Below, one piece after another: positions 1-64,000 of a stretch of DNA of 64,000 nucleotides. Numbering within the stretch: the first letter of the stretch is position 1; each line of letters starts with the position of its first letter. Both the position numbers and the translations under genes were made by a program. The stretch is from Acidobacteriota bacterium. Its GTDB lineage: Bacteria; Acidobacteriota; UBA890; WLXD01. Location of the stretch: contig WLXD01000006.1 in the NCBI GenBank assembly GCA_012103255.1, forward strand, positions 1 to 64,000, written 5' to 3'. Under the pieces are notes generated by a model. The model saw only the letters and a program-made list of their open reading frames with translations, searched no databases and was not told the DNA's origin.

Positions 1-1
1 A

Positions 2-148
2 GGGCACGTCGCTGAACAAGGGACGCACGATCAGTTGCTGGCCCGTGCCGGCCGCTATGCGGCCATGTGGGCGGCCCAACAGGAAGCCCAGGTTCACGAG
101 TCGAGACTCTCCGCATGCCGCGAGTGGATGCGAGCGTCGCGGACATAG
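2..148 (+). CDS. ABC transporter ATP-binding protein, C-terminal fragment (truncated by window start)
   Basis: Frame 2 reads GHVAEQGTHDQLLARAGRYAAMWAAQQEAQ...*, the typical 'G.hdeLla..G.Ya.l...Q' tail of ABC exporters. Confidence 0.75.
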   Translation, partial: GHVAEQGTHDQLLARAGRYAAMWAAQQEAQVHESRLSACREWMRASRT

Positions 149-158
149 ATCCTAGGCA

Positions 159-202
159 AGCAACAAAGCCTTGCCATCGGAAGGTGACAAGGCCTTGTTG
201 CT
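159..202. terminator. Near-perfect inverted repeat just downstream of the ABC gene stop (possible terminator or element remnant)
   Basis: AGCAACAAAGCCTTG (159-173) pairs with CAAGGCCTTGTTGCT (188-202), one mismatch, 14-nt loop. Confidence 0.5.
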
Positions 203-267
203 GGGTCATTTGACGATTCGCTCGTCTCGCGATGGACGTGCATCCCTGTGGCCCCGTCGGCTCGTAA

Positions 268-840
268 GGACGACCTCAAACCAATTCCGACGGATGGACG
301 ACCTTCCCTGCTTGCTTCCAATTCTTGAGAGCAATCGGCCCGTGCCCCTGCGGTAGAGGGGCGAACGATTCCCAGTGTGTGTGCTCGGAGGGCGAGGCGC
401 TGCGCTACACGCGACGTATCTCCGGACCGCTCGCCGATCGGATCGATCTCTACATCGCAGTCGACCGCGTGCCGCTGAAGGAACTGGTGGATGCCGAGGC
501 GTCTGAGTCGTCTGCGGCTGTCCGGGCACGAGTAGCCGATGCACGTGGACGCCAACACGAGCGCAACCATGCTCTTGGACTCGAGGTGCCCACCAACGCC
601 CGCCTGCACGCCCGCGACCTGCTGGCGGCGTGCGGGCTGTCCCCCAGGCGACTCGAGCGAGCCCGGGTCGTTGCCGAACGTCTCGGGCTGTCTGCGCGGG
701 CCTGGCACCGGATGCTCCGCGTCGCCCGGACCATCGCCGATCTGGAGGGCGCCGACATCGTCGGCGACCCGCATCTGCTCGAGGCGCTCCGCTACCGCCG
801 TGGCCATGATGCCGGCGTCACGGGCCGTACCCCGCCGTGA
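268..840 (+). pseudogene. C-terminal remnant of ComM/YifB (Mg-chelatase-like AAA ATPase)
   Basis: TFPACFQFLRAIGPCPCGRG...RYTRRISGPLADRIDLYIAV...VADARGRQHERN...LSARAWHRMLRVARTIADLEGADIV..HLLEALRYR matches the ComM C-terminal third. A frame-1 stop at 265-267 and no N-terminal AAA/Lon-like part are found upstream. Confidence 0.75.
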
Positions 841-895
841 GCGGCGCGCAGATCCACGAGAGGGACCTGCGCGCCGCGGATGTTACGGAGCAGCT

Positions 896-1468
896 CTAGG
901 TGTCGAGGATCAGAATGAAGATGCAGTCGAAGGAGATCTTCCCCTCCGAATCCAACTTCGACAGATTCACGGCCCCCGAAAGGCGCGCGCCACCGCTGAT
1001 CCCGGCATACGCGCCGCGGCCGAGTCGAGCGATCACGCCAAACCCGGCGTTGTTGGCGTCGTCGGCCGACGGGATCGCACCCGTGATATGGGTGATCTCG
1101 TTGGTATTCGTCGTGGTTTTCGGCTGAACGGACGTTCTGCCGCGCGCAACAATGCGGTCACCGTCGTCGAACAGGAAGAACGTCGTGCCCGTCAGCGCGA
1201 GGCTCGGCCCTTCGCTGTCCACCGCCTCGATGTCCGAGAGGCAGTCCCGTGCTCGACCGACGATTTCACCGGTCGTCACGTCTTTCAGGTCAACCGCGAA
1301 GCACGTTGCCTCGACCATCCCATCCGGGGACCAGATCATGCGCGTCTTGGCCCGGCCTTCGCCGTAGACCTGCAGGATCATCCGTTCTTCGGACGCCTCG
1401 GCCGCCAACGGACTCAGAAGCACGATGGTGGCGATCAAGCACGTTAGCGTCACTCTGATCTTGCTCAT
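896..1468 (-). CDS. Secreted protein, allene-oxide-cyclase/dirigent-like barrel (tentative)
   Basis: Signal peptide MSKIRVTLTCLIATIVLLSPLAAEA; TGTTFFLFDDGDRIVARG..VQP...ITGAIP...YAGISGGARLSGAVNLS...ISFDCIFILILD pattern. Confidence 0.5.
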   Translation of the reverse strand: MSKIRVTLTCLIATIVLLSPLAAEASEERMILQVYGEGRAKTRMIWSPDGMVEATCFAVDLKDVTTGEIVGRARDCLSDIEAVDSEGPSLALTGTTFFLFDDGDRIVARGRTSVQPKTTTNTNEITHITGAIPSADDANNAGFGVIARLGRGAYAGISGGARLSGAVNLSKLDSEGKISFDCIFILILDT

Positions 1469-1543
1469 GTGATTCTCCTCTCCTTGCTTAGCTGTAGTTA
1501 CAGACTGGGGGCTCCTTCGATCGAACATCGAGGCGATCACTCG

Positions 1544-2290
1544 CTAGCGGCCCTCGAGTTGCGCAACCGTCGCGTCGGTGTCCCAAAGCGCGTTGGCCAT
1601 GAAACGGAAGTTCGCCATCGCCGCTTGGTAGCCATTGAGGTCGGGCAACTTGGCGGCCGCCGTGGCATCGCCAACAACCGCAACCTCGAAACCGTCCTCG
1701 AGCAGCTCGCGCATGTGCGACTCGACGCACAGGTTGGCCGACATCCCGGCCAGAATGACCTTGTCGATACCGCGCTTTCGCAGCTGCAGTGACAGGTCGT
1801 TGCTCTCGGGCCCGTAGACCTTGTGCGGGCTCGCGATCACCGTCTCGCCGTCTTCGAGGTGCGGCTCGTACTGCTCGAGCCAGTCGGCACCCGACCCCTC
1901 GAAACCGTCGAGGCTCAGCGCACCCTCACGATCGAACATGCCGATGTTGTGCATCAGCACCTCGAGCGCTCCACCGAAGTGCCAGCCGTGATCCGTCGGG
2001 TAGTAGTAGTGAGGGGAAACGAAGACCTGGTAGCCGTGTTCCTTCGCCGCTGACAACAGTCGTCCGATGTTCTCGACCGTGTTGTTCTCGGTGACGCTTT
2101 CGCCGACAACACCCCAGGTAACGCCGTCCGGGCTAAGGAAGTCGTTCTGCGGGTCGGTGATCACAATCGCCGTGTTGCTAGCGTCGATCTCCATCCCAGG
2201 GTCGGGAAGCTGAGCTTCCGCTGCGGGCGAGATCACGACCGCCGTGGCGAGCGCCAGGGCAGCTATCAGCCTCTCGTGCGACCTAGTCAT
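1544..2290 (-). CDS. Isochorismatase-family cysteine hydrolase with N-terminal signal peptide
   Basis: TDPQNDFLS...VIASPHKVYGPESNDLSLQLRKRGIDKVILAGMSANLCVESHMRELLEDGFEVAVVGDA. Confidence 0.85.
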   Translation of the reverse strand: MTRSHERLIAALALATAVVISPAAEAQLPDPGMEIDASNTAIVITDPQNDFLSPDGVTWGVVGESVTENNTVENIGRLLSAAKEHGYQVFVSPHYYYPTDHGWHFGGALEVLMHNIGMFDREGALSLDGFEGSGADWLEQYEPHLEDGETVIASPHKVYGPESNDLSLQLRKRGIDKVILAGMSANLCVESHMRELLEDGFEVAVVGDATAAAKLPDLNGYQAAMANFRFMANALWDTDATVAQLEGR

Positions 2291-2333
2291 GTGGGGACTT
2301 CTCCTGGCCTATCGGCCTGTGGTTGTGAGCCAT

Positions 2334-2924
2334 CTAGTGGCCGGTGGTGGTGGGTGGCAGACGCGGCCCCAGCAGGCGCTGTACGACCTGACCGAGTGAC
2401 CGCGCGTTAAAGGGCTTGAGCAGAACGGCCTGAGCGCCCGCTCCACGAACGCGTTCCCGAGCGTCGCGCGGTGAGGCCTCGCCTGTGATCACCAGCACGG
2501 GAACCGCGCGGAGACCGGGTCGGTTGCGCATCGCGCGAACCAGTTCGAGTCCGTCGACGCCCGGGAGGACGATGTCGGTGACCACCAGATCGACGCTCCG
2601 CGCCCGCAGCGCCTCCAGAGCGCGCTCCGCGGAACACGCCTCGCTCACCGAGTCGCGTGGGATGCCCACGGGCGCGAGGCTCCGCCTGACGTAGCGCCGC
2701 ATGTCCGCGTCATCGTCGACAACGAGAACGGTAGGAGCCCTCCCACTTCGACCTCGCCGATCCGGATCGACCGCCCTGTCGGTAGGATTCAAGAGTTCGA
2801 TCTCGAGGTCGAGCTGCTCCGATCTCTTTCCGTAGACCGGAGGAATTCGGTCGGCGCGTGCGTGCTCAGTCATGTTCATCGTGAAACGACTGTGCTCGGA
2901 CAATTGAGCCGGCGAGCGTCGCAA
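2334..2924 (-). CDS. Single-domain response regulator receiver protein (start uncertain)
   Basis: VLVVDDDADMRRYVRR...DLVVTDIVLPGVDGLELVRAMR...VPVLVITGEAS...AQAVLLKPF. Confidence 0.85.
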   Translation of the reverse strand: MRRSPAQLSEHSRFTMNMTEHARADRIPPVYGKRSEQLDLEIELLNPTDRAVDPDRRGRSGRAPTVLVVDDDADMRRYVRRSLAPVGIPRDSVSEACSAERALEALRARSVDLVVTDIVLPGVDGLELVRAMRNRPGLRAVPVLVITGEASPRDARERVRGAGAQAVLLKPFNARSLGQVVQRLLGPRLPPTTTGH

Positions 2925-3085
2925 CGTCTCCGATCTAGCGTCGGCGGGTCTCGTGCGACGCCCAGGACACGATTCGCGACAACCAGACCAGGGCCGCTTA
3001 GCGGCTAGGATGAAACTCAGAGGGCACCGACGGAGTACGGTCCCACTGGCCTTCAGCTAGCAACACGAGAACCTCGCACGGCCCC

Positions 3086-6000
3086 ATGAGAACAGAGGGA
3101 TACCCCCCACCAACCCACGCCCCGCAGGGCGGGCTGCGTCTGCTTGTCCTCGTGGCAACGCTGGCAGCAATCACCGCACCGACCCAAGCAATTGGACAGG
3201 AACGCGAGGCCGCTGGTGGCTGGGCCGAACAACAGCAGTTCATTCACGAGACCTGGACCGTCCGCGATGGACTGCCGGTCAACTCGATCAACGCGCTTCT
3301 GCAGAGCCAAGACGGCTACATCTGGGCCGCGACTTTCGACGGGCTCGTCAGATTCGACGGTGTCAGATTCACCGTTTACAGCACTGCCAGTTCCGCCGGC
3401 CTGCCAAGCAACAGGATCCTGTCGCTACTCGAGGCACGAAACGGCGACCTATGGCTCACAACCGAACAGGGCCACCTGGTAAGGCACCGGGACGGCCGGT
3501 TTACACACTTCGATGCCAGCCTCGGCGTTCCAGATCCCGTCATCCAGACGTTCGAGGACTCCGGAGAGACGATCTGGGTCGGTCATGAGACCGGTGTGGC
3601 CCGCCTGGCCGGCACAACGTTCATCTCTGTCGGTAGCGACGAGATCACCGGCCGAGTGACATCGCTCGCCGAAGACACCGGTGGCGCCCTCTGGGCAGGG
3701 ACAGCGGGCGGTCAGATTTATCGGCTATCCGGCAATCAGGTAGAGGGAATCCACAGCCCTGACCCTGAATCGCCAGGCCAGGTGCGCTCGCTGTCGCCGG
3801 ATCAGAGCCAGGGCATGTGGGGCAGCAGCGGCAACAGAATCTTCCACTACCGGCGAAACACGCTGACGTTCATCGCCGAACTCCCAGCAAGAACCACGGT
3901 CAGCGAAGTACGGCTCGACCCTGCCGACGGAACCGTCCGCATCGTGAGTTCGAAGGGCGTCTTTCTTGTGCGAGACGGAGAACTCTCGCAGCTCGGCGTC
4001 GAGGGTTCACTTGTCCAGCGTTCGGGCCTCATGCACGACCCGCCCAACGAGGGCGACCTCATCTACGGGAGCGGTCATGTTCTGTATCGCAACGATCGGC
4101 CGGTATTCCGTTTGCCGGAGCGATCTGCGCTCACTGTCGTCGCTCTGAACGAGATCGCCGCAGTGCTGCGAGATCATGAAGGCAGCATCTGGCTCGGCAC
4201 GGCAGCAGCCGGCCTGCATCGGCTAAAGCCGGCGCTCTTTTCCGTATATGGCGCCCCGGAAGGGATCAATGAACCCAACATCTATGGAGTACTCGAGGAT
4301 CAATCAGGAGCGATCTGGCTCGGCACCTGGGGCGGCGGCGTCGCGCGAATATCAGGCAGTACGGTGAGGAGTGGATTGTGGGGCGATTTCACCGGTCGAC
4401 ACATTCAATCCCTGCTCCAAACGCGGGCCGGCACCATGTGGTTCGGCGGGATGGGCGCTGTTTCGTGCGCAATTCCGGATCTCGTTTGTGACTTCTACCG
4501 AGATACTCCGGTCGGTCGGACATGGATACGCGCTCTTCATGAGGACGATGCCGGCCGTGTCTGGTTCGGTACGGATCGTGCCCTGATCTGGCTCGATGGC
4601 GATCAGTGGAGGAGGTTCTCGCCAGGCGATGGGGCACCGAGGGCAGCCGTACGTGTCTTCCAGCAGGCTCGTGATGGCGCACTTTGGATGGGCACAAACG
4701 GCGGCGGACTCGCCCGCTACCTAGACGGCGAATTCCTTCGGATCACAACTGACGAGGGGCTCCCGAGCGATCTCATTCGATCCCTGTATGAAGACGGCGA
4801 CGGTTCCCTGTGGGTCGGCACGGAAGGGCGCGGCCTGGCGCGACTCAGGACTGGGGCGGACGATTCGCTCGAAATCATCGCCTACCGGGAGGCGAACGGG
4901 CTCTTCGACGAGGTTATCCACCAGATTCTTGAAGACGACTTCGGTCGGCTGTGGATGAACACCAATCGGGGAATTTTCTGGGTCCCGCTGAGCGAACTTA
5001 ACGGATTCGCGGACGGCAGTATCCCGCGCGTGAACTCCACCTCCTACAACGAGCGTGACGGACTCCGAAATCGCGAGGGCAACGGCGGCGCGCAGCCGGC
5101 GGGCGCCAAGACGCGTGACGGTCGGCTCTGGTTCCCTACCCAGGACGGCGTCGTCGTGGTCGATCCGGCGAGCCTGTCGAGCAATCAGGTGCCGCCTCCG
5201 GTTGTCATCGAAACGGTAAACGCCGGCGCGCGCGAAATCGCGACGGAATCGGGAGCCACGCAACTTCAACCTCATGAACGTAGCTTCCAGATCGACTACA
5301 CCGCGCTCAGCTTTCTCGCCCCGGAGAACGTGCGATTCCGCTATCTCCTGGAAGGCTACGACTCTGACTGGATCGAAGCGGGCAGTCGCAGGACCGCGTT
5401 CTTCACGCAGGTTCCGCCCGGCACGTACACGTTCCGCGTATCCGCGAGCAACAATGCGGACGTATGGAATGAAACTGGCGCCTCAGCGGTGATCACGGTT
5501 GCGCCCTACTTCTACGAAACGATGGCGGCGCGACTAGCGGCGCTGCTGGCGCTGCTACTGGTTCCGGTGATCGCGGTGTGGTGGCGGGTGCGCGATCTCC
5601 ACCGTCGTCAGGACGACTTGAAGCTCAGGGTCGGAGAAGGCACTGCCCAGTTGCGTCGGCGCGAATCGCAACTTGAGGCGCAGAACATGCAGCTCGAAGC
5701 TCAGGCAGAAGATCTCGCGGAGCTCGACCGGGCCAAGTCGAGATTCTTCGCGAACGTGTCGCACGAGTTCCGCACCCCACTGACCCTCACCGTCGGACCG
5801 CTCGAGGATTTGCGCAGCGGTCTCCACGGTCCGCTGAGCCACAAGGCGGGCGACGAAGTGGATCTCGCGCTGCGCAACGCGAAACGACTACTCCGACTCG
5901 TGAACCAGGTGCTCGACGTTGCACGGCTCGAGGCCGGTGAGATTCGACCTCGCATACAGGAGGACGACCTGAACGCTCTCGTACGTGGCATCGGCGAGAG

Positions 6001-7321
6001 CTTCGCGGCCCTTGCCGAACGGCGCGACGTGCAGTTCGAAGTGCTCGCCCCAGAGGAAGTCCTGTGTGTCTTCATTGACCCCGACCTCTTCGAGAAAGTC
6101 CTCATGAACCTGCTTTCCAACGCCTTCAAGTTCACGGCGGAGGGTGGCAGCGTGCGCCTCTCGGTTGAGCTCTCGGATGCTGAGGTGGCCGTGAGCGTCA
6201 GAGATAACGGCCCGGGGATCGGGCCCGATGATCTTCCCTACGTTTTCGAACGCTTCTATCAAGTCGAATCCGGCAGAAAGGACCGCAACCTGGGCAGCGG
6301 CATTGGGCTGTCGCTGGCGCACGAATTAATCGAGCTCCATGGCGGTCGAATCGAGGTAGAGAGTGAACCGGGCTTCGGCAGTACTTTCCGCGCCGTCCTC
6401 AGACTCGGCAGCGAGCATCTGGATCCGTGGAACCTCACGCAGGAGAGCGATGGGCCGAGCGAAGGAGCCCGGACGTTCACGCTGCATGATGTGGCTCCGG
6501 CAACATCCGACGCCCCGGAACGCGTAGCGGAGGCGCAACCCGACGACGATGAGCGAGCAACGATCCTACTCGTCGAAGACAACCCCGAGGTGCGTTCGTA
6601 CGTCCGCCGTCACCTCGAACCGGCCTACAGACTGTTGGAGGCGGCCAACGGCGAAACGGGCCTGTCACTCGCTCGCGATGAAATGCCCGACCTGATCCTC
6701 TCGGACCTGATGATGCCCGGGATGGACGGCCTTGAGCTGTGCGCGGCAGTCAAGGCCGACCCCGCGCTCGACTTCATTCCGGTGATTCTGCTAACGGCCA
6801 AGGCCTCCGGCGAGAACCGGCTCGAAGGCCTGCGTCACGGAGCCGACGACTATGTGACCAAGCCGTTCGATTTCGGCGAACTCGAGGCTCGGATCGAGAA
6901 CCTGATCGCGTCGAGGACCCGACTCCGCGATCGGCTGCGTCGGGAGGCGCTGCTAACCCCCGAGCTTCCAGATGTTCGCTCCGCTGAAGACGACTTCGTG
7001 GCAGGCGTGATCCAGGCCATCGAGGGCCACATCGACGACGACGGCTTCGGCGTAGAAGAACTTGCCGAGGAACTCGGCTTCAGCCGGGCGAGTCTGTATC
7101 GGCGGCTGGAGAGCCTCATCGAAGAGTCGCCGGCCGAGCTCATTCACCGCGTCCGGCTCGACCGCGCCGCGCAGCTACTCGCCGCCCGCGCCGGCAACAT
7201 AAGCGAGATCGCCTATGCCGTTGGCTACAAGAGCGTTTCCCACTTCGGACGCCGATTCCGGGAGCGGTTCCGCGTTTCTCCGTCAGCATTCTGCGAAGCG
7301 CGCGACAGCTACCAGGACTGA
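3086..7321 (+). CDS. Hybrid two-component system protein: signal peptide, two-component propeller repeats, Y_Y_Y, histidine kinase, receiver, AraC-type HTH
   Basis: About 13 'L.ED..G.lWvGT..GGlaRl' repeats; FFANVSHEFRTPLTL; DNGPGIGPDDL; LLVEDNPEVR..DLMMPGMDG..KPF; C-terminal AraC HTH GYKSVSHFGRRFRERFRVSPSAF. Confidence 0.95.
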   Translation: MRTEGYPPPTHAPQGGLRLLVLVATLAAITAPTQAIGQEREAAGGWAEQQQFIHETWTVRDGLPVNSINALLQSQDGYIWAATFDGLVRFDGVRFTVYSTASSAGLPSNRILSLLEARNGDLWLTTEQGHLVRHRDGRFTHFDASLGVPDPVIQTFEDSGETIWVGHETGVARLAGTTFISVGSDEITGRVTSLAEDTGGALWAGTAGGQIYRLSGNQVEGIHSPDPESPGQVRSLSPDQSQGMWGSSGNRIFHYRRNTLTFIAELPARTTVSEVRLDPADGTVRIVSSKGVFLVRDGELSQLGVEGSLVQRSGLMHDPPNEGDLIYGSGHVLYRNDRPVFRLPERSALTVVALNEIAAVLRDHEGSIWLGTAAAGLHRLKPALFSVYGAPEGINEPNIYGVLEDQSGAIWLGTWGGGVARISGSTVRSGLWGDFTGRHIQSLLQTRAGTMWFGGMGAVSCAIPDLVCDFYRDTPVGRTWIRALHEDDAGRVWFGTDRALIWLDGDQWRRFSPGDGAPRAAVRVFQQARDGALWMGTNGGGLARYLDGEFLRITTDEGLPSDLIRSLYEDGDGSLWVGTEGRGLARLRTGADDSLEIIAYREANGLFDEVIHQILEDDFGRLWMNTNRGIFWVPLSELNGFADGSIPRVNSTSYNERDGLRNREGNGGAQPAGAKTRDGRLWFPTQDGVVVVDPASLSSNQVPPPVVIETVNAGAREIATESGATQLQPHERSFQIDYTALSFLAPENVRFRYLLEGYDSDWIEAGSRRTAFFTQVPPGTYTFRVSASNNADVWNETGASAVITVAPYFYETMAARLAALLALLLVPVIAVWWRVRDLHRRQDDLKLRVGEGTAQLRRRESQLEAQNMQLEAQAEDLAELDRAKSRFFANVSHEFRTPLTLTVGPLEDLRSGLHGPLSHKAGDEVDLALRNAKRLLRLVNQVLDVARLEAGEIRPRIQEDDLNALVRGIGESFAALAERRDVQFEVLAPEEVLCVFIDPDLFEKVLMNLLSNAFKFTAEGGSVRLSVELSDAEVAVSVRDNGPGIGPDDLPYVFERFYQVESGRKDRNLGSGIGLSLAHELIELHGGRIEVESEPGFGSTFRAVLRLGSEHLDPWNLTQESDGPSEGARTFTLHDVAPATSDAPERVAEAQPDDDERATILLVEDNPEVRSYVRRHLEPAYRLLEAANGETGLSLARDEMPDLILSDLMMPGMDGLELCAAVKADPALDFIPVILLTAKASGENRLEGLRHGADDYVTKPFDFGELEARIENLIASRTRLRDRLRREALLTPELPDVRSAEDDFVAGVIQAIEGHIDDDGFGVEELAEELGFSRASLYRRLESLIEESPAELIHRVRLDRAAQLLAARAGNISEIAYAVGYKSVSHFGRRFRERFRVSPSAFCEARDSYQD

Positions 7322-8559
7322 GTCATCGCATCCAGCATGACGGCCGCCATCGCCCGTGCGCCCACGAAGATGGCCTCCTCGTCCGCAACATAGCCAGGGC
7401 TGTGCGGCATCCCGACCCAGCCGCGGTCGGCATTGCTCACTCCGAGAAAGAACATCACGCCGGGCATGTGACGCTGGAAGGACCCGAAGTCCTCGCTGAA
7501 AGCCGGCACCATGGTCTGCAGCCACGCAACGTTGTCCTCGCCCAGCACACGGCCAGCGCTGGCAGCCGCGTGCGCCGCAAGCTCGGGATCGTTTGTGACG
7601 CCCGCTACCCAGCCTGCGTCGTATTCGACCGAGATCTCCGTTCCCGGATAGCGAGACTCGATATCACTCGCGATCGCTGCCATCGCTGCTTCAGCGGCAA
7701 TGCGAGCGTTCTCTGTGCTTCGCGTGACCACGGCTCCGAAGCGCCACCCGTCGTTGCCAGTCGCCTGGCCGCCGCCATACTGCGCGGAAATGAAATCCGA
7801 ACCAACCGGCTGATTCGCGCCCGGATTCACCACGGTGCTGGCCGCCGACACTCCGCGCGAGAGCTCACGCTCGATCTCGCGGTAGTCCGACGCGCCGCGT
7901 ACGTTGAAGGCGACCGCATCGCGACCCGGCATCATCGCCTCGCGAGCCAGCGCCACAACTCCGGTCTGCATTGGTGCGGTGTGAAAGGCGAAGATTGCCT
8001 CCGGCTCTACATCACCGAACGCCTCGTCCGCAAGCATGGCCTCCGCACCATTCGCTCGCTCCTCTGCCGGCTGGAAGACGAAAACGACGGTGCCTGGAAG
8101 CGACGCGCGCATCGCCGCGAATCCCTCGGCAAGGGCCACACCGATTGTCGTGTGAATGTCGTGCCCACAGATGTGCCGAACTCCAGGACGAACGGAAGCG
8201 AAGTCCACCGGATCGGGTGCGTCCGAATAAACAGCGTCCAGGTCGGCCCGGAACGCCACGGTGGGACCGGGCAGCGCTCCTGACAGTGTCGCCACCACAC
8301 CGTGTCCGCCAACTCCGCGTCGCACCTCGAGCCCGAGCGCTTCCAGCCGATCTGACACTGCAGCTGCGGTGCGCACTTCCTCGCCGGACACCTCGGGATT
8401 CATGTGCAGATCGCGCCGGAACGCGATCAATTCCGACCGTGCGGCTTCCAGGCGGTGTGCGAACGCGTCCGGAGCCTGCGGCGCGGTTGCGCTCGCGTCG
8501 CCGTGTCCTACCAGGCCCAGCGAACCAACCAAGAGCAGGGCGGTGGTCACTCGTCTCAT
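7309..8559 (-). CDS. M20-family metallo-amidohydrolase (hippurate hydrolase-like), exported
   Basis: FRRDLHMNPEVSGEE...RADLDAVY...ICGHDIHTTIGV...FQPAEERANGAEAM; signal-like N terminus. Confidence 0.9.
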   Translation of the reverse strand: MRRVTTALLLVGSLGLVGHGDASATAPQAPDAFAHRLEAARSELIAFRRDLHMNPEVSGEEVRTAAAVSDRLEALGLEVRRGVGGHGVVATLSGALPGPTVAFRADLDAVYSDAPDPVDFASVRPGVRHICGHDIHTTIGVALAEGFAAMRASLPGTVVFVFQPAEERANGAEAMLADEAFGDVEPEAIFAFHTAPMQTGVVALAREAMMPGRDAVAFNVRGASDYREIERELSRGVSAASTVVNPGANQPVGSDFISAQYGGGQATGNDGWRFGAVVTRSTENARIAAEAAMAAIASDIESRYPGTEISVEYDAGWVAGVTNDPELAAHAAASAGRVLGEDNVAWLQTMVPAFSEDFGSFQRHMPGVMFFLGVSNADRGWVGMPHSPGYVADEEAIFVGARAMAAVMLDAMTQSW

Positions 8560-8668
8560 CGAAATTCTCCCAGGGGGCGATTCGCGCTGCGCAATCCTGA
8601 CGGGCGCGGTTGGGGAGCCGGCGAACTATAGCACTCCATGGAATAGCAATTCCAATTGCGACTTCCCG

Positions 8669-9391
8669 TCACACCCGGAGCCAGCCGCCTCGCGCCAAAG
8701 AAGAGTCATCAAGGGCAAGCTCGACGGCGCGGCAAGCGAGGAGACGCGTGGAATCGACTACCGGAATCGGCGAATTCGAGTCGTTCAGAACGAGAGGCAA
8801 TTCGGTGCAGCCTAGGATGACAGCCTCGGCACCACGACCCTGCAGGCCGCGAATCGACTCGATCAAGGTCTCCGTCGTGCCGGGCTCGAAAGTCCCCTGA
8901 CAAAGCTCGTCGAAGATCGCGTCGTGGACGGCCTTCCGCTCACCGGGTTCCGGGACCAGTACGTCTACGCCGCGCTGGGCTAGCGCGTTCGGGTACACAG
9001 GCCCCGTCATCGTCCACTCCGTACCCAGAAGACCAACCTTGCCCCATGCGCGACGTTGTATCTCGGCAGCCGCAACGTGCGCAATGTGAAGTCCCGGGAT
9101 CGGCAAGCGTTCCGCCACCTGCTCGAGCACGATGTGGGCCGTATTGTCGGGACACATGAAGAACTCCGCGCCGGCCGCCTCGACGTGCTCGATGCCGGTG
9201 AGCAGGTGGGTGGCGATCTGTTCGTGATCGTCCGCGTCCCACGCCGGCATGCTGAGCCCCATCGGCACGCAACTCATGACGATGGTGGGGTGCATGTGCG
9301 CACCAAGGGCTTCCGCGCCCGCCCTGCATGCGGTGATGAAGCAGAGTGCCCCACCCTCAGCGCTGTGCGCGACGATCCCTACTGTTTTCAT
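8669..9391 (-). CDS. Aspartate/glutamate racemase family protein
   Basis: MKTVGIVAHSAEGG..., MCPDNTAHIV, VILGCTELPLVL (two catalytic Cys contexts). Confidence 0.85.
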   Translation of the reverse strand: MKTVGIVAHSAEGGALCFITACRAGAEALGAHMHPTIVMSCVPMGLSMPAWDADDHEQIATHLLTGIEHVEAAGAEFFMCPDNTAHIVLEQVAERLPIPGLHIAHVAAAEIQRRAWGKVGLLGTEWTMTGPVYPNALAQRGVDVLVPEPGERKAVHDAIFDELCQGTFEPGTTETLIESIRGLQGRGAEAVILGCTELPLVLNDSNSPIPVVDSTRLLACRAVELALDDSSLARGGWLRV

Positions 9392-9495
9392 GCTGACTCC
9401 ATGGCCGCTTCAGGGAGCAACGGATCGCCCGGCACGTTAGCACTGCCTCGTCGCTGTGCGCTCGCAAAACGCACCGTTACACGGTTTGATTACCA

Positions 9496-11376
9496 GTGAG
9501 TCCTCTGCCAATCCCTGCGGAGAAGGTTCGGGTGTACCAACTCACAGGTCTCGCACCATGGTGCCTTCGCGCTGGCGTCCTGGGACTCGCGGCCGCGGTC
9601 AGCGTCACCGCCGGCGTCACATCGCAGGAGATCGCCAACTACCGGGCGCGAGCCGAACTGGTTCGACTCTATGTCTCGGTGATTCCCGAGGAACGCGCGC
9701 TCGCGGCCCCTCTCGCGGCCGACGACTTTGTGGTCACCGAGAACGGGGCACCTCGCGATATCACGGTGTTCTTCGGGCCGGACGACACGCCACTCGAGGT
9801 CGCCCTCGTGGCCGACATGAGCGGCAGCATGCACGGGTGGAACTCAAACCAACTGATCTTCACGCTCCTGGAGCAGTTACCTCCGACAGCCTGTGTGCTG
9901 CTACTCCCCTATCGGGAGGCACCATTGCCGGGTATGTGGGCCCGCGCCAATGACCCGACCCTGCGCGACTTCATCGCGCGTTTCGAACGAGTCGACAACG
10001 AAGCGACGTACGATGCCCTTGTTGCCGCGTATCAGCTACTCCGCGCAAGGCGATCAGGCGGCGCGGATCCGGCTCGACTGAACACCTTGATGCGCTTTCG
10101 CGCTCCGAACGAGCACGACCTACCAATTCCGCCGCCAACGAGCGGACGGTGTTCGTCGCGAGAGGCGGGAAGCGCGGTGCGACAGGCTGTGGTCGCAGTC
10201 ACCGACGAGCCCGTGGCGCATAGCGAAGCAACTTTTGCCGACGTGCTGCTCAACGCCTGGGGCAGCGGAATTCCGCTGTTCGCCGCGGTGCGCACTAAGG
10301 CCCCCAAAGAGGGGTCTCTCGAAATGCTTGGCCAGCCCGCGAGCGACACCGCGTTCCGGCAGGTTGAGGCTCTGGCCCAGCACACCGGCGGCCTGGTTTT
10401 CCGCTACCACGACTACTCGAGTTCCTTCGAACGCGAGCTCATCCGAATCGGCGCCGCGGTGAGCAACCTCTACCTGCTCGGATTCGTCCCGGCGTCGCGC
10501 GCCAGCGATGAGTCGGACGACTTCTACACCCGCGAACTGGAGGTGAGCCTCCCCGGCAGGAGCCACGAGGTGCTGTTGACCGACGAAATCGTGCTCGGCA
10601 AAGCACGATCCGAGAGCGGCGCGCTCGATCAGGCTCTCCGAGGATTTGAACAGCTAGCGAACGACGACCTCGAGGCTGCAGCAGCGTCCTTTCAGCTCGC
10701 TTCGAACCTCGCGCCCGACCTCGCCGTCGCTCGGTATGGAGAGGGGCTTGTCGCCTACCAGCGTGGCGATCTGGACAGGGCCCGTGGAGCGCTCTCCGCG
10801 GCCTACGATCAGGCGCCCTGGCTTCCCGACATCGATGCCTTTCTGGGCACGGTGGAATTCGGCCTGGGACGACTCGACGACGCTTGGGACCGCGCGATTG
10901 CAGCGCACTACGCCGGCGGCAACGTCTCGAGCCTGATCGAACAGCTGCAAGCGACCGCCCCGAGAGATCTTGATCTCACGCGACCGCCCTCGATCCCGCT
11001 CGTGGCGGTGCGTACCAGCAGAACCGGGCCGCTTGGTGCTCGACTCATCATGCCGACGGTACTCCTGGCAACGTTCTCGTTGATGGAACAGTCGAACGCC
11101 ATGCGGGCAACCTGGCATCAGGACGCGGCACACATGTTCCTCACGATCCGTGGCCAGGAGGAGGTTCGACGCGGTGCGCGCGACGGAGTTCGTGGTTGGC
11201 TGACACTCGAAAGCAATTCGGGTGAGCGCGTCGCCTCGGAGGCTTTCGAAATCCGCGACGCCTCAGATCCGGAGTCGATCGCTGCCGCGCTCCGGCGCGC
11301 GTTCGCGAAGATCGAGCAGGAGCTCGCCGCAAGGGCCACCTCCGACGGCCCGGCTAGCGCGCGTTCATCGACTTGA
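9496..11376 (+). CDS. VWFA-related domain protein with TPR-like C-terminal region
   Basis: VRLYVSVIPE...ADDFVVTENGAPRDITVFFGPDDTPLEVALVADMSGSM (MIDAS DxSxS); repeats around LASNLAPDLAVARYGEGLVAYQRGDLDRARGAL. Confidence 0.8.
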   Translation: MSPLPIPAEKVRVYQLTGLAPWCLRAGVLGLAAAVSVTAGVTSQEIANYRARAELVRLYVSVIPEERALAAPLAADDFVVTENGAPRDITVFFGPDDTPLEVALVADMSGSMHGWNSNQLIFTLLEQLPPTACVLLLPYREAPLPGMWARANDPTLRDFIARFERVDNEATYDALVAAYQLLRARRSGGADPARLNTLMRFRAPNEHDLPIPPPTSGRCSSREAGSAVRQAVVAVTDEPVAHSEATFADVLLNAWGSGIPLFAAVRTKAPKEGSLEMLGQPASDTAFRQVEALAQHTGGLVFRYHDYSSSFERELIRIGAAVSNLYLLGFVPASRASDESDDFYTRELEVSLPGRSHEVLLTDEIVLGKARSESGALDQALRGFEQLANDDLEAAAASFQLASNLAPDLAVARYGEGLVAYQRGDLDRARGALSAAYDQAPWLPDIDAFLGTVEFGLGRLDDAWDRAIAAHYAGGNVSSLIEQLQATAPRDLDLTRPPSIPLVAVRTSRTGPLGARLIMPTVLLATFSLMEQSNAMRATWHQDAAHMFLTIRGQEEVRRGARDGVRGWLTLESNSGERVASEAFEIRDASDPESIAAALRRAFAKIEQELAARATSDGPASARSST

Positions 11377-11947
11377 CCCGGGCTTCCTGTTCGGACCGTG
11401 GCGGAACCCCGAATTCCGAGCGCACGGAATCCGGCAGCCAGTCGTCATAGTCGCCGAGCGACCAGGGCTCCTCCATGGTCCGCCTGATGAACTGGGTCCC
11501 CAGCCGTTGCGCGGAGTCGGTGCGGTGCAGGTAGCGATCCAGGGCGGCGGCGCTGAGCCACTGCCCTCCCTCGTGTCCTTTGAAGCCTGCCACCGTCGCC
11601 AGAATGTGCGCCGTCATGATGTCGTCCGAGCCACTGGCATGTTGCAAGACCATGGCCGCGTGGTAGTAGTCGTCGCCGGTATCGAGCTGGCCGGCCCCGA
11701 TGATCTCGATCACACGGTCGCGCCGTAGTTCGTCGCGCGTCGTGATCTCCTGCCACTGCTCTTGAGTTGGCGGAGAATCAAACGTCCGATCCGCCTGATC
11801 CTGTTCGTAGAGCAGCTTCAACTCCGCGGCGACTTCCGACAGCTGCGAAGCGCCCTTCGACACACCCGGTGCCGAGCGGGCTCGCAGCGAGTACGAGATA
11901 GCGATGAATGCGCACAGCAACGCGGCGAGAACACGGACGGACTTCAT
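11354..11947 (-). CDS. Conserved exported hypothetical protein (DUF6624-like, tentative)
   Basis: Signal peptide MKSVRVLAALLCAFIAISYS; RDELRRDRVIEIIGAGQLDTGDDYYHAAMVLQHASGSDDIMTAHILATVAGF..GGQWLSAAALDRYL. Confidence 0.55.
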   Translation of the reverse strand: MKSVRVLAALLCAFIAISYSLRARSAPGVSKGASQLSEVAAELKLLYEQDQADRTFDSPPTQEQWQEITTRDELRRDRVIEIIGAGQLDTGDDYYHAAMVLQHASGSDDIMTAHILATVAGFKGHEGGQWLSAAALDRYLHRTDSAQRLGTQFIRRTMEEPWSLGDYDDWLPDSVRSEFGVPPRSEQEARVKSMNAR

Positions 11948-12050
11948 GCGGATGTCTCGACGGGGATCGTTGGCTCGAAGTCTAGACGCGTCGCCCGCCG
12001 GCACGCGATGCGCGCTCGATGTGGCTGTAGGCCGCGCTACGCGCGGTCGA

Positions 12051-14421
12051 TCAACCCTCTCGCGCCTGCTCCGCGAGCTTGAGCCACGTCTCCACAACCG
12101 TGTCGGGGTTTAGCGAAAGACTTCCGATGCCCTGCTCGGCCAGCCAGAGAGCAAGATCGGGGTGATCGGAGGGGCCCTGGCCGCAGATCCCGATGTACTT
12201 GCCGTGGCGTACGCACGCGTCGATGGCCATCTTCAACAACACCTTCACCGCCTCATCGCGCTCATCGAAGAGATCCGCAATGAGGCCGGAATCTCGATCC
12301 AGGCCGAGAGTCAATTGCGTCAGGTCGTTGGAACCGATCGAAAAACCGTCGAAGTGCTCCAGGAACTGATCCGCCAGCAGTGCATTGGATGGGAGCTCGC
12401 ACATCATCACGATCTCCAGACCGTTGTCGCCGCGGCGCAGCCCCTGCTCGGCCATGAGGTCGACTACCGCCTTGCCTTCGGCCACCGTACGCACGAACGG
12501 AATCATCGCCTTCACGTTTGTGAGACCCATCTCCTCGCGCACGAGCTTGAGCGCCCGGCACTCCAGCTCGAAACACGCGCGGAACTCATCGGAGACGTAG
12601 CGCGCCGCGCCGCGCCAGCCAAGCATGGGGTTCTCCTCACGCGGCTCGTAGTCGGCGCCGCCGAGCAGGTTTGCGTACTCGTTGGACTTGAAGTCCGACA
12701 ACCGTACGATCACAGGTTCCGGGTCGAACGCAGCCGCGATCGTTGCGATGCCCTGCGCCAGGCGCTCGACGTAGTAGTCGACCGGCCCCGCGTAGCCCCG
12801 AATCTTGTCGTCAATGGCCGATCGCACGTTCTCGGGCTGCTTCTCGTGTTCGAGCAGCGCACGCGGATGCACACCGATCATCCGGTTGATCACGAACTCG
12901 ATACGGGCGAGCCCAACGCCCTGGTTCGGGACGGCGGCGAAATCGAATGCACGATCGGGATTCGCCACATTGAGCATCAACTGCATCGGCGCCGGCGGCA
13001 TCGTCTCGAGGTTGATCGTCCGCACCTCGAAATCCAGCAGGCCGCCGTACACATAGCCGGTGTCGCCCTCGGCGCACGAGACCGTGACTTCGGTACCCTC
13101 GCCAATCCGGGCCGTGGCGTCCGTGCAGCCGACAACTGCCGGGATTCCCAGTTCACGCGCGATGATGGCCGCATGGCAGGTACGTCCGCCGCGATTGGTC
13201 ACGATAGCCGCAGCGCGCTTCATGATCGGTTCCCAGTCGGGGTCAGTCATGTCCGTAACCAGAACGTCGCCTGCCTGGACACGTTCCATCTCTGCGACGG
13301 TATCGATCACGCGGGCGACGCCTGAGCCGATGCGATGACCGATGCTGCGCCCTTCCACGACCACGGGAGCATCCGTCGGGTCGGTGACCCGATAGCGCTC
13401 GATCACCTGGCCTTCGCGACTCTTCACGGTCTCCGGGCGCGCCTGCACGATATAGATCTCGCCGTCGAGCCCGTCGCGTACCCACTCGATGTCCATCGGT
13501 CGGCCGTAGTGCTCCTCAACCAAGAGGGCCTGGCGCGCGAGGGCCTCTATGTCGGCGTCGGACAATGCGAACTGGCCTGCGAGGTCAGCAGGTACGTCCT
13601 CCGTCACGACGCCACCACCTGCGGGGTCGTAGACCATGCGTTGCGCCTTGCTGCCGAGTTCCTTCCTTAGGATCGCCCGGCGCCCTTCCCTCAACGCAGG
13701 CTTGTACACGTAGTACTCGTCAGGATTCACGGCACCTTGCACGACGGTTTCGCCGAGACCGAAGGCGGCGGTGATGAACACGGCGCGATCGAAACCCGAC
13801 TCGGTGTCGAGGGTAAACATGACCCCGCTCGCCCCCACATCGGATCGAGCCATCTGTTGGATGCCAGCGGAGAGGCAAACCTCGTCGTCAGAGAACCCCT
13901 GGTGCACCCGATAGGCGATCGCGCGATCGTTGTAGAGCGACGCGAAGACCTCATGGACCTTCTCGATGACTGCGTCAGCGCCAACGACGTTCAGAAACGT
14001 CTCCTGCTGGCCGGCGAATGACGCCTCCGGCAGGTCCTCCGCGGTCGCCGAGGACCGCACGGCAACCGAGAACTCGTCACTTCGAGCGGTAGCCATCGCC
14101 GCCCAAGCATCACGAACTTCGCGATCGAGGTCGGCGGGCAGAGGCGTCTGCATGATCCAATCGCGAATCTCGCTGCCAGCCGCGGCAAGGGCAGCGATGT
14201 CGTCCACGTCGACCTCGGCCAAACGGCCCTGGATGCGTGCGCCAAGCTCATTGTGGGACAGGAAGTCTCTGTAGGCGTCGGCGGTCGTGGCGAATCCACC
14301 CGGCACCCGCACGCCAGCTCCATCGAGATGGCCGATCATTTCCCCGAGCGAGGCGTTCTTGCCCCCCACCTGGTCGACGTGATCCATTCCAACAGTCTGC
14401 AGGTCCCGAACGTATCGCAAG
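12051..14421 (-). CDS. ppsA: Phosphoenolpyruvate synthase (probable TTG start)
   Basis: [29 protein letters not shown]...[21 protein letters not shown]...[19 protein letters not shown]; the longer upstream ORF overlaps ppsR and is rejected. Confidence 0.95.
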
Positions 14422-14562
14422 GCGCCCCCCTTGGCTTGAATCAGGGCCCGGCGCCGACGGCGCCCGCGGCATGGGGCGACTCTAGCACCGCAACCCTCGC
14501 CCTGCGCGGATCCGCCGGTTACGCTCGCGTTGCACCATCGCGACCAACCTGAGGCACGAAAC

Positions 14563-15378
14563 ATGGCCAGAACGGTCTTCTTCATCTCGGACGGGACGGC
14601 CATCACCGCCGAGACTCTTGGCCATTCGCTGCTGACCCAATTCGACCTCGGAGACTTCGCCCAGCATCGACTTCCGTTCGTCGGAACTCTTGAACGTGCC
14701 GAGCGTGCCGCGCAAGCGGTCACCCGAGCTATGGAGGACGACGGCGAGCGTCCGATCGTCTTCCATACGGTCATCGAGCCCAAACACGCGAAGCTGCTCG
14801 AGGCGACGGGTGCGTGCGTGGTTGATCTGTTTGGCCAGCTCGCGACTCCGCTGGAGGAAGAGTTCGGTGTGTCACGCGAGCGGCACGTCGGTCGAGCCCA
14901 CGGCCTCACCAACGTCGATAGCTACGACCTACGCATGGAAGCCACGAACTACGCGCTCAGCCATGACGACGGCGCCAACACAGACTACGCTGACGCCGAC
15001 CTCGTGATGATCGGCGTCTCGCGCTCCGGGAAGACCCCCACGTGCCTGTACCTCGCGCTGCAATTCGGAGTGAGCGCGGCGAACTATCCACTGACGGAGG
15101 ACGACCTCGACGGCGCCGACCTGCCGAAGTCCCTGCGGTCAGCTCACGGGCGCCTGTTCGGCCTCACGATCGGCCCCGTTCGACTCGCCCAGATCCGAGA
15201 GGCGCGCCGACCCGGATCACGCTACGCTAGCCTTGCACGATGCAGGAGCGAGGTGGGCGACGCCGAGATGATCTATCAGCGGCGCAACATCCCGCACCTC
15301 GACGCCACACATATGTCCGTCGAGGAGATCTGCACCAAGGTGCTGCAGAAGCTCAAGCTCACCCGGCGGCTGTACTGA
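14563..15378 (+). CDS. ppsR: Pyruvate, water dikinase regulatory protein (PPPase/kinase, DUF299)
   Basis: [24 protein letters not shown]...[28 protein letters not shown]; divergent from ppsA. Confidence 0.95.
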
Positions 15379-15390
15379 CGCGAGTACGCC

Positions 15391-16152
15391 TCAGCTGGGT
15401 TTACGCATCCGCAACAGGAACCGATCGACGTCGTACCGAGTGGGAAATCCCATCTCGCCGTAGTCGTCGTCCTCAACGCGCAACAGCTCGGATCCTTCGA
15501 CGAACTCGAAGCCAGCCGCTTCGAGAACCTCGATCGCATGATCTTCGTGCAAGCGGTGCGTTTGGGCGTCGAGGCCGCCACCGAGGGTTCGCGCGTCGAC
15601 GACGATCAGTGAGCCGCCCGGCTTCAGCGTGCGAAGCATCTCGGCCATCACGTGATCCCCGTCAAAGCCGAACTGTTCGCCGATCGACGGGATCAACAGG
15701 TCGTGGAGGTTACGCACGGTGAGCCACAGATCGATGGAGTCATCAGCGACGTCGCTCACGTCGCGCATGGGGCGTACGTTCGAGAGGCCCGCCTCCTCGA
15801 ACCGGCCTTCAAGCGCCTCCACGGCAGCGTCGCTGAACGCCCACGGGGCAAGAACCGTCCCGGACGGCCCAACAACGTGGCCCAGCAGGTGCGAGTTGTA
15901 TCCACTGAACGGCATGAGGTCGGCAACGACCATGCCAGGCTCGATGCCGGCCCACGCGTAAACCTCAAGCGGTCGGGAACCGGGATCGCGATCGCGATCG
16001 GCGTCTGGGCGCGCAGGGTCCGAGAGAGGAGTGTCTTGTGAACCTGGACCATCGCCTGACTCGGCCGCGGCAGACAGCGCCACCGTCAGAGAAAAGAAGG
16101 CCGCCAGAGCGGCGCGAACGAGCATGGGGATCCGGCCGTGTGATTTCGTCAT
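15391..16152 (-). CDS. Exported class I SAM-dependent methyltransferase-like protein
   Basis: VYAWAGIEPGMVVADLMPFSGYNSHLLGHVVGPSGTVLAP...MLRTLKPGGSLIVVDAR; signal peptide. Confidence 0.75.
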   Translation of the reverse strand: MTKSHGRIPMLVRAALAAFFSLTVALSAAAESGDGPGSQDTPLSDPARPDADRDRDPGSRPLEVYAWAGIEPGMVVADLMPFSGYNSHLLGHVVGPSGTVLAPWAFSDAAVEALEGRFEEAGLSNVRPMRDVSDVADDSIDLWLTVRNLHDLLIPSIGEQFGFDGDHVMAEMLRTLKPGGSLIVVDARTLGGGLDAQTHRLHEDHAIEVLEAAGFEFVEGSELLRVEDDDYGEMGFPTRYDVDRFLLRMRKPS

Positions 16153-16320
16153 GCCCTGAAGCTACACCGCCGCACAGGCCGCCCGCCACGACGACACGTC
16201 GCCATTCCGTCGCCTTTCCGTGGCTTGAAACCGTACGCGATCACGCAGGGTGGCTCTGAAGTAGTGGGTGGGGCTCGCACGCGGGCACCGCTCTCATCCG
16301 TCTCCCTGGGAGTCCAGAAC

Positions 16321-17025
16321 ATGAATGTCACGTTTCGCACTCGAATCAGCCTCATGCTCGCTTTGTCGTCGCTCGCTGTGATCGCCGCCGCCCCGGCGTA
16401 CGGACAGACGTCCTATGCAGAATCGCTGGGAGCGGCGATTCGCGACTGGCAAGCGAATCTGGCCTCCGGCGCCGAGGTGCAAACAGGGATCGCGTCACGC
16501 TTCGAGGAGATCGCCGCAGATCACCCGAGCGGCTGGGAGGCATCGTTCTGGGCCTCCCACGCAATCACTCAGATTCCCGGACACGAGGGAGAGTCGGCAG
16601 CAGACCATTTCGGCCGCGCCCAGCGCTACCTCGATGAGGCGATCGCCCGCTATCCGGACGCACCCGACAAGGTCGTTTCCGAGTTCCATATGTTGCAGTC
16701 GCTAATTCACTCGAACCACGGGTTCGCGGCCGATGAAGAAGATCAGCCAGCCTTGTACCAGGCCTCCGGCGAATCCCAGGATCTCGCGGAGCAGGCCAAC
16801 CCGGACAATCCGCGCGCCTGGATGTTCAGAGGCTTCGACCTTATCCGACGAGGCGAGGACGACGCCGGCCGCATCATGCTGACCAAGGCCCTGGGCAAAT
16901 GGGACGCCTACCCGCCCGAAAACGAACTCGCGCCCAACTGGGGCAAGCAGTGGATCGATTTCTGGATGGGCGGGGCCGAGAAGCGCGAACGGCGCGAACT
17001 GCCGCCGCGGGACGGCCAGAGCTAG
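16321..17025 (+). CDS. Secreted TPR-like hypothetical protein
   Basis: MNVTFRTRISLMLALSSLAVIAAAPAYGQ signal peptide; helical repeat-like NPDNPRAWMFRGFDLIRRGEDDAGRIMLTKAL. Confidence 0.6.
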   Translation: MNVTFRTRISLMLALSSLAVIAAAPAYGQTSYAESLGAAIRDWQANLASGAEVQTGIASRFEEIAADHPSGWEASFWASHAITQIPGHEGESAADHFGRAQRYLDEAIARYPDAPDKVVSEFHMLQSLIHSNHGFAADEEDQPALYQASGESQDLAEQANPDNPRAWMFRGFDLIRRGEDDAGRIMLTKALGKWDAYPPENELAPNWGKQWIDFWMGGAEKRERRELPPRDGQS

Positions 17026-17028
17026 GTC

Positions 17029-17081
17029 TCACCCGGCTGTGGCGCGCCCATTGCCGGGGGGCTGCGTTGCAGCCGGGGTGA
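17029..17081. terminator. Hairpin between convergent genes (possible bidirectional terminator)
   Basis: TCACCCGGCTG (17029-17039) and CAGCCGGGGTGA (17070-17081), one-base bulge, large loop. Confidence 0.35.
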
Positions 17082-17082
17082 A

Positions 17083-18429
17083 TCAGTCGTCGATGGCCGT
17101 CACGAGCCGATAGCGCTTGACCCTGATCGTGCCGTCATCGTCCATGACGGCCGCGATCCAGGTGTCGTCTCGGACGAACGGCTCTGGACTGCGAAAGCCC
17201 CGTGGAAGCCTGAGCTCGCCCAGGTAGCGTCCATCAGCGCCGAAACCATCGACCGCTACGTCAGCTGTCCAACACGAGGTGTAGCCGTAGGCCATTTCAG
17301 GCTCCGGGAAGGTCTCCGTGCATGGGCCGTCTACGCGTCCCGATGCAAGGCTGCGTTCTACCCATAGTCTCCCGCTTCGCCCTGCGAAGATGCGCTCGAA
17401 CGCCGGTTTGTGTGCCGGTATCTGCGGCCCGTCCCAGGTCCAGCCGGGGTCGGCATTGCGGAGGTAGGCGCGAGTTCGCTGCCTCTCGTAGTCGATCTCT
17501 TCCGGATCCAGCATCACCGGGTCCCACCAGCGCTCGACGCGGAGACGACTGCCGTCGTCACGGTGGACCTCGAACGCATATTCGGTTCCCGCGCCCACAA
17601 CCCACTCGGCCGCCGGGGTAAATGTGGTGACTTCCCACGGCGCAAAGGGCACGGCGCACCACACGTCGGCTTCGCCGGTCGAGGCATGCGTGTACTCCAG
17701 ACACTCTGGCTCGAAGTCCGTCTGAGGAGGTAGGCGAATCTCCCCAAGTCCCCCACCCGCCTCGACAGGTGCGCGCCCGATTGGTGGCAAGCCTCGCTGG
17801 GTGGCCTCCTGGACGCCGAAATCAAGCATGTAGGGGACACCGTCGAGCGCCATGATGAACATGTTGTCGGTGTGGACTGACCACCCAGTTGACGACGCGT
17901 GCGTGGCGAGCACAGCACCTGAGTCGTCATACCGGTGAATCGACATGTTCATCTCGGCCACCCAGATATCGCCGTTCGGCGCGACAGCGACGCCAACGGG
18001 CTCGCTGTATTCACCAGGCCCCTCGCCGGGACGACCGACGTCGAATAGATGCGTACCCATCCAGTCGTACACGCGCACCGCCGGCACCTGGGTGTCCGCT
18101 ACGAGGATCCTGTCTTCGGTGGCCCAGACGCCGTTCACGGCACCAAACATGTACTCGTCCGCACCCTCGAGGACGCCGATCGACGCTTCTTCAACGAGGC
18201 GCCCAGCGCCACCCCACACGCCGCCGCTTGTGTTCGTCACCGTGGTAACGCGGCCTTCGGTATTGATATCGCCGGTCCACTCGGCGGGCGTCTCAATGGC
18301 GGGCTCTGTCGCGGCGCCGCAGGCTGTTGCCGCGGCGAGGAACAGGCAACAGGCCACCGGGGCGACCGCTGTCGGCCGAATGGGCGCGGTACGCCGGTGT
18401 CCCCTGCGCCATAGCGTGCGATTCGCCAC
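17083..18429 (-). CDS. 6-bladed beta-propeller (NHL-like) lipoprotein, GTG start
   Basis: Lipobox-like CCLFLAAATAC; GADEYMFGAVNGVWATEDRILVADTQVPAVRVYDWMGTHLFDVGRPGEGPGEYSEPVGVAVAPNGDIWVAE. Confidence 0.7.
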   Translation of the reverse strand: MANRTLWRRGHRRTAPIRPTAVAPVACCLFLAAATACGAATEPAIETPAEWTGDINTEGRVTTVTNTSGGVWGGAGRLVEEASIGVLEGADEYMFGAVNGVWATEDRILVADTQVPAVRVYDWMGTHLFDVGRPGEGPGEYSEPVGVAVAPNGDIWVAEMNMSIHRYDDSGAVLATHASSTGWSVHTDNMFIMALDGVPYMLDFGVQEATQRGLPPIGRAPVEAGGGLGEIRLPPQTDFEPECLEYTHASTGEADVWCAVPFAPWEVTTFTPAAEWVVGAGTEYAFEVHRDDGSRLRVERWWDPVMLDPEEIDYERQRTRAYLRNADPGWTWDGPQIPAHKPAFERIFAGRSGRLWVERSLASGRVDGPCTETFPEPEMAYGYTSCWTADVAVDGFGADGRYLGELRLPRGFRSPEPFVRDDTWIAAVMDDDGTIRVKRYRLVTAIDD

Positions 18430-18582
18430 CAACCGCTCCTTGTCCGAGTACGTTCCTGCCGAGCGACCAAAGTTTACCGGGTGTAGGCCGGCTGTTACGA
18501 TGAAACTTGCCGCGCGGGCTCGCTGTCGACGCCTGATACGCCGAGACTTTCGGCGCCTTTCTCCCCTCCTCCTCCGGTTGCC

Positions 18583-21133
18583 ATGCTGAACAGTATCCTC
18601 ACGAAGTTCATCGGCACCCACCAGGAGCGCGAGATCAAGCGCATCACGGAGGCGTACGTCGAGCCGATCAACGCGCTCGAACCCGAGTACGAGAAGCTCT
18701 CCGACGACGAACTGCGCGGCAAGACCGCAGAATTTCGCGGCCGACTCGAAGCGGGCGAAACGGTGGACGATCTTCTGATCGAAGCATTCGCCGCCGTTCG
18801 CGAGGCTTCGCGCCGTACTACCGAAATGCGGCACTACGACGTGCAGCTCATCGGTGGCGTGATCCTCCATCGCGGCATCATTGCCGAGATGACGACGGGT
18901 GAGGGAAAGACGCTCGTTGCCACCCTGCCCGCCTATCTCAACGCGCTCGAAGGCAAAGGTGTTCACGTTGTCACCGTGAACGACTATCTCGCCCGTCGTG
19001 ACCGGGATTGGATGAGTCCGATCTACGAGTTCCTGGGCATGAAGGTCGGTACGATCCAGAACAACATGGAAGACGCGGAGCGGCAGGTCGCCTACCGGTC
19101 CGACATCACGTACGGCACAAACAACGAGTTCGGATTCGACTTCCTCCGGGACAACATGAAGTTCCGGCTCGAGGATCGAGCTCAGCGCGAGTTCCACTAT
19201 GCGATCGTCGACGAAGTCGACTCGATCCTGATCGATGAGGCCCGTACGCCGCTCATCATCTCGGGCCCTGCCGAAATCGAGACCGAGCTCTACTACCGCA
19301 TCGACCGGATCATCCCGAGGCTTCGCGCCGACACCGACTACGAGGTCGACGAGAAACAACGCAGCGTCGCCATCACCGAAGAGGGCACGCAGCATGTCGA
19401 GAAGCTGCTCGGCATCGAGAATCTCTACGACGCGGTGAACATCTCGCTAGTGCACCACGTCCAGCAGGGCCTTCGCGCGCATGTGCTCTACAAGCGCGAC
19501 AAGGACTACCTGGTAAAGGACGGCCAGGTGGTCATCGTCGACGAGTTCACCGGTCGCATGATGGCCGGGCGACGCTGGAGCGATGGACTGCACCAGGCCG
19601 TCGAGGCCAAGGAAGGTGTGCAGATCGAGCGCGAGAATCAGACGCTCGCCACGGTGACCTTCCAGAACTACTTCCGGATGTACGACAAGCTGGCCGGCAT
19701 GACCGGTACGGCAGTCACGGAAGCCACCGAGTTCGCCAAGATCTATGCGCTCGACGTGGCCGAGATACCCACGAACCGGGATCTCCAGCGCACTGAGTAC
19801 GCCGACGTCATCTTCCGGACGCTCGAAGAGAAATGGATCGCGGTCGTCGACGAGATCGAGGAGCTGCAGGAAAACGGACGTCCGGTGCTGGTCGGAACGG
19901 CCTCGATCGAGAGCTCGGAGCACTTGGCACGCCAACTGAAGAAACGGCGTGTGCCGCATGTCGTGCTCAATGCCAAGCACCACGAGCGTGAGGCTGAGAT
20001 CGTCTCGGAAGCCGGTCAGAAGGGCGCCGTCACCATCGCCACCAACATGGCTGGTCGTGGAACAGACATCGTTCTAGGCGAGGGTGTGAAGGAGCTGGGC
20101 GGGCTGCACGTGCTCGGCACCGAGCGTCACGAAGCACGCCGCATCGACAACCAGCTCCGCGGTCGTACCGGTCGCCAGGGCGACCCCGGATCGTCACAGT
20201 TCTTCCTGTCGCTCGAAGACGATCTGATGCGGGTGTTCGGGATGGATCGGCTCCAAGGGCTGATGAAGCGACTCGGCATGGAGGAGGGCGTGCCCATCGA
20301 GGACCGGCTCGTCACTCGCGCCATCGAACGCGCCCAGAAGCAGGTTGAAGGTCGCAACTTCGAGATTCGCAAGCATCTTCTGGAATACGACGATGTGATG
20401 GAGAAACAGCGGCAGAACATCTATCAGAAGCGCCGCGACTTCATCGCCGATGAAGAGGCCCCCGGCAAGTACCTCCAGTCCTCCGCCGACGAGATCATCG
20501 AGTGGCTTGTGGACGAGCACTGCCCCATCAGCGATGACCCGCTCGACTGGCCGCTCGACCAGCTCCGCGCCCACCTTGGAGATTTCTTCGGCGTGGCCGA
20601 TGAAGATCTGTCGGTCGAGTTCGACAAGGACGGTCCTGCGGAGATCCTCGAAGGGCTGAAGAAGGACATGACCGCCCGGTACGCCGCCAAGCGCGAGCGG
20701 CTCGCCGAGACGGCACCCGAATTCGAGAAGTGGATCTGCCTCCAGGTACTCGACGCCAAGTGGAAGGAGCACCTCTACGCTCTCGACCGTCTCAAGGAAG
20801 GAATCGGTCTGCGCGGCTACGGCCAGCGCAACCCGCTCGTGGAGTACAAGCGCGAGTCGTTTGAGATGTTCAACGAGATGAACGACCGCAGCCAAGCTGA
20901 GGCAGTGCGCTACGCGTTCCGCATGGAACCGATGACGCGCGAACAGCAGGAAGCGCAACTGGCGCAGCGCCGCCGCGAGGCCGCCCAGACCGAGGCAACG
21001 GCTCGTGCAGCGACACGCGACAAGGCAACTCCTGTGGTCAAGACAGTCGTCAGCAAGAGTCAACAAGTCGGAAGGAATGACCCCTGCCCGTGCGGCAGCG
21101 GCAAGAAATACAAGAAGTGCCACGGGTTCGCCT

Positions 21134-21135
<2 letters not shown>
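18583..21135 (+). CDS. secA: Preprotein translocase subunit SecA
   Basis: [49 protein letters not shown]-terminal [18 protein letters not shown]. Confidence 0.98.
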
Positions 21136-22683
<1,548 letters not shown>

Positions 22684-22686
22684 CGA

Positions 22687-22708
22687 ATCGCGACGCTGAC
22701 GTCGCGAT
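22687..22708. terminator. Hairpin between convergent guaB and tsaE
   Basis: ATCGCGACG-CTGA-CGTCGCGAT: perfect 9-bp stem, 4-nt loop, no T-tract. Confidence 0.5.
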
Positions 22709-22713
22709 CCGGA

Positions 22714-23169
22714 CTAGGCCATCGCGTCGGCCGGCAAGGCGTCGTCCACGCTGATCACGCGGGTATCGTGCGACTCGGGGTGGTAGTCAATCTCGACGAG
22801 GATCGACGAGCCGAGATCCCAACCAGCTTCCTCGAGCCGTTCGGCCCATTCGATGGCCACGATGTGGCGCCGCCCGTAGAGTTCCTCGAGCCCCAGGTCA
22901 GGCAGGTCGGGTGTCGAGAGGCGGTACAGATCAACGTGATACACCGTCACCGGGCCGGTGTACTCATTGATCAACGCGTATGACGGACTCGAAACTGTAG
23001 CTGGGTCGTGCCCCAGCCCGGCGGCGACACCGCGAACGAACTGGGTCTTGCCAGCGCCCAGGGGGCCGAACAACAGGACCACCTCGCCGCCGCGAAGGCG
23101 CTGACCGAGCGCGCGACCGACCCTCTCGGTCTCGTCAGGCGTCTGACAGATGTACTCGGACCGGCTCAC
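22714..23169 (-). CDS. tsaE: tRNA threonylcarbamoyladenosine biosynthesis ATPase TsaE
   Basis: LLFGPLGAGKTQFVRGVAAGLG..VSSPSYALINEYTG...HVDLYRL. Confidence 0.92.
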   Translation of the reverse strand: MSRSEYICQTPDETERVGRALGQRLRGGEVVLLFGPLGAGKTQFVRGVAAGLGHDPATVSSPSYALINEYTGPVTVYHVDLYRLSTPDLPDLGLEELYGRRHIVAIEWAERLEEAGWDLGSSILVEIDYHPESHDTRVISVDDALPADAMA

Positions 23170-24701
23170 GGTGCCGACTCCAGCACTGCGAAGGCCGCCG
23201 GCAGGGCGTCGGCCAAGTCACCGGCAATCAAACTCGCCTCGCCCAGATCGGACGCCACCAGATCGCCCGCAGTGCCGTGAAGCCATGCGCCCACCCAGGC
23301 CGCGCGAAACGGGTCTGTCCCCTGCCCGACCAGCGCGCCGATCACGCCTGCCAGAACGTCTCCGGTTCCGCCCGTTGCCATTCCCGGGTTCCCTGTGGGA
23401 TTGACCACGGTCACCTCGCCGGGTGCCGCAATCAGTGTGCGATGCCCCTTGAGTACCACGATCGAGCCACTGCGGTCAGCCAACGCCCTGGCAGCACCGA
23501 CTCGATCGCCCTGAACGTCCGCCGTCGAGATCTCGAGCAAACGGCCGGCTTCACCCGGATGAGGTGTGAGTATTCGCGCGGCGGGTGCCTCGCGCAACGG
23601 CTCCAGGTCGCCCACCAGCGCGTTGAGCCCGTCGGCATCGACAACAGTCGGGACAGGACTACTCCGTACGAGGCTCCGAGCCAACTCGGTAGCCGGACTG
23701 CCCGTTCCAAGTCCAGGGCCCACGACAAGCGCGTTGGCCGCCGCGATCCACTCGTCGAGCACCGGAGTCGACTCGGCCTCGTCCCATGGATGGACAAGCG
23801 CCTCCGTGACACCCGCACCCACAAGATCGTAGATGGCCTGCGGACAGGCCACGTCGACCAGTCCTGCGCCGGTGCGCAGCGCCCCTCGGGCAGCCAACAC
23901 CACAGCACCAGCCGTGCCGACCGCCCCGCCGCACACGAGCACCCGACCCTGGGTGCCCTTGTGAGCCCCTGCCGGCCTGGGCGGTAGTGCCATGGCCACC
24001 GACTCTGCCGTCCCCAACAACAGGCGCGGCTCTGCCGCATCGATCACGTCCGCCGGAATCGAGATTTCCGCCAGCACAACCTCGCCGCAGGCTTCGCAGG
24101 CTGGGCTGAGCACATGGCATGACTTCAGTGCCGCCAGCGCCACCGTGGACTGGGCGCGCACGACCTCGCCCATCACTCCGCCGCCATCGGCTTCAACCCC
24201 GCTGGGCAAGTCGACCGCCAGTACGGGCCGGCCTGCTTCATTGATCGCCTGGATCGCGACCCGCGCTGGGCCTCGCACAGGCCCCTCGATCCCGGTGCCA
24301 AGCAGGGCGTCGACGACGAACTCGTACCCCGCCAAGGCGTTCGCGAACTCTGCCGCAGTCAGCTCCGTGGCCGCACGAATCGGCACGCCAAACTTGATTG
24401 CAATCTGGTAGTTGAGCAGCGCATCTCCCCGCAAGCGCTCCGGGTCGGCCACGAGGTAAACGACCGCTTCGCGACCGAGGTTATGAAGATGACGCGCCAC
24501 AACGTAGCCGTCCCCGCCGTTGTTGCCAGAGCCGCACACTACAGCTGTCGACAGCGGCGACGCCCCGTCGTTCATCTCGAGCAACACGTCGAGCACCTGG
24601 AGGCCAGCGTTCTCCATGAGCACGATGCCAGGGATGCGGTATTCTTCGATCGCCGCGCGATCGCAGGCCTGCATCTGCGCGGCTCCCAGGACCTTCATCA
24701 T
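23166..24701 (-). CDS. nnr: Bifunctional NAD(P)HX epimerase/dehydratase
   Basis: N-terminal AQMQACDRAAIEE..GIVLMENAG..VCGSGNNGGDGYVVARHL; C-terminal LTPHPGEAGRLL..GNPGMATGGTGDVLAGVIGALVGQG. Confidence 0.93.
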   Translation of the reverse strand: MMKVLGAAQMQACDRAAIEEYRIPGIVLMENAGLQVLDVLLEMNDGASPLSTAVVCGSGNNGGDGYVVARHLHNLGREAVVYLVADPERLRGDALLNYQIAIKFGVPIRAATELTAAEFANALAGYEFVVDALLGTGIEGPVRGPARVAIQAINEAGRPVLAVDLPSGVEADGGGVMGEVVRAQSTVALAALKSCHVLSPACEACGEVVLAEISIPADVIDAAEPRLLLGTAESVAMALPPRPAGAHKGTQGRVLVCGGAVGTAGAVVLAARGALRTGAGLVDVACPQAIYDLVGAGVTEALVHPWDEAESTPVLDEWIAAANALVVGPGLGTGSPATELARSLVRSSPVPTVVDADGLNALVGDLEPLREAPAARILTPHPGEAGRLLEISTADVQGDRVGAARALADRSGSIVVLKGHRTLIAAPGEVTVVNPTGNPGMATGGTGDVLAGVIGALVGQGTDPFRAAWVGAWLHGTAGDLVASDLGEASLIAGDLADALPAAFAVLESAP

Positions 24702-24715
24702 GATTCGGGAAGTAT

Positions 24716-25942
24716 ATGTCCCTACGGGTGCTCCGATTCCTCAGCGCTGGTGAGTCACATGGCCCTATGCTCGTGGGGATCCTGGACGGCCTGCCCGCCG
24801 GGATTCCGATCGAACAGAACGTCGTCGACCATGACCTACGCCGACGGATGTCGGGACATGGCCGCGGCAAACGGATGAAGATCGAATCCGATGCTGCTCG
24901 CTTTGTCGGAGGAATCCGGCACGGCGAGACCATCGGCGCGCCGGTCGCGTGGCTCATCGAGAATCGCGACTGGCCCAACTGGGAAAACGTGATGGGCTCT
25001 GCGCCCGTCGAGAGCGGCGGAATCGCTGAGAGCGGGAATTCACCGAGTGCGGTCGAAGCGCGCAGTATCTCCCGACCGCGCCCCGGACACGCCGATCTCG
25101 CCGGCGGCCAGAAGTACGACCGCGCCGATCTCCGCGACATCCTCGAAAGAGCATCCGCACGTGAGACGGCGTCACGCGTCGCTGCCGGCGCGGTAGCACG
25201 GCAACTGCTTCGCGAACTTGGCATCGAAATCGTCAGTCACGTGACCCGGATCGGAAGTGCCACGTTTCGGGAAAACTCTCGCACCGTGACTTTCGAGGCC
25301 GCCGCCGGGGTTGATGGGTCCCCGGTGCGCTGCGCCGATGCCGACGTGGAGAACGCCATGATCACCGCGATCGACGCGGCACATGATGAGCTCGAAACGC
25401 TCGGCGGCAGCTTCGAAGTGATCGCACAGGGCGCTCCTCCTGGCCTCGGCAGCCATGCACAGTGGGATCGGCGACTCGAAGCCCGCCTGGCAATGGCTCT
25501 GCTCTCGATCCAGGCACAGAAGGGGGTAGAAGTCGGGCCGGCCACCTGGGTGGCCGGACAGCCGGGATCAAAGGCTCACGACCCGATCTATCCGGACGGA
25601 GCCGGGGGCTTCACCCGTCGCACCAACCATGCGGGTGGAACCGAAGGGGGCATGACGTACGGCGACGAGCTTCGACTTACTGTTCACATGAAGCCGCTGG
25701 CCACTCTTCGACAGCCGCTCGACTCGGTCGATATCGCGAGCGGTGAGGAGGTACAGGCCGTGGTTCAGCGGTCCGACGTCTGTGCAGTACCGGCCGCGGC
25801 CGTCGTTGGCGAAGCCATGGTGGCGCTGGTCTTGGCGGACGCCTGCCTCGAGAAGTTTGGCGGCGACAGCCTGGGAGAGACGCGGCGCAATGCGGATGCC
25901 TACCGTGAGCAACTCGGCCGCTACCCGTCGAGCGCTGACTAG
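24716..25942 (+). CDS. aroC: Chorismate synthase
   Basis: LSAGESHGPMLVGILDGLPAGI...RRMSGHGRGKRMKIE...RPRPGHADLAGGQKY...ASARETASRVAAGAVAR. Confidence 0.97.
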   Translation: MSLRVLRFLSAGESHGPMLVGILDGLPAGIPIEQNVVDHDLRRRMSGHGRGKRMKIESDAARFVGGIRHGETIGAPVAWLIENRDWPNWENVMGSAPVESGGIAESGNSPSAVEARSISRPRPGHADLAGGQKYDRADLRDILERASARETASRVAAGAVARQLLRELGIEIVSHVTRIGSATFRENSRTVTFEAAAGVDGSPVRCADADVENAMITAIDAAHDELETLGGSFEVIAQGAPPGLGSHAQWDRRLEARLAMALLSIQAQKGVEVGPATWVAGQPGSKAHDPIYPDGAGGFTRRTNHAGGTEGGMTYGDELRLTVHMKPLATLRQPLDSVDIASGEEVQAVVQRSDVCAVPAAAVVGEAMVALVLADACLEKFGGDSLGETRRNADAYREQLGRYPSSAD

Positions 25943-28770
25943 TCTTCGTCTTCTAGCGTCTCCGCCAAGTACGAACCCGTATACGAGGTCGGCTCGGCAG
26001 CGACCTCTTCCGGAGTACCGGTAGCCACCACGCGCCCGCCGCCGGTACCGCCCTCGGGCCCCAGGTCAATGATCCAGTCGGCGGCCTTCACGAGATCCAG
26101 ATTGTGCTCGATCACCACTGCCGAGGCGCCTGAATCGATCAGTCGATTGATGGCAAAGAGCAACTTCGAGATGTCGTCGAAGTGAAGGCCGGTAGTGGGC
26201 TCGTCAAACAGGTACACCGTGCCCTTGCCGCCGCCCTGCATGAGATGGCCTGCCAACTTCACACGCTGCGCTTCGCCCCCGGAGAGCGTGCTCGAAGGCT
26301 GGCCAAGGCGGAGGTAGCCCAGGCCGACGTCCTCAAGAACTTTGAGCCGTGATTCGGCAGCGTTGACGTCCGCAAAGAATCGTCGTGCCTCGGCAACAGT
26401 CATCCCGAGCACCTCGGCGATGTTGCGGCTCCGATACTGAATATCGAGAGTCTCTCGCCGGAAGCGGGCGCCCCCGCACTCGTCACACGGGAGCGTCACG
26501 TCAGGAAGGAACTGCATCTCGACCACAGTCTCGCCAGTTCCCTCGCAGACCTCGCATCGGCCGCCGGCAACGTTGAAGGAGAAGTGGCCCGGCTTGTAGC
26601 CACGCGCCTTGGCCTCCCGGGTGTCTGCGAAACACTTCCGAATCGGGTCGAAAGCCTTCACGTACGTCACCGGGTTTGAGCGCGCGCTTCGACCGATGGG
26701 CGCCTGATCAACCAGCACCACCTGCCGGACCTGATCGAGTCCTTCGATTTCGTCGTGGTCGCCGACACTCCCCTTCCATTCGCCGAGATGACGCTGGGCG
26801 GCTGCATGGAGAACCTCGTGCATCAACGTGCTCTTGCCGGACCCGGACACACCGGTGAGACAGCACAGCACGCCGAGCGGAATCTCCACATCGATGTTGC
26901 GTAGGTTGTGATGGCGGGCACCGCGCACCACGAGGTGCCCCTGCGGGGGCCGCCTGAGTGCTGGGATCGCCACACGTTTGCGGCCCGTGAAGTAGGCCGC
27001 GGTCACAGACTCCGGCGAATCCGGAAGGAGCGCAGCTGGCCCGGCGTGCACCACGCGCCCACCACTGGTGCCGGCGCCCGGCCCCATATCGATCAGCCAG
27101 TCAGCGGCCTCGATCATCTGTCGATCGTGCTCCACAACGAGAACCGTGTTCCCGAGATCTCTGAGTCGCTCGAGAATGGCGATCAACCGATCGTTGTCGC
27201 GCGGATGCAATCCGACGCTCGGTTCGTCGAGCACGTACATGGATCCGACCAACGTCGATCCCAGACAAGTTGCCAGGCTGATGCGTTGAGCCTCACCGCC
27301 AGACAACGTGCCCGTGAGTCGATCCAGCGTGAGGTAGTCGAGCCCCACTTCGACCAGGTACAGCAGTCGGCGCTTGATTTCATCAAGCACCTTGTCGACG
27401 ACCTGAACCAGGTGCGCTGATAACTCCAGATCGGAAAAGAAGCCGGCAGCCTCGCCAATACTCATCCCGACGACATCCGGGAGATTGCGCCCTGCTACCT
27501 GAACGGCAAAGGCGTCCGGGCGCAGGCGAGAGCCCTGACAGGAAGTGCACGTGACGTAGCCGCGATAGCGGGCGAGCAGCACTCGCACATGGAGCTTGTG
27601 CTGCTTCTTCTGCATGCGCTTGAAGAAACCGTACACGCCCTCGTAGCCGTCGCCACCCTCGAGGATCGCGTCGCGCTGTTCCGGCTCGAGATCGCGCCAC
27701 GCTCGCACGAGCGATATGCCCTGGGCCTTGGAGAACTTGCGCAACGCGGTGCGTTGCCGCCCCCTTGATTCTTTGGTCCACGGCGCGATTGCGCCCTGCT
27801 CCAGACTCAACCGCGAGTCCGGCACGACCTTATCGAGATCGATTTCGATCGTGCTTCCGAACCCACGGCACTCCGGACAGGCGCCGAAGGGATTATTGAA
27901 GGAGAACATCCTGGGCTCCGGCCGCAGGAACTCACGGTCGCAATCGGCGCACCGGAAACGATCATCGAAGGTGCGTGCCTCCCAGCCGTTCTCCGCCTCA
28001 CTCCACACGCGCAGTTCCCCGTTGCCCTCGGCGAACGCGATCTCGACGGAATCGAGAAGCCGGTCGCGTTGGCCCTTCTTTAGCCTTAGACGATCAACCA
28101 CAACCTCGATGGGCCCGGCGGCCATCGCGGTAGCCTGCTCGCGAAACTCCCTGGGTTCGAGATCGACAATCTCCCCGTTGACGAGGAGGCGCCGGAAGCC
28201 CTGCTGCAGTAGCTGCTTTGCCGACTCAATTCTGCTCTCGACGTCCTCCGGCAGGTCAGACCCGTACGCCACCAAAACACGGTCATCACTCGGTTCGTCC
28301 AGAAGCCGCTCGACCACGTCGCCGGGGGCATCGGCGCGAACCGGCTGCCCGCAGCCGGGACAAATGGTGGTGCCAGCGCGCGCAAACAGCAGCCGAAGGT
28401 AGTCCTGGATCTCCGTCGCGGTGCCGACCGTCGAACGAGAGTTGCGTGGCGGGACGCGCTGGTGGATCGCAATGGCGGGACAAACACCGCCGACGTCGTC
28501 GACTTCAGGCTTGTCCATACGATCCAGGAACTGCCGCGCGTAGGCCGACATCGACTCCACGTAGCGACGCTGCCCCTCGGCATACACAGTGTCGAACGCC
28601 AAGCTCGACTTCCCGGAACCTGAGACGCCGGTCACAACAACCAACTTCCCAGCCGGGATATCGACGTCAACGTTCTGCAGGTTGTGAACCCGCGCCCCCC
28701 GCACAGTAATCGGCTCGGTCGCCGCGACGCCCGCGGCGAAGTCGCTCACTGTCTTGCTGCCACTTCCCAT
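25939..28770 (-). CDS. uvrA: Excinuclease ABC subunit A
   Basis: [30 protein letters not shown]; zinc motifs [45 protein letters not shown] twice. Confidence 0.97.
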
Positions 28771-28870
28771 GATCGCCTCAGTCGGTCTCCACCGGGCGCC
28801 GAACGCTCCTCGGCACAAGCGACTCATCGTAGCAGGGGGTCGCGAGAGCCACTTCCGACCCGGTGCTACC

Positions 28871-29437
28871 ATGCGCCACATGAGCAATTCGGGCGGCAGC
28901 GTACTCGTGATCTGCTACGGCAACCTGTGCCGGAGCCCGATGGCCGAGGGCCTGCTTCGAGCCCGCCTCGGCGAGGCCTGGGAGATCGAATCGGCGGGAA
29001 CCCACGCGTACGGCGGAGATGCGCCATCGGGGCCCGGGGTTGAAGCGATTCAACGTGAGCACAACATCGATATTTCGAGGCAACGATCCGCTCCGCTGAC
29101 CGTTTCAGGAATGCAAGCGGCCGATCACGTGCTCACGATGTCTATTCAGCAGGCCAACATCGCGGCCTCCCTCGGCGGCAATCCCGGACAGGTACGCCTG
29201 CTCGGCTCGTTCGTTCCCGACACCAGCGAGAACGGCTCGGCGGACCCTGGCGGCGCCCAGGCCAGCCCGCTCGAGGTCGTCGACCCGATGGGCGGTTCGT
29301 ACGAGGAATACCGCAAGTGTCTCGACCGGCTCCACGCCTGTGTCGACGGATTCGCGAAGTGGGTCGAGGCAGGCGCCGATCCGAGCGACGGCCCCCCTCC
29401 GGTGGCCAGTCCCGGCTGGCGTCTGCAGGTCGGGTGA
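28871..29437 (+). CDS. Low-molecular-weight protein-tyrosine phosphatase family
   Basis: VLVICYGNLCRSPMAEGLLR (C-x5-R loop), DPMGGSYEEYRKC; the exact start may be 28880. Confidence 0.88.
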   Translation: MRHMSNSGGSVLVICYGNLCRSPMAEGLLRARLGEAWEIESAGTHAYGGDAPSGPGVEAIQREHNIDISRQRSAPLTVSGMQAADHVLTMSIQQANIAASLGGNPGQVRLLGSFVPDTSENGSADPGGAQASPLEVVDPMGGSYEEYRKCLDRLHACVDGFAKWVEAGADPSDGPPPVASPGWRLQVG

Positions 29438-29489
29438 AGACTCGTTCGCGAAGGGCCGTGCGCGTGACCGTCTGCAAGGGAGGTGATCG

Positions 29490-30038
29490 ATGATGGACGA
29501 CCTGCCTTCGCTCTACGGCCAGGACGAGTACTTCGGGAAGATCGAGCGCCAGTTCGGCCTGCGCCGTGGCGGCCCGCTCGTACTGTCTCCACGCGACTGG
29601 CAACGGGTGGAACGCTGGCAGAGCGAAGGCGTGCCGCTGGATGTGGTGCTACGCGGGATCAATCGGGCATTCGACGTCCAGGCCGCCGCGCCGTCACCGA
29701 ACCGGATCAACTCGCTCGCATACTGCGAGTCACACATACGCGACGAGTGGGACCAGGCCCGAGAACTAGCCGCCGCGGCGGGCGACGGTGCGGCTGGGGA
29801 TCCGACGATGAGGCACCTTCTCGAATGCGCCGTGGCCTGTCGGGCGCATGCGAACGACGCCATTGCCGCGGATCTTGGGCGTGCCGCGGACGCGCTGGAG
29901 AGGTTGGCCGGTGATTCCACCGGGATGGTCGCGGCGGATCTCGACCGCGCCGCCAGCGAGATCCAGGCCACCCTCGAGGCGGCAGCACCCGCGGCCGCCG
30001 AACTACGACTTCCCAACTTCAGCCCCTGGGCCGTCTAG
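29490..30038 (+). CDS. Conserved hypothetical protein upstream of comEC
   Basis: MMDDLPSLYGQDEYFGKIERQFGLRRGGPLVLSPRDWQRVERWQSEGVPLDVVLRGINRAFDV; long ORF with its own start. Confidence 0.6.
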   Translation: MMDDLPSLYGQDEYFGKIERQFGLRRGGPLVLSPRDWQRVERWQSEGVPLDVVLRGINRAFDVQAAAPSPNRINSLAYCESHIRDEWDQARELAAAAGDGAAGDPTMRHLLECAVACRAHANDAIAADLGRAADALERLAGDSTGMVAADLDRAASEIQATLEAAAPAAAELRLPNFSPWAV

Positions 30039-32397
30039 CCGCAGCGCCCTCGAGCCGCCGTGGTTTGCGGCGCTCCTTCTCGCCGGCTGCGCGGGCGGCG
30101 CCCTAGCCCAGGCATCCGGGTTCATCTCGGGGGCGACGCCGGCTGAGATCACCTGGATTGGTCTTTTCACGGCGTTCGTGTGGCCGGACAAGCGTCGCGT
30201 CTGGGCGGTGATCCTCCGCGCACTCGGAGTACTCACTCTGGCGACTTCTATGGGCGCCGCCGCCAGCGTCGCTCCAGAGGTCGAGAGCTTTCTCGACATG
30301 CCGCAAGGCTCCTCACCCTCCATGTGGATACGCGGCGAGATCCTGCGTGAGCCCGTCTCCACTCCATCCGGTAGCAGGTTCGAACTGCGGATTGACGCCG
30401 TACGACCACGCGACGAATGGGTGCCGGTAGCTGCGCACATGGAAGTCCGCATGGCGTCATCGCCTCCCGCTCCCAACTGGTTCGCTGGCACCTCAGTGGA
30501 ACTGTTCTCGGCTCTCCGCGGAGATCGACCGTCAGCCAACCCGGGGTCGGCGAAGCACGATCGTCTGCGCGTACGCGGTATCGACGTCCGCGCCACGTTG
30601 AAGCATCACTCCCAGGTCCGAATTCGATCGCCCCCACCCGCATCCGTCATCGGGAGTGTCCGCGATCGCATACGCGACGCCATCGGGGACCACCAGGAAT
30701 CCGGCCTCTTGCGCGCGTTGCTGCTGGGCGAGCGGGACGACGTACCGGACGCGATGTGGCAGATCCTGGATCGCGCGGGAGTCTTGCATCTACTGGCGAT
30801 CTCCGGCCTACACGTGGGCATTCTGATTGCGACCGTCCATGTGGTGACCCGTCTGTGCGGAGGTACCCCTCAGCTATCACGGCTCGGCGCTCTTGCAGTG
30901 AGCCTGCTGATCCCGGTGTTCGTCGAGCCGCGGGCGCCCGTGCGTCGGGCCAACAGTTCGGCAACGATCTACCTGCTCGCACGTCTGGTCGGCGCCCGGC
31001 TTCGCGGAATCGACTGCGTTGCGCTGGCTACGACACTGCAGTTGGTCAAGTCACCGATCAGTGTGTTCGACCTGGGTTTCCAGCTGACAACAGCGGCTAG
31101 CGTAGGGCTGGCTCTGGCGTTCGATACAGGCCGACGGCCAGCAGCCTTCTCCGCGCTGGTCCGCACTTCGGCCACCGCGCAGCTCTGGGTCCTCCCGCTG
31201 ATCGCTCTCACCGCGGCGAAGCTCCAACCCCTGGCCGTGGTCGCCAATCTCGTGGCTGTTCCTGCTCTCTCCATCGCGCTGCCGGTGGCGCTGATCAGCG
31301 TCGGGCTCAACACCGTGACACCCGCCTCGGTTTCGGTATTTGCTGGACCCGTCGCCTCGGCGCAGGTGGCCATGATCAATGCGACCGACAGCCTGATCGA
31401 CGCTGTTCGGACCTTTGCCGAGTTGGCGGGAGACGTGTTGCCGGTGATCGCTGCCCCGGCGTTCACATGGACCCACGCCGGCGCTTACTGGGCGGGCCTT
31501 CTCCTCACCGTTACTTCGAATCGCTCGGCGCGCCGTCTGGGTGCCGTCACGGCGACCCTCACAGTCGCTCTCGCGCTTCGCCCGCCGATTCCGTACGAGC
31601 CCCGGCTTGTCGCGTTCGATGTCGGACAGGGCGACGCCGTCCTGGTTGAAACCCCGCGGGGCGCGGTGCTCTACGACGCTGGGGGCTACCCCGGCGTCGA
31701 CTACGACGTCGGCTACCACGTACTGGCTCCGCAACTCAGGCGACGCGGCATCTCGCGGCTCGACTTTCTCGCGATCAGTCACTTCCACGCCGACCATGCG
31801 GCGGGATCGTTGGGTGTCATGAAGTCTGTTGCGACGAGCGAGGTCTGGGTGGGCAGTACCCCACCCGGACATCCCACCCAGGCGAGCGTGCTCGCCGCAG
31901 CGCGCGCATTGGACGCCACGTCCTTTGCGCCATTCGGATTGTTGCAGCGCGCTGGGTGCGCCTGGGATCCCCTGACACCGGACCCGGAGGGCCTACTCGA
32001 GGGTGCGCGCGGCGTTTCGAATCACGCATCGCTGGCGCTGCTCGCACGCTGTGGCCGCTACGGCGTGCTGCTCGCGGGCGACGCCGACGTCGCCGCCGAG
32101 GCCGGCTGGCTGGGCGCGGCTCGCGGCAGGATGTTCGCCACAACGGTCCTCAAGGTCGGCCATCACGGTAGTGATACCAGCACGAGCGCAGCTCTTCTCG
32201 AGGCGCTACGGCCGCGCCACGCGATGATCTCGGTGGGTATCCGCAACCCCTGGCAGCTACCGCGCGACGACGTTCTGCGCCGGCTGCGCGCACGTGGGAT
32301 CAGCGTCTATCGGACCGATCGCGATGGCGCGATCACCGTCCGACTTGCAGACCGAGTTCGCGTTACCGCAGAGCGCTGGGTTCGCGCCCGCTACTAG
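29848..32397 (+). CDS. comEC: ComEC/Rec2-family DNA internalisation protein (true start uncertain, probably well downstream of 29848)
   Basis: Multi-TM competence domain ([34 protein letters not shown]), metallo-beta-lactamase domain [29 protein letters not shown]. Confidence 0.9.
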
Positions 32398-32987
32398 GCG
32401 TCGTCGCCAGGCTCAAAGCAGTGTCTGCAACGGGCCTCGTAAACCTCGTCAGCACCCACCACGACGCGCTCTCGACTGGACGTGAGACGCTGCGAGAAGT
32501 TTGCCGGCTCGCCACACTGAACGCAGATCGCCAGCGTCTTGGTGATGTACTCGGCCACCGCGAGCATCGCCGGCATCGGCTCGAACGGCTGCCCGCGGTA
32601 GTCCTTGTCGAGCCCCGCAACGATCACTCGACGACCGGCGGCTGCGAGATTCTGGCAGACCTCGACGAGGCCGTCATCGAAGAACTGTGCCTCGTCAATG
32701 CCGATGACCTCTGCCTCGGGGTCAACGTGCGCGACAAGAGTCGCCGTGTCCGGGACTCGGCTGCTCGGCAGACGTTGCTGGTTGTGCGAGACGATGTGGT
32801 CTTCGGCGAAACGATCATCGACACCGGGTTTGAAGATCTGCACCCGCTGCTTGGCAATCTCCGCTCGCCTCAACCGCCTGATCAGCTCCTCACTCTTTCC
32901 GGAAAACATGCTGCCGCAGATCACCTCGATCGTGCCGCGACCGAGTTGTTTGCGAGGTTCCAGTCGTGCCATCTGTTGCCGACTCAC
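32394..32987 (-). CDS. tdk: Thymidine kinase
   Basis: [46 protein letters not shown]; Cys pairs [13 protein letters not shown]...CRHCF. Confidence 0.95.
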
Positions 32988-33064
32988 ACGTGTCTGGCGG
33001 TTCGCGCCCCCCTGCTAACATGCCGGGATTCACGCCGCGCTGATCCAGGTACCGCCGAGGCCCT

Positions 33065-33805
33065 GTGGAAGAAGTCCTCAACGACGAATCGCCGCTCCGC
33101 GCCTTGCTGCGCGGATTCGAGCGCGCCCGCAAGCTTACAGTTTGGACTCTTGTCGCGCTCCTCATTGGCACGAGTGTGTCGTGGGCCTACGCGCGGGAGA
33201 TCTACAGCCTGCTGGCGCTGCCCTTGACCCGCGAACTCGCCGAGCGAGGACAGGACGCCCGGCTCACCATCACCGGACTGAGCGATCCTTTCATCCTCTA
33301 CTTCACTCTGTCCTTGATGGGCGGGATCGTGATCGCGCTGCCGATCCTTTCGGCACAGCTCTACATGATCGTGGCAGCCCGGGTCAGGGTGAAGTCGTCG
33401 TTGCAGATCGCCGGCTTCGCGATCGCCGGCACCACGCTGTTCGTTGGCGGCATGGCGTTCTGCTATTTCATTCTGCTGCCGTTCGCGATCGCCTATCTCC
33501 TTGATATCGCTTCCCAATTCGAGACCGCGGTGACGGTGCGTGATTTCCTGCGATTTTCAACGCGGCTCCTGCTCGCCATGGGGCTCGGCGCACAGCTTCC
33601 TCTTGTGGCGCTGGTCGCGTCGCGCGTCGGCCTGGTAACCGCCGGAGGCTTGTGGCGCGGGCTGCCGTACGCGACGGTAACCGCCTTCATTGCTGCCGCG
33701 TGGATCACTCCGCCGGATGGCATGAGTCAGCTGCTCGTGGGCGTGCCGCTACTGATCCTCTACATGATCGGCATCGGGCTCGCCGCGTTGTTCGGCCGCG
33801 GCTAG
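33065..33805 (+). CDS. tatC: Sec-independent protein translocase TatC
   Basis: Six-TM TatC pattern, SDPFILYFTLSLMGGIVIALPILSAQLY, FCYFILLPFAIAYLL, WITPPDGMSQLLVGVPLLILY. Confidence 0.9.
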   Translation: MEEVLNDESPLRALLRGFERARKLTVWTLVALLIGTSVSWAYAREIYSLLALPLTRELAERGQDARLTITGLSDPFILYFTLSLMGGIVIALPILSAQLYMIVAARVRVKSSLQIAGFAIAGTTLFVGGMAFCYFILLPFAIAYLLDIASQFETAVTVRDFLRFSTRLLLAMGLGAQLPLVALVASRVGLVTAGGLWRGLPYATVTAFIAAAWITPPDGMSQLLVGVPLLILYMIGIGLAALFGRG

Positions 33806-34648
33806 AGCGCACTTGGCGCGCTCCCATTCGATCTCCATGGCCTCGGGGGTTTGCTCGACATGGCCTTCGCGAACCGCGGCCTCTACGCGCCGGAATCGAC
33901 GCTCGAATCGACCCGTGGCTGAGTTTGCGGCTACCTCGGCCGACACGCCGAGATGACGTGCCAGATTGGTCAGGGCCAGAAGCAAATCGCCGAGTTCTTC
34001 TTCGGCGCGATCCCTTCGCCCCGCCTGAACCTCGTGTTCCAGCTCGGCAACTTCCTCGCGCACCTTTGCCAGGACCGCCTCGGCATCAGGCCAGTCAAAG
34101 TTGAGTTGTGCCGCTCGCTTACCCGTCTTCTGTGCGCGCTCGAGAGCCGGCAGACTCCGCGCAATGTCGTCCATCAGCGACGGCTCGCCCTCGGCGTCGC
34201 GCTCCTGATGCTTGATTGCCTCCCAGTTGCGCAGCACCTCGTCGGCGTCAGCGACGTCCAGGTCGCCGAAAACGTGCGGATGACGCCGGACTAGCTTGTC
34301 GTTGATGGACCGCACCGCGTCATGGATGGTGAAAGTGCGATCTTCAGCGCCGAGCTGCGCCAGGAAAACCACCTGTAGCATTAGGTCACCGAGTTCTCCA
34401 AGCAGGGCGCGCGGATCTCCATCCTCGATAGCCTGGACGACCTCGTACGCTTCCTCGAGCGTGTACCGACGCAGACTCATGAAATCCTGCTCGCGATCCC
34501 AAGGGCAACCGTCAGGGCCACGAAGGCGGCGCATGATCGCCACGAGCTCAGCCAAGAGATCGCCTGCTGCGCGGTCGTCAGGAGTGCGTTCCACTCCGCG
34601 GTCGGCGGTTGTCCGGCGCTCGGATTCGCTGGAGTCTTGGGCTTCCAT
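33749..34648 (-). CDS. mazG: Nucleoside triphosphate pyrophosphohydrolase MazG
   Basis: IMRRLRGPDGCPWDREQDFMSLRRYTLEEAYEVVQAIEDGD..ELGDLMLQVVFLAQL. Confidence 0.93.
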   Translation of the reverse strand: MEAQDSSESERRTTADRGVERTPDDRAAGDLLAELVAIMRRLRGPDGCPWDREQDFMSLRRYTLEEAYEVVQAIEDGDPRALLGELGDLMLQVVFLAQLGAEDRTFTIHDAVRSINDKLVRRHPHVFGDLDVADADEVLRNWEAIKHQERDAEGEPSLMDDIARSLPALERAQKTGKRAAQLNFDWPDAEAVLAKVREEVAELEHEVQAGRRDRAEEELGDLLLALTNLARHLGVSAEVAANSATGRFERRFRRVEAAVREGHVEQTPEAMEIEWERAKCALAAAEQRGEPDADHVEDQ

Positions 34649-34703
34649 GGCGGCGGAGTCTAGCAGGCCAATCAGCTACCGCGACGCCTGCTAGACTGCC
34701 GGC

Positions 34704-35306
34704 ATGAGCGAAAATGATGAGGCCCCACCGGTAAAGATCAAGGTCACCGACCGACGCCTGTTCGACATGGACGGCAACCTTCGTGACGATGTCTCCGAAG
34801 AGGCCGCAGAAGAGGCTCCGCCGGTTTCCCAACGCTCCGAATCACCGGACACGGCTGAAGAGCCCAGCGCCGCGAACGTCAGCGCACCCGAACCCGCGGA
34901 CTCGGGCGACGAAGCCCCTGCCGTGCCGGCCAGTGCGCCAGTGGACCAGCCGTTCGTCGAGCCGGAAGCGACCGTCGAGGCCGCACCGGCTCCGGAAGCC
35001 GCTCCTCCCGCCGAGACGGACGAAACGACCGAGCAAGAAGTCCTGCAATTTGGCGAAGAGGCGCTCATGCGCTTCATCGAAGAGCAGTACATCGGTGGTC
35101 TTCTCGCTCTAGGCGCAATGCCCGAACCGCAGACCGGCCAGATCGTCGAAGATCTCGACCTGGCTCAGGTACGAATCGAGGTTCTGGGTATCCTTCGTGA
35201 TCGAGCGGAGACCAGTCTGTCGATGGAGGCCCGCAAGGGCATCGATGATGTCATCTACCAGCTGCGGATGGCCTACCTCCAGAAGCGCAAGGTTGTGAAG
35301 CTCTAG
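34704..35306 (+). CDS. DUF1844-like protein with acidic/Pro-rich N-terminal region
   Basis: C-terminal FIEEQYIGGLLALGAMPEPQTGQIVEDLDLAQVRIEVLGILRDRAETSLSMEARKGIDDVIYQLRMAYLQ. Confidence 0.65.
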   Translation: MSENDEAPPVKIKVTDRRLFDMDGNLRDDVSEEAAEEAPPVSQRSESPDTAEEPSAANVSAPEPADSGDEAPAVPASAPVDQPFVEPEATVEAAPAPEAAPPAETDETTEQEVLQFGEEALMRFIEEQYIGGLLALGAMPEPQTGQIVEDLDLAQVRIEVLGILRDRAETSLSMEARKGIDDVIYQLRMAYLQKRKVVKL

Positions 35307-35427
35307 CCTTCCCGGCTACCGCGCGCTGCGCGCGCAACTGCCGTCGGTGCCAAGCCCTCGCCCCCTGCGTGCTCGCCAGGCGTGTTCCTTTGTTCTGCAA
35401 GCGTGAGCTCTGACGTCTATAAAATGA

Positions 35428-35457
35428 CTTGATAGAAGTCTACTCAACTTTTATAAT
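35428..35457 (+). promoter_or_regulatory. HAIR-like HspR operator (35428-35448) overlapping a near-consensus sigma70-type promoter upstream of dnaK
   Basis: CTTGATA-N7-ACTCAAC (11/14 to CTTGAGT-N7-ACTCAAG); TTGATA (35429-35434)-N17-TATAAT (35452-35457). Confidence 0.8.
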
Positions 35458-35551
35458 CGAAGAACATTCAAGCGATTCCATTCTTGGGCCTCCAGGCCCA
35501 TTGGCCGTCTGCAGAACCTGCAATGCCGGCCCTGAACGACACCCAGCTAGC

Positions 35552-35576
35552 AGGAACAGCAGTTCGCTGCGTTCCT
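35552..35576 (+). promoter_or_regulatory. Stable stem-loop in the dnaK 5' leader, directly upstream of the Shine-Dalgarno
   Basis: AGGAAC-a-GCAG-TTCG-CTGC-GTTCCT: 10 bp, one bulged A, TTCG loop; GGAG at 35581-35584, ATG at 35593. Confidence 0.6.
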
Positions 35577-35592
35577 CCCAGGAGAATCAGCA

Positions 35593-37503
35593 ATGGGCAA
35601 GATCATCGGTATCGATCTCGGTACAACGAACTCCGTAGTCGCCGTGATGGAAGGCGGCGAGCCCGTCGTCATTCCGAACGCCGAGGGCGGCCGCACCACA
35701 CCGTCCGTCGTGGCATTCAAAGACGACGGCGAGCGTCTCGTCGGGCAGGTCGCGAAGCGACAGGCCGTCACCAATCCGGACAACACCATCTTCTCGATCA
35801 AGCGCTTCATGGGGCGCCGGCACGACGAGGTATCGAGCGAGCTGAAGATGGTCCCCTACTCCGTCGAGGCCGAGTCCGACGACGTACGGGTGATCTCCGG
35901 TGACAAGCGTTACTCGCCTCCCGAGATCTCGGCAATGATCCTGCAGAAGCTCAAGGGCGCCGCGGAGGATTACCTCGGCGAGACCGTAGATGCGGCCGTG
36001 ATCACCGTACCGGCCTACTTCAACGACTCGCAGCGTCAGGCGACGAAGGACGCTGGCAAGATCGCGGGCCTCAAGGTCGAGCGCATCATCAACGAGCCGA
36101 CCGCTGCGGCACTCGCATACGGACTCGAGAAGAAGACCGACGAGAAGATCGCTGTCTATGACTTCGGTGGCGGCACGTTCGACGTGTCGATCCTGGAAGT
36201 CGGCGACGGGGTCGTCGAGGTCAAGGCCACCAATGGTGACTCTCACCTCGGTGGTGACAACCTCGACCAGCGCGTCATGGATTGGATCATCACCGAGTTC
36301 AAGAAGGATCAGGGCGTCGACCTGTCGGCCGATCGCATGGCCCTGCAGCGCCTCCGCGAGGCGGCAGAAAAGGCGAAGATCGAACTCTCGAGCGTGGCCG
36401 AGACCGACATCAACCTGCCCTTCATCACGGCAGATCAGAGCGGCCCGAAGCACCTCACTCTGAAGCTGTCGCGCTCCAAGTTCGAGAGCCTGATCGAGGC
36501 CGATCTCGCCCGCGCCGTTCAGCCCTGCAAGCAGGCGCTGGCGGATGCCGGTCTGAACCCGAGCGAGATCGACGAGGTCGTACTCGTCGGTGGTACAACG
36601 CGCGTGCCCGCAGTCCAGGCACAGGTACAGGAAGTGTTCGGGAAGGAGCCTCACAAGGGCGTCAACCCCGACGAGGTTGTAGCTCTGGGTGCAGCGATCC
36701 AGGGTGGTGTTCTCGGCGGCGAGGTCAGCGACCTGTTGCTGCTCGACGTCACTCCGCTTTCGCTGGGCATCGAGACGCTGGGTAGCGTCACGACGGTCCT
36801 CATCGAGCGCAACACAACCATCCCGACGCGCAAGAGCGAGGTCTTCACGACCGCTGCTGACAACCAGCCATCCGTAGAGGTGCACGTCCTACAGGGCGAG
36901 CGCGAGATGGCCGGCGACAACCGCACGCTAGGCCGCTTCCACCTGGAAGGCATTCCGGCCGCGCCGCGCGGTGTGCCGCAGGTAGAGGTCACATTCGACA
37001 TCGATGCCAACGGCATCCTCAACGTCACGGCCAAGGATCTCGGCACCAACAAGGAGCAGAAGATCACGGTGACGTCGTCGAGTGGTCTTTCGGATACCGA
37101 GATCGACGACATGGTGAAGGACGCCGAAGCGCACGCGTCCGACGACCAGGGACGTCGCGAGCAGATCGAAGCCCGCAACGGTCTCGACGGCCTCGTGTAC
37201 CAGACAGAGAAGCTGCTCAACGACAATCGCGAGGACCTCGAGGCCGACTCCATCGGCGCCGTGGAAACGGCGGTCGCCGACGCCCGCAAGGCACTGGAGA
37301 ACGAGGAAGCCTCCGCAGAGGAGCTGAAGCAGGCGACTGAGACCCTGCAGCAGGCTTCGCACCAGCTGGCGCAGACGATGTACCAGCAGGCGAGCGCATC
37401 CGAGGCCGGCGAGCCCACCGAGGAGCAGGACTCCGATGAGGGTGACGTCATCGAGGCCGAGGTCGTTGAGGACGAGGTTGTCGAGGACAGCAACGCCTCC
37501 TGA
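35593..37503 (+). CDS. dnaK: Molecular chaperone DnaK
   Basis: [42 protein letters not shown]...[21 protein letters not shown]. Confidence 0.98.
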
Positions 37504-37518
37504 CTAAGCGTGGCGACC

Positions 37519-37548
37519 GGGGCGGGGTGGTACAAACCTCCCCGCCCC
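37519..37548 (+). other. Intercistronic dnaK-dnaJ hairpin
   Basis: GGGGCGGGG (37519-37527) and CCCCGCCCC (37540-37548), perfect 9-bp GC stem, 12-nt loop, no T-tract. Confidence 0.6.
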
Positions 37549-37570
37549 TACCGCTTCACCTGAGGTCAAT

Positions 37571-38665
37571 ATGCTTGCCCGCGATCACTACGCCACACTC
37601 GGTGTTCCGCCTACCGCGACGGACGACGACATCGACACCGCGTATCGCCATCTGAGCCGTCGATATCACCCGGACATCAATCCGGGCGATCCGCACGCCG
37701 CGGCAGTCTACGAGCGACTCGAAGCCGCCTATCGCGTGCTCTCTGATCCCGAACGTCGCGAGCGCTACGACGCCGAGGGCGCGCCTCGGGAGCTGGAAGA
37801 GGCAGCCGGCCCCGATCTCCATGTCCGCCTCGTTCCCGACGGCGACGATCAACACTCCTATCAGGACCTGTTCCGCCTCCTCCGCGATCACGCCCGGCGC
37901 GCCGGCGCCCAGCCTGGCGATGACATCCATACCAACGTAGACGTGCCTCTTCTGCAGGCCGGCCGAGGGCGTCGCGTACGCGTCGCCATCCATCGCTCGA
38001 GCGAATGCCTGCACTGTGGCGGGCGTGGGCGTGTGCAGCTGCAGCGATCGCGGCCATGCCAGCGCTGTGGCGGTGCCGGCGAGGAGAGCTTCGTCAAGGG
38101 ATCCCTGTCGGTCACGTGCGCCTGTGCCGACTGTGAAGGCAGTGGCCTAGCCACGGGCAAGGCTTGCGCAGGGTGCGGCGGCACCGGGGCCACGTCGAGC
38201 CCCGAGACAGTCCTCGTGCGCGTGCCTGCCGGCGCAACCGACGGCCAGCAGATCCGGATTTCCGGCGACGGGCACCGCGGCCTACGTGGAGGCCCCGCTG
38301 GCGATCTGGTAGTTCGCGTCCGCATCATGCCGTTGCCTGGGTGGGAGCGCATCGGCACCGACCTGCACGGTGAGCTATCGATAAGTTTCGCGGAGGCGGT
38401 GCTCGGCGCCAAGATCCGCGTCCCCCTGCCTGATGGCGGCTCAGCGAGTCTCCGCGTACCGCCCAATACCCCGGCGGGTTACCGCTTCAAGCTGCGCGGG
38501 CGAGGGCTGGAGGTGTCCGACGGCGAACGAGGCGATATGCTTTTGCGCGCCGTGATCCGCGGGCCGGAAGTCCTCGATGAGGAGTCTCGTGATCTGATCC
38601 GCGAGTTCGCGAGCCGCCACCCATTCGATCCACGGATTGAGCCCGTCAGGGAGTCGCAGCAATGA
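37571..38665 (+). CDS. dnaJ: Chaperone protein DnaJ (hspR-linked copy)
   Basis: J domain DHYATLGVPPTATDDDIDTAYRHLSRRYHPDINPGD; four CxxCxGxG repeats. Confidence 0.95.
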   Translation: MLARDHYATLGVPPTATDDDIDTAYRHLSRRYHPDINPGDPHAAAVYERLEAAYRVLSDPERRERYDAEGAPRELEEAAGPDLHVRLVPDGDDQHSYQDLFRLLRDHARRAGAQPGDDIHTNVDVPLLQAGRGRRVRVAIHRSSECLHCGGRGRVQLQRSRPCQRCGGAGEESFVKGSLSVTCACADCEGSGLATGKACAGCGGTGATSSPETVLVRVPAGATDGQQIRISGDGHRGLRGGPAGDLVVRVRIMPLPGWERIGTDLHGELSISFAEAVLGAKIRVPLPDGGSASLRVPPNTPAGYRFKLRGRGLEVSDGERGDMLLRAVIRGPEVLDEESRDLIREFASRHPFDPRIEPVRESQQ

Positions 38666-39069
38666 GCGACCAGCGTGACCGCAAGAAGGGCACGTACATG
38701 ATCAGCGCCGTGGCGGAGCTCTACGAGATTCACCCGCAGACCCTTCGCATGTACGAGCGCGAAGGCCTACTACGCCCTTCGCGTTCCGGTGGCAACACCA
38801 GGCAATACACTGATGCGGACCTGCGCCGACTGGAAGTGATCCTCTCGCTGACTCGCGATCTCGGCGTGAACCTGGCCGGAGTCGAGGTGATCATGAACAT
38901 GCGGGCCAACATGGAACGGCTGCAATGCGAGGTGGCCGACCTGATGTGCTTTGTGCGCGACGAACTGATCACGGATCGCACCGACGTCCCGGAGCAGGTG
39001 GCCCGCGCGCTTGTCCGGCTGGAACGTGGCTCCCTGGTTCCCGCTCGCCGAACGGACCCCGAGTCATGA
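38662..39069 (+). CDS. hspR: HspR, MerR-family heat-shock repressor
   Basis: YMISAVAELYEIHPQTLRMYEREGLLRPSRSGGNTRQYTDADLRRLEVILSLTRDLGVNLAGVEVI; overlaps dnaJ by 4 nt. Confidence 0.93.
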   Translation: MSDQRDRKKGTYMISAVAELYEIHPQTLRMYEREGLLRPSRSGGNTRQYTDADLRRLEVILSLTRDLGVNLAGVEVIMNMRANMERLQCEVADLMCFVRDELITDRTDVPEQVARALVRLERGSLVPARRTDPES

Positions 39070-39824
39070 GCGCGATCGAGCTGCAAGAATGTCCACAGTG
39101 CGACGGCACCGGTTGGGTTACGACCCAGGGTGGCGGCGAGGTCGAGCGGTGTGATTGCTTCCGCAACGCGCGCTCAGGGCGACGGCTCGAACGTGCTGGG
39201 ATCCCGCGTCGATACCAGCACTGTTCGCTGGACAACTTCGAAACCGAGTTCCTGAACGCTGACCCCTCGCTCGGTGGCGCGGTGATGAAATGTCAGCGTT
39301 TCGTAGAGGGGTTCGCGGACCTCGATGAGGGACTCCTGTTCGTCGGCCCAGTCGGCGTCGGCAAGACACACCTCGCCGTTGGCGTGCTCCGTGCCCTGAT
39401 GGACACGCACAAGGTGAACGGACTGTTTGTCGACTATCGAGATCTGCTTCGCGACATCCAGGACTCCTACAACAAGGTCTCCGAGACCTCGGAGCTGCAG
39501 GTGGTGCGTCCGTTGCTCAACGCGGACGTGCTATTGCTCGACGAGCTTGGGGCGCGCCGTCCGTCCGCCTGGGTTTTCGACACCGTGAGCCATGTCGTCA
39601 ACGACCGCTACAACAACCGCCGGCCAACGTTGATCACGACCAACTACCCTGACGCCCCCGAGGCTCCTGAGGGCCCGCTCGACAGCGCGAAGGGCGGTGT
39701 CGGTGCGTCGTTGCAAGATCGAATCGGCGGTCGACTCCGCAGTCGCCTGTTCGAGATGTGCATCCCGGTGCAACTGCAGGGCAGCGATTTCCGGCGCGTC
39801 ATGAAGCGCGCGGGCTATCGCTAG
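39066..39824 (+). CDS. DnaC/IstB-like ATP-binding protein with N-terminal CxxCxGTG motif
   Basis: ECPQCDGTGWVTTQGGGEVERCDCFRN; Walker A LLFVGPVGVGKTHLAVGVL; Walker B DVLLLDELG; ATGA overlap with hspR. Confidence 0.85.
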   Translation: MSAIELQECPQCDGTGWVTTQGGGEVERCDCFRNARSGRRLERAGIPRRYQHCSLDNFETEFLNADPSLGGAVMKCQRFVEGFADLDEGLLFVGPVGVGKTHLAVGVLRALMDTHKVNGLFVDYRDLLRDIQDSYNKVSETSELQVVRPLLNADVLLLDELGARRPSAWVFDTVSHVVNDRYNNRRPTLITTNYPDAPEAPEGPLDSAKGGVGASLQDRIGGRLRSRLFEMCIPVQLQGSDFRRVMKRAGYR

Positions 39825-39850
39825 CGGGTAGCTTCCCGACGCAGCAGCAC

Positions 39851-40591
39851 CTAGGCCAGGTCGCCCCAGATTGACTGCACGACCGTGAGCGCAACAGGCC
39901 CAGCGCTGTCGGCACGCAGCACCCGGGGGCCAAGAGTCGCCGTTCGAGCTCCCGCCCGTGTACTCGCTTCGACCTCGTCCGCTGACCAGCCGCCCTCCGG
40001 ACCCACCAGGAGCGCGCAGGACTGCGCCGGCATCGCCTTCGCAACCGCCGCTAGCGAATCCCGACCGCGGGGGTCAAGGACGATCCGGAGCGGCGGGAGC
40101 TCGTCCCAGCCCAGGTCAGTCATGGCGATGGGAGCCTTGATCGCCGGAAGGGTCGTCCGACCACACTGCTTCGCCGAAGTCTCGGCGATCCGTTCCCACC
40201 GAGCCAATCGTCGGCGTAGCGCGCTGAGCCCGCTCTCAGGAACCTGGCTGCGACTACTCGTCACCAGATGCACTGCGTCACAACCGAGCTCGGTGAGGAG
40301 CCTGATGGTGGTATCGAGACGCTGTGGTTTGACCGGCACCGCCTGCACAACCACGAAGCGCGGAGCAGCGTCGACCTCGTCACGCTCCACGCTCGTTACG
40401 GCCACGGCAATCGGATCGGAGGTCGGGTCCACCAATCTGCCAACTGCCGAAGCGCCCGCGCCGTCGAAGAGTTCGACCTCGTCGCCCGCGCCGATGCGCG
40501 TCACACGTGCGTGGTGTCCTTCGCCCGCCGGCAGGGCCACAAGTCCTGGAACAAGCGAGCCGGGCTCAACGCGGAACCGACGCCGGCCCAT
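39851..40591 (-). CDS. rsmE: 16S rRNA (uracil1498-N3)-methyltransferase
   Basis: HHARVTRIGAGDEVELFDG, VVQAVPVKPQRLDTTIRLLTELGCDAVHLV, LLVGPEGGWSADEVEA, LGPRVLRADSAGPVAL. Confidence 0.93.
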   Translation of the reverse strand: MGRRRFRVEPGSLVPGLVALPAGEGHHARVTRIGAGDEVELFDGAGASAVGRLVDPTSDPIAVAVTSVERDEVDAAPRFVVVQAVPVKPQRLDTTIRLLTELGCDAVHLVTSSRSQVPESGLSALRRRLARWERIAETSAKQCGRTTLPAIKAPIAMTDLGWDELPPLRIVLDPRGRDSLAAVAKAMPAQSCALLVGPEGGWSADEVEASTRAGARTATLGPRVLRADSAGPVALTVVQSIWGDLA

Positions 40592-40594
40592 GAG

Positions 40595-41719
40595 CTATCC
40601 CTGTCCGAAAACGCTACTGCGAAGTCGGTCCCACCAAGACTGCTCGTCGCCGAGATCGTCCGGATCGCCGATGAGTTCACCGAGCTCGTGCAGCGCCGTT
40701 TCCTGCTCGTCGGTCAGGCTGCGCGGCGTCACCACCTGGATCTCAGCCTTCAGCGTTCCCGGACGGCCGCCGTTCACCGACGGCATGCCCATGCCTCGCA
40801 TTTCGAGAACCTGTCCCGATTGCGTTCCCGCTGGGATATCCAGCGTCGACGTCGAACCGTCCACGGTAGAGACCTCGATGGATCCGCCGAGTGCGACTCG
40901 CGGGAAACTTGCGGGGACGCGTGTGTACAGGTCGGTGCCATGTCGCACGAATCGCTGGTGCTCCTGCACGTCCATCACAACCTCGAGATCGCCGGCAGGA
41001 CCACCGCGTAGTCCGCTCTCCCCTTCCCCACGCAGTCGCAGGCGCATGCCGGTGTCCACTCCGGCGGGCACGGCCACTTTGAGTCGCTGCTGCTGCTGGG
41101 ACCGGCCTTCACCGCCACAGTCCGTGCAGGGATCCTGCACCACCGAGCCTGCCCCCTGACACTGGCCGCAAGGTCGCGCCACCGTCAAGAAACCATGGCG
41201 CTGCTGCACTTGTCCGATGCCGCCGCACGCTGAACATGCCGTGCGAGCCGCCCGACTCTGCGATCCGGTGCCTTCGCATGTCTCACAGGTGCGCCGCCGC
41301 GGAACATTGATCTCCACTTCGTCGCCGCTGAAGGCCTGTTCGAGCGTGATCCGGAGTCGGTACTGCAAGGTCGAGCCGCGCATCGGGCCGCTGCTGCGGC
41401 GCCCGCCGCCGAATCCGACGTTGAACCCGAAGAAGCTGCCGAGAATGTCCGAGAAATCCGCGAACACCTCGGAGTTGAAATCGGGACCGCCACCACCGCG
41501 CACGCCCGCGTGGCCGTACTGGTCGTAGCGAGCTCGCTTCTCGTCGTCGCCGAGCACGGCATAGGCCTCGGCGGCCTGCTTGAAGCGCTCCTCGGCCTCG
41601 GCATCGCCGGGGTTGCGGTCGGGATGATCGCGCATCGCCAACTTGCGATACGCCTTCTTGATCTCGTCCGCATTGGCGCCACGCTCGACGCCGAGTACCT
41701 GGTAGTAGTCGTCAGCCAT
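40595..41719 (-). CDS. dnaJ: Chaperone protein DnaJ (hrcA-linked copy)
   Basis: [41 protein letters not shown]-like region; [32 protein letters not shown]. Confidence 0.96.
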
Positions 41720-41721
41720 GA

Positions 41722-42321
41722 TCAGGCGTCGCTGTCGCTGGAGTCGGCGTCGTCCGCGGCCGCAGGAGGACGCGCCACGCCGACCATGGCGGGGCGCAGG
41801 AGACGGCCAGCGTGTGAGTAGCCCGGCTGATACACGGTAGCGATGTGATGCTCGGGCACCTCGTCGGTCTCGCTATGCTCGACCGCTTGATGCAGATGCG
41901 GATCGAATGGATCTCCGTGCGGATCGATCCTCTCCACCCCGGCGCCGTTCATGAAGTCGTGAAGTGACTTCAGGATCAGCTCCACGCCCTCACGATAGGC
42001 GTCCAGGTTGTCTGTCTCGGCGTCCAGCGATCGCTCGAAGTCATCCAGTACGGGGAGCAGATCGCGAAGCAGCTGACGCCGTGCCTCGGCAATCTGCTCC
42101 TCACGATCGCGCTCGGTACGGCGACGGAAGTTCGCCATCTCCGCCTGCTGACGTCGCAGCTGATCGGTGAGCTCGGCGACCTGGCGCTCCGCCTCGGTCG
42201 CGTCTGCGGTCACCCCTGCGTCTGAGTCGTCACCGTTGTTGCCATCCTCGGCGTCCACGATCAACTCGGGCTCGGCCGCCTCGGCCGCCCACTTCTCTTC
42301 GAGGCTCGTCGGTTTATCCAT
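41722..42321 (-). CDS. grpE: Nucleotide exchange factor GrpE
   Basis: [26 protein letters not shown]...[16 protein letters not shown]...[41 protein letters not shown]. Confidence 0.95.
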
Positions 42322-42343
42322 GAGTTCCGTGTTGGGTCTCGTC

Positions 42344-43402
42344 TCAGCGAGTCAGTCTTACGAGCGCGGCGGTGGTGGCGCTGGCGATCGCATCGACGAG
42401 GGCAATGGTGCGGGCGTACTGCAGGCGCGTCGGCCCGAGCACGGCTACGGTGCCATGCGGGCCATCAAGATGTCCGTATGACGCTGATACAAGAGCACAG
42501 TGTTCGAGACCGGTCGGCAGGGGCTCGCAGCCAATAACCACACGCGGCCCGTCGCTTGATTCTTCGGCACGGAGCGCCAGCGCCAGCAGCCGTCGCTCCT
42601 CGATAACCTCGAAGACAGTGCGGAGGTCGCCCATCGTCTCGACATCGGGTGCCGCGAGCAGCCGCGAGGATCCCTCCACGAGGACCTCCGATTCATCCAG
42701 GTCGCCGGTGATCGAAGTCGCACCCAGCGCGATGGCCTGGCGTTCGAAAACTTCGAGACGTTCGCCGGCACCCGTGAGGAGTTCCTGAATACGCAGGGTC
42801 ACCTCGCGCAGGCTGCGGCCCGCGAAGCGCCGTACGAGGTAGGCGGCAGCCTGGTCGAGCTGATCCTGCGTCATGGGCTCGGAGAGCACGACAGCACGCT
42901 TCTTCACCTGACCGGCACGGGAAACCACGATCGCGAGCACGCGGTTGCCCTCTAGCGCCACGAAATCGACGTGCCGAAATGCAGTATCCGACAGCGGCGG
43001 TGCGGCCACCACGGCGACGAGTTCCGAAAGATCGGCGAGGACGTGACAAGTACGGCGTAGCAACTCGTCCATCTCGATCGGATCAGGCGCAATCTGGCTG
43101 CGTAGATTTCGCGCGTCGTCGTCCGACATGAGGCCGCGGACCGGGAGTCCGGTGACGTATTGCCGGTATCCGCGGCGCGTGGGCATGCGTCCGGCAGAGG
43201 TGTGTGGTTGCTCGAGGTAGCCGAGCCGCTCGAGCTCTGCCATCACGTTGCGCACCGTGGCCGGGCTTACCGATTCGTCGAGCAGGCGCGCGATGGTGCC
43301 CGACCCAACCGGCTCTCCGGTCAGGATGTAGCGCTCGACGATGGTGTCGAGCACTGCTGCGCTACGTGCGTTCAGTTCCGGTACGGACATGGTCCAACTC
43401 AC
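42344..43402 (-). CDS. hrcA: Heat-inducible transcription repressor HrcA
   Basis: LNARSAAVLDTIVERYILTGEPVGSGTIA...SPATVRNVMAELERLGYLEQPHTSAGRMPTRRGYRQYV. Confidence 0.97.
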   Translation of the reverse strand: MSWTMSVPELNARSAAVLDTIVERYILTGEPVGSGTIARLLDESVSPATVRNVMAELERLGYLEQPHTSAGRMPTRRGYRQYVTGLPVRGLMSDDDARNLRSQIAPDPIEMDELLRRTCHVLADLSELVAVVAAPPLSDTAFRHVDFVALEGNRVLAIVVSRAGQVKKRAVVLSEPMTQDQLDQAAAYLVRRFAGRSLREVTLRIQELLTGAGERLEVFERQAIALGATSITGDLDESEVLVEGSSRLLAAPDVETMGDLRTVFEVIEERRLLALALRAEESSDGPRVVIGCEPLPTGLEHCALVSASYGHLDGPHGTVAVLGPTRLQYARTIALVDAIASATTAALVRLTR

Positions 43403-43463
43403 GTGCGGAGCGCTAGGCAGGGGCTCCGCGTAAAACCCCGGTGCGGCGTCCCTGGATCGAGAC

Positions 43464-43490
43464 TTAGCACTCTCCCCCTGGGAGTGCTAA
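43464..43490. promoter_or_regulatory. CIRCE element (HrcA operator)
   Basis: TTAGCACTC-TCCCCCTGG-GAGTGCTAA, exact match to TTAGCACTC-N9-GAGTGCTAA, 62 nt upstream of hrcA. Confidence 0.98.
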
Positions 43491-43660
43491 CCCCAATGAA
43501 ACAACCCGGTTGCGGGGGTGTCAAGCGTCTGCGGCCCGGCGAGCTTCCGATCCGCCGTCCGCGCCAGCCAACGACGGTCGCGAGCCGGTTTTGGCACCAT
43601 GGCGCATGCTAAAATCCAGGCTGCTGTGGCGATCCTCGGGGCCTTCCCATTGCGGCCGGA

Positions 43661-46066
43661 GTGCATGCATCTACCATGATCGATCGAGTCACCGCGCTTG
43701 CCCGCGCATCATTCGGCGAGCTGCTCAAGCGGCCCATTCTCCTGGCACTCCCGGGTATCGCCCTCGCCCTCGGTGCGGTGACTGGTGGAGCAATCGCCTA
43801 CGCTCCCGACGATGCGATCGTCGATGCCCTCCGGCAGTACGAGCCTAGTCTCGTCACGCGGATCCACGGGCGCGACGGCGAGCAGTATGCGGAATGGTTG
43901 ACGCAACGCCGTGAGGTCGTTGCGTATGAGGACATCGCGCCGGTCATGGTGAACGCAGTGGTCGCCACCGAGGACGCGAAGTTCTTCTCGCACGTCGGAA
44001 TCGACCCGCTGGCGGTGGTGCGGTCGCTCATCGCTGACATTCGCTGTGGGTATTTTTGCGAGGGTTTCAGCACGATCACGATGCAGATCCCACGCAACCT
44101 CGACCGCTATCTGGGCGGCGAAACCTGGTTGCCGAAGAGCAAGACGCTCACCCGCAAGATCCGTGAAGGCATCTACGCGATTCAGATCGAGCGGCACTAC
44201 ACGAAGGAACAGATCTTCGCGATCTATGCGAACCAGATCTTCATGGGTAGCAAGGTCTACGGCTTCCAGTCCGCGGCGAAGTTCTACTTCGGGAAGTCGA
44301 TCTCGGATGTGAACCTCCCCGAGGCCGCTCTCCTCGCGGGGATCATTCAAACCCCGAATAGCTTCCGACCCGATCTCAATCCCGAGCGAGCAGTGCGGAA
44401 ACGTAACGTCGTGCTGGGTCGCATGCTCGCTGAAGGGTTCATCTCGGACGAGGAGCACGCTGTCGCTAGCATCGCTCCTCTGGTTCTCGCCGACGAGGAC
44501 AACGCGGATGGTATCGGCGACTACTTCACCGAGGAGATCCGCAAGCGGCTGATTACCGAGTACGGCATGGACGGCATCTATCGTGGCGGTCTCCGCGTGA
44601 ACACCACGCTGGACAACCGCGTGCAAACCGCCGCCGAGGTCGCGCTCGACAAGGGAATCCGCGCCGTGGACAAGGCAGCGGGATGGCGCGGGGCGACAAC
44701 GAATCTGCTCCAGGAAGGCGCCGACCTCGAGACGTGGGTTCATCCGGCGTGGTTCGATCGGATCGAGCCCGGCAACATCGTGAAAGCGGTGGTGTTGGAA
44801 GTAGAGCCAGAGCGAGCTCGCGTCCGCTTCATGGACCAGGTCGCGGAGCTGACGCCCGAAGACATCGAGTGGACCAACCGCACACGGCTCCATCGCCTCG
44901 TCGAACCCGGCGATCTGATTGAAGTGAAGCTCAAGGAACTCCGCGAGGACGGTACCTGGAGGCTCCTGCTGGATCAGGAACCGACGCTCCAGGGCTCGGT
45001 GCTGGTGGTTGAGAACCACACCGGCGAGGTCACCGCGATGGTTGGCGGGCGCACCTTCGACCAGTCGGAGTTCAACCGCGCCACGCAGGCGGTACGCCCC
45101 ACCGGATCGATCTTCAAGCCCTTCGTATACTCGGCCGCCGTGCAACGGGGCATCACCCCGTCCGAGCTTTTCGTCGACCAGCCCGAGACGTTCTACGATG
45201 CCTCGCGGCAGCCCTACTCGCCTGAGAACTTCAACAATGAGTACATCGGCATCACATCGATGGCTGAAGCACTCACGAAGTCGCGCAACGTTCCGACCGT
45301 GATGTTGCAGCAGAAGGTCGGCCTCACCAACGTGATCGACACGGCGCGGAGCTTCGGACTCACCGCGGACTTCCAGCCCTACCTGTCGCTTGGGTTGGGA
45401 GTCATGGACATTTCGGTGTGGGAGATCGTCCGCGCCTACACGGTGTTCCCGAACCAGGGCGTTCTCGTTGAGCCTCACCTCGTCAAGGAGGTATTCGATC
45501 GCAATGGACGACTCCTGGAAGAGGCGGAGCGCCAAGCGCGCAAGGTGCTGAGCTCCGACGAGGCTTATGTGATGGCGCGGATCCTGGTGGCCGGCATTCA
45601 ACGCGGTACAGGCGTGCGGGCTAAACCGCTGGCCAACGAACTCGGCTTAATGCTAGGCGGCAAGTCCGGCACCACCGACGATCGGACCAACACGTGGTAC
45701 GTCGGCTTCTCGCCGAACCACACGGTCGGCGTGTGGTTGGGTCACGACGACAACCAGCGCATCCATCGCTACGCCACAGGCGCGAGCAGCGCTCTGCCGA
45801 TCTGGATCGATGTGATGCGTGCGGCCGAGGATGGCGCCAGCCCGGCCGTGCTACCGATGCCCAACAACATCGAGCTCAGGTCCGTCGACGTCTTCACGGG
45901 GCTGCTCTACAGCGAGTACTGCAAGGAGTCGGTGGAACTGGCGTACATCGCGGGCACGGCCCCGACACGGACGTGTGGGCCGACCGAGCGTTCGATCCTC
46001 GATCTGCCGCCCTACCAGCAAACCTACTTCGTAAGCAACGGCAAGCTCGATACCGACGGCGGCTAG
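43661..46066 (+). CDS. Class A penicillin-binding protein (PBP1 family)
   Basis: Transglycosylase VVATEDAKFFSHVGIDPLAVVRSL...STITMQIPRNL; transpeptidase RPTGSIFKPFVYSAA, KSRNVPTV, KSGTTDD. Confidence 0.95.
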   Translation: MHASTMIDRVTALARASFGELLKRPILLALPGIALALGAVTGGAIAYAPDDAIVDALRQYEPSLVTRIHGRDGEQYAEWLTQRREVVAYEDIAPVMVNAVVATEDAKFFSHVGIDPLAVVRSLIADIRCGYFCEGFSTITMQIPRNLDRYLGGETWLPKSKTLTRKIREGIYAIQIERHYTKEQIFAIYANQIFMGSKVYGFQSAAKFYFGKSISDVNLPEAALLAGIIQTPNSFRPDLNPERAVRKRNVVLGRMLAEGFISDEEHAVASIAPLVLADEDNADGIGDYFTEEIRKRLITEYGMDGIYRGGLRVNTTLDNRVQTAAEVALDKGIRAVDKAAGWRGATTNLLQEGADLETWVHPAWFDRIEPGNIVKAVVLEVEPERARVRFMDQVAELTPEDIEWTNRTRLHRLVEPGDLIEVKLKELREDGTWRLLLDQEPTLQGSVLVVENHTGEVTAMVGGRTFDQSEFNRATQAVRPTGSIFKPFVYSAAVQRGITPSELFVDQPETFYDASRQPYSPENFNNEYIGITSMAEALTKSRNVPTVMLQQKVGLTNVIDTARSFGLTADFQPYLSLGLGVMDISVWEIVRAYTVFPNQGVLVEPHLVKEVFDRNGRLLEEAERQARKVLSSDEAYVMARILVAGIQRGTGVRAKPLANELGLMLGGKSGTTDDRTNTWYVGFSPNHTVGVWLGHDDNQRIHRYATGASSALPIWIDVMRAAEDGASPAVLPMPNNIELRSVDVFTGLLYSEYCKESVELAYIAGTAPTRTCGPTERSILDLPPYQQTYFVSNGKLDTDGG

Positions 46067-46072
46067 CCCGCG

Positions 46073-47171
46073 TTACTCAGCGCCGGCCTGCCACTTGAGG
46101 TAGCCCTCGACAAACGGCTGAATGTCGCCGTCGAGCACAGCGCTCACGTTGCCGCGCTCCACGTCCGTCCGATGGTCTTTGGCCATCTGATAGGGATGGA
46201 GCACGTACGAACGGATCTGGGACCCGAAGCCGATCTCCTTCTTCTCTCCCTGCTTCTCGGCACGTTCGGCTTCGCGGATCTGCCGCTCGCGCTCGTACAG
46301 GCGCGCCCGGAGCACCGTCATCGCCATTGCTTTGTTGCGATGCTGCGATCGCTCGGCCTGACTCTGCGCGACGAGCCCCGTCGGAACGTGGGTGATACGC
46401 ACCGCGGAGTCGGTGACGTTTACGTGCTGACCACCAGCGCCGCTCGAGCGATAGGTATCGATCCGGAGGTCTTTCTCCTCCATGTCGATTTCGATATCGG
46501 CATCGACTTCCGGGGCCACTGCGACGGAGGCGAATGACGTATGTCGCCGGCTCGCCGCATCGTAGGGAGAAATACGAACCAGCCGGTGCACGCCGGACTC
46601 GCCCTTGAGATATCCGAACGCGTGCGGCCCTTCGATGCGGATCGTCGCGGACTTAAGACCAGCCTCTTCCCCTGGAGTCTCGTCGATGACCTCGATCTTG
46701 TACCCACCGGACTCGGCCCATCGCAGATACATGCGCAGCAGCATCGAGGCCCAATCCTGAGATTCGGTACCGCCGGCGCCCGGGTGGATATCGACCAGAG
46801 CGGGGCGCGCGTCATCGGGGTCGCCGAGCAGCAACTGCAGCTCGAAACTATCGAGCGATGCTTTGGCCAGCTTCAACGCCTGCTCGGCTTCCTGTGCGGC
46901 CTCAGCTTCGCCTTCCGCGGCGAGTTCGAGAAACGCCTCGGCCTCGTCGAGCGCCTCGCCTATCTTGCGATCGACGTCGCAGCGCTCGTTAAGCGCGCTG
47001 CGCTCACGCAGCAAATTTTGATCGCCGCCGTCATCCCAGAAACCCGGCTCTGACATGACTGCTTCGAGTTGATCAAGACGAGTTCGTGCTCCGGCCGGGT
47101 CAAAGATGACCTCCCAGAGCCTGATAGCGCGAACGCTGCTCTTCGAGTGTGCGGTGAGAGTCGTCGGACAT
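46073..47171 (-). CDS. prfB: Peptide chain release factor 2, requiring +1 programmed frameshift
   Basis: [20 protein letters not shown]; short ORF0 [26 protein letters not shown] (ATG at 47171) joined to [24 protein letters not shown]. Confidence 0.96.
47099..47105 (-). other. prfB +1 programmed frameshift site CTT TGA C
   Basis: Minus strand CTGGGAGGTCATCTTTGACCCG: SD-like GGGAGG upstream of the CTT slip codon and in-frame TGA. Confidence 0.96.
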
Positions 47172-47206
47172 TTCCAGGCCGGGTTGGAGGCGCGAACCGC
47201 CCGAAT

Positions 47207-48766
47207 TTAAACCGGATCGGTCCCCGACGTGGACCGCTCGAAGAATGGACGGCCACGCAGCGCACCCGCCACGAGCACCAGGGCCACCACCTGCATGAAG
47301 AAGCCGAGGGCATCACCCATCCGGCCATAGAGCGTGGTGTCGCTCCGCAGACCGATATCGACAACAGGCGCCGACGCTTCCTCCAGCGCGGTCGTGGCGA
47401 ACTCGCGACCCCACGGATCGAATGCACCACTGATGCCGGTGTTGGCCGCGCGAACCAGCCACCGTCGATTCTCAACGGCGCGCATACGGGCCATTGCATG
47501 GTGCTGATACGGGCCGCTGGTGGTGCCGTACCAGGCGTCGTTTGTGATGGTGGCGAGAAATCTCGCGCCGTGATCCACCTGCCCGCGCGCAATGGCCGGG
47601 AAGATCACCTCGTAGCAGATCGACATCCCGAATCCGGGTAGGCCCGGCACCGCGGCCCCCAGCAGCGCCTGGTTCTCCGCGCCGGCACGCATGTCACCCA
47701 CGGCGCTCACGAGCGGCCCGAGCCAGCGCAGCAGAGACTGGAACGGCAAGTACTCTCCGAACGGGACCAGATGACTCTTCTCGTAGGCGCCGCGGATCGC
47801 GCCCTGCGGGTCCACAAGTACGGCTGCGTTGGCAACCTCGTAGCCGTCGGCCTCCACGTCGACTCGCACGGTGCCGACCACAACGGAGACCGCGTGACCT
47901 GCGGCTACCTCCGCGATCAAGGCCTGCGCGGCCGGGTCACGTTCCAGACCGTACGGATCAGGCCATGAACTCTCGGGCCACAGAACGAGATCGGCGCCGG
48001 CAGTTGCCGCCCGGCGGGTCAGGTCGACGTGACGCTCGAGGATGTCGCGGCGGGCGCCAGCATCCCACTTCAAATCCTGCGGAACATTGCCCTGGACGAG
48101 CCCTACTTTGAGGCGTTCATCGCTGGGCTGAGCGCCAGTCAGTGACCAGACACCGAACACCAACGCCGCCGCCATGAACGCGCCCGCCATCGCCATCGTG
48201 GAGTGGGCAGTCCGCCTGTCGAGCCACCACGAGGCGAGTGCTCCGTTCACCAACACGGCCAGGAACGACAGGCCGGCAACCCCGGCAAGACTGGCCGTCT
48301 GGATCATCACGTCGCTGCGCCCAGCGGCATACCCGAGCGGGGTCCACGGAAAGCCGGTCAGGAACCACCCCTGGAAGAACTCGAGGCCCGCCCAGCCGAC
48401 GGCAATCAGCAAAACCGAACGCGGCCCCCGAAGGCCTACCTGTTGCACGACCAGCGCGAAGAGGCCCCAGTAGGCCGCCATGTACCCCGCGAGAAGACCG
48501 GCTCCCATGACGGCAGCCGGCCATGGGAGCCCGCCATGCAAGGTCATCGCGTGGACCACCCAGTACATCGTGACGCCGCGAAATGCGAAACCGAAGAGGA
48601 ACCCAGTGCGCAGCGCGACCCAGGGGTTGGAGCGGGCGGCGAGAACCAGCAGTGGCGCCAGCGCGAACCAGACCAACACGTGTAGGTCCAGCTTCGGAAA
48701 GGCTGCGGCCAGGAGGCTACCCGCCAGAAAGGGCGCCCCGAACTGGCGAAGCGCTGCCGCCCCCAT
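47207..48766 (-). CDS. lnt: Apolipoprotein N-acyltransferase
   Basis: Multi-TM N terminus; LVQGNVPQDLKWD..., LVLWPESSWP, YEKSHLVPFGEYLPF, GMSICYEVIFP, NDAWYGTTSGPYQHHAMARMRAVENRRWLVRAANTGISG. Confidence 0.96.
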   Translation of the reverse strand: MGAAALRQFGAPFLAGSLLAAAFPKLDLHVLVWFALAPLLVLAARSNPWVALRTGFLFGFAFRGVTMYWVVHAMTLHGGLPWPAAVMGAGLLAGYMAAYWGLFALVVQQVGLRGPRSVLLIAVGWAGLEFFQGWFLTGFPWTPLGYAAGRSDVMIQTASLAGVAGLSFLAVLVNGALASWWLDRRTAHSTMAMAGAFMAAALVFGVWSLTGAQPSDERLKVGLVQGNVPQDLKWDAGARRDILERHVDLTRRAATAGADLVLWPESSWPDPYGLERDPAAQALIAEVAAGHAVSVVVGTVRVDVEADGYEVANAAVLVDPQGAIRGAYEKSHLVPFGEYLPFQSLLRWLGPLVSAVGDMRAGAENQALLGAAVPGLPGFGMSICYEVIFPAIARGQVDHGARFLATITNDAWYGTTSGPYQHHAMARMRAVENRRWLVRAANTGISGAFDPWGREFATTALEEASAPVVDIGLRSDTTLYGRMGDALGFFMQVVALVLVAGALRGRPFFERSTSGTDPV

Positions 48767-48775
48767 CGGGAGCCG

Positions 48776-49369
48776 CTAGCCCTGCGTTACCCAGGTATCG
48801 GGAACGTCGGAGCGGCCGCTCAAGGCTGTGGCCACTCGTTCCGCGTCGGCCTGCGCGCCGTAGCGTCCAACTCGCACTCGCCACACCGCGCTACCGCGGA
48901 CTTCGGCCTCCACAACGAACGTCGGGAACCCGTCCCGAGATAACTGGGCCTGCAGTGCACGGGCCTCACTCTCGTTGTCCGGCGAGGCAACCTGAATCAC
49001 CCATCCGCTAGCCAGCGACGGATCGTCAGCCGGCAATCCCGGCGGCGCCGTGGGCTGGTCGGAGGCCGCATTCTCGGCCACCACATCTTCGAACGTGGAC
49101 GGCTCCTCGGCGACTGGATCATTCGCCGCGGTCGCTGAATCGTCTGCGATCGCCGGCGCCTCCTCCATCGGGGCGGCTGTGGTGTCCTCCGCCGCGAGCG
49201 GCTCGACCCAGCCCGACTCCGGTAGCGCCTGGGGCGCCTGCCCCCGACCCACCATCACCCCGAGGACGAAGACGGTCACTCCAACGGCGGCCGCCACGAG
49301 GAACGCGACGATCAAACTGCCGTTGCTGAGCTGAATCTCGTAAAAACTCTGCTTACCCGAGCCGTTCAT
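48776..49369 (-). CDS. SPOR domain-containing membrane protein
   Basis: One N-terminal TM; GWVIQVASPDNESEARALQAQLSRDGFPTFVVEAEVRGSAVWRVRVGRYGAQADAERVATAL. Confidence 0.85.
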   Translation of the reverse strand: MNGSGKQSFYEIQLSNGSLIVAFLVAAAVGVTVFVLGVMVGRGQAPQALPESGWVEPLAAEDTTAAPMEEAPAIADDSATAANDPVAEEPSTFEDVVAENAASDQPTAPPGLPADDPSLASGWVIQVASPDNESEARALQAQLSRDGFPTFVVEAEVRGSAVWRVRVGRYGAQADAERVATALSGRSDVPDTWVTQG

Positions 49370-49500
49370 ATTCCCACCTGGCTACCACGGTTCTCTGCTT
49401 CAGGAACCGACGGTTGGAAGCGTTTGATTGGCGCGCATCACCCCCGAGATCCGCGCTCATCCGGGGCTGATTCTACTGCATGCCGGCGGGTTCCGGCAGT

Positions 49501-50286
49501 TCAGTCGTCGTCCTCGGACGTAGTTCCTCGGGTGAGAGCCGCCGTGATGCCCTGCATCATGTCCATCGGCAATGGGAAGACGATGGTCGAACTGCGATCA
49601 CCAGCAACCTCGGTGAGAGTCTGGAAGTAGCGCAATTGCACCGCGACCGGCTGACGAGCAAGTACCGCGGCAGCCTCTTCGAGTCGTACGGAGGCCTGCG
49701 CCTCTCCCTCGGCGTGGATGATCTTCGCCCGCTTCTCGCGCTCTGCCTCGGCTTGCTTCGCAATCGCGCGCACCATTTCTTGCGGCAGATCCACGTGCTT
49801 CACCTCCACCATCGACACTTTGATGCCCCACGGATCGGTATGCGCGTCAAGGATCGACTGCAGCTGCGAGTTCAGCTGGTCGCGCTCCGAGAGCAGTCCG
49901 TCAAGGTCGACTTGTCCGAGCACCGATCGCAGCGTCGTCTGCGCTAGCTGCGAAGTGGCGTACATGTAGTTCTCCACCTCGACGATCGCGCGGGTCGAGT
50001 CCATTACCCGGAAGTAGACAACCGCGTTCACCTTCACCGACACGTTGTCGAGCGTGATGACGTCCTGAGGAGGAACATCGAGGACGATCGTTCGCAGCGA
50101 AACGCGCTCGATCTTGTCGATCGGCCACCAGACCAAGATGATGCGTGGCCCCTTGGTCTCCGGGAGCAACCGGCCGAGTCGGAAAATGACCCCGCGCTCG
50201 TATTCTTTGAGGATATTGACGGAGCTGATCAGGTAGAGCGCGATGATGACCGCCACAAAGGCGACCGGCGAGAAGAATCCAAGCAT
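49501..50286 (-). CDS. SPFH/Band 7 slipin-family protein
   Basis: [18 protein letters not shown]...[25 protein letters not shown]...[32 protein letters not shown]. Confidence 0.93.
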
Positions 50287-50292
50287 GGCATT

Positions 50293-51774
50293 CTATCCCT
50301 GGTTCGGGTTGGATTGTCGGACGCGAACGGTCATGCCGTCCTCGAGACCGACGATTTCAATTGACTCGCCTGCCGCGAGCTCGGCATCGCCCACGGCACG
50401 CCAGAGTTCTCCGTGTACGAACACCTCACCGGTAGCCGCGGAGCCAAGAGGCTTCGTAACCTGACCGATCTTTCCCAGGAGACCCGCTGGACCCGTCTGC
50501 ACCTTCGCGCGGTGCGCGCGGAGCACGAGCCTCACCAGGAAACCGGCGATTCCGAGAATTGCGAGCGCGGTGGGGAGCACGAACGCGAGTTGGAGTCGCA
50601 TTTCGGGAATTGGCCCGGGCACAAGCATGAGCGATCCAAGCACGAACGCGACCAGCCCTGCGATCGTCAATAGACCGTACGAGGTCACCTTCAGTTCCAG
50701 TATGAAGAACACGATCGCGAGCCCCATAAGCGCCAGCCCGGCCAAATTGATAGGCAGGATCTGGAACGCCAGCATCGCCAACACGAGGCTCACGCCGCCG
50801 AGCACACCCGGCACGATCGCGCCCGGGCTCGACAGCTCGAAATACAGCCCGGCAATGCCGATCAACATGAGCATGTACGCGACCTGCGGGTTCGCGATCA
50901 CCGAGAGCAGCGTCTGGCGCGTGCTCATCTCGCGGTCGACCACTTCGGCCGCCGCGATCTCCAGCGTCCAGGTGCGGCCGTCACGGCGCAACGTTCTACC
51001 GTCCAGCGCATCGAGGAGGCCGTCGAAGTCATCGACTCTCAGATCCGCGAGACCGGCCTCCTGCGATTCACTCGCTGAATATGAACGGCCGTCGGTCACC
51101 GCGGCGCTGGCCAGATCGAGTGGCCGACCGTGCTGCTCGGCCAGGCTACGCATGTACGCATCGGCATCTTCAATCAGCTTGCGCGACATGGTCTCGTCGA
51201 CCTGTCCGCCGCCCACCGGGACCGGACTCGCAGCGCCCATGTTGGTGCCGGGCGCCATCGCCACAACGTCCGCCGCCATCGCCATGAAGAACCCGGCCGA
51301 TGCGGCACGAGCGCCTGCAGGGCCGACAAACAGGCACACAGGCACATCGCTCGCGAGAAAGGCCTGGATGATCTGGCGCATCGAGCCGTCGAGGCCACCC
51401 GGGGTGTCGATTTCGAGCACAAAGAGGTCAGCGCGGAGCTGCTCCGCCTCTGCCAAAGCCTCGACGACGTATTCCGCCGTGATCGGGTGAATCGCGTCTG
51501 CGAGTCGGGCACGGACAACGAGGGGCTCGTCGCCACTTTGCGCGGTGACCACGAACCCAGGCAGTAGCGGTGCGAGCGCTGCGGCTGCAAGAAGACCGAG
51601 CATGGCGAGCCGCTTGCGCTCGCCACGGGCCGGATTCGGGAAGCTGGACTGTCTCACCCCTTCATTGTGCACGAGCGACCCGGCGGACGCGACGGGCGCG
51701 ACGATCCGGGTGCTATGCAGGCATGGCGTCGAATAACGCCACGCAGTCTTCCAACCGACTGTCGCCGCCGTCAT
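50293..51774 (-). CDS. NfeD-family membrane-bound ClpP-class protease (start uncertain)
   Basis: LFVLEIDTPGGLDGSMRQIIQAFLASDVPVCLFVGPAGARAASAGFFMAMAADVVAMAPGTNMGAASPV; C-terminal NfeD OB-like domain. Confidence 0.9.
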   Translation of the reverse strand: MTAATVGWKTAWRYSTPCLHSTRIVAPVASAGSLVHNEGVRQSSFPNPARGERKRLAMLGLLAAAALAPLLPGFVVTAQSGDEPLVVRARLADAIHPITAEYVVEALAEAEQLRADLFVLEIDTPGGLDGSMRQIIQAFLASDVPVCLFVGPAGARAASAGFFMAMAADVVAMAPGTNMGAASPVPVGGGQVDETMSRKLIEDADAYMRSLAEQHGRPLDLASAAVTDGRSYSASESQEAGLADLRVDDFDGLLDALDGRTLRRDGRTWTLEIAAAEVVDREMSTRQTLLSVIANPQVAYMLMLIGIAGLYFELSSPGAIVPGVLGGVSLVLAMLAFQILPINLAGLALMGLAIVFFILELKVTSYGLLTIAGLVAFVLGSLMLVPGPIPEMRLQLAFVLPTALAILGIAGFLVRLVLRAHRAKVQTGPAGLLGKIGQVTKPLGSAATGEVFVHGELWRAVGDAELAAGESIEIVGLEDGMTVRVRQSNPNQG

Positions 51775-52777
51775 TCACGGCGAATCGAGCGACTCCATTG
51801 CCGATCTGGCCATACATGGAGGCGCCGGCGTAGTCGCCGCGCTTGTTCAGGCAGTAGAAACGCAGATTGAAATTCGGGCGCCCCTCGCTGTTGAGCAGTC
51901 GTGACGCCGTCGTTTTGCCGGCAATCCGCTCAAGCGCCTGGATCGCTGCATCGCGTGGATGCGCACCGCCTCGCATCAGTTCAACCACCAGAAACGATGC
52001 GCACTCCACCAGGTTCGCTTCGCCGCGACCGGTCGACCCGCAAGCACCGACCTCGTTGTCGACGTAGAGCCCGGCGCCGAGAATCGGCGAGTCACCCACC
52101 CGACCCGGAATCTTGAACGACAGCCCGCTCGTGGTCGTCACCCCCGAAATATCGCCGTTGACATCCACGACATTGCAGTTGATCGTGCCGTAGTCGCGTT
52201 CGATAGGCGCCATGTCGGCGCTACCGTCGCGCTCGGGAGGCAGCCACTCGTCACGGTCGGAATGGGTCTCCTTCCACCGCAACCACGCTTCCCGAGACCG
52301 CTCGGTGAGCAGGTTCTCTCCACCGTAGCCGTGGACCCGGGCAAACTCGTTCGCACCTTCGCCAACAAGAAGCACATGATCGGTGCGGTAGGCAACGAGT
52401 TGGGCGACATTGGAGGGTGTTTTGACACCCTCGATGGCGGCTACCGCTCCGGCGCGCGCGGTCGGTCCGTGCATCACGGACGCGTCGAGCTGGACAACAC
52501 CGTCCTCGTTCGGAAGGCCGCCGTAGCCGACGCTCATGTCGTCAGGATCGTGCTCGACGATGTTCACGCCGGCAATTACCGCGTCGAGCGTGTCACCGCC
52601 CCCTTGAACGATCTCCATCGCCTTGGCAGCCGCTTCGAGGCCGTTGCCAGAGGACACCACCACAGGACGACTTGGACTCTGCGTGACGACCGCCGGAGCG
52701 CGACTGGCCGCACCAACGCCGAGCCCGGCCGCGACCCCCGTTCTCAGAACATCACGACGGTTCCAACGGTCGGTCAT
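51713..52777 (-). CDS. N4-(beta-N-acetylglucosaminyl)-L-asparaginase-like Ntn hydrolase with Tat signal
   Basis: Tat motif NRRDVLRTGVAAGLGVGAA; DYGTINCNVVDVNGDISGVTTTSGLSFKIPGRVGDSPILGAGLYVDNEVGACGSTGRGE. Confidence 0.88.
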   Translation of the reverse strand: MTDRWNRRDVLRTGVAAGLGVGAASRAPAVVTQSPSRPVVVSSGNGLEAAAKAMEIVQGGGDTLDAVIAGVNIVEHDPDDMSVGYGGLPNEDGVVQLDASVMHGPTARAGAVAAIEGVKTPSNVAQLVAYRTDHVLLVGEGANEFARVHGYGGENLLTERSREAWLRWKETHSDRDEWLPPERDGSADMAPIERDYGTINCNVVDVNGDISGVTTTSGLSFKIPGRVGDSPILGAGLYVDNEVGACGSTGRGEANLVECASFLVVELMRGGAHPRDAAIQALERIAGKTTASRLLNSEGRPNFNLRFYCLNKRGDYAGASMYGQIGNGVARFAVNDGGDSRLEDCVALFDAMPA

Positions 52778-52796
52778 CGGGGCCTCCTGACGAGCT

Positions 52797-53165
52797 TCAG
52801 GCGTCGCCGGTCTTTCTGCCGTAGCGATCGTCGATCCGCACGACATCCTGCAGATGCGGCGTCGACACTTCAAAAATGTCGCAGGTACTCAGGGCGCGCA
52901 TGCGGTGCACCATGCCGGTCGGCACATGAAACGCCTGGCCGGGTTCGAGAACCGTCGTCTCGAGCTCGTCCCCCTCACGGGCGGCAAACTGCAGTTCCAT
53001 ACGGCCGCTCTGGCAATACAGGGTCTCTTCCTTCACCTCGTGGTACTGGAGACTGAGTTGTTCCCCCTCCACGATATGAAGAATCTTGCCCACATAGTCG
53101 TCCGTCTCGGCCCAGATGAGCTCGTGGCCCCAGGGCTTGTCTACCTTGCGCATCGAACCTCTCAA
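52797..53165 (-). CDS. Cupin, mannose-6-phosphate isomerase-like
   Basis: KPWGHELIWAETDDYVGKILHIVEGEQLSLQYHEVKEETLYCQSGRM...PGQAFHVPTGMVHRMRAL. Confidence 0.85.
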   Translation of the reverse strand: MRGSMRKVDKPWGHELIWAETDDYVGKILHIVEGEQLSLQYHEVKEETLYCQSGRMELQFAAREGDELETTVLEPGQAFHVPTGMVHRMRALSTCDIFEVSTPHLQDVVRIDDRYGRKTGDA

Positions 53166-53191
53166 AGTGCCGTTTGGAGCCGTATTCGTGA

Positions 53192-54952
53192 CTATCCCGC
53201 CACCGAAAAATCGTCGGGCAAGTGTGCCATAAGCTCGGCGAGAGCGAACTCTTCGACCTCCGCGGCGGTACGCAGCGCGAGCGCCTCGCGAGCGATGCGC
53301 CGGGCATCCCCTCCGGGCAAGTGCCGGACGAGATTCTTGATTACCGGGATCGAGCCCGGCGCCATGCTGAGATCCTCGTAGCCCAGACCGATCATTACCA
53401 TCGCGGTCAACGGATCAGCTGCGACCTCGCCGCACAGGCACAGCGGGATCTCGCGCTCTCGGGCAGTTGTCGCAATCGCGTTCAAAACCCGCAAGACCCC
53501 GGGGTGCAGTGGCTCATAGAGGTCTGCCACGGCATCGTTCGTACGATCCACGGCGAGCAGGTACTGGATCAGGTCGTTCGTACCGACCGAGAAGAAGTCG
53601 ACGTGGTCACTCAGCTGTTCAACGATGAGACTCGCCGCAGGGACCTCGAGCATCGCGCCGATCGGTATGTCTTCGTCGAACGCCACGCCGCTCTGTCTCA
53701 AGTCCGCCGCGACCGCGTCGATACACTTCCGCGCCTCCAGAACCTCGGCCAATTCGGTAACGAACGGCAGGACGATTCGCAGGTTGCCGTACGCGCTCGC
53801 CCGTATCAGACCGCGCAGCTGCACGGCGAAGATATCGGCATCGTGGAGCGACCGCCGAATGCCACGCAAGCCGAGCAGACTGTTGTCGCCGGCCGCGCGC
53901 AAAGCCGTTGGCAGGCTCTTCTCGCCCCCGAGGTCCATGGTTCGAATCGTGACCTGCGCCGGCCCCATTTCCTGCAGAATTGCCCGGTATTCCTCGAAGT
54001 GCGCTTCCTCGTCCGGCAACTCACCATCCGCTCTCAAGTAGAGGAACTCCGACCGATACAGTCCGATGCCGGTGGCGCCGTGCCGATGCGCGCCCTCTAA
54101 CTCCCGAACACTCTCGAGATTCGCCTGGAGTGTGATGCGAAGTCCGTCCGGCGTCTCCGCGAGTTCCTCGCGCATGGCCGCGAGGACGGACTCCCGATCC
54201 TCATAGGCGGACCGCTTCTGTTCGTACTCGGCTTCGATCTCCGCTGACGGATTCACGATCATCACGCCTTCGGCTCCGTCCAGGATCACCCGATCGCCGG
54301 TCTGGACGTGCAGCGTCGCGTCATGAGTCCCTACAACCGCCGGGATCTCCATCGAGCGCGCCATGATCGCCGTGTGGCTCGTGCGTCCGCCCGCGTCGGT
54401 CACGAAACCGAGCACGTGTTCTCGATCGAGCGTTGCTGTTTCCGCAGGGGACAGGTCGTGCGCCACGACAACGACCGACTCCTCGAGGTGATCGAGGCGC
54501 AGCGCCTCCTGCCCAAGAAGAATTCGGAGGAGGTGCGTCGCCAGCGTCTCGATGTCAGCGCCGCGATCGCGGAGGTACGAATCGTCGATGCGCGCGAACC
54601 TCGCCTGGAGTCCGTTCGCAACGTCGCGAACCGCGGCCTCGGCATTTCGTCGATCGTCGCGAATTCGCGAGCGGATGGTCTCCACGAATGAACGGTCGTC
54701 CAGGATCAGCTTCTGAGCGTCGAAAATACGCGCCAGTTCCTCGCCAACCTCGCGCCCCGCTCGTCGCTCCACCGAGCCGAGCTCCGAACGCACAGCGTCG
54801 ATGGCCTGGTCGAAGCGCGTCACCTCCGCTTCGATATCGTTCGGCTCAAGCAGACGCTCTGGCACATCGCCGACACCGCGCTCGACCACGACGGCACGCC
54901 CGGAAACAACTCCGGGAGATACACCGATGCCCTCACAGCGCTTGGAGCTCAC
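53192..54952 (-). CDS. ptsI: Phosphoenolpyruvate-protein phosphotransferase (EI)
   Basis: GIGVSPGVVSGRAVVVE...GGRTSHTAIMARSMEIPAVVGT...FFSVGTNDLIQYLLAVDRTND. Confidence 0.95.
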   Translation of the reverse strand: MSSKRCEGIGVSPGVVSGRAVVVERGVGDVPERLLEPNDIEAEVTRFDQAIDAVRSELGSVERRAGREVGEELARIFDAQKLILDDRSFVETIRSRIRDDRRNAEAAVRDVANGLQARFARIDDSYLRDRGADIETLATHLLRILLGQEALRLDHLEESVVVVAHDLSPAETATLDREHVLGFVTDAGGRTSHTAIMARSMEIPAVVGTHDATLHVQTGDRVILDGAEGVMIVNPSAEIEAEYEQKRSAYEDRESVLAAMREELAETPDGLRITLQANLESVRELEGAHRHGATGIGLYRSEFLYLRADGELPDEEAHFEEYRAILQEMGPAQVTIRTMDLGGEKSLPTALRAAGDNSLLGLRGIRRSLHDADIFAVQLRGLIRASAYGNLRIVLPFVTELAEVLEARKCIDAVAADLRQSGVAFDEDIPIGAMLEVPAASLIVEQLSDHVDFFSVGTNDLIQYLLAVDRTNDAVADLYEPLHPGVLRVLNAIATTAREREIPLCLCGEVAADPLTAMVMIGLGYEDLSMAPGSIPVIKNLVRHLPGGDARRIAREALALRTAAEVEEFALAELMAHLPDDFSVAG

Positions 54953-54956
54953 GCGT

Positions 54957-55223
54957 CTATTCCTCGCCGAAGCGAGTGGCGACCAACTGAACGAGCGCGT
55001 TCATCGCGTCATCTTCGTCGCTACCGTCCGTGCTCACGAGTATGTGACTGCCCTGCGGGGCGGCGAGAAGAAGCACGCCGATAATGCTCTTACCATTCAC
55101 GGTCATGGCGTCCTTGCCGACCTGAATATCGCAGTCAAACTCACTGGCGCGGCGAACGAACTTCGCTGCCGCACGAGCGTGCAATCCGAGTTTGTTGAGA
55201 ATCTCTAGTTCTTTCTGAACCAT
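54957..55223 (-). CDS. ptsH: Phosphocarrier protein HPr
   Basis: LNKLGLHARAAAKFVRRASEF (active His) and GKSIIGVLLLAAPQGS (Ser46-type site). Confidence 0.93.
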   Translation of the reverse strand: MVQKELEILNKLGLHARAAAKFVRRASEFDCDIQVGKDAMTVNGKSIIGVLLLAAPQGSHILVSTDGSDEDDAMNALVQLVATRFGEE

Positions 55224-55257
55224 GGCTTGCAGCCCGCCGCGCCCGATGGCGCAGCGG

Positions 55258-55695
55258 TCACACCCCCTCCTGGGCAGACAAGACTTCACTCGCGATGCAG
55301 AGGCTGTTCTGCCCCCGATCTCTCACTTGCCGGACGACTCCGGCCAGATCATCGTCACACCCTTGCAAGTTCGTGAACTTGACCAACATCGGCAAGTTCA
55401 CGCCGGCAATGATCTCGACTCGATTTGCATCGAGAAACGGCAGACAGACGTTCGTCGGCGTGCCGCCGAACATGTCTGTGAACACGATGACACCCGCGGG
55501 CGCGCCAAGCGAGCGGATAGCGTCGGCCACGCGTTCACGCGCGGCATCAACAGGCGCGTCCCAGTCGATAGATACAGCGGTCAGCGCATCCACGGGACCA
55601 ACGATTCGCTCGGTGGCAGCCAGAAGTTCGTCGGCCAGCTTCCCGTGCGTCACCACCACCGCGCCGATCCTGTACGTAGAATCCGCGTCGTTCAC
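55258..55695 (-). CDS. PTS EIIA component, mannose (Man) family
   Basis: IGAVVVTHGKLADELLAATERIVG...GVIVFTDMFGGTPTNVCL. Confidence 0.9.
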   Translation of the reverse strand: MNDADSTYRIGAVVVTHGKLADELLAATERIVGPVDALTAVSIDWDAPVDAARERVADAIRSLGAPAGVIVFTDMFGGTPTNVCLPFLDANRVEIIAGVNLPMLVKFTNLQGCDDDLAGVVRQVRDRGQNSLCIASEVLSAQEGV

Positions 55696-56567
55696 CGCCT
55701 AGCCTCCCGGTCGCCGCCGAGGTCGGTATGCGCAACAGTTGTTGCATAGCCCTGTTGCCGCAGTAGTTCGTCCACCATGCATGCCATCGCCACCGAACGA
55801 TGTCGCCCTCCGGTGCACCCGAATGCCACCGTCAGGTAGGTCTTTCCTTCTGCCGCATATTGCGGCAACAGAAACCTCAGCATCCCGTCCACGTGTTCGA
55901 GAAAGGTCTGTGTCGCCGGCTGCGATTCTACAAACTCCCGGACCGGGCTGTCCAAACCGGACTGCGGGCGAAGCTCGGCCTCATAGTGCGGATTCGGCAG
56001 GAAGCGGACGTCGAAAACCAGATCGGCGTTGGGCGGCACGCCGCGGCGAAACCCAAAACTCGTGAGCGCAATACGCATGCCACGATCGGCGTCCGAACCG
56101 AACCCGCTCATCAGAAACTGGCGCAGCGTCCAGACGTTGTACTCCGTGGTGTCGATCACGTCGTCCGCGTGCTCTCGGATCGGCGCCATCAGTTCACGTT
56201 CGGCCGCGATACTCCGGTCGACCGCCTGTCCAGTCGCCACCGGGTGGGGTCGCCGGGTCTCTGAGAAACGCTGCATCAACGTCGCATCATCGGCATCGAA
56301 GAACAGCAGCCGCGAAGCGGGCTCGTGCTCACGCAATCTCGCCCACGCGGCGCCAAAGTCGTCGAGGAAACCGCCGGTGCGAGCGTCCACCGCCAGGGCC
56401 ACGCGATCGAACGTCGCTCCTCCCCGCTCGGTGAGCTCGAGGAATGTCGCCATCAACGGAGGCGGAAGATTGTCCACGCAGTAGTACCCAAGATCTTCAA
56501 AGACACGCAGAGCGCTGCTCTTCCCGGCCCCGGACATTCCGGAGATCACCAGTACGCGGTCGCTCAC
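55692..56567 (-). CDS. rapZ: RNase adapter protein RapZ
   Basis: LVISGMSGAGKSSALRVFEDLGYYCVDNLPPPL...SFGFRRGVPPNADLVFDVRFLPNP...AFGCTGGRHRSV. Confidence 0.96.
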   Translation of the reverse strand: MSDRVLVISGMSGAGKSSALRVFEDLGYYCVDNLPPPLMATFLELTERGGATFDRVALAVDARTGGFLDDFGAAWARLREHEPASRLLFFDADDATLMQRFSETRRPHPVATGQAVDRSIAAERELMAPIREHADDVIDTTEYNVWTLRQFLMSGFGSDADRGMRIALTSFGFRRGVPPNADLVFDVRFLPNPHYEAELRPQSGLDSPVREFVESQPATQTFLEHVDGMLRFLLPQYAAEGKTYLTVAFGCTGGRHRSVAMACMVDELLRQQGYATTVAHTDLGGDREARR

Positions 56568-57565
56568 TCGAGATCCCCTTCGTCGAGCTCGAATCTGCCC
56601 GCCACGAACTCGGGATTCGCCATGGCCTCCTGCAAGCGCCGCTCGAGCTCGGCCGCTGGATGCAGTCCCTTCAACCGCAGCAGCTGAGAGCGCGCCGCGA
56701 CCTCTACCAGGTTGGCAACCGAGCGCCCCGGCACCACTGGGATTCGAACGATCGGGATCTGGACATCCAGAATCTCGGTGTGCTCCTGATCGAGCCCGAG
56801 TCGGTCGCAGTCGCTCCGGAGGCCCCCCTTGTGTAGCTCCACCACCATCTCGAGCCGCTTACGATGACGGGTCGCGCCAACGCCGAACAGGTGGGCGATG
56901 TTGATGATGCCTAGGCCGCGGACCTCCATGTGGCTCCGGACAAGTTCGGGGCCGCGCCCGACAAGCACCTCAGCCTGGCGACACTGAATCTCCACGATGT
57001 CATCTGACACCAGTCGGTGGCCGCGCATGATGAGCTCGAGGGCGGCCTCGCTCTTGCCGATCCCCGAGTCGCCACGAATGAGCATCCCCACGCCCAGGAC
57101 GTCGACCATGACGGCGTGCACAGTGACACGCGGAGCAAAGAAGTCATCCAGGAAGTGATTCAGCCGATCGATGAACGTCGATGACAGCATCGGGCTGATG
57201 AAGAGCGGCACGGCTCTTTCTTCGCAAAGCTCCACCAGCTGCTGCGGCGGCTCGAGGCCCTTGGTGACCGCCACGCACGTGATGTCGTGGTTGAAGATCG
57301 GCTCGAGAATGGCACGTCTCTCCGCCGCGTCGGTGGCTTCCAGACAGGTGATTTCGGATCGACCAAACACCTGCACGCGGCCCGGATGAATGAACCCGGT
57401 ATAGCCGGCCATCGCCAGGCCCGGTTTCTGGATCCGCTGATGCGTGATGCGTTTGTCCAGGCCGGGCTCGCCAGCGACCAACTCGACAGCGAGGTGCTCG
57501 CGGCCGGTCTCGAGAAGCTCGCCCACGGTCATCGTGGGTCGCGGTTGCGCCGTTTCGTTACTCAC
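56564..57565 (-). CDS. hprK: HPr kinase/phosphorylase
   Basis: GMLIRGDSGIGKSEAALELIMRGHRLVSDDIVEI; MEVRGLGIINIAHLFG; PVVPGRSVANLVEVAA. Confidence 0.96.
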   Translation of the reverse strand: MSNETAQPRPTMTVGELLETGREHLAVELVAGEPGLDKRITHQRIQKPGLAMAGYTGFIHPGRVQVFGRSEITCLEATDAAERRAILEPIFNHDITCVAVTKGLEPPQQLVELCEERAVPLFISPMLSSTFIDRLNHFLDDFFAPRVTVHAVMVDVLGVGMLIRGDSGIGKSEAALELIMRGHRLVSDDIVEIQCRQAEVLVGRGPELVRSHMEVRGLGIINIAHLFGVGATRHRKRLEMVVELHKGGLRSDCDRLGLDQEHTEILDVQIPIVRIPVVPGRSVANLVEVAARSQLLRLKGLHPAAELERRLQEAMANPEFVAGRFELDEGDLE

Positions 57566-57588
57566 CGCGCTTCCCGGTTCATTAACGG

Positions 57589-57927
57589 CTACTGTCCTTC
57601 GGCGGTCGGCGTCGGCGCGCCGGAGTGGCGACGAGCCTCGAGGCGCTTGTCGTGGGCCTTGTGCACCTGCGCGTCGATGCGGTGCAACACATCGCGCACG
57701 AGTTCATCCAGGTCGTGGCTCTCACCGTGCCCCTTGAACGTACCTTCCGGACTCGTGAGCACAACTTCAAGATCGACACGCTGGTGGGTTGGGCCTTCGT
57801 GCCCGACCACAACGTGCGCGTCAGTCGGTTCGCGCAGCAAACGAGCGATCTTATGAAGCTGATCGTCTACGCGCTGCCGGGCCTCATCTGCAATCGGTTC
57901 TCCCCGAAACGTCCAATCGATATTCAT
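57589..57927 (-). CDS. hpf: Ribosome hibernation-promoting factor (short form)
   Basis: MNIDWTFRGEPIADEARQRVDDQLHKIARLL...VDLEVVLTSPEGTFKGHGESHDLDELVRDVLHRIDAQVHKAHDK. Confidence 0.85.
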   Translation of the reverse strand: MNIDWTFRGEPIADEARQRVDDQLHKIARLLREPTDAHVVVGHEGPTHQRVDLEVVLTSPEGTFKGHGESHDLDELVRDVLHRIDAQVHKAHDKRLEARRHSGAPTPTAEGQ

Positions 57928-57956
57928 CGGCGTCCTTCTGAGAGGGCCCCTACCCG

Positions 57957-59405
57957 TCACCCGATGCGACGACGGGCCTTCGAGGCCGGAATGTGCATCT
58001 CTTCACGGTACTTCGCCACGGTCCGCCGCGCGATCTGTAGTCCGCCTTCTTTCAGTCGTTTTGCCACTGCGGCGTCCGAGAGCGGCCGGCGGCTGTCCTC
58101 CGAGTCAATCAGCTTTCGAATCTTCTCCTTCACGCTCACGGAAGAGACATCAGCGCCGGATGCGTGCCCTAGCCCGCTGTGAAAGAAGAAACGCATCTCG
58201 AAGATGCCTTGTGGCGTATGCATGTACTTACCGTTAACGACCCTCGACACCGTCGACTCGTGCATCTCGATGTCGTCGGCGACGTCACGCAGCACCATCG
58301 GGCGCAAGGCAGCCAGTCCGTGCTCCATGAAGGCCTGCTGGTGCTCGACGATGCTCTCGGCCACCTTGCCGATCGTGCGTTGTCGCTGACCAAAGGACTT
58401 GATCAGCCAGAGCGCCGAGCGCAGTTTGTCTTGCAGGTACTCGGCAGCCTCAGGAGAGATTCCACTGTCCGGATCAAGCATCTTGCGGTAGAGGCGCGAC
58501 ACGCGAAGCTTGGGCAGCCCGTCGTCGTTCACCGCCACCACCCAGCTGTCGCCGTCTTGCTTCACGTGCACGTCGGGCGTGATGTACCGCGGAGATTCGT
58601 CGCTGTATTGCTGCCCCGGCTTCGGGTTCAGCGCGCGAACGACCTCCATCGCATCGGCCACTTCGGTCAGTCGAACATGCAGCGCCCGGGCGATCTCCTT
58701 GTATCGATGTGCTTTTACCGAATCCAGATGATCTCGAACCATGGCCACGACAAGACCGTCTGCAAGCCCCAGTCGTTCGAGCTGAAGGAAGAGGCACTCG
58801 CGGAGGTCTCGAGCACCGACGCCTGCGGGATCGAGCTCCTGCACCGCTGCCACCGCACGTTCGACATCTAGCGGCGGCCACGTGCCCATGGCGGCCACTT
58901 CGCCGACGCTGGCCCGCATGTAGCCGGATTCATCGAGGTTGCCAAGCACCGCCTCGACGATCTCCTCGTCGCACGCAAGCTCGGTCATTTCGAGCTGCCA
59001 CGACAGGTGGTCGATAAGCCCCGGTGTAGACGTGAGGGTCGCCTCGAACGTCGGGCCCTCGCGTTCCTCGCTCATGTTCGGGGTCGTCGGCTGATAGTCG
59101 AAGAATTTCTCGAAGAAGGCGTCGGTATCGAGGTTGTCGACTATCTGGTCCTCCGGCGATGTCTCCGTCGATTCAGCCGGTTGCTCCGCCGCCACCTCAA
59201 CGCCATTGGCTTCCTCGCGTTGGACTTCGGTCTCGACGCCAGCTTCTGCTCGATCCTCGAGCACCGGATTCTCTACAAGCTCCTGCTGAAGCGTCTGCTC
59301 CAGCTCCAGCTTGTTCAGCTGCAGTAGCTTGATCGCCATCTGCAGCGCTGGCGTCATCACCAACCGCTGCGAGAGGCGCTGAGAGAGTTTTTGTTGAAGT
59401 GCCAT
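57957..59405 (-). CDS. rpoN: RNA polymerase sigma-54 factor
   Basis: LSQRLSQRLVMTPALQMAIKLLQLNKLELEQTLQQELVENP...MHESTVSRVVNGKYMHTPQGIFEMRFFF...IARRTVAKYREEMHIPASKARRR. Confidence 0.97.
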   Translation of the reverse strand: MALQQKLSQRLSQRLVMTPALQMAIKLLQLNKLELEQTLQQELVENPVLEDRAEAGVETEVQREEANGVEVAAEQPAESTETSPEDQIVDNLDTDAFFEKFFDYQPTTPNMSEEREGPTFEATLTSTPGLIDHLSWQLEMTELACDEEIVEAVLGNLDESGYMRASVGEVAAMGTWPPLDVERAVAAVQELDPAGVGARDLRECLFLQLERLGLADGLVVAMVRDHLDSVKAHRYKEIARALHVRLTEVADAMEVVRALNPKPGQQYSDESPRYITPDVHVKQDGDSWVVAVNDDGLPKLRVSRLYRKMLDPDSGISPEAAEYLQDKLRSALWLIKSFGQRQRTIGKVAESIVEHQQAFMEHGLAALRPMVLRDVADDIEMHESTVSRVVNGKYMHTPQGIFEMRFFFHSGLGHASGADVSSVSVKEKIRKLIDSEDSRRPLSDAAVAKRLKEGGLQIARRTVAKYREEMHIPASKARRRIG

Positions 59406-59423
59406 ACAACCTGGGACGGCTGA

Positions 59424-60203
59424 TCAGTTCAGACTGAAGGATTCGCCGAGATAAACCTTGCGGACCTGTGGATCCTGCTCGAGCTCCCTGGGCGCTCCGG
59501 CCCGAAAGATTTTGCCGTCGGCGATGATGTAGGCGCGGTCGGTGATCCGGAGAGTTTCGCGAACGTTGTGGTCGGTAACGAGAACCCCAATCCCGCGCTG
59601 CTTCAGTTCGCCGACGAGCTGCTGAATATCCGCGATGGCAATCGGGTCAATACCGGTAAACGGTTCATCGAGCAGGAGAAACGACGGGTTCGTCGTCAGC
59701 GCTCGTGCGATCTCCACCCGTCGGCGCTCACCACCGGACAGCGTGTATGCACGGTTCCGGGCCAGGTGAGTAAGTCCAAGGTCCGAAAGAAGTACCTGGC
59801 ATCGCCGACGTCGCTCCTCGCGCGTGAGCCGCAGCCCCTCCAGGATCGCCATCAGGTTCTCTTCGACGGTCAGCCGCCGAAACACCGACGACTCCTGCGG
59901 CAAGTACGAGATGCCGTGACGTCGAGCACGCACGTACATGGGTTCGCGGGTGATATCAGCTCCCCCAACCCGAATCTCCCCAGCTTCGGGACGCACAAGT
60001 CCGACAACCATGTAGAAAGATGTCGTCTTGCCGGCGCCGTTCGGGCCGAGCAGGCCCACGACCTCGCCCTGCGAGATATCCAGTTTCACCCCGTCCACCA
60101 CGCGGTGGCCGCCGTACGCCTTCACGAGCCCGTTCACCTGGAGGCGTCGTGCCGGAATCGCCGGGTCGACCGGCTGTGTGGGTGCTAGCACTGGTTCAGC
60201 CAT
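59424..60203 (-). CDS. lptB: LPS export ABC transporter ATP-binding protein LptB
   Basis: [36 protein letters not shown]...[26 protein letters not shown]...[15 protein letters not shown]. Confidence 0.95.
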
Positions 60204-60464
60204 GGTCAAACGTGGCCTCCAAGGGCCGGAAGGCCCAGTAGCGGGCCCGTATGCACATAGCGTACCAACTTCCACAAGAGTCGGTCAAACACTAAATTTC
60301 TTCGTTGATATCGAATTTATCCTTATTTGATCAATATTTATGGATCCGACAAATCACCACCGCGTCAACCCCCACGCAATGGTCGAGCTGATGCTGCCGG
60401 TGCGTGGCCACGCTTGCCGGATGTCTCCTCTTCGAATCTAGATGACTTCTCGATATTTTCGGTT

Positions 60465-60484
60465 TCTTTTGATGTCTTTTGATG
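60465..60484. repeat. Perfect tandem direct repeat (TCTTTTGATG)x2 in an AT-rich intergenic region
   Basis: Read directly: TCTTTTGATGTCTTTTGATG. Confidence 0.85.
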
Positions 60485-60599
60485 CTCCATACTATGCAAA
60501 TCATCGTTTAAGAGCGTGACGAGAACACGTGACGCCAGCATGCCCGTTTGTGGCGCAGGTACCGCGCTCGCCGGACGGCTGCGGCGCCGAGGTCTTGGT

Positions 60600-61049
60600 A
60601 TGAAGCTTGGACAGATCCTGCTACATCAGCGGCGCATCGACCGCGACCAACTTCGCGAAGCCCTGCGCCGACAGCGAAACACCGGCCGACCCATCGGCGA
60701 GATTCTCCTGGGCATGGGTGTGGTCGCACGCGACGACGTTATCGACGGGCTCCTCAAGCAGCCCACAGCTGCCGCCGACGCGGAGACACTGCGCAAGGCC
60801 CGTCCCGAGGTCGCGCAGAGGCTGCCGCGTGAGATCTCGGAGCGCATCGACGCTGTGCTGCTGGTGAAGCGCAAGTCCTGGGCATGCGTCGCGATGAGCG
60901 ACCCGCTCAGCACGGCCAGCAGAGCGCAGTTGGAGTCGATCTTGGGCGTTGCCGTCCTACCCGTCGCGGCCCTGTCCTCTGACCTCGCGGAAGCGCGGGC
61001 ACGGATCTATGCAGCAACCGCGAGCGCTGACGATGACCGCTCACGCTGA
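60600..61049 (+). CDS. Standalone GspE_N/MshEN-like domain protein
   Basis: KLGQILLHQRRIDRDQLREALRRQ and PIGEILLGMGVVARDDVIDGLLKQ tandem 24-aa motifs, then LPREISERIDAVLLVKRKSWACVAMSDPLS...LGVAVLPVAALSSDLAEARARIY. Confidence 0.8.
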   Translation: MKLGQILLHQRRIDRDQLREALRRQRNTGRPIGEILLGMGVVARDDVIDGLLKQPTAAADAETLRKARPEVAQRLPREISERIDAVLLVKRKSWACVAMSDPLSTASRAQLESILGVAVLPVAALSSDLAEARARIYAATASADDDRSR

Positions 61050-63129
61050 ACGCGCCACTCCGGCGGCCGTGCGTGAGTTCCTCACCGCGCTGGATCGAGC
61101 GATTCTCACCTGGGGGATCTATCCGCGGTCGTCCGAGTTCGTCGATGGCGCGGTGCGCGAGGTCGCCGACACCCGTAACGCCATCGGCGGTCCGCTCCGC
61201 CTGGACGTGCGACCGACGCACCTGATCTGGACAGCCAGCAACGAGAGCGGCGATTGCACCGAAGCCGAGGGACTCGCCCGCACTCTCCACTACCAGCAGA
61301 TCGCGAGAGTTACCGTTCAGAACAAGTTCGACGAACGCTCCGGCGGCGCCTTCATCGCAGCGATCGCCGCCGGCAAGAACGAAACTCCCTCGCCGCTGCT
61401 CACCCAGGCGCAGGACGGCCTCGAGGTGGAACCACTCGACGTGGGCGCACTCTTCAGCGACGGAGAACTGGTGGATGGTCAGGACCCATGGACGAACCTC
61501 CTGGGCCGGTTCTCTGCCAATAGCGGTCGCAACACGACATGGCACCAACTCGCGATGGACCCCGACCAGGCTCGCCGTTTCCTCGCGTGGACCGTTGAAA
61601 GCGACAACGACAGCGCCGAGTTGCGTGGCTACGCGGCGCCGGATCGCATCGGTCTCGCCTGCGAGCGCATCCTCGCCGAGACGGATGCGAACGCGGCGCC
61701 CGCCATCGCGCAGGCATGTGCAGGAATGGCGCAACTAGACCCGGAGGTTTGGCTAGAACTCCTGTCCGACGATCTCCCGGTTGGCGAGGAGGAATCCGCG
61801 GTGGATCTCACGAGCGCGATCACGGGTGCGCTCTCACAGCAGCAGGTCCTCAAGATCGCGCGCTACGCCCTTGCTACGCGCTCTGCGCCAACACCGCGTC
61901 TCTACCAGTTCTTCCACCGCATCGTCTCGCAACGGGAGGACGGTGCGGCGCTGACACGGGCCGCGAGCGAACAACAAGTTCCAGCGGGAGGAGCGTGGCA
62001 GGGTTTCGTCGACCTTCTCGACAGCGAAGACTCGAGCGCCTGGGTCTCGCGTGACTACCGCGGCACTCTTGAGACGCCGGATTCGGCACTGCCGAATCCC
62101 GATCAACTGTGGGATTCGTCTCAGCTTCGTCGTCGCTGGGCGGAGATGGACCCAGGATTCGTACGAACGCGGAAAGCCCGCATTCTGGTGGCGCTATTGG
62201 AGCGCGAGACCGAGGACGACGATTACCTCGCCCTCGCCGAGGCCCTCGAGGACACGCTGGCAGATCTCGTCGACATGCGTTGCGCCGATCTTCTGGAAGA
62301 GATCGTTGAGGTCGCCGAAGACCATCGCGAGGACGCCCGGCGTTCTGAGCTGCAGCGTCGACAGGCTGGGCGCCTGCTCAACACGCTCGCCGAACCGGGT
62401 CTGCTCACGCAGATCATCGCGATACTGGCCGATAACAAAGTGTCGGATGACCGCGCGCTTTGGCGCGTCGTCGACACCGTAGGGCCATCGGCAGTTCCGC
62501 ACCTGATTGAAGCCCTGGAGGCCGGGGGTAGCACTGAATTCAGGCGCCTCGTAGCGCGCGCGGTGCGACGCCTACCGTCGCCACCGATCGAGCATCTACG
62601 GCACGCGGTGATGGACGCCCGAGCGCCGATCGCCCGCAACGCGGCCTGGCTGACCGCCCAGCTGTCCCATCCGGAAGCGCCACAGGTGCTAGGAAGGGCA
62701 CTGAAGCACGACGCACCCGAGGTTCGCCGCGAAGCCGTAGTCGGGCTAGCGGCCAGTGCCGAGGAGTTCGCGGAAGAGGCTATCGTCCGCGCTCTTTCCG
62801 ATCCCGTCCTCGAGGTACGCCACGCGGCGGCCGTGGGGCTGCGCAACCGCCTGTCGTCTCGACCGGAGGACCGGGTACGCGAGTACCTTGCGCGCTCGAA
62901 CTGGCACGGACGCAACACCGGCGTGATCGTTGCAGCGGCCCAGGCGCTGGGACACCTAAGCAACGGTGAGTCTCTTCAAGCCCTGCGTCGATTGGCTCAG
63001 CGACCTCTGCTGTTTCGCAAGCGACGACATCGCGTGCAGGCCGCTGCGATCGCCGCGATCGCTGCGATCGAGCAACGAACCTCCCGGGAATCGACGGCGC
63101 CGGAAGCATCGTTGGAGGTGGCGGCATGA
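61033..63129 (+). CDS. HEAT-repeat protein with an N-terminal domain shared with the next gene
   Basis: C-terminal HEAT pattern ALKHDAPEVRREAVVGLAA, ALSDPVLEVRHAAAVGLRN; start overlaps the upstream CDS by 17 nt. Confidence 0.75.
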   Translation: MTAHAERATPAAVREFLTALDRAILTWGIYPRSSEFVDGAVREVADTRNAIGGPLRLDVRPTHLIWTASNESGDCTEAEGLARTLHYQQIARVTVQNKFDERSGGAFIAAIAAGKNETPSPLLTQAQDGLEVEPLDVGALFSDGELVDGQDPWTNLLGRFSANSGRNTTWHQLAMDPDQARRFLAWTVESDNDSAELRGYAAPDRIGLACERILAETDANAAPAIAQACAGMAQLDPEVWLELLSDDLPVGEEESAVDLTSAITGALSQQQVLKIARYALATRSAPTPRLYQFFHRIVSQREDGAALTRAASEQQVPAGGAWQGFVDLLDSEDSSAWVSRDYRGTLETPDSALPNPDQLWDSSQLRRRWAEMDPGFVRTRKARILVALLERETEDDDYLALAEALEDTLADLVDMRCADLLEEIVEVAEDHREDARRSELQRRQAGRLLNTLAEPGLLTQIIAILADNKVSDDRALWRVVDTVGPSAVPHLIEALEAGGSTEFRRLVARAVRRLPSPPIEHLRHAVMDARAPIARNAAWLTAQLSHPEAPQVLGRALKHDAPEVRREAVVGLAASAEEFAEEAIVRALSDPVLEVRHAAAVGLRNRLSSRPEDRVREYLARSNWHGRNTGVIVAAAQALGHLSNGESLQALRRLAQRPLLFRKRRHRVQAAAIAAIAAIEQRTSRESTAPEASLEVAA

Positions 63130-64000
63130 CTCGGCAGGGTTCCACCACGCTCGACCAGGTGCTTCATCACCTTCTCGGGGCGCAACAGACAGCGACGATC
63201 TATCCCCCCGAGCATCCGCGGGTGAGCGGCGCCGTCCGCGAACTGTTCGAACAACTGGTGAGTTTTCTCGAGACGGAAACGGCTCTTCGAATCGCGTACA
63301 CCGGAGATGGCCTGGTGCTCGGCGACGAGTCCGTCCCTATCGCCGGAGATCTCCGTACCGGTGTTGTTCGCATTCTTCAACGGGGTCAGATTGACCGGCT
63401 TGTCTTCCGTCGCGGCGTGCGGCGATGGGAGGTTGGCGCACTGGTTGATGCGTTGGCTCAGCCGGCGAATGCGCCGAGTGTGTGCAGCGCAGAGTTGCTG
63501 GGCGACGCCCGGGTCGAGCACATCGAAGCGGGAGCGCTCGGCAGCGGCGGTGCGCCGACGGACGAAGCCGACGCGACCGGAGAAAACCTCGTCGACGCAT
63601 GGCAGGTGTATTCGCTCGCCACTCGCGCCGTCGAGTCTCTGGCGTCGACGCTTGCCAGCTCCGCTGATGGTGCGGCGGTCGAACAAGCGCGGCGAACCGC
63701 AGGTGAACTCGTGGATGTCGTAGAGCGTCAGCCATCGATGCTCGCCCACATGCGTGACCTCAAAACCCACGACGACTACTCGTATACCCACTCCTTGAAC
63801 GTCGCTCTCCTGAGTACCCGGATCGCCGGCGCCATGGGAGTGCCGCGCCACGTCCTCGAGCAGGTTGCGACTGCCGCCTTGCTCCATGACGTGGGCAAGA
63901 CGCGAACCCCTGACGAGGTCCTCAACAAACCTGGCAAGCTCACGGAGAACGAATGGGAGGTCATGCAGCGGCACAGCGCCGACGGCATGAAGATGCTGGT
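63126..64000 (+). CDS. HD-domain (probable HD-GYP) phosphohydrolase, truncated by window end
   Basis: Frame from ATG 63126: ...DDYSYTHSLNVALLSTRIAGAMGV...ATAALLHDVGKTRTPDEVLNKPGKLTENEWEVMQRHSADGMKML; GYP motif would lie beyond the window. Confidence 0.85.
   Translation, partial: MTRQGSTTLDQVLHHLLGAQQTATIYPPEHPRVSGAVRELFEQLVSFLETETALRIAYTGDGLVLGDESVPIAGDLRTGVVRILQRGQIDRLVFRRGVRRWEVGALVDALAQPANAPSVCSAELLGDARVEHIEAGALGSGGAPTDEADATGENLVDAWQVYSLATRAVESLASTLASSADGAAVEQARRTAGELVDVVERQPSMLAHMRDLKTHDDYSYTHSLNVALLSTRIAGAMGVPRHVLEQVATAALLHDVGKTRTPDEVLNKPGKLTENEWEVMQRHSADGMKML

Follow-up and report, generated by a model that had tools for sequence, protein, structure and literature searches.

The closest described relative of the first protein of this locus is the MshEN domain of VcMshE (5htl), in which two 24-residue motifs, set apart by a 5-residue spacer, are followed by the MshEN_C subdomain. 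Wang et al. (2016) give a relaxed form of the motif, in which position 1 can be K or P and position 10 cannot be Arg (PMC5013675). Mutation of the hydrophobic residues reduced the affinity more than 10-fold, and an earlier study cited in the same paper found that changing R9 cost at most about fivefold in affinity (PMC5013675). In PilF, a Ser at the R38-equivalent residue led to the loss of all measurable c-di-GMP binding (PMC12002112). The third protein is related to the Y/F-subfamily HD-GYP phosphodiesterases PmGH (4mcw) and PA4781 (4r8z). The H277A mutation of PmGH essentially abolishes activity, whereas its GYP-motif Ala mutants stay active (PMC4159591). Bd1817 (3tm8), an unconventional HD-GYP protein without the GYP tyrosine, was reported to be inactive on c-di-GMP.

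In our study, these systems were compared with a cassette of three genes in an Acidobacteriota genome (Table 1). The window (G000:C8:1-64000) is the whole stretch of 64,000 nucleotides that was analysed, from a contig of 314,749 bp; the sequence past position 64000 was read from L006. The sequence-only reading had described three overlapping genes, for an MshEN-like protein, a protein with HEAT repeats and an HD(-GYP) protein. These facts were found to be correct, and all three open reading frames lie on the plus strand. The coordinates of the frames gave operon-like overlaps of 17 nt between the MshEN and HEAT genes and 4 nt (ATGA) between the HEAT and HD genes. The homology of the MshEN gene begins at the ATG at 60600, and an alternative GTG start is possible at 60516. 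The GC3 of the three genes (0.73-0.77) was the coding signature of their neighbours (rpoN 0.75, lptB 0.71). The MshEN protein exceeded the cut-offs of both NCBIfam c-di-GMP_motif NF053729 (51.5 bits, cut-off 38) and Pfam MshEN (35.2 bits, cut-off 23.1). The HEAT protein matched Pfam HEAT_2; its C-terminal part was all-helical in the AF2 model, and its Foldseek matches were HEAT/ARM proteins. The HD-GYP homology of the third protein was supported by phmmer (1e-19 to 4mcw) and by a profile match (1.8e-35).

Five GGDEF proteins were found in the genome, and apart from the cassette it has four MshEN matches, each in a frame also bearing a T2SSE match; c-di-GMP signalling is thus likely in this organism. 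The presence of a c-di-GMP riboswitch close to the cassette was considered and rejected, because an Rfam search gave neither this nor any other RNA element there.

Table 1. Features of the cassette and its left flank (window coordinates unless indicated).
Feature	Position	Strand	Description	Basis
lptB	59424..60275	-	left flank, divergent from cassette; flank kept in G001, G003-G008	
Stand-alone MshEN gene	60600..61049	+	ATG to TGA, 149 aa; putative truncated MshEN-T2SSE ATPase	Pfam/NCBIfam models, tree
MshEN motif I	60603..60674	+	KLGQILLHQRRIDRDQLREALRRQ; R1 to K, G10 to R	alignment to VcMshE 5htl, motif test
MshEN motif II	60690..60761	+	PIGEILLGMGVVARDDVIDGLLKQ; R1 to P, fits relaxed motif (PMC5013675)	alignment to VcMshE 5htl
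MshEN_C subdomain	60795..61025	+	includes Asp aligned with VcMshE D108	Pfam PF05157
HEAT-repeat gene	61033..63129	+	ATG to TGA, 698 aa	Pfam HEAT_2, 52.6 bits
Shared N-domain of HEAT protein	61033..61407	+	YPxxHP type, here YPRSSE	
HD-GYP-derived gene	63126..64000 in window, to 64502 in contig (L006:3126-4502)	+	458 aa	
Shared N-domain of HD protein	63126..63539	+	YPPEHP	
Start of HD domain	63762..64000	+	H189, H221, D222, K225, H250 equivalents in window; H276, Gln for H277, D305, R314 beyond	

MshEN protein: ligand contacts and origin

The two motifs were found at aa 2-25 and aa 31-54, five residues apart, which is the MshEN geometry. When the window was translated in six frames (about 128,000 residues), a loose core motif pattern matched 7 times, with motifs I and II as the only tandem pair. 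In the alignment to 5htl, the VcMshE contacts L10, G11, L25, L29, Q32, G40, G47, L58, Q61 and D108 were kept, whereas L39I, L54V, R9K, R38P and G18R were changed; neither motif thus has the canonical Arg (R9, R38) in its first position. Motif position 10 is Arg in motif I and Gly in motif II. The sequence-only reading had doubted binding because of the Lys and Pro at position 1. Both residues are indeed present, but they are allowed by the relaxed pattern (PMC5013675), and the Gly to Arg change at position 10 of motif I is the more unusual one. A basic residue at this position was also found in the ATPase relatives G006 and G007 and in G003, a genome of the same family. The doubt itself holds, as the R38 equivalent is Pro and PilF needs Arg there; since PilF with Ser at this residue lost binding, the window protein may not bind c-di-GMP at all. 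Folding of the protein is most likely retained, and c-di-GMP binding may be; with the first Arg of motif II gone, the predicted affinity, if any, is probably lower than that of canonical MshEN domains.

Unlike VcMshE, the window protein carries no ATPase, as the earlier reading had stated. A T2SSE domain with Walker A was absent from the gene and from C8:44001-80000, and was present in G006 and G007. In G006 (contig C457), a member of the same order and of the sister family, a gene for an MshEN-T2SSE-zinc ribbon protein of 674 aa is followed by a DnaJ-domain gene and the HEAT and HD genes, and lies divergent from lptB-rpoN-hprK-rapZ. In G007, the MshEN-T2SSE gene adjoins lptB on a short contig (G007:C4). 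These PilB/PilF/GspE-type ATPases are the closest relatives of the window MshEN and occupy the same lptB-flanking locus, but the window protein ends after MshEN_C, without the T2SSE or zinc-ribbon part, and the G003 protein ends at the same point. The match of the window MshEN to the G006 ATPase ended at ATPase residue 129. No remnant of the ATPase or DnaJ gene was found in C8:44001-80000. In the tree, the window and G003 MshEN domains were joined at 99/94, and this group was placed with the G006 and G007 ATPases at 97/94, with other MshEN-ATPases excluded. Because all other MshEN domains in the tree lie in ATPase-length frames, the simplest history is that the stand-alone protein represents the truncated N-terminus of a pilus/T2SS-type ATPase, the ATPase part having been lost in the window's family. 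On this history, the window shows how the receptor domain for a second messenger can be set loose in nature when its enzyme half is lost.

Derivation by loss of an ATPase also agrees with the view that the MshEN gene is a decaying, functionless leftover and that the HEAT-HD pair, if it functions, does so independently of this gene. The ATPase forms have the motif-II Arg and neither stand-alone form does, so it is gone together with the ATPase, and the cassette is absent in a sister species. However, in two genera a stand-alone frame has stayed open, its GC3 is normal and it retains the core residues for binding, unlike a recent pseudogene, and we consider mere decay rather unlikely. The two frames are similar in length and about 42% identical, G003 being the only other stand-alone case and its genome being fragmented and 71% complete, with the HEAT gene split in the assembly.

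HEAT-HD pair and the shared N-terminal domain

The HEAT and HD proteins were found to begin with homologous N-domains of about 120 aa (hhalign 99.6%, E 3e-24). The secondary structure was H-H-E-E-E-H-E-H (H helix, E strand) in both AF2 models, whose mean pLDDT was 79.9 for the HD fragment and 71.9 for the HEAT protein. No match to the domain was found in Pfam or NCBIfam, and no natural chain was matched in the PDB. The one PDB hit at E 2e-5 was to a designed protein over 41 residues and was rejected as a basis for identity. The domain thus lacks a Pfam or NCBIfam model, although the HEAT-HD pair that bears it is spread across Acidobacteria, Omnitrophota, Elusimicrobia and Deltaproteobacteria of the Desulfuromonas type. 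The earlier proposal of a HEAT scaffold linking the proteins is better placed on this common domain, which had been overlooked, and the HEAT and HD proteins probably pair through it.

The association was counted for 82 HD proteins in 80 loci with N-domain profiles that were trained partly on these same proteins. All 16 HD proteins with the N-domain adjoined a second N-domain protein, and a HEAT part was recognised in 15 of these; among the 66 HD proteins without the N-domain, none adjoined an N-domain protein. The window shows the same arrangement, with adjacent HEAT and HD genes each bearing the domain. The HEAT-HD pair is present in at least 15 of 20 further loci of the phylum; four of these have it in tandem or repeated. 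In the rest of the 20, the ORF caller gave one partner only. Named genomes with the pair belong to Acidobacteria, Omnitrophota, Deltaproteobacteria/Desulfuromonas and Elusimicrobia. In a Phycisphaerales MAG (L100), the neighbour of an N-domain HD protein also bears the N-domain, but no HEAT repeat could be recognised in it. By these comparisons the conserved unit is the HEAT-HD pair, which occurs in several phyla and is mostly translationally coupled. Tandem double pairs (HEAT-HD-HEAT-HD) were seen in L088, L190, L191, L194 and L199, all from genomes of the phylum. No published description of the pair surfaced in our literature search; if it were named and tested together with its N-domain, a large number of HD-GYP proteins would gain a partner.

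The three-gene synteny expected by the sequence-only reading was therefore upheld for HEAT and HD and not for MshEN, which was found in none of the 20 phylum loci. Outside the window's order, no MshEN gene was found in the same operon as a HEAT-HD pair in the examined loci. With one convergent neighbour among the named loci, MshEN was rejected as a general member of the HEAT-HD locus. This neighbour, an MshEN-T2SSE ATPase gene of another bacterium (L099:3088-4977, minus strand), has its stop codon abutting that of a HEAT-HD pair. It may be a chance arrangement or possibly a second link; with some five MshEN genes per genome, a rough estimate puts it not beyond chance. The DnaJ gene was not found in the named HEAT-HD loci; it was therefore rejected as part of the wide module, and its association is probably specific to the window's order.

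Catalytic site of the HD protein

The HD-GYP-type domain named by the sequence-only reading was recovered, but the HHExxDGxGYP motif that it looked for beyond position 64000 is absent. The region reads YEHQLAYEQDNPDHG; the stretch compared with the motif is EHQLAYEQDNPDHG, and the GYP loop is YEQDNPDHG. In comparison with PmGH, H189, H221, D222, K225, H250, H276, D305, D308 and R314 were kept, whereas E185 is substituted by Tyr and H277 by Gln. The metal ligands H189, H221, D222, H250, H276 and D305 are thus in place, and the Gln at H277 leaves the full ligand set incomplete. The G003 HD protein has the same EHQ, and the H277 to Gln change was found in the window and G003 only. Other members of the order kept HH and lacked GYP; both HH and GYP were kept in all distant proteins aligned. 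The loss of GYP alone is no proof of inactivity, because the PmGH GYP-motif Ala mutants kept activity; the loss of H277 is the stronger evidence, because H277A essentially abolishes hydrolysis. As both are lost, normal c-di-GMP phosphodiesterase activity of the window HD protein is unlikely.

The likeness to PmGH and PA4781 lies in the HD fold and in most of the metal and substrate ligands. The window protein differs from them by the Gln at H277, the missing GYP, the Tyr at E185 and an unnamed N-domain replacing GAF or REC. Bd1817 shares the HD-GYP fold and a degenerate GYP loop, with a weak fold match of the model; the sequence match is restricted to the HD part and the residue losses differ. 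Foldseek with the HD fragment returned HD-GYP entries only, with poor TM-scores.

The kept residues H189, H221, D222, H250, H276, D305, K225, D308 and R314 are more than a dead enzyme predicts, and Tyr at E185 is the usual state of the Y/F subfamily. The HD protein could accordingly still be a phosphohydrolase acting on another substrate, such as another cyclic or linear dinucleotide, with Gln or water replacing H277 at the metal. Gln can occasionally ligate metal. However, H277 was lost only in the window's family and the unconventional Bd1817 is reported to be inactive on c-di-GMP, so that this reading appears doubtful.

A working cassette, as proposed by the sequence-only reading, would have the stand-alone MshEN protein bind c-di-GMP and control an active HD-GYP phosphodiesterase through the HEAT scaffold. 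The MshEN matches above curated cut-offs, the gene overlaps, the five GGDEF proteins, by which c-di-GMP is probably made, and the six of eight PmGH metal ligands kept along with K225, D308 and R314 are in line with it, and MshEN-HD-GYP fusions were already reported by Wang et al. (PMC5013675). The Gln at H277, the absent GYP motif, the Pro at R38 and the absence of MshEN from every other examined HEAT-HD operon outside the order argue against it, and we regard it as decidedly unlikely.

Proposed explanation and site of the cassette

On balance, we favour with modest confidence a degenerated, lineage-specific form of the HEAT/HD module that carries a truncated MshEN relic. The HEAT-repeat and HD-GYP-type proteins, made from overlapping genes, would associate through their homologous N-domains; the HEAT array may bind another partner, with nucleotide handling left to the HD domain. 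An MshEN-T2SSE (PilB/GspE-like) ATPase is encoded upstream in the order to which the window belongs, and in one relative the DnaJ-domain gene stands between. A deletion in the window's family would have taken out the ATPase domain along with any DnaJ gene, so that a 149-aa MshEN protein is left, its 3' end overlapping the HEAT gene. This protein would fold and may still bind c-di-GMP, more weakly. As its GYP motif and H277 are lost, the HD protein most likely is not a normal c-di-GMP phosphodiesterase and may instead bind a ligand or partner or perform altered chemistry. No pathway for an output of such a complex emerged from the genome context. The anatomy, homology, synteny, truncation, residue losses and empty site are what the comparisons show; pairing by the N-domains, weak binding that persists, the loss of normal catalysis and any output are inferred. 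More tentatively, the pair could represent a new bacterial signalling module over several phyla, with HEAT and HD-GYP-type proteins dimerising by the N-domain, to which this lineage added a freed MshEN receptor and in which HD became a non-hydrolysing receptor; taken as a whole, this appears fairly improbable.

The cassette was found to be absent from relatives with the same flanks. In G001, a species of the same genus, lptCA is followed directly by lptB, and its flanks align at 76-77% to both window junctions; G004 and G005 show the same empty site. In G008, only the DnaJ gene is left between lptCA and lptB. The same-genus empty site indicates that the cassette is dispensable, and its distribution points to several losses or else several insertions. 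Since both families have it at the same site, an old insertion that was later lost more than once is favoured.

The DnaJ-domain protein, of 260-288 aa (L074:11473-12255, L179:7369-8235), belongs to the ATPase-HEAT-HD cluster in G006 and stands alone in G008. On the left, the minus-strand block lptB-rpoN-hpf-hprK-rapZ-PTS IIA-HPr (54957-60275) is ordinary, with a similar order in relatives. On the right, a convergent minus-strand gene (contig 64481-66616, L006:4481-6616) shares 22 nt with the 3' end of the HD gene; it encodes a protein of 711 aa with LptC-like and LptD_N/LptA-like matches and is an unusually long gene of the lptC/lptA type.
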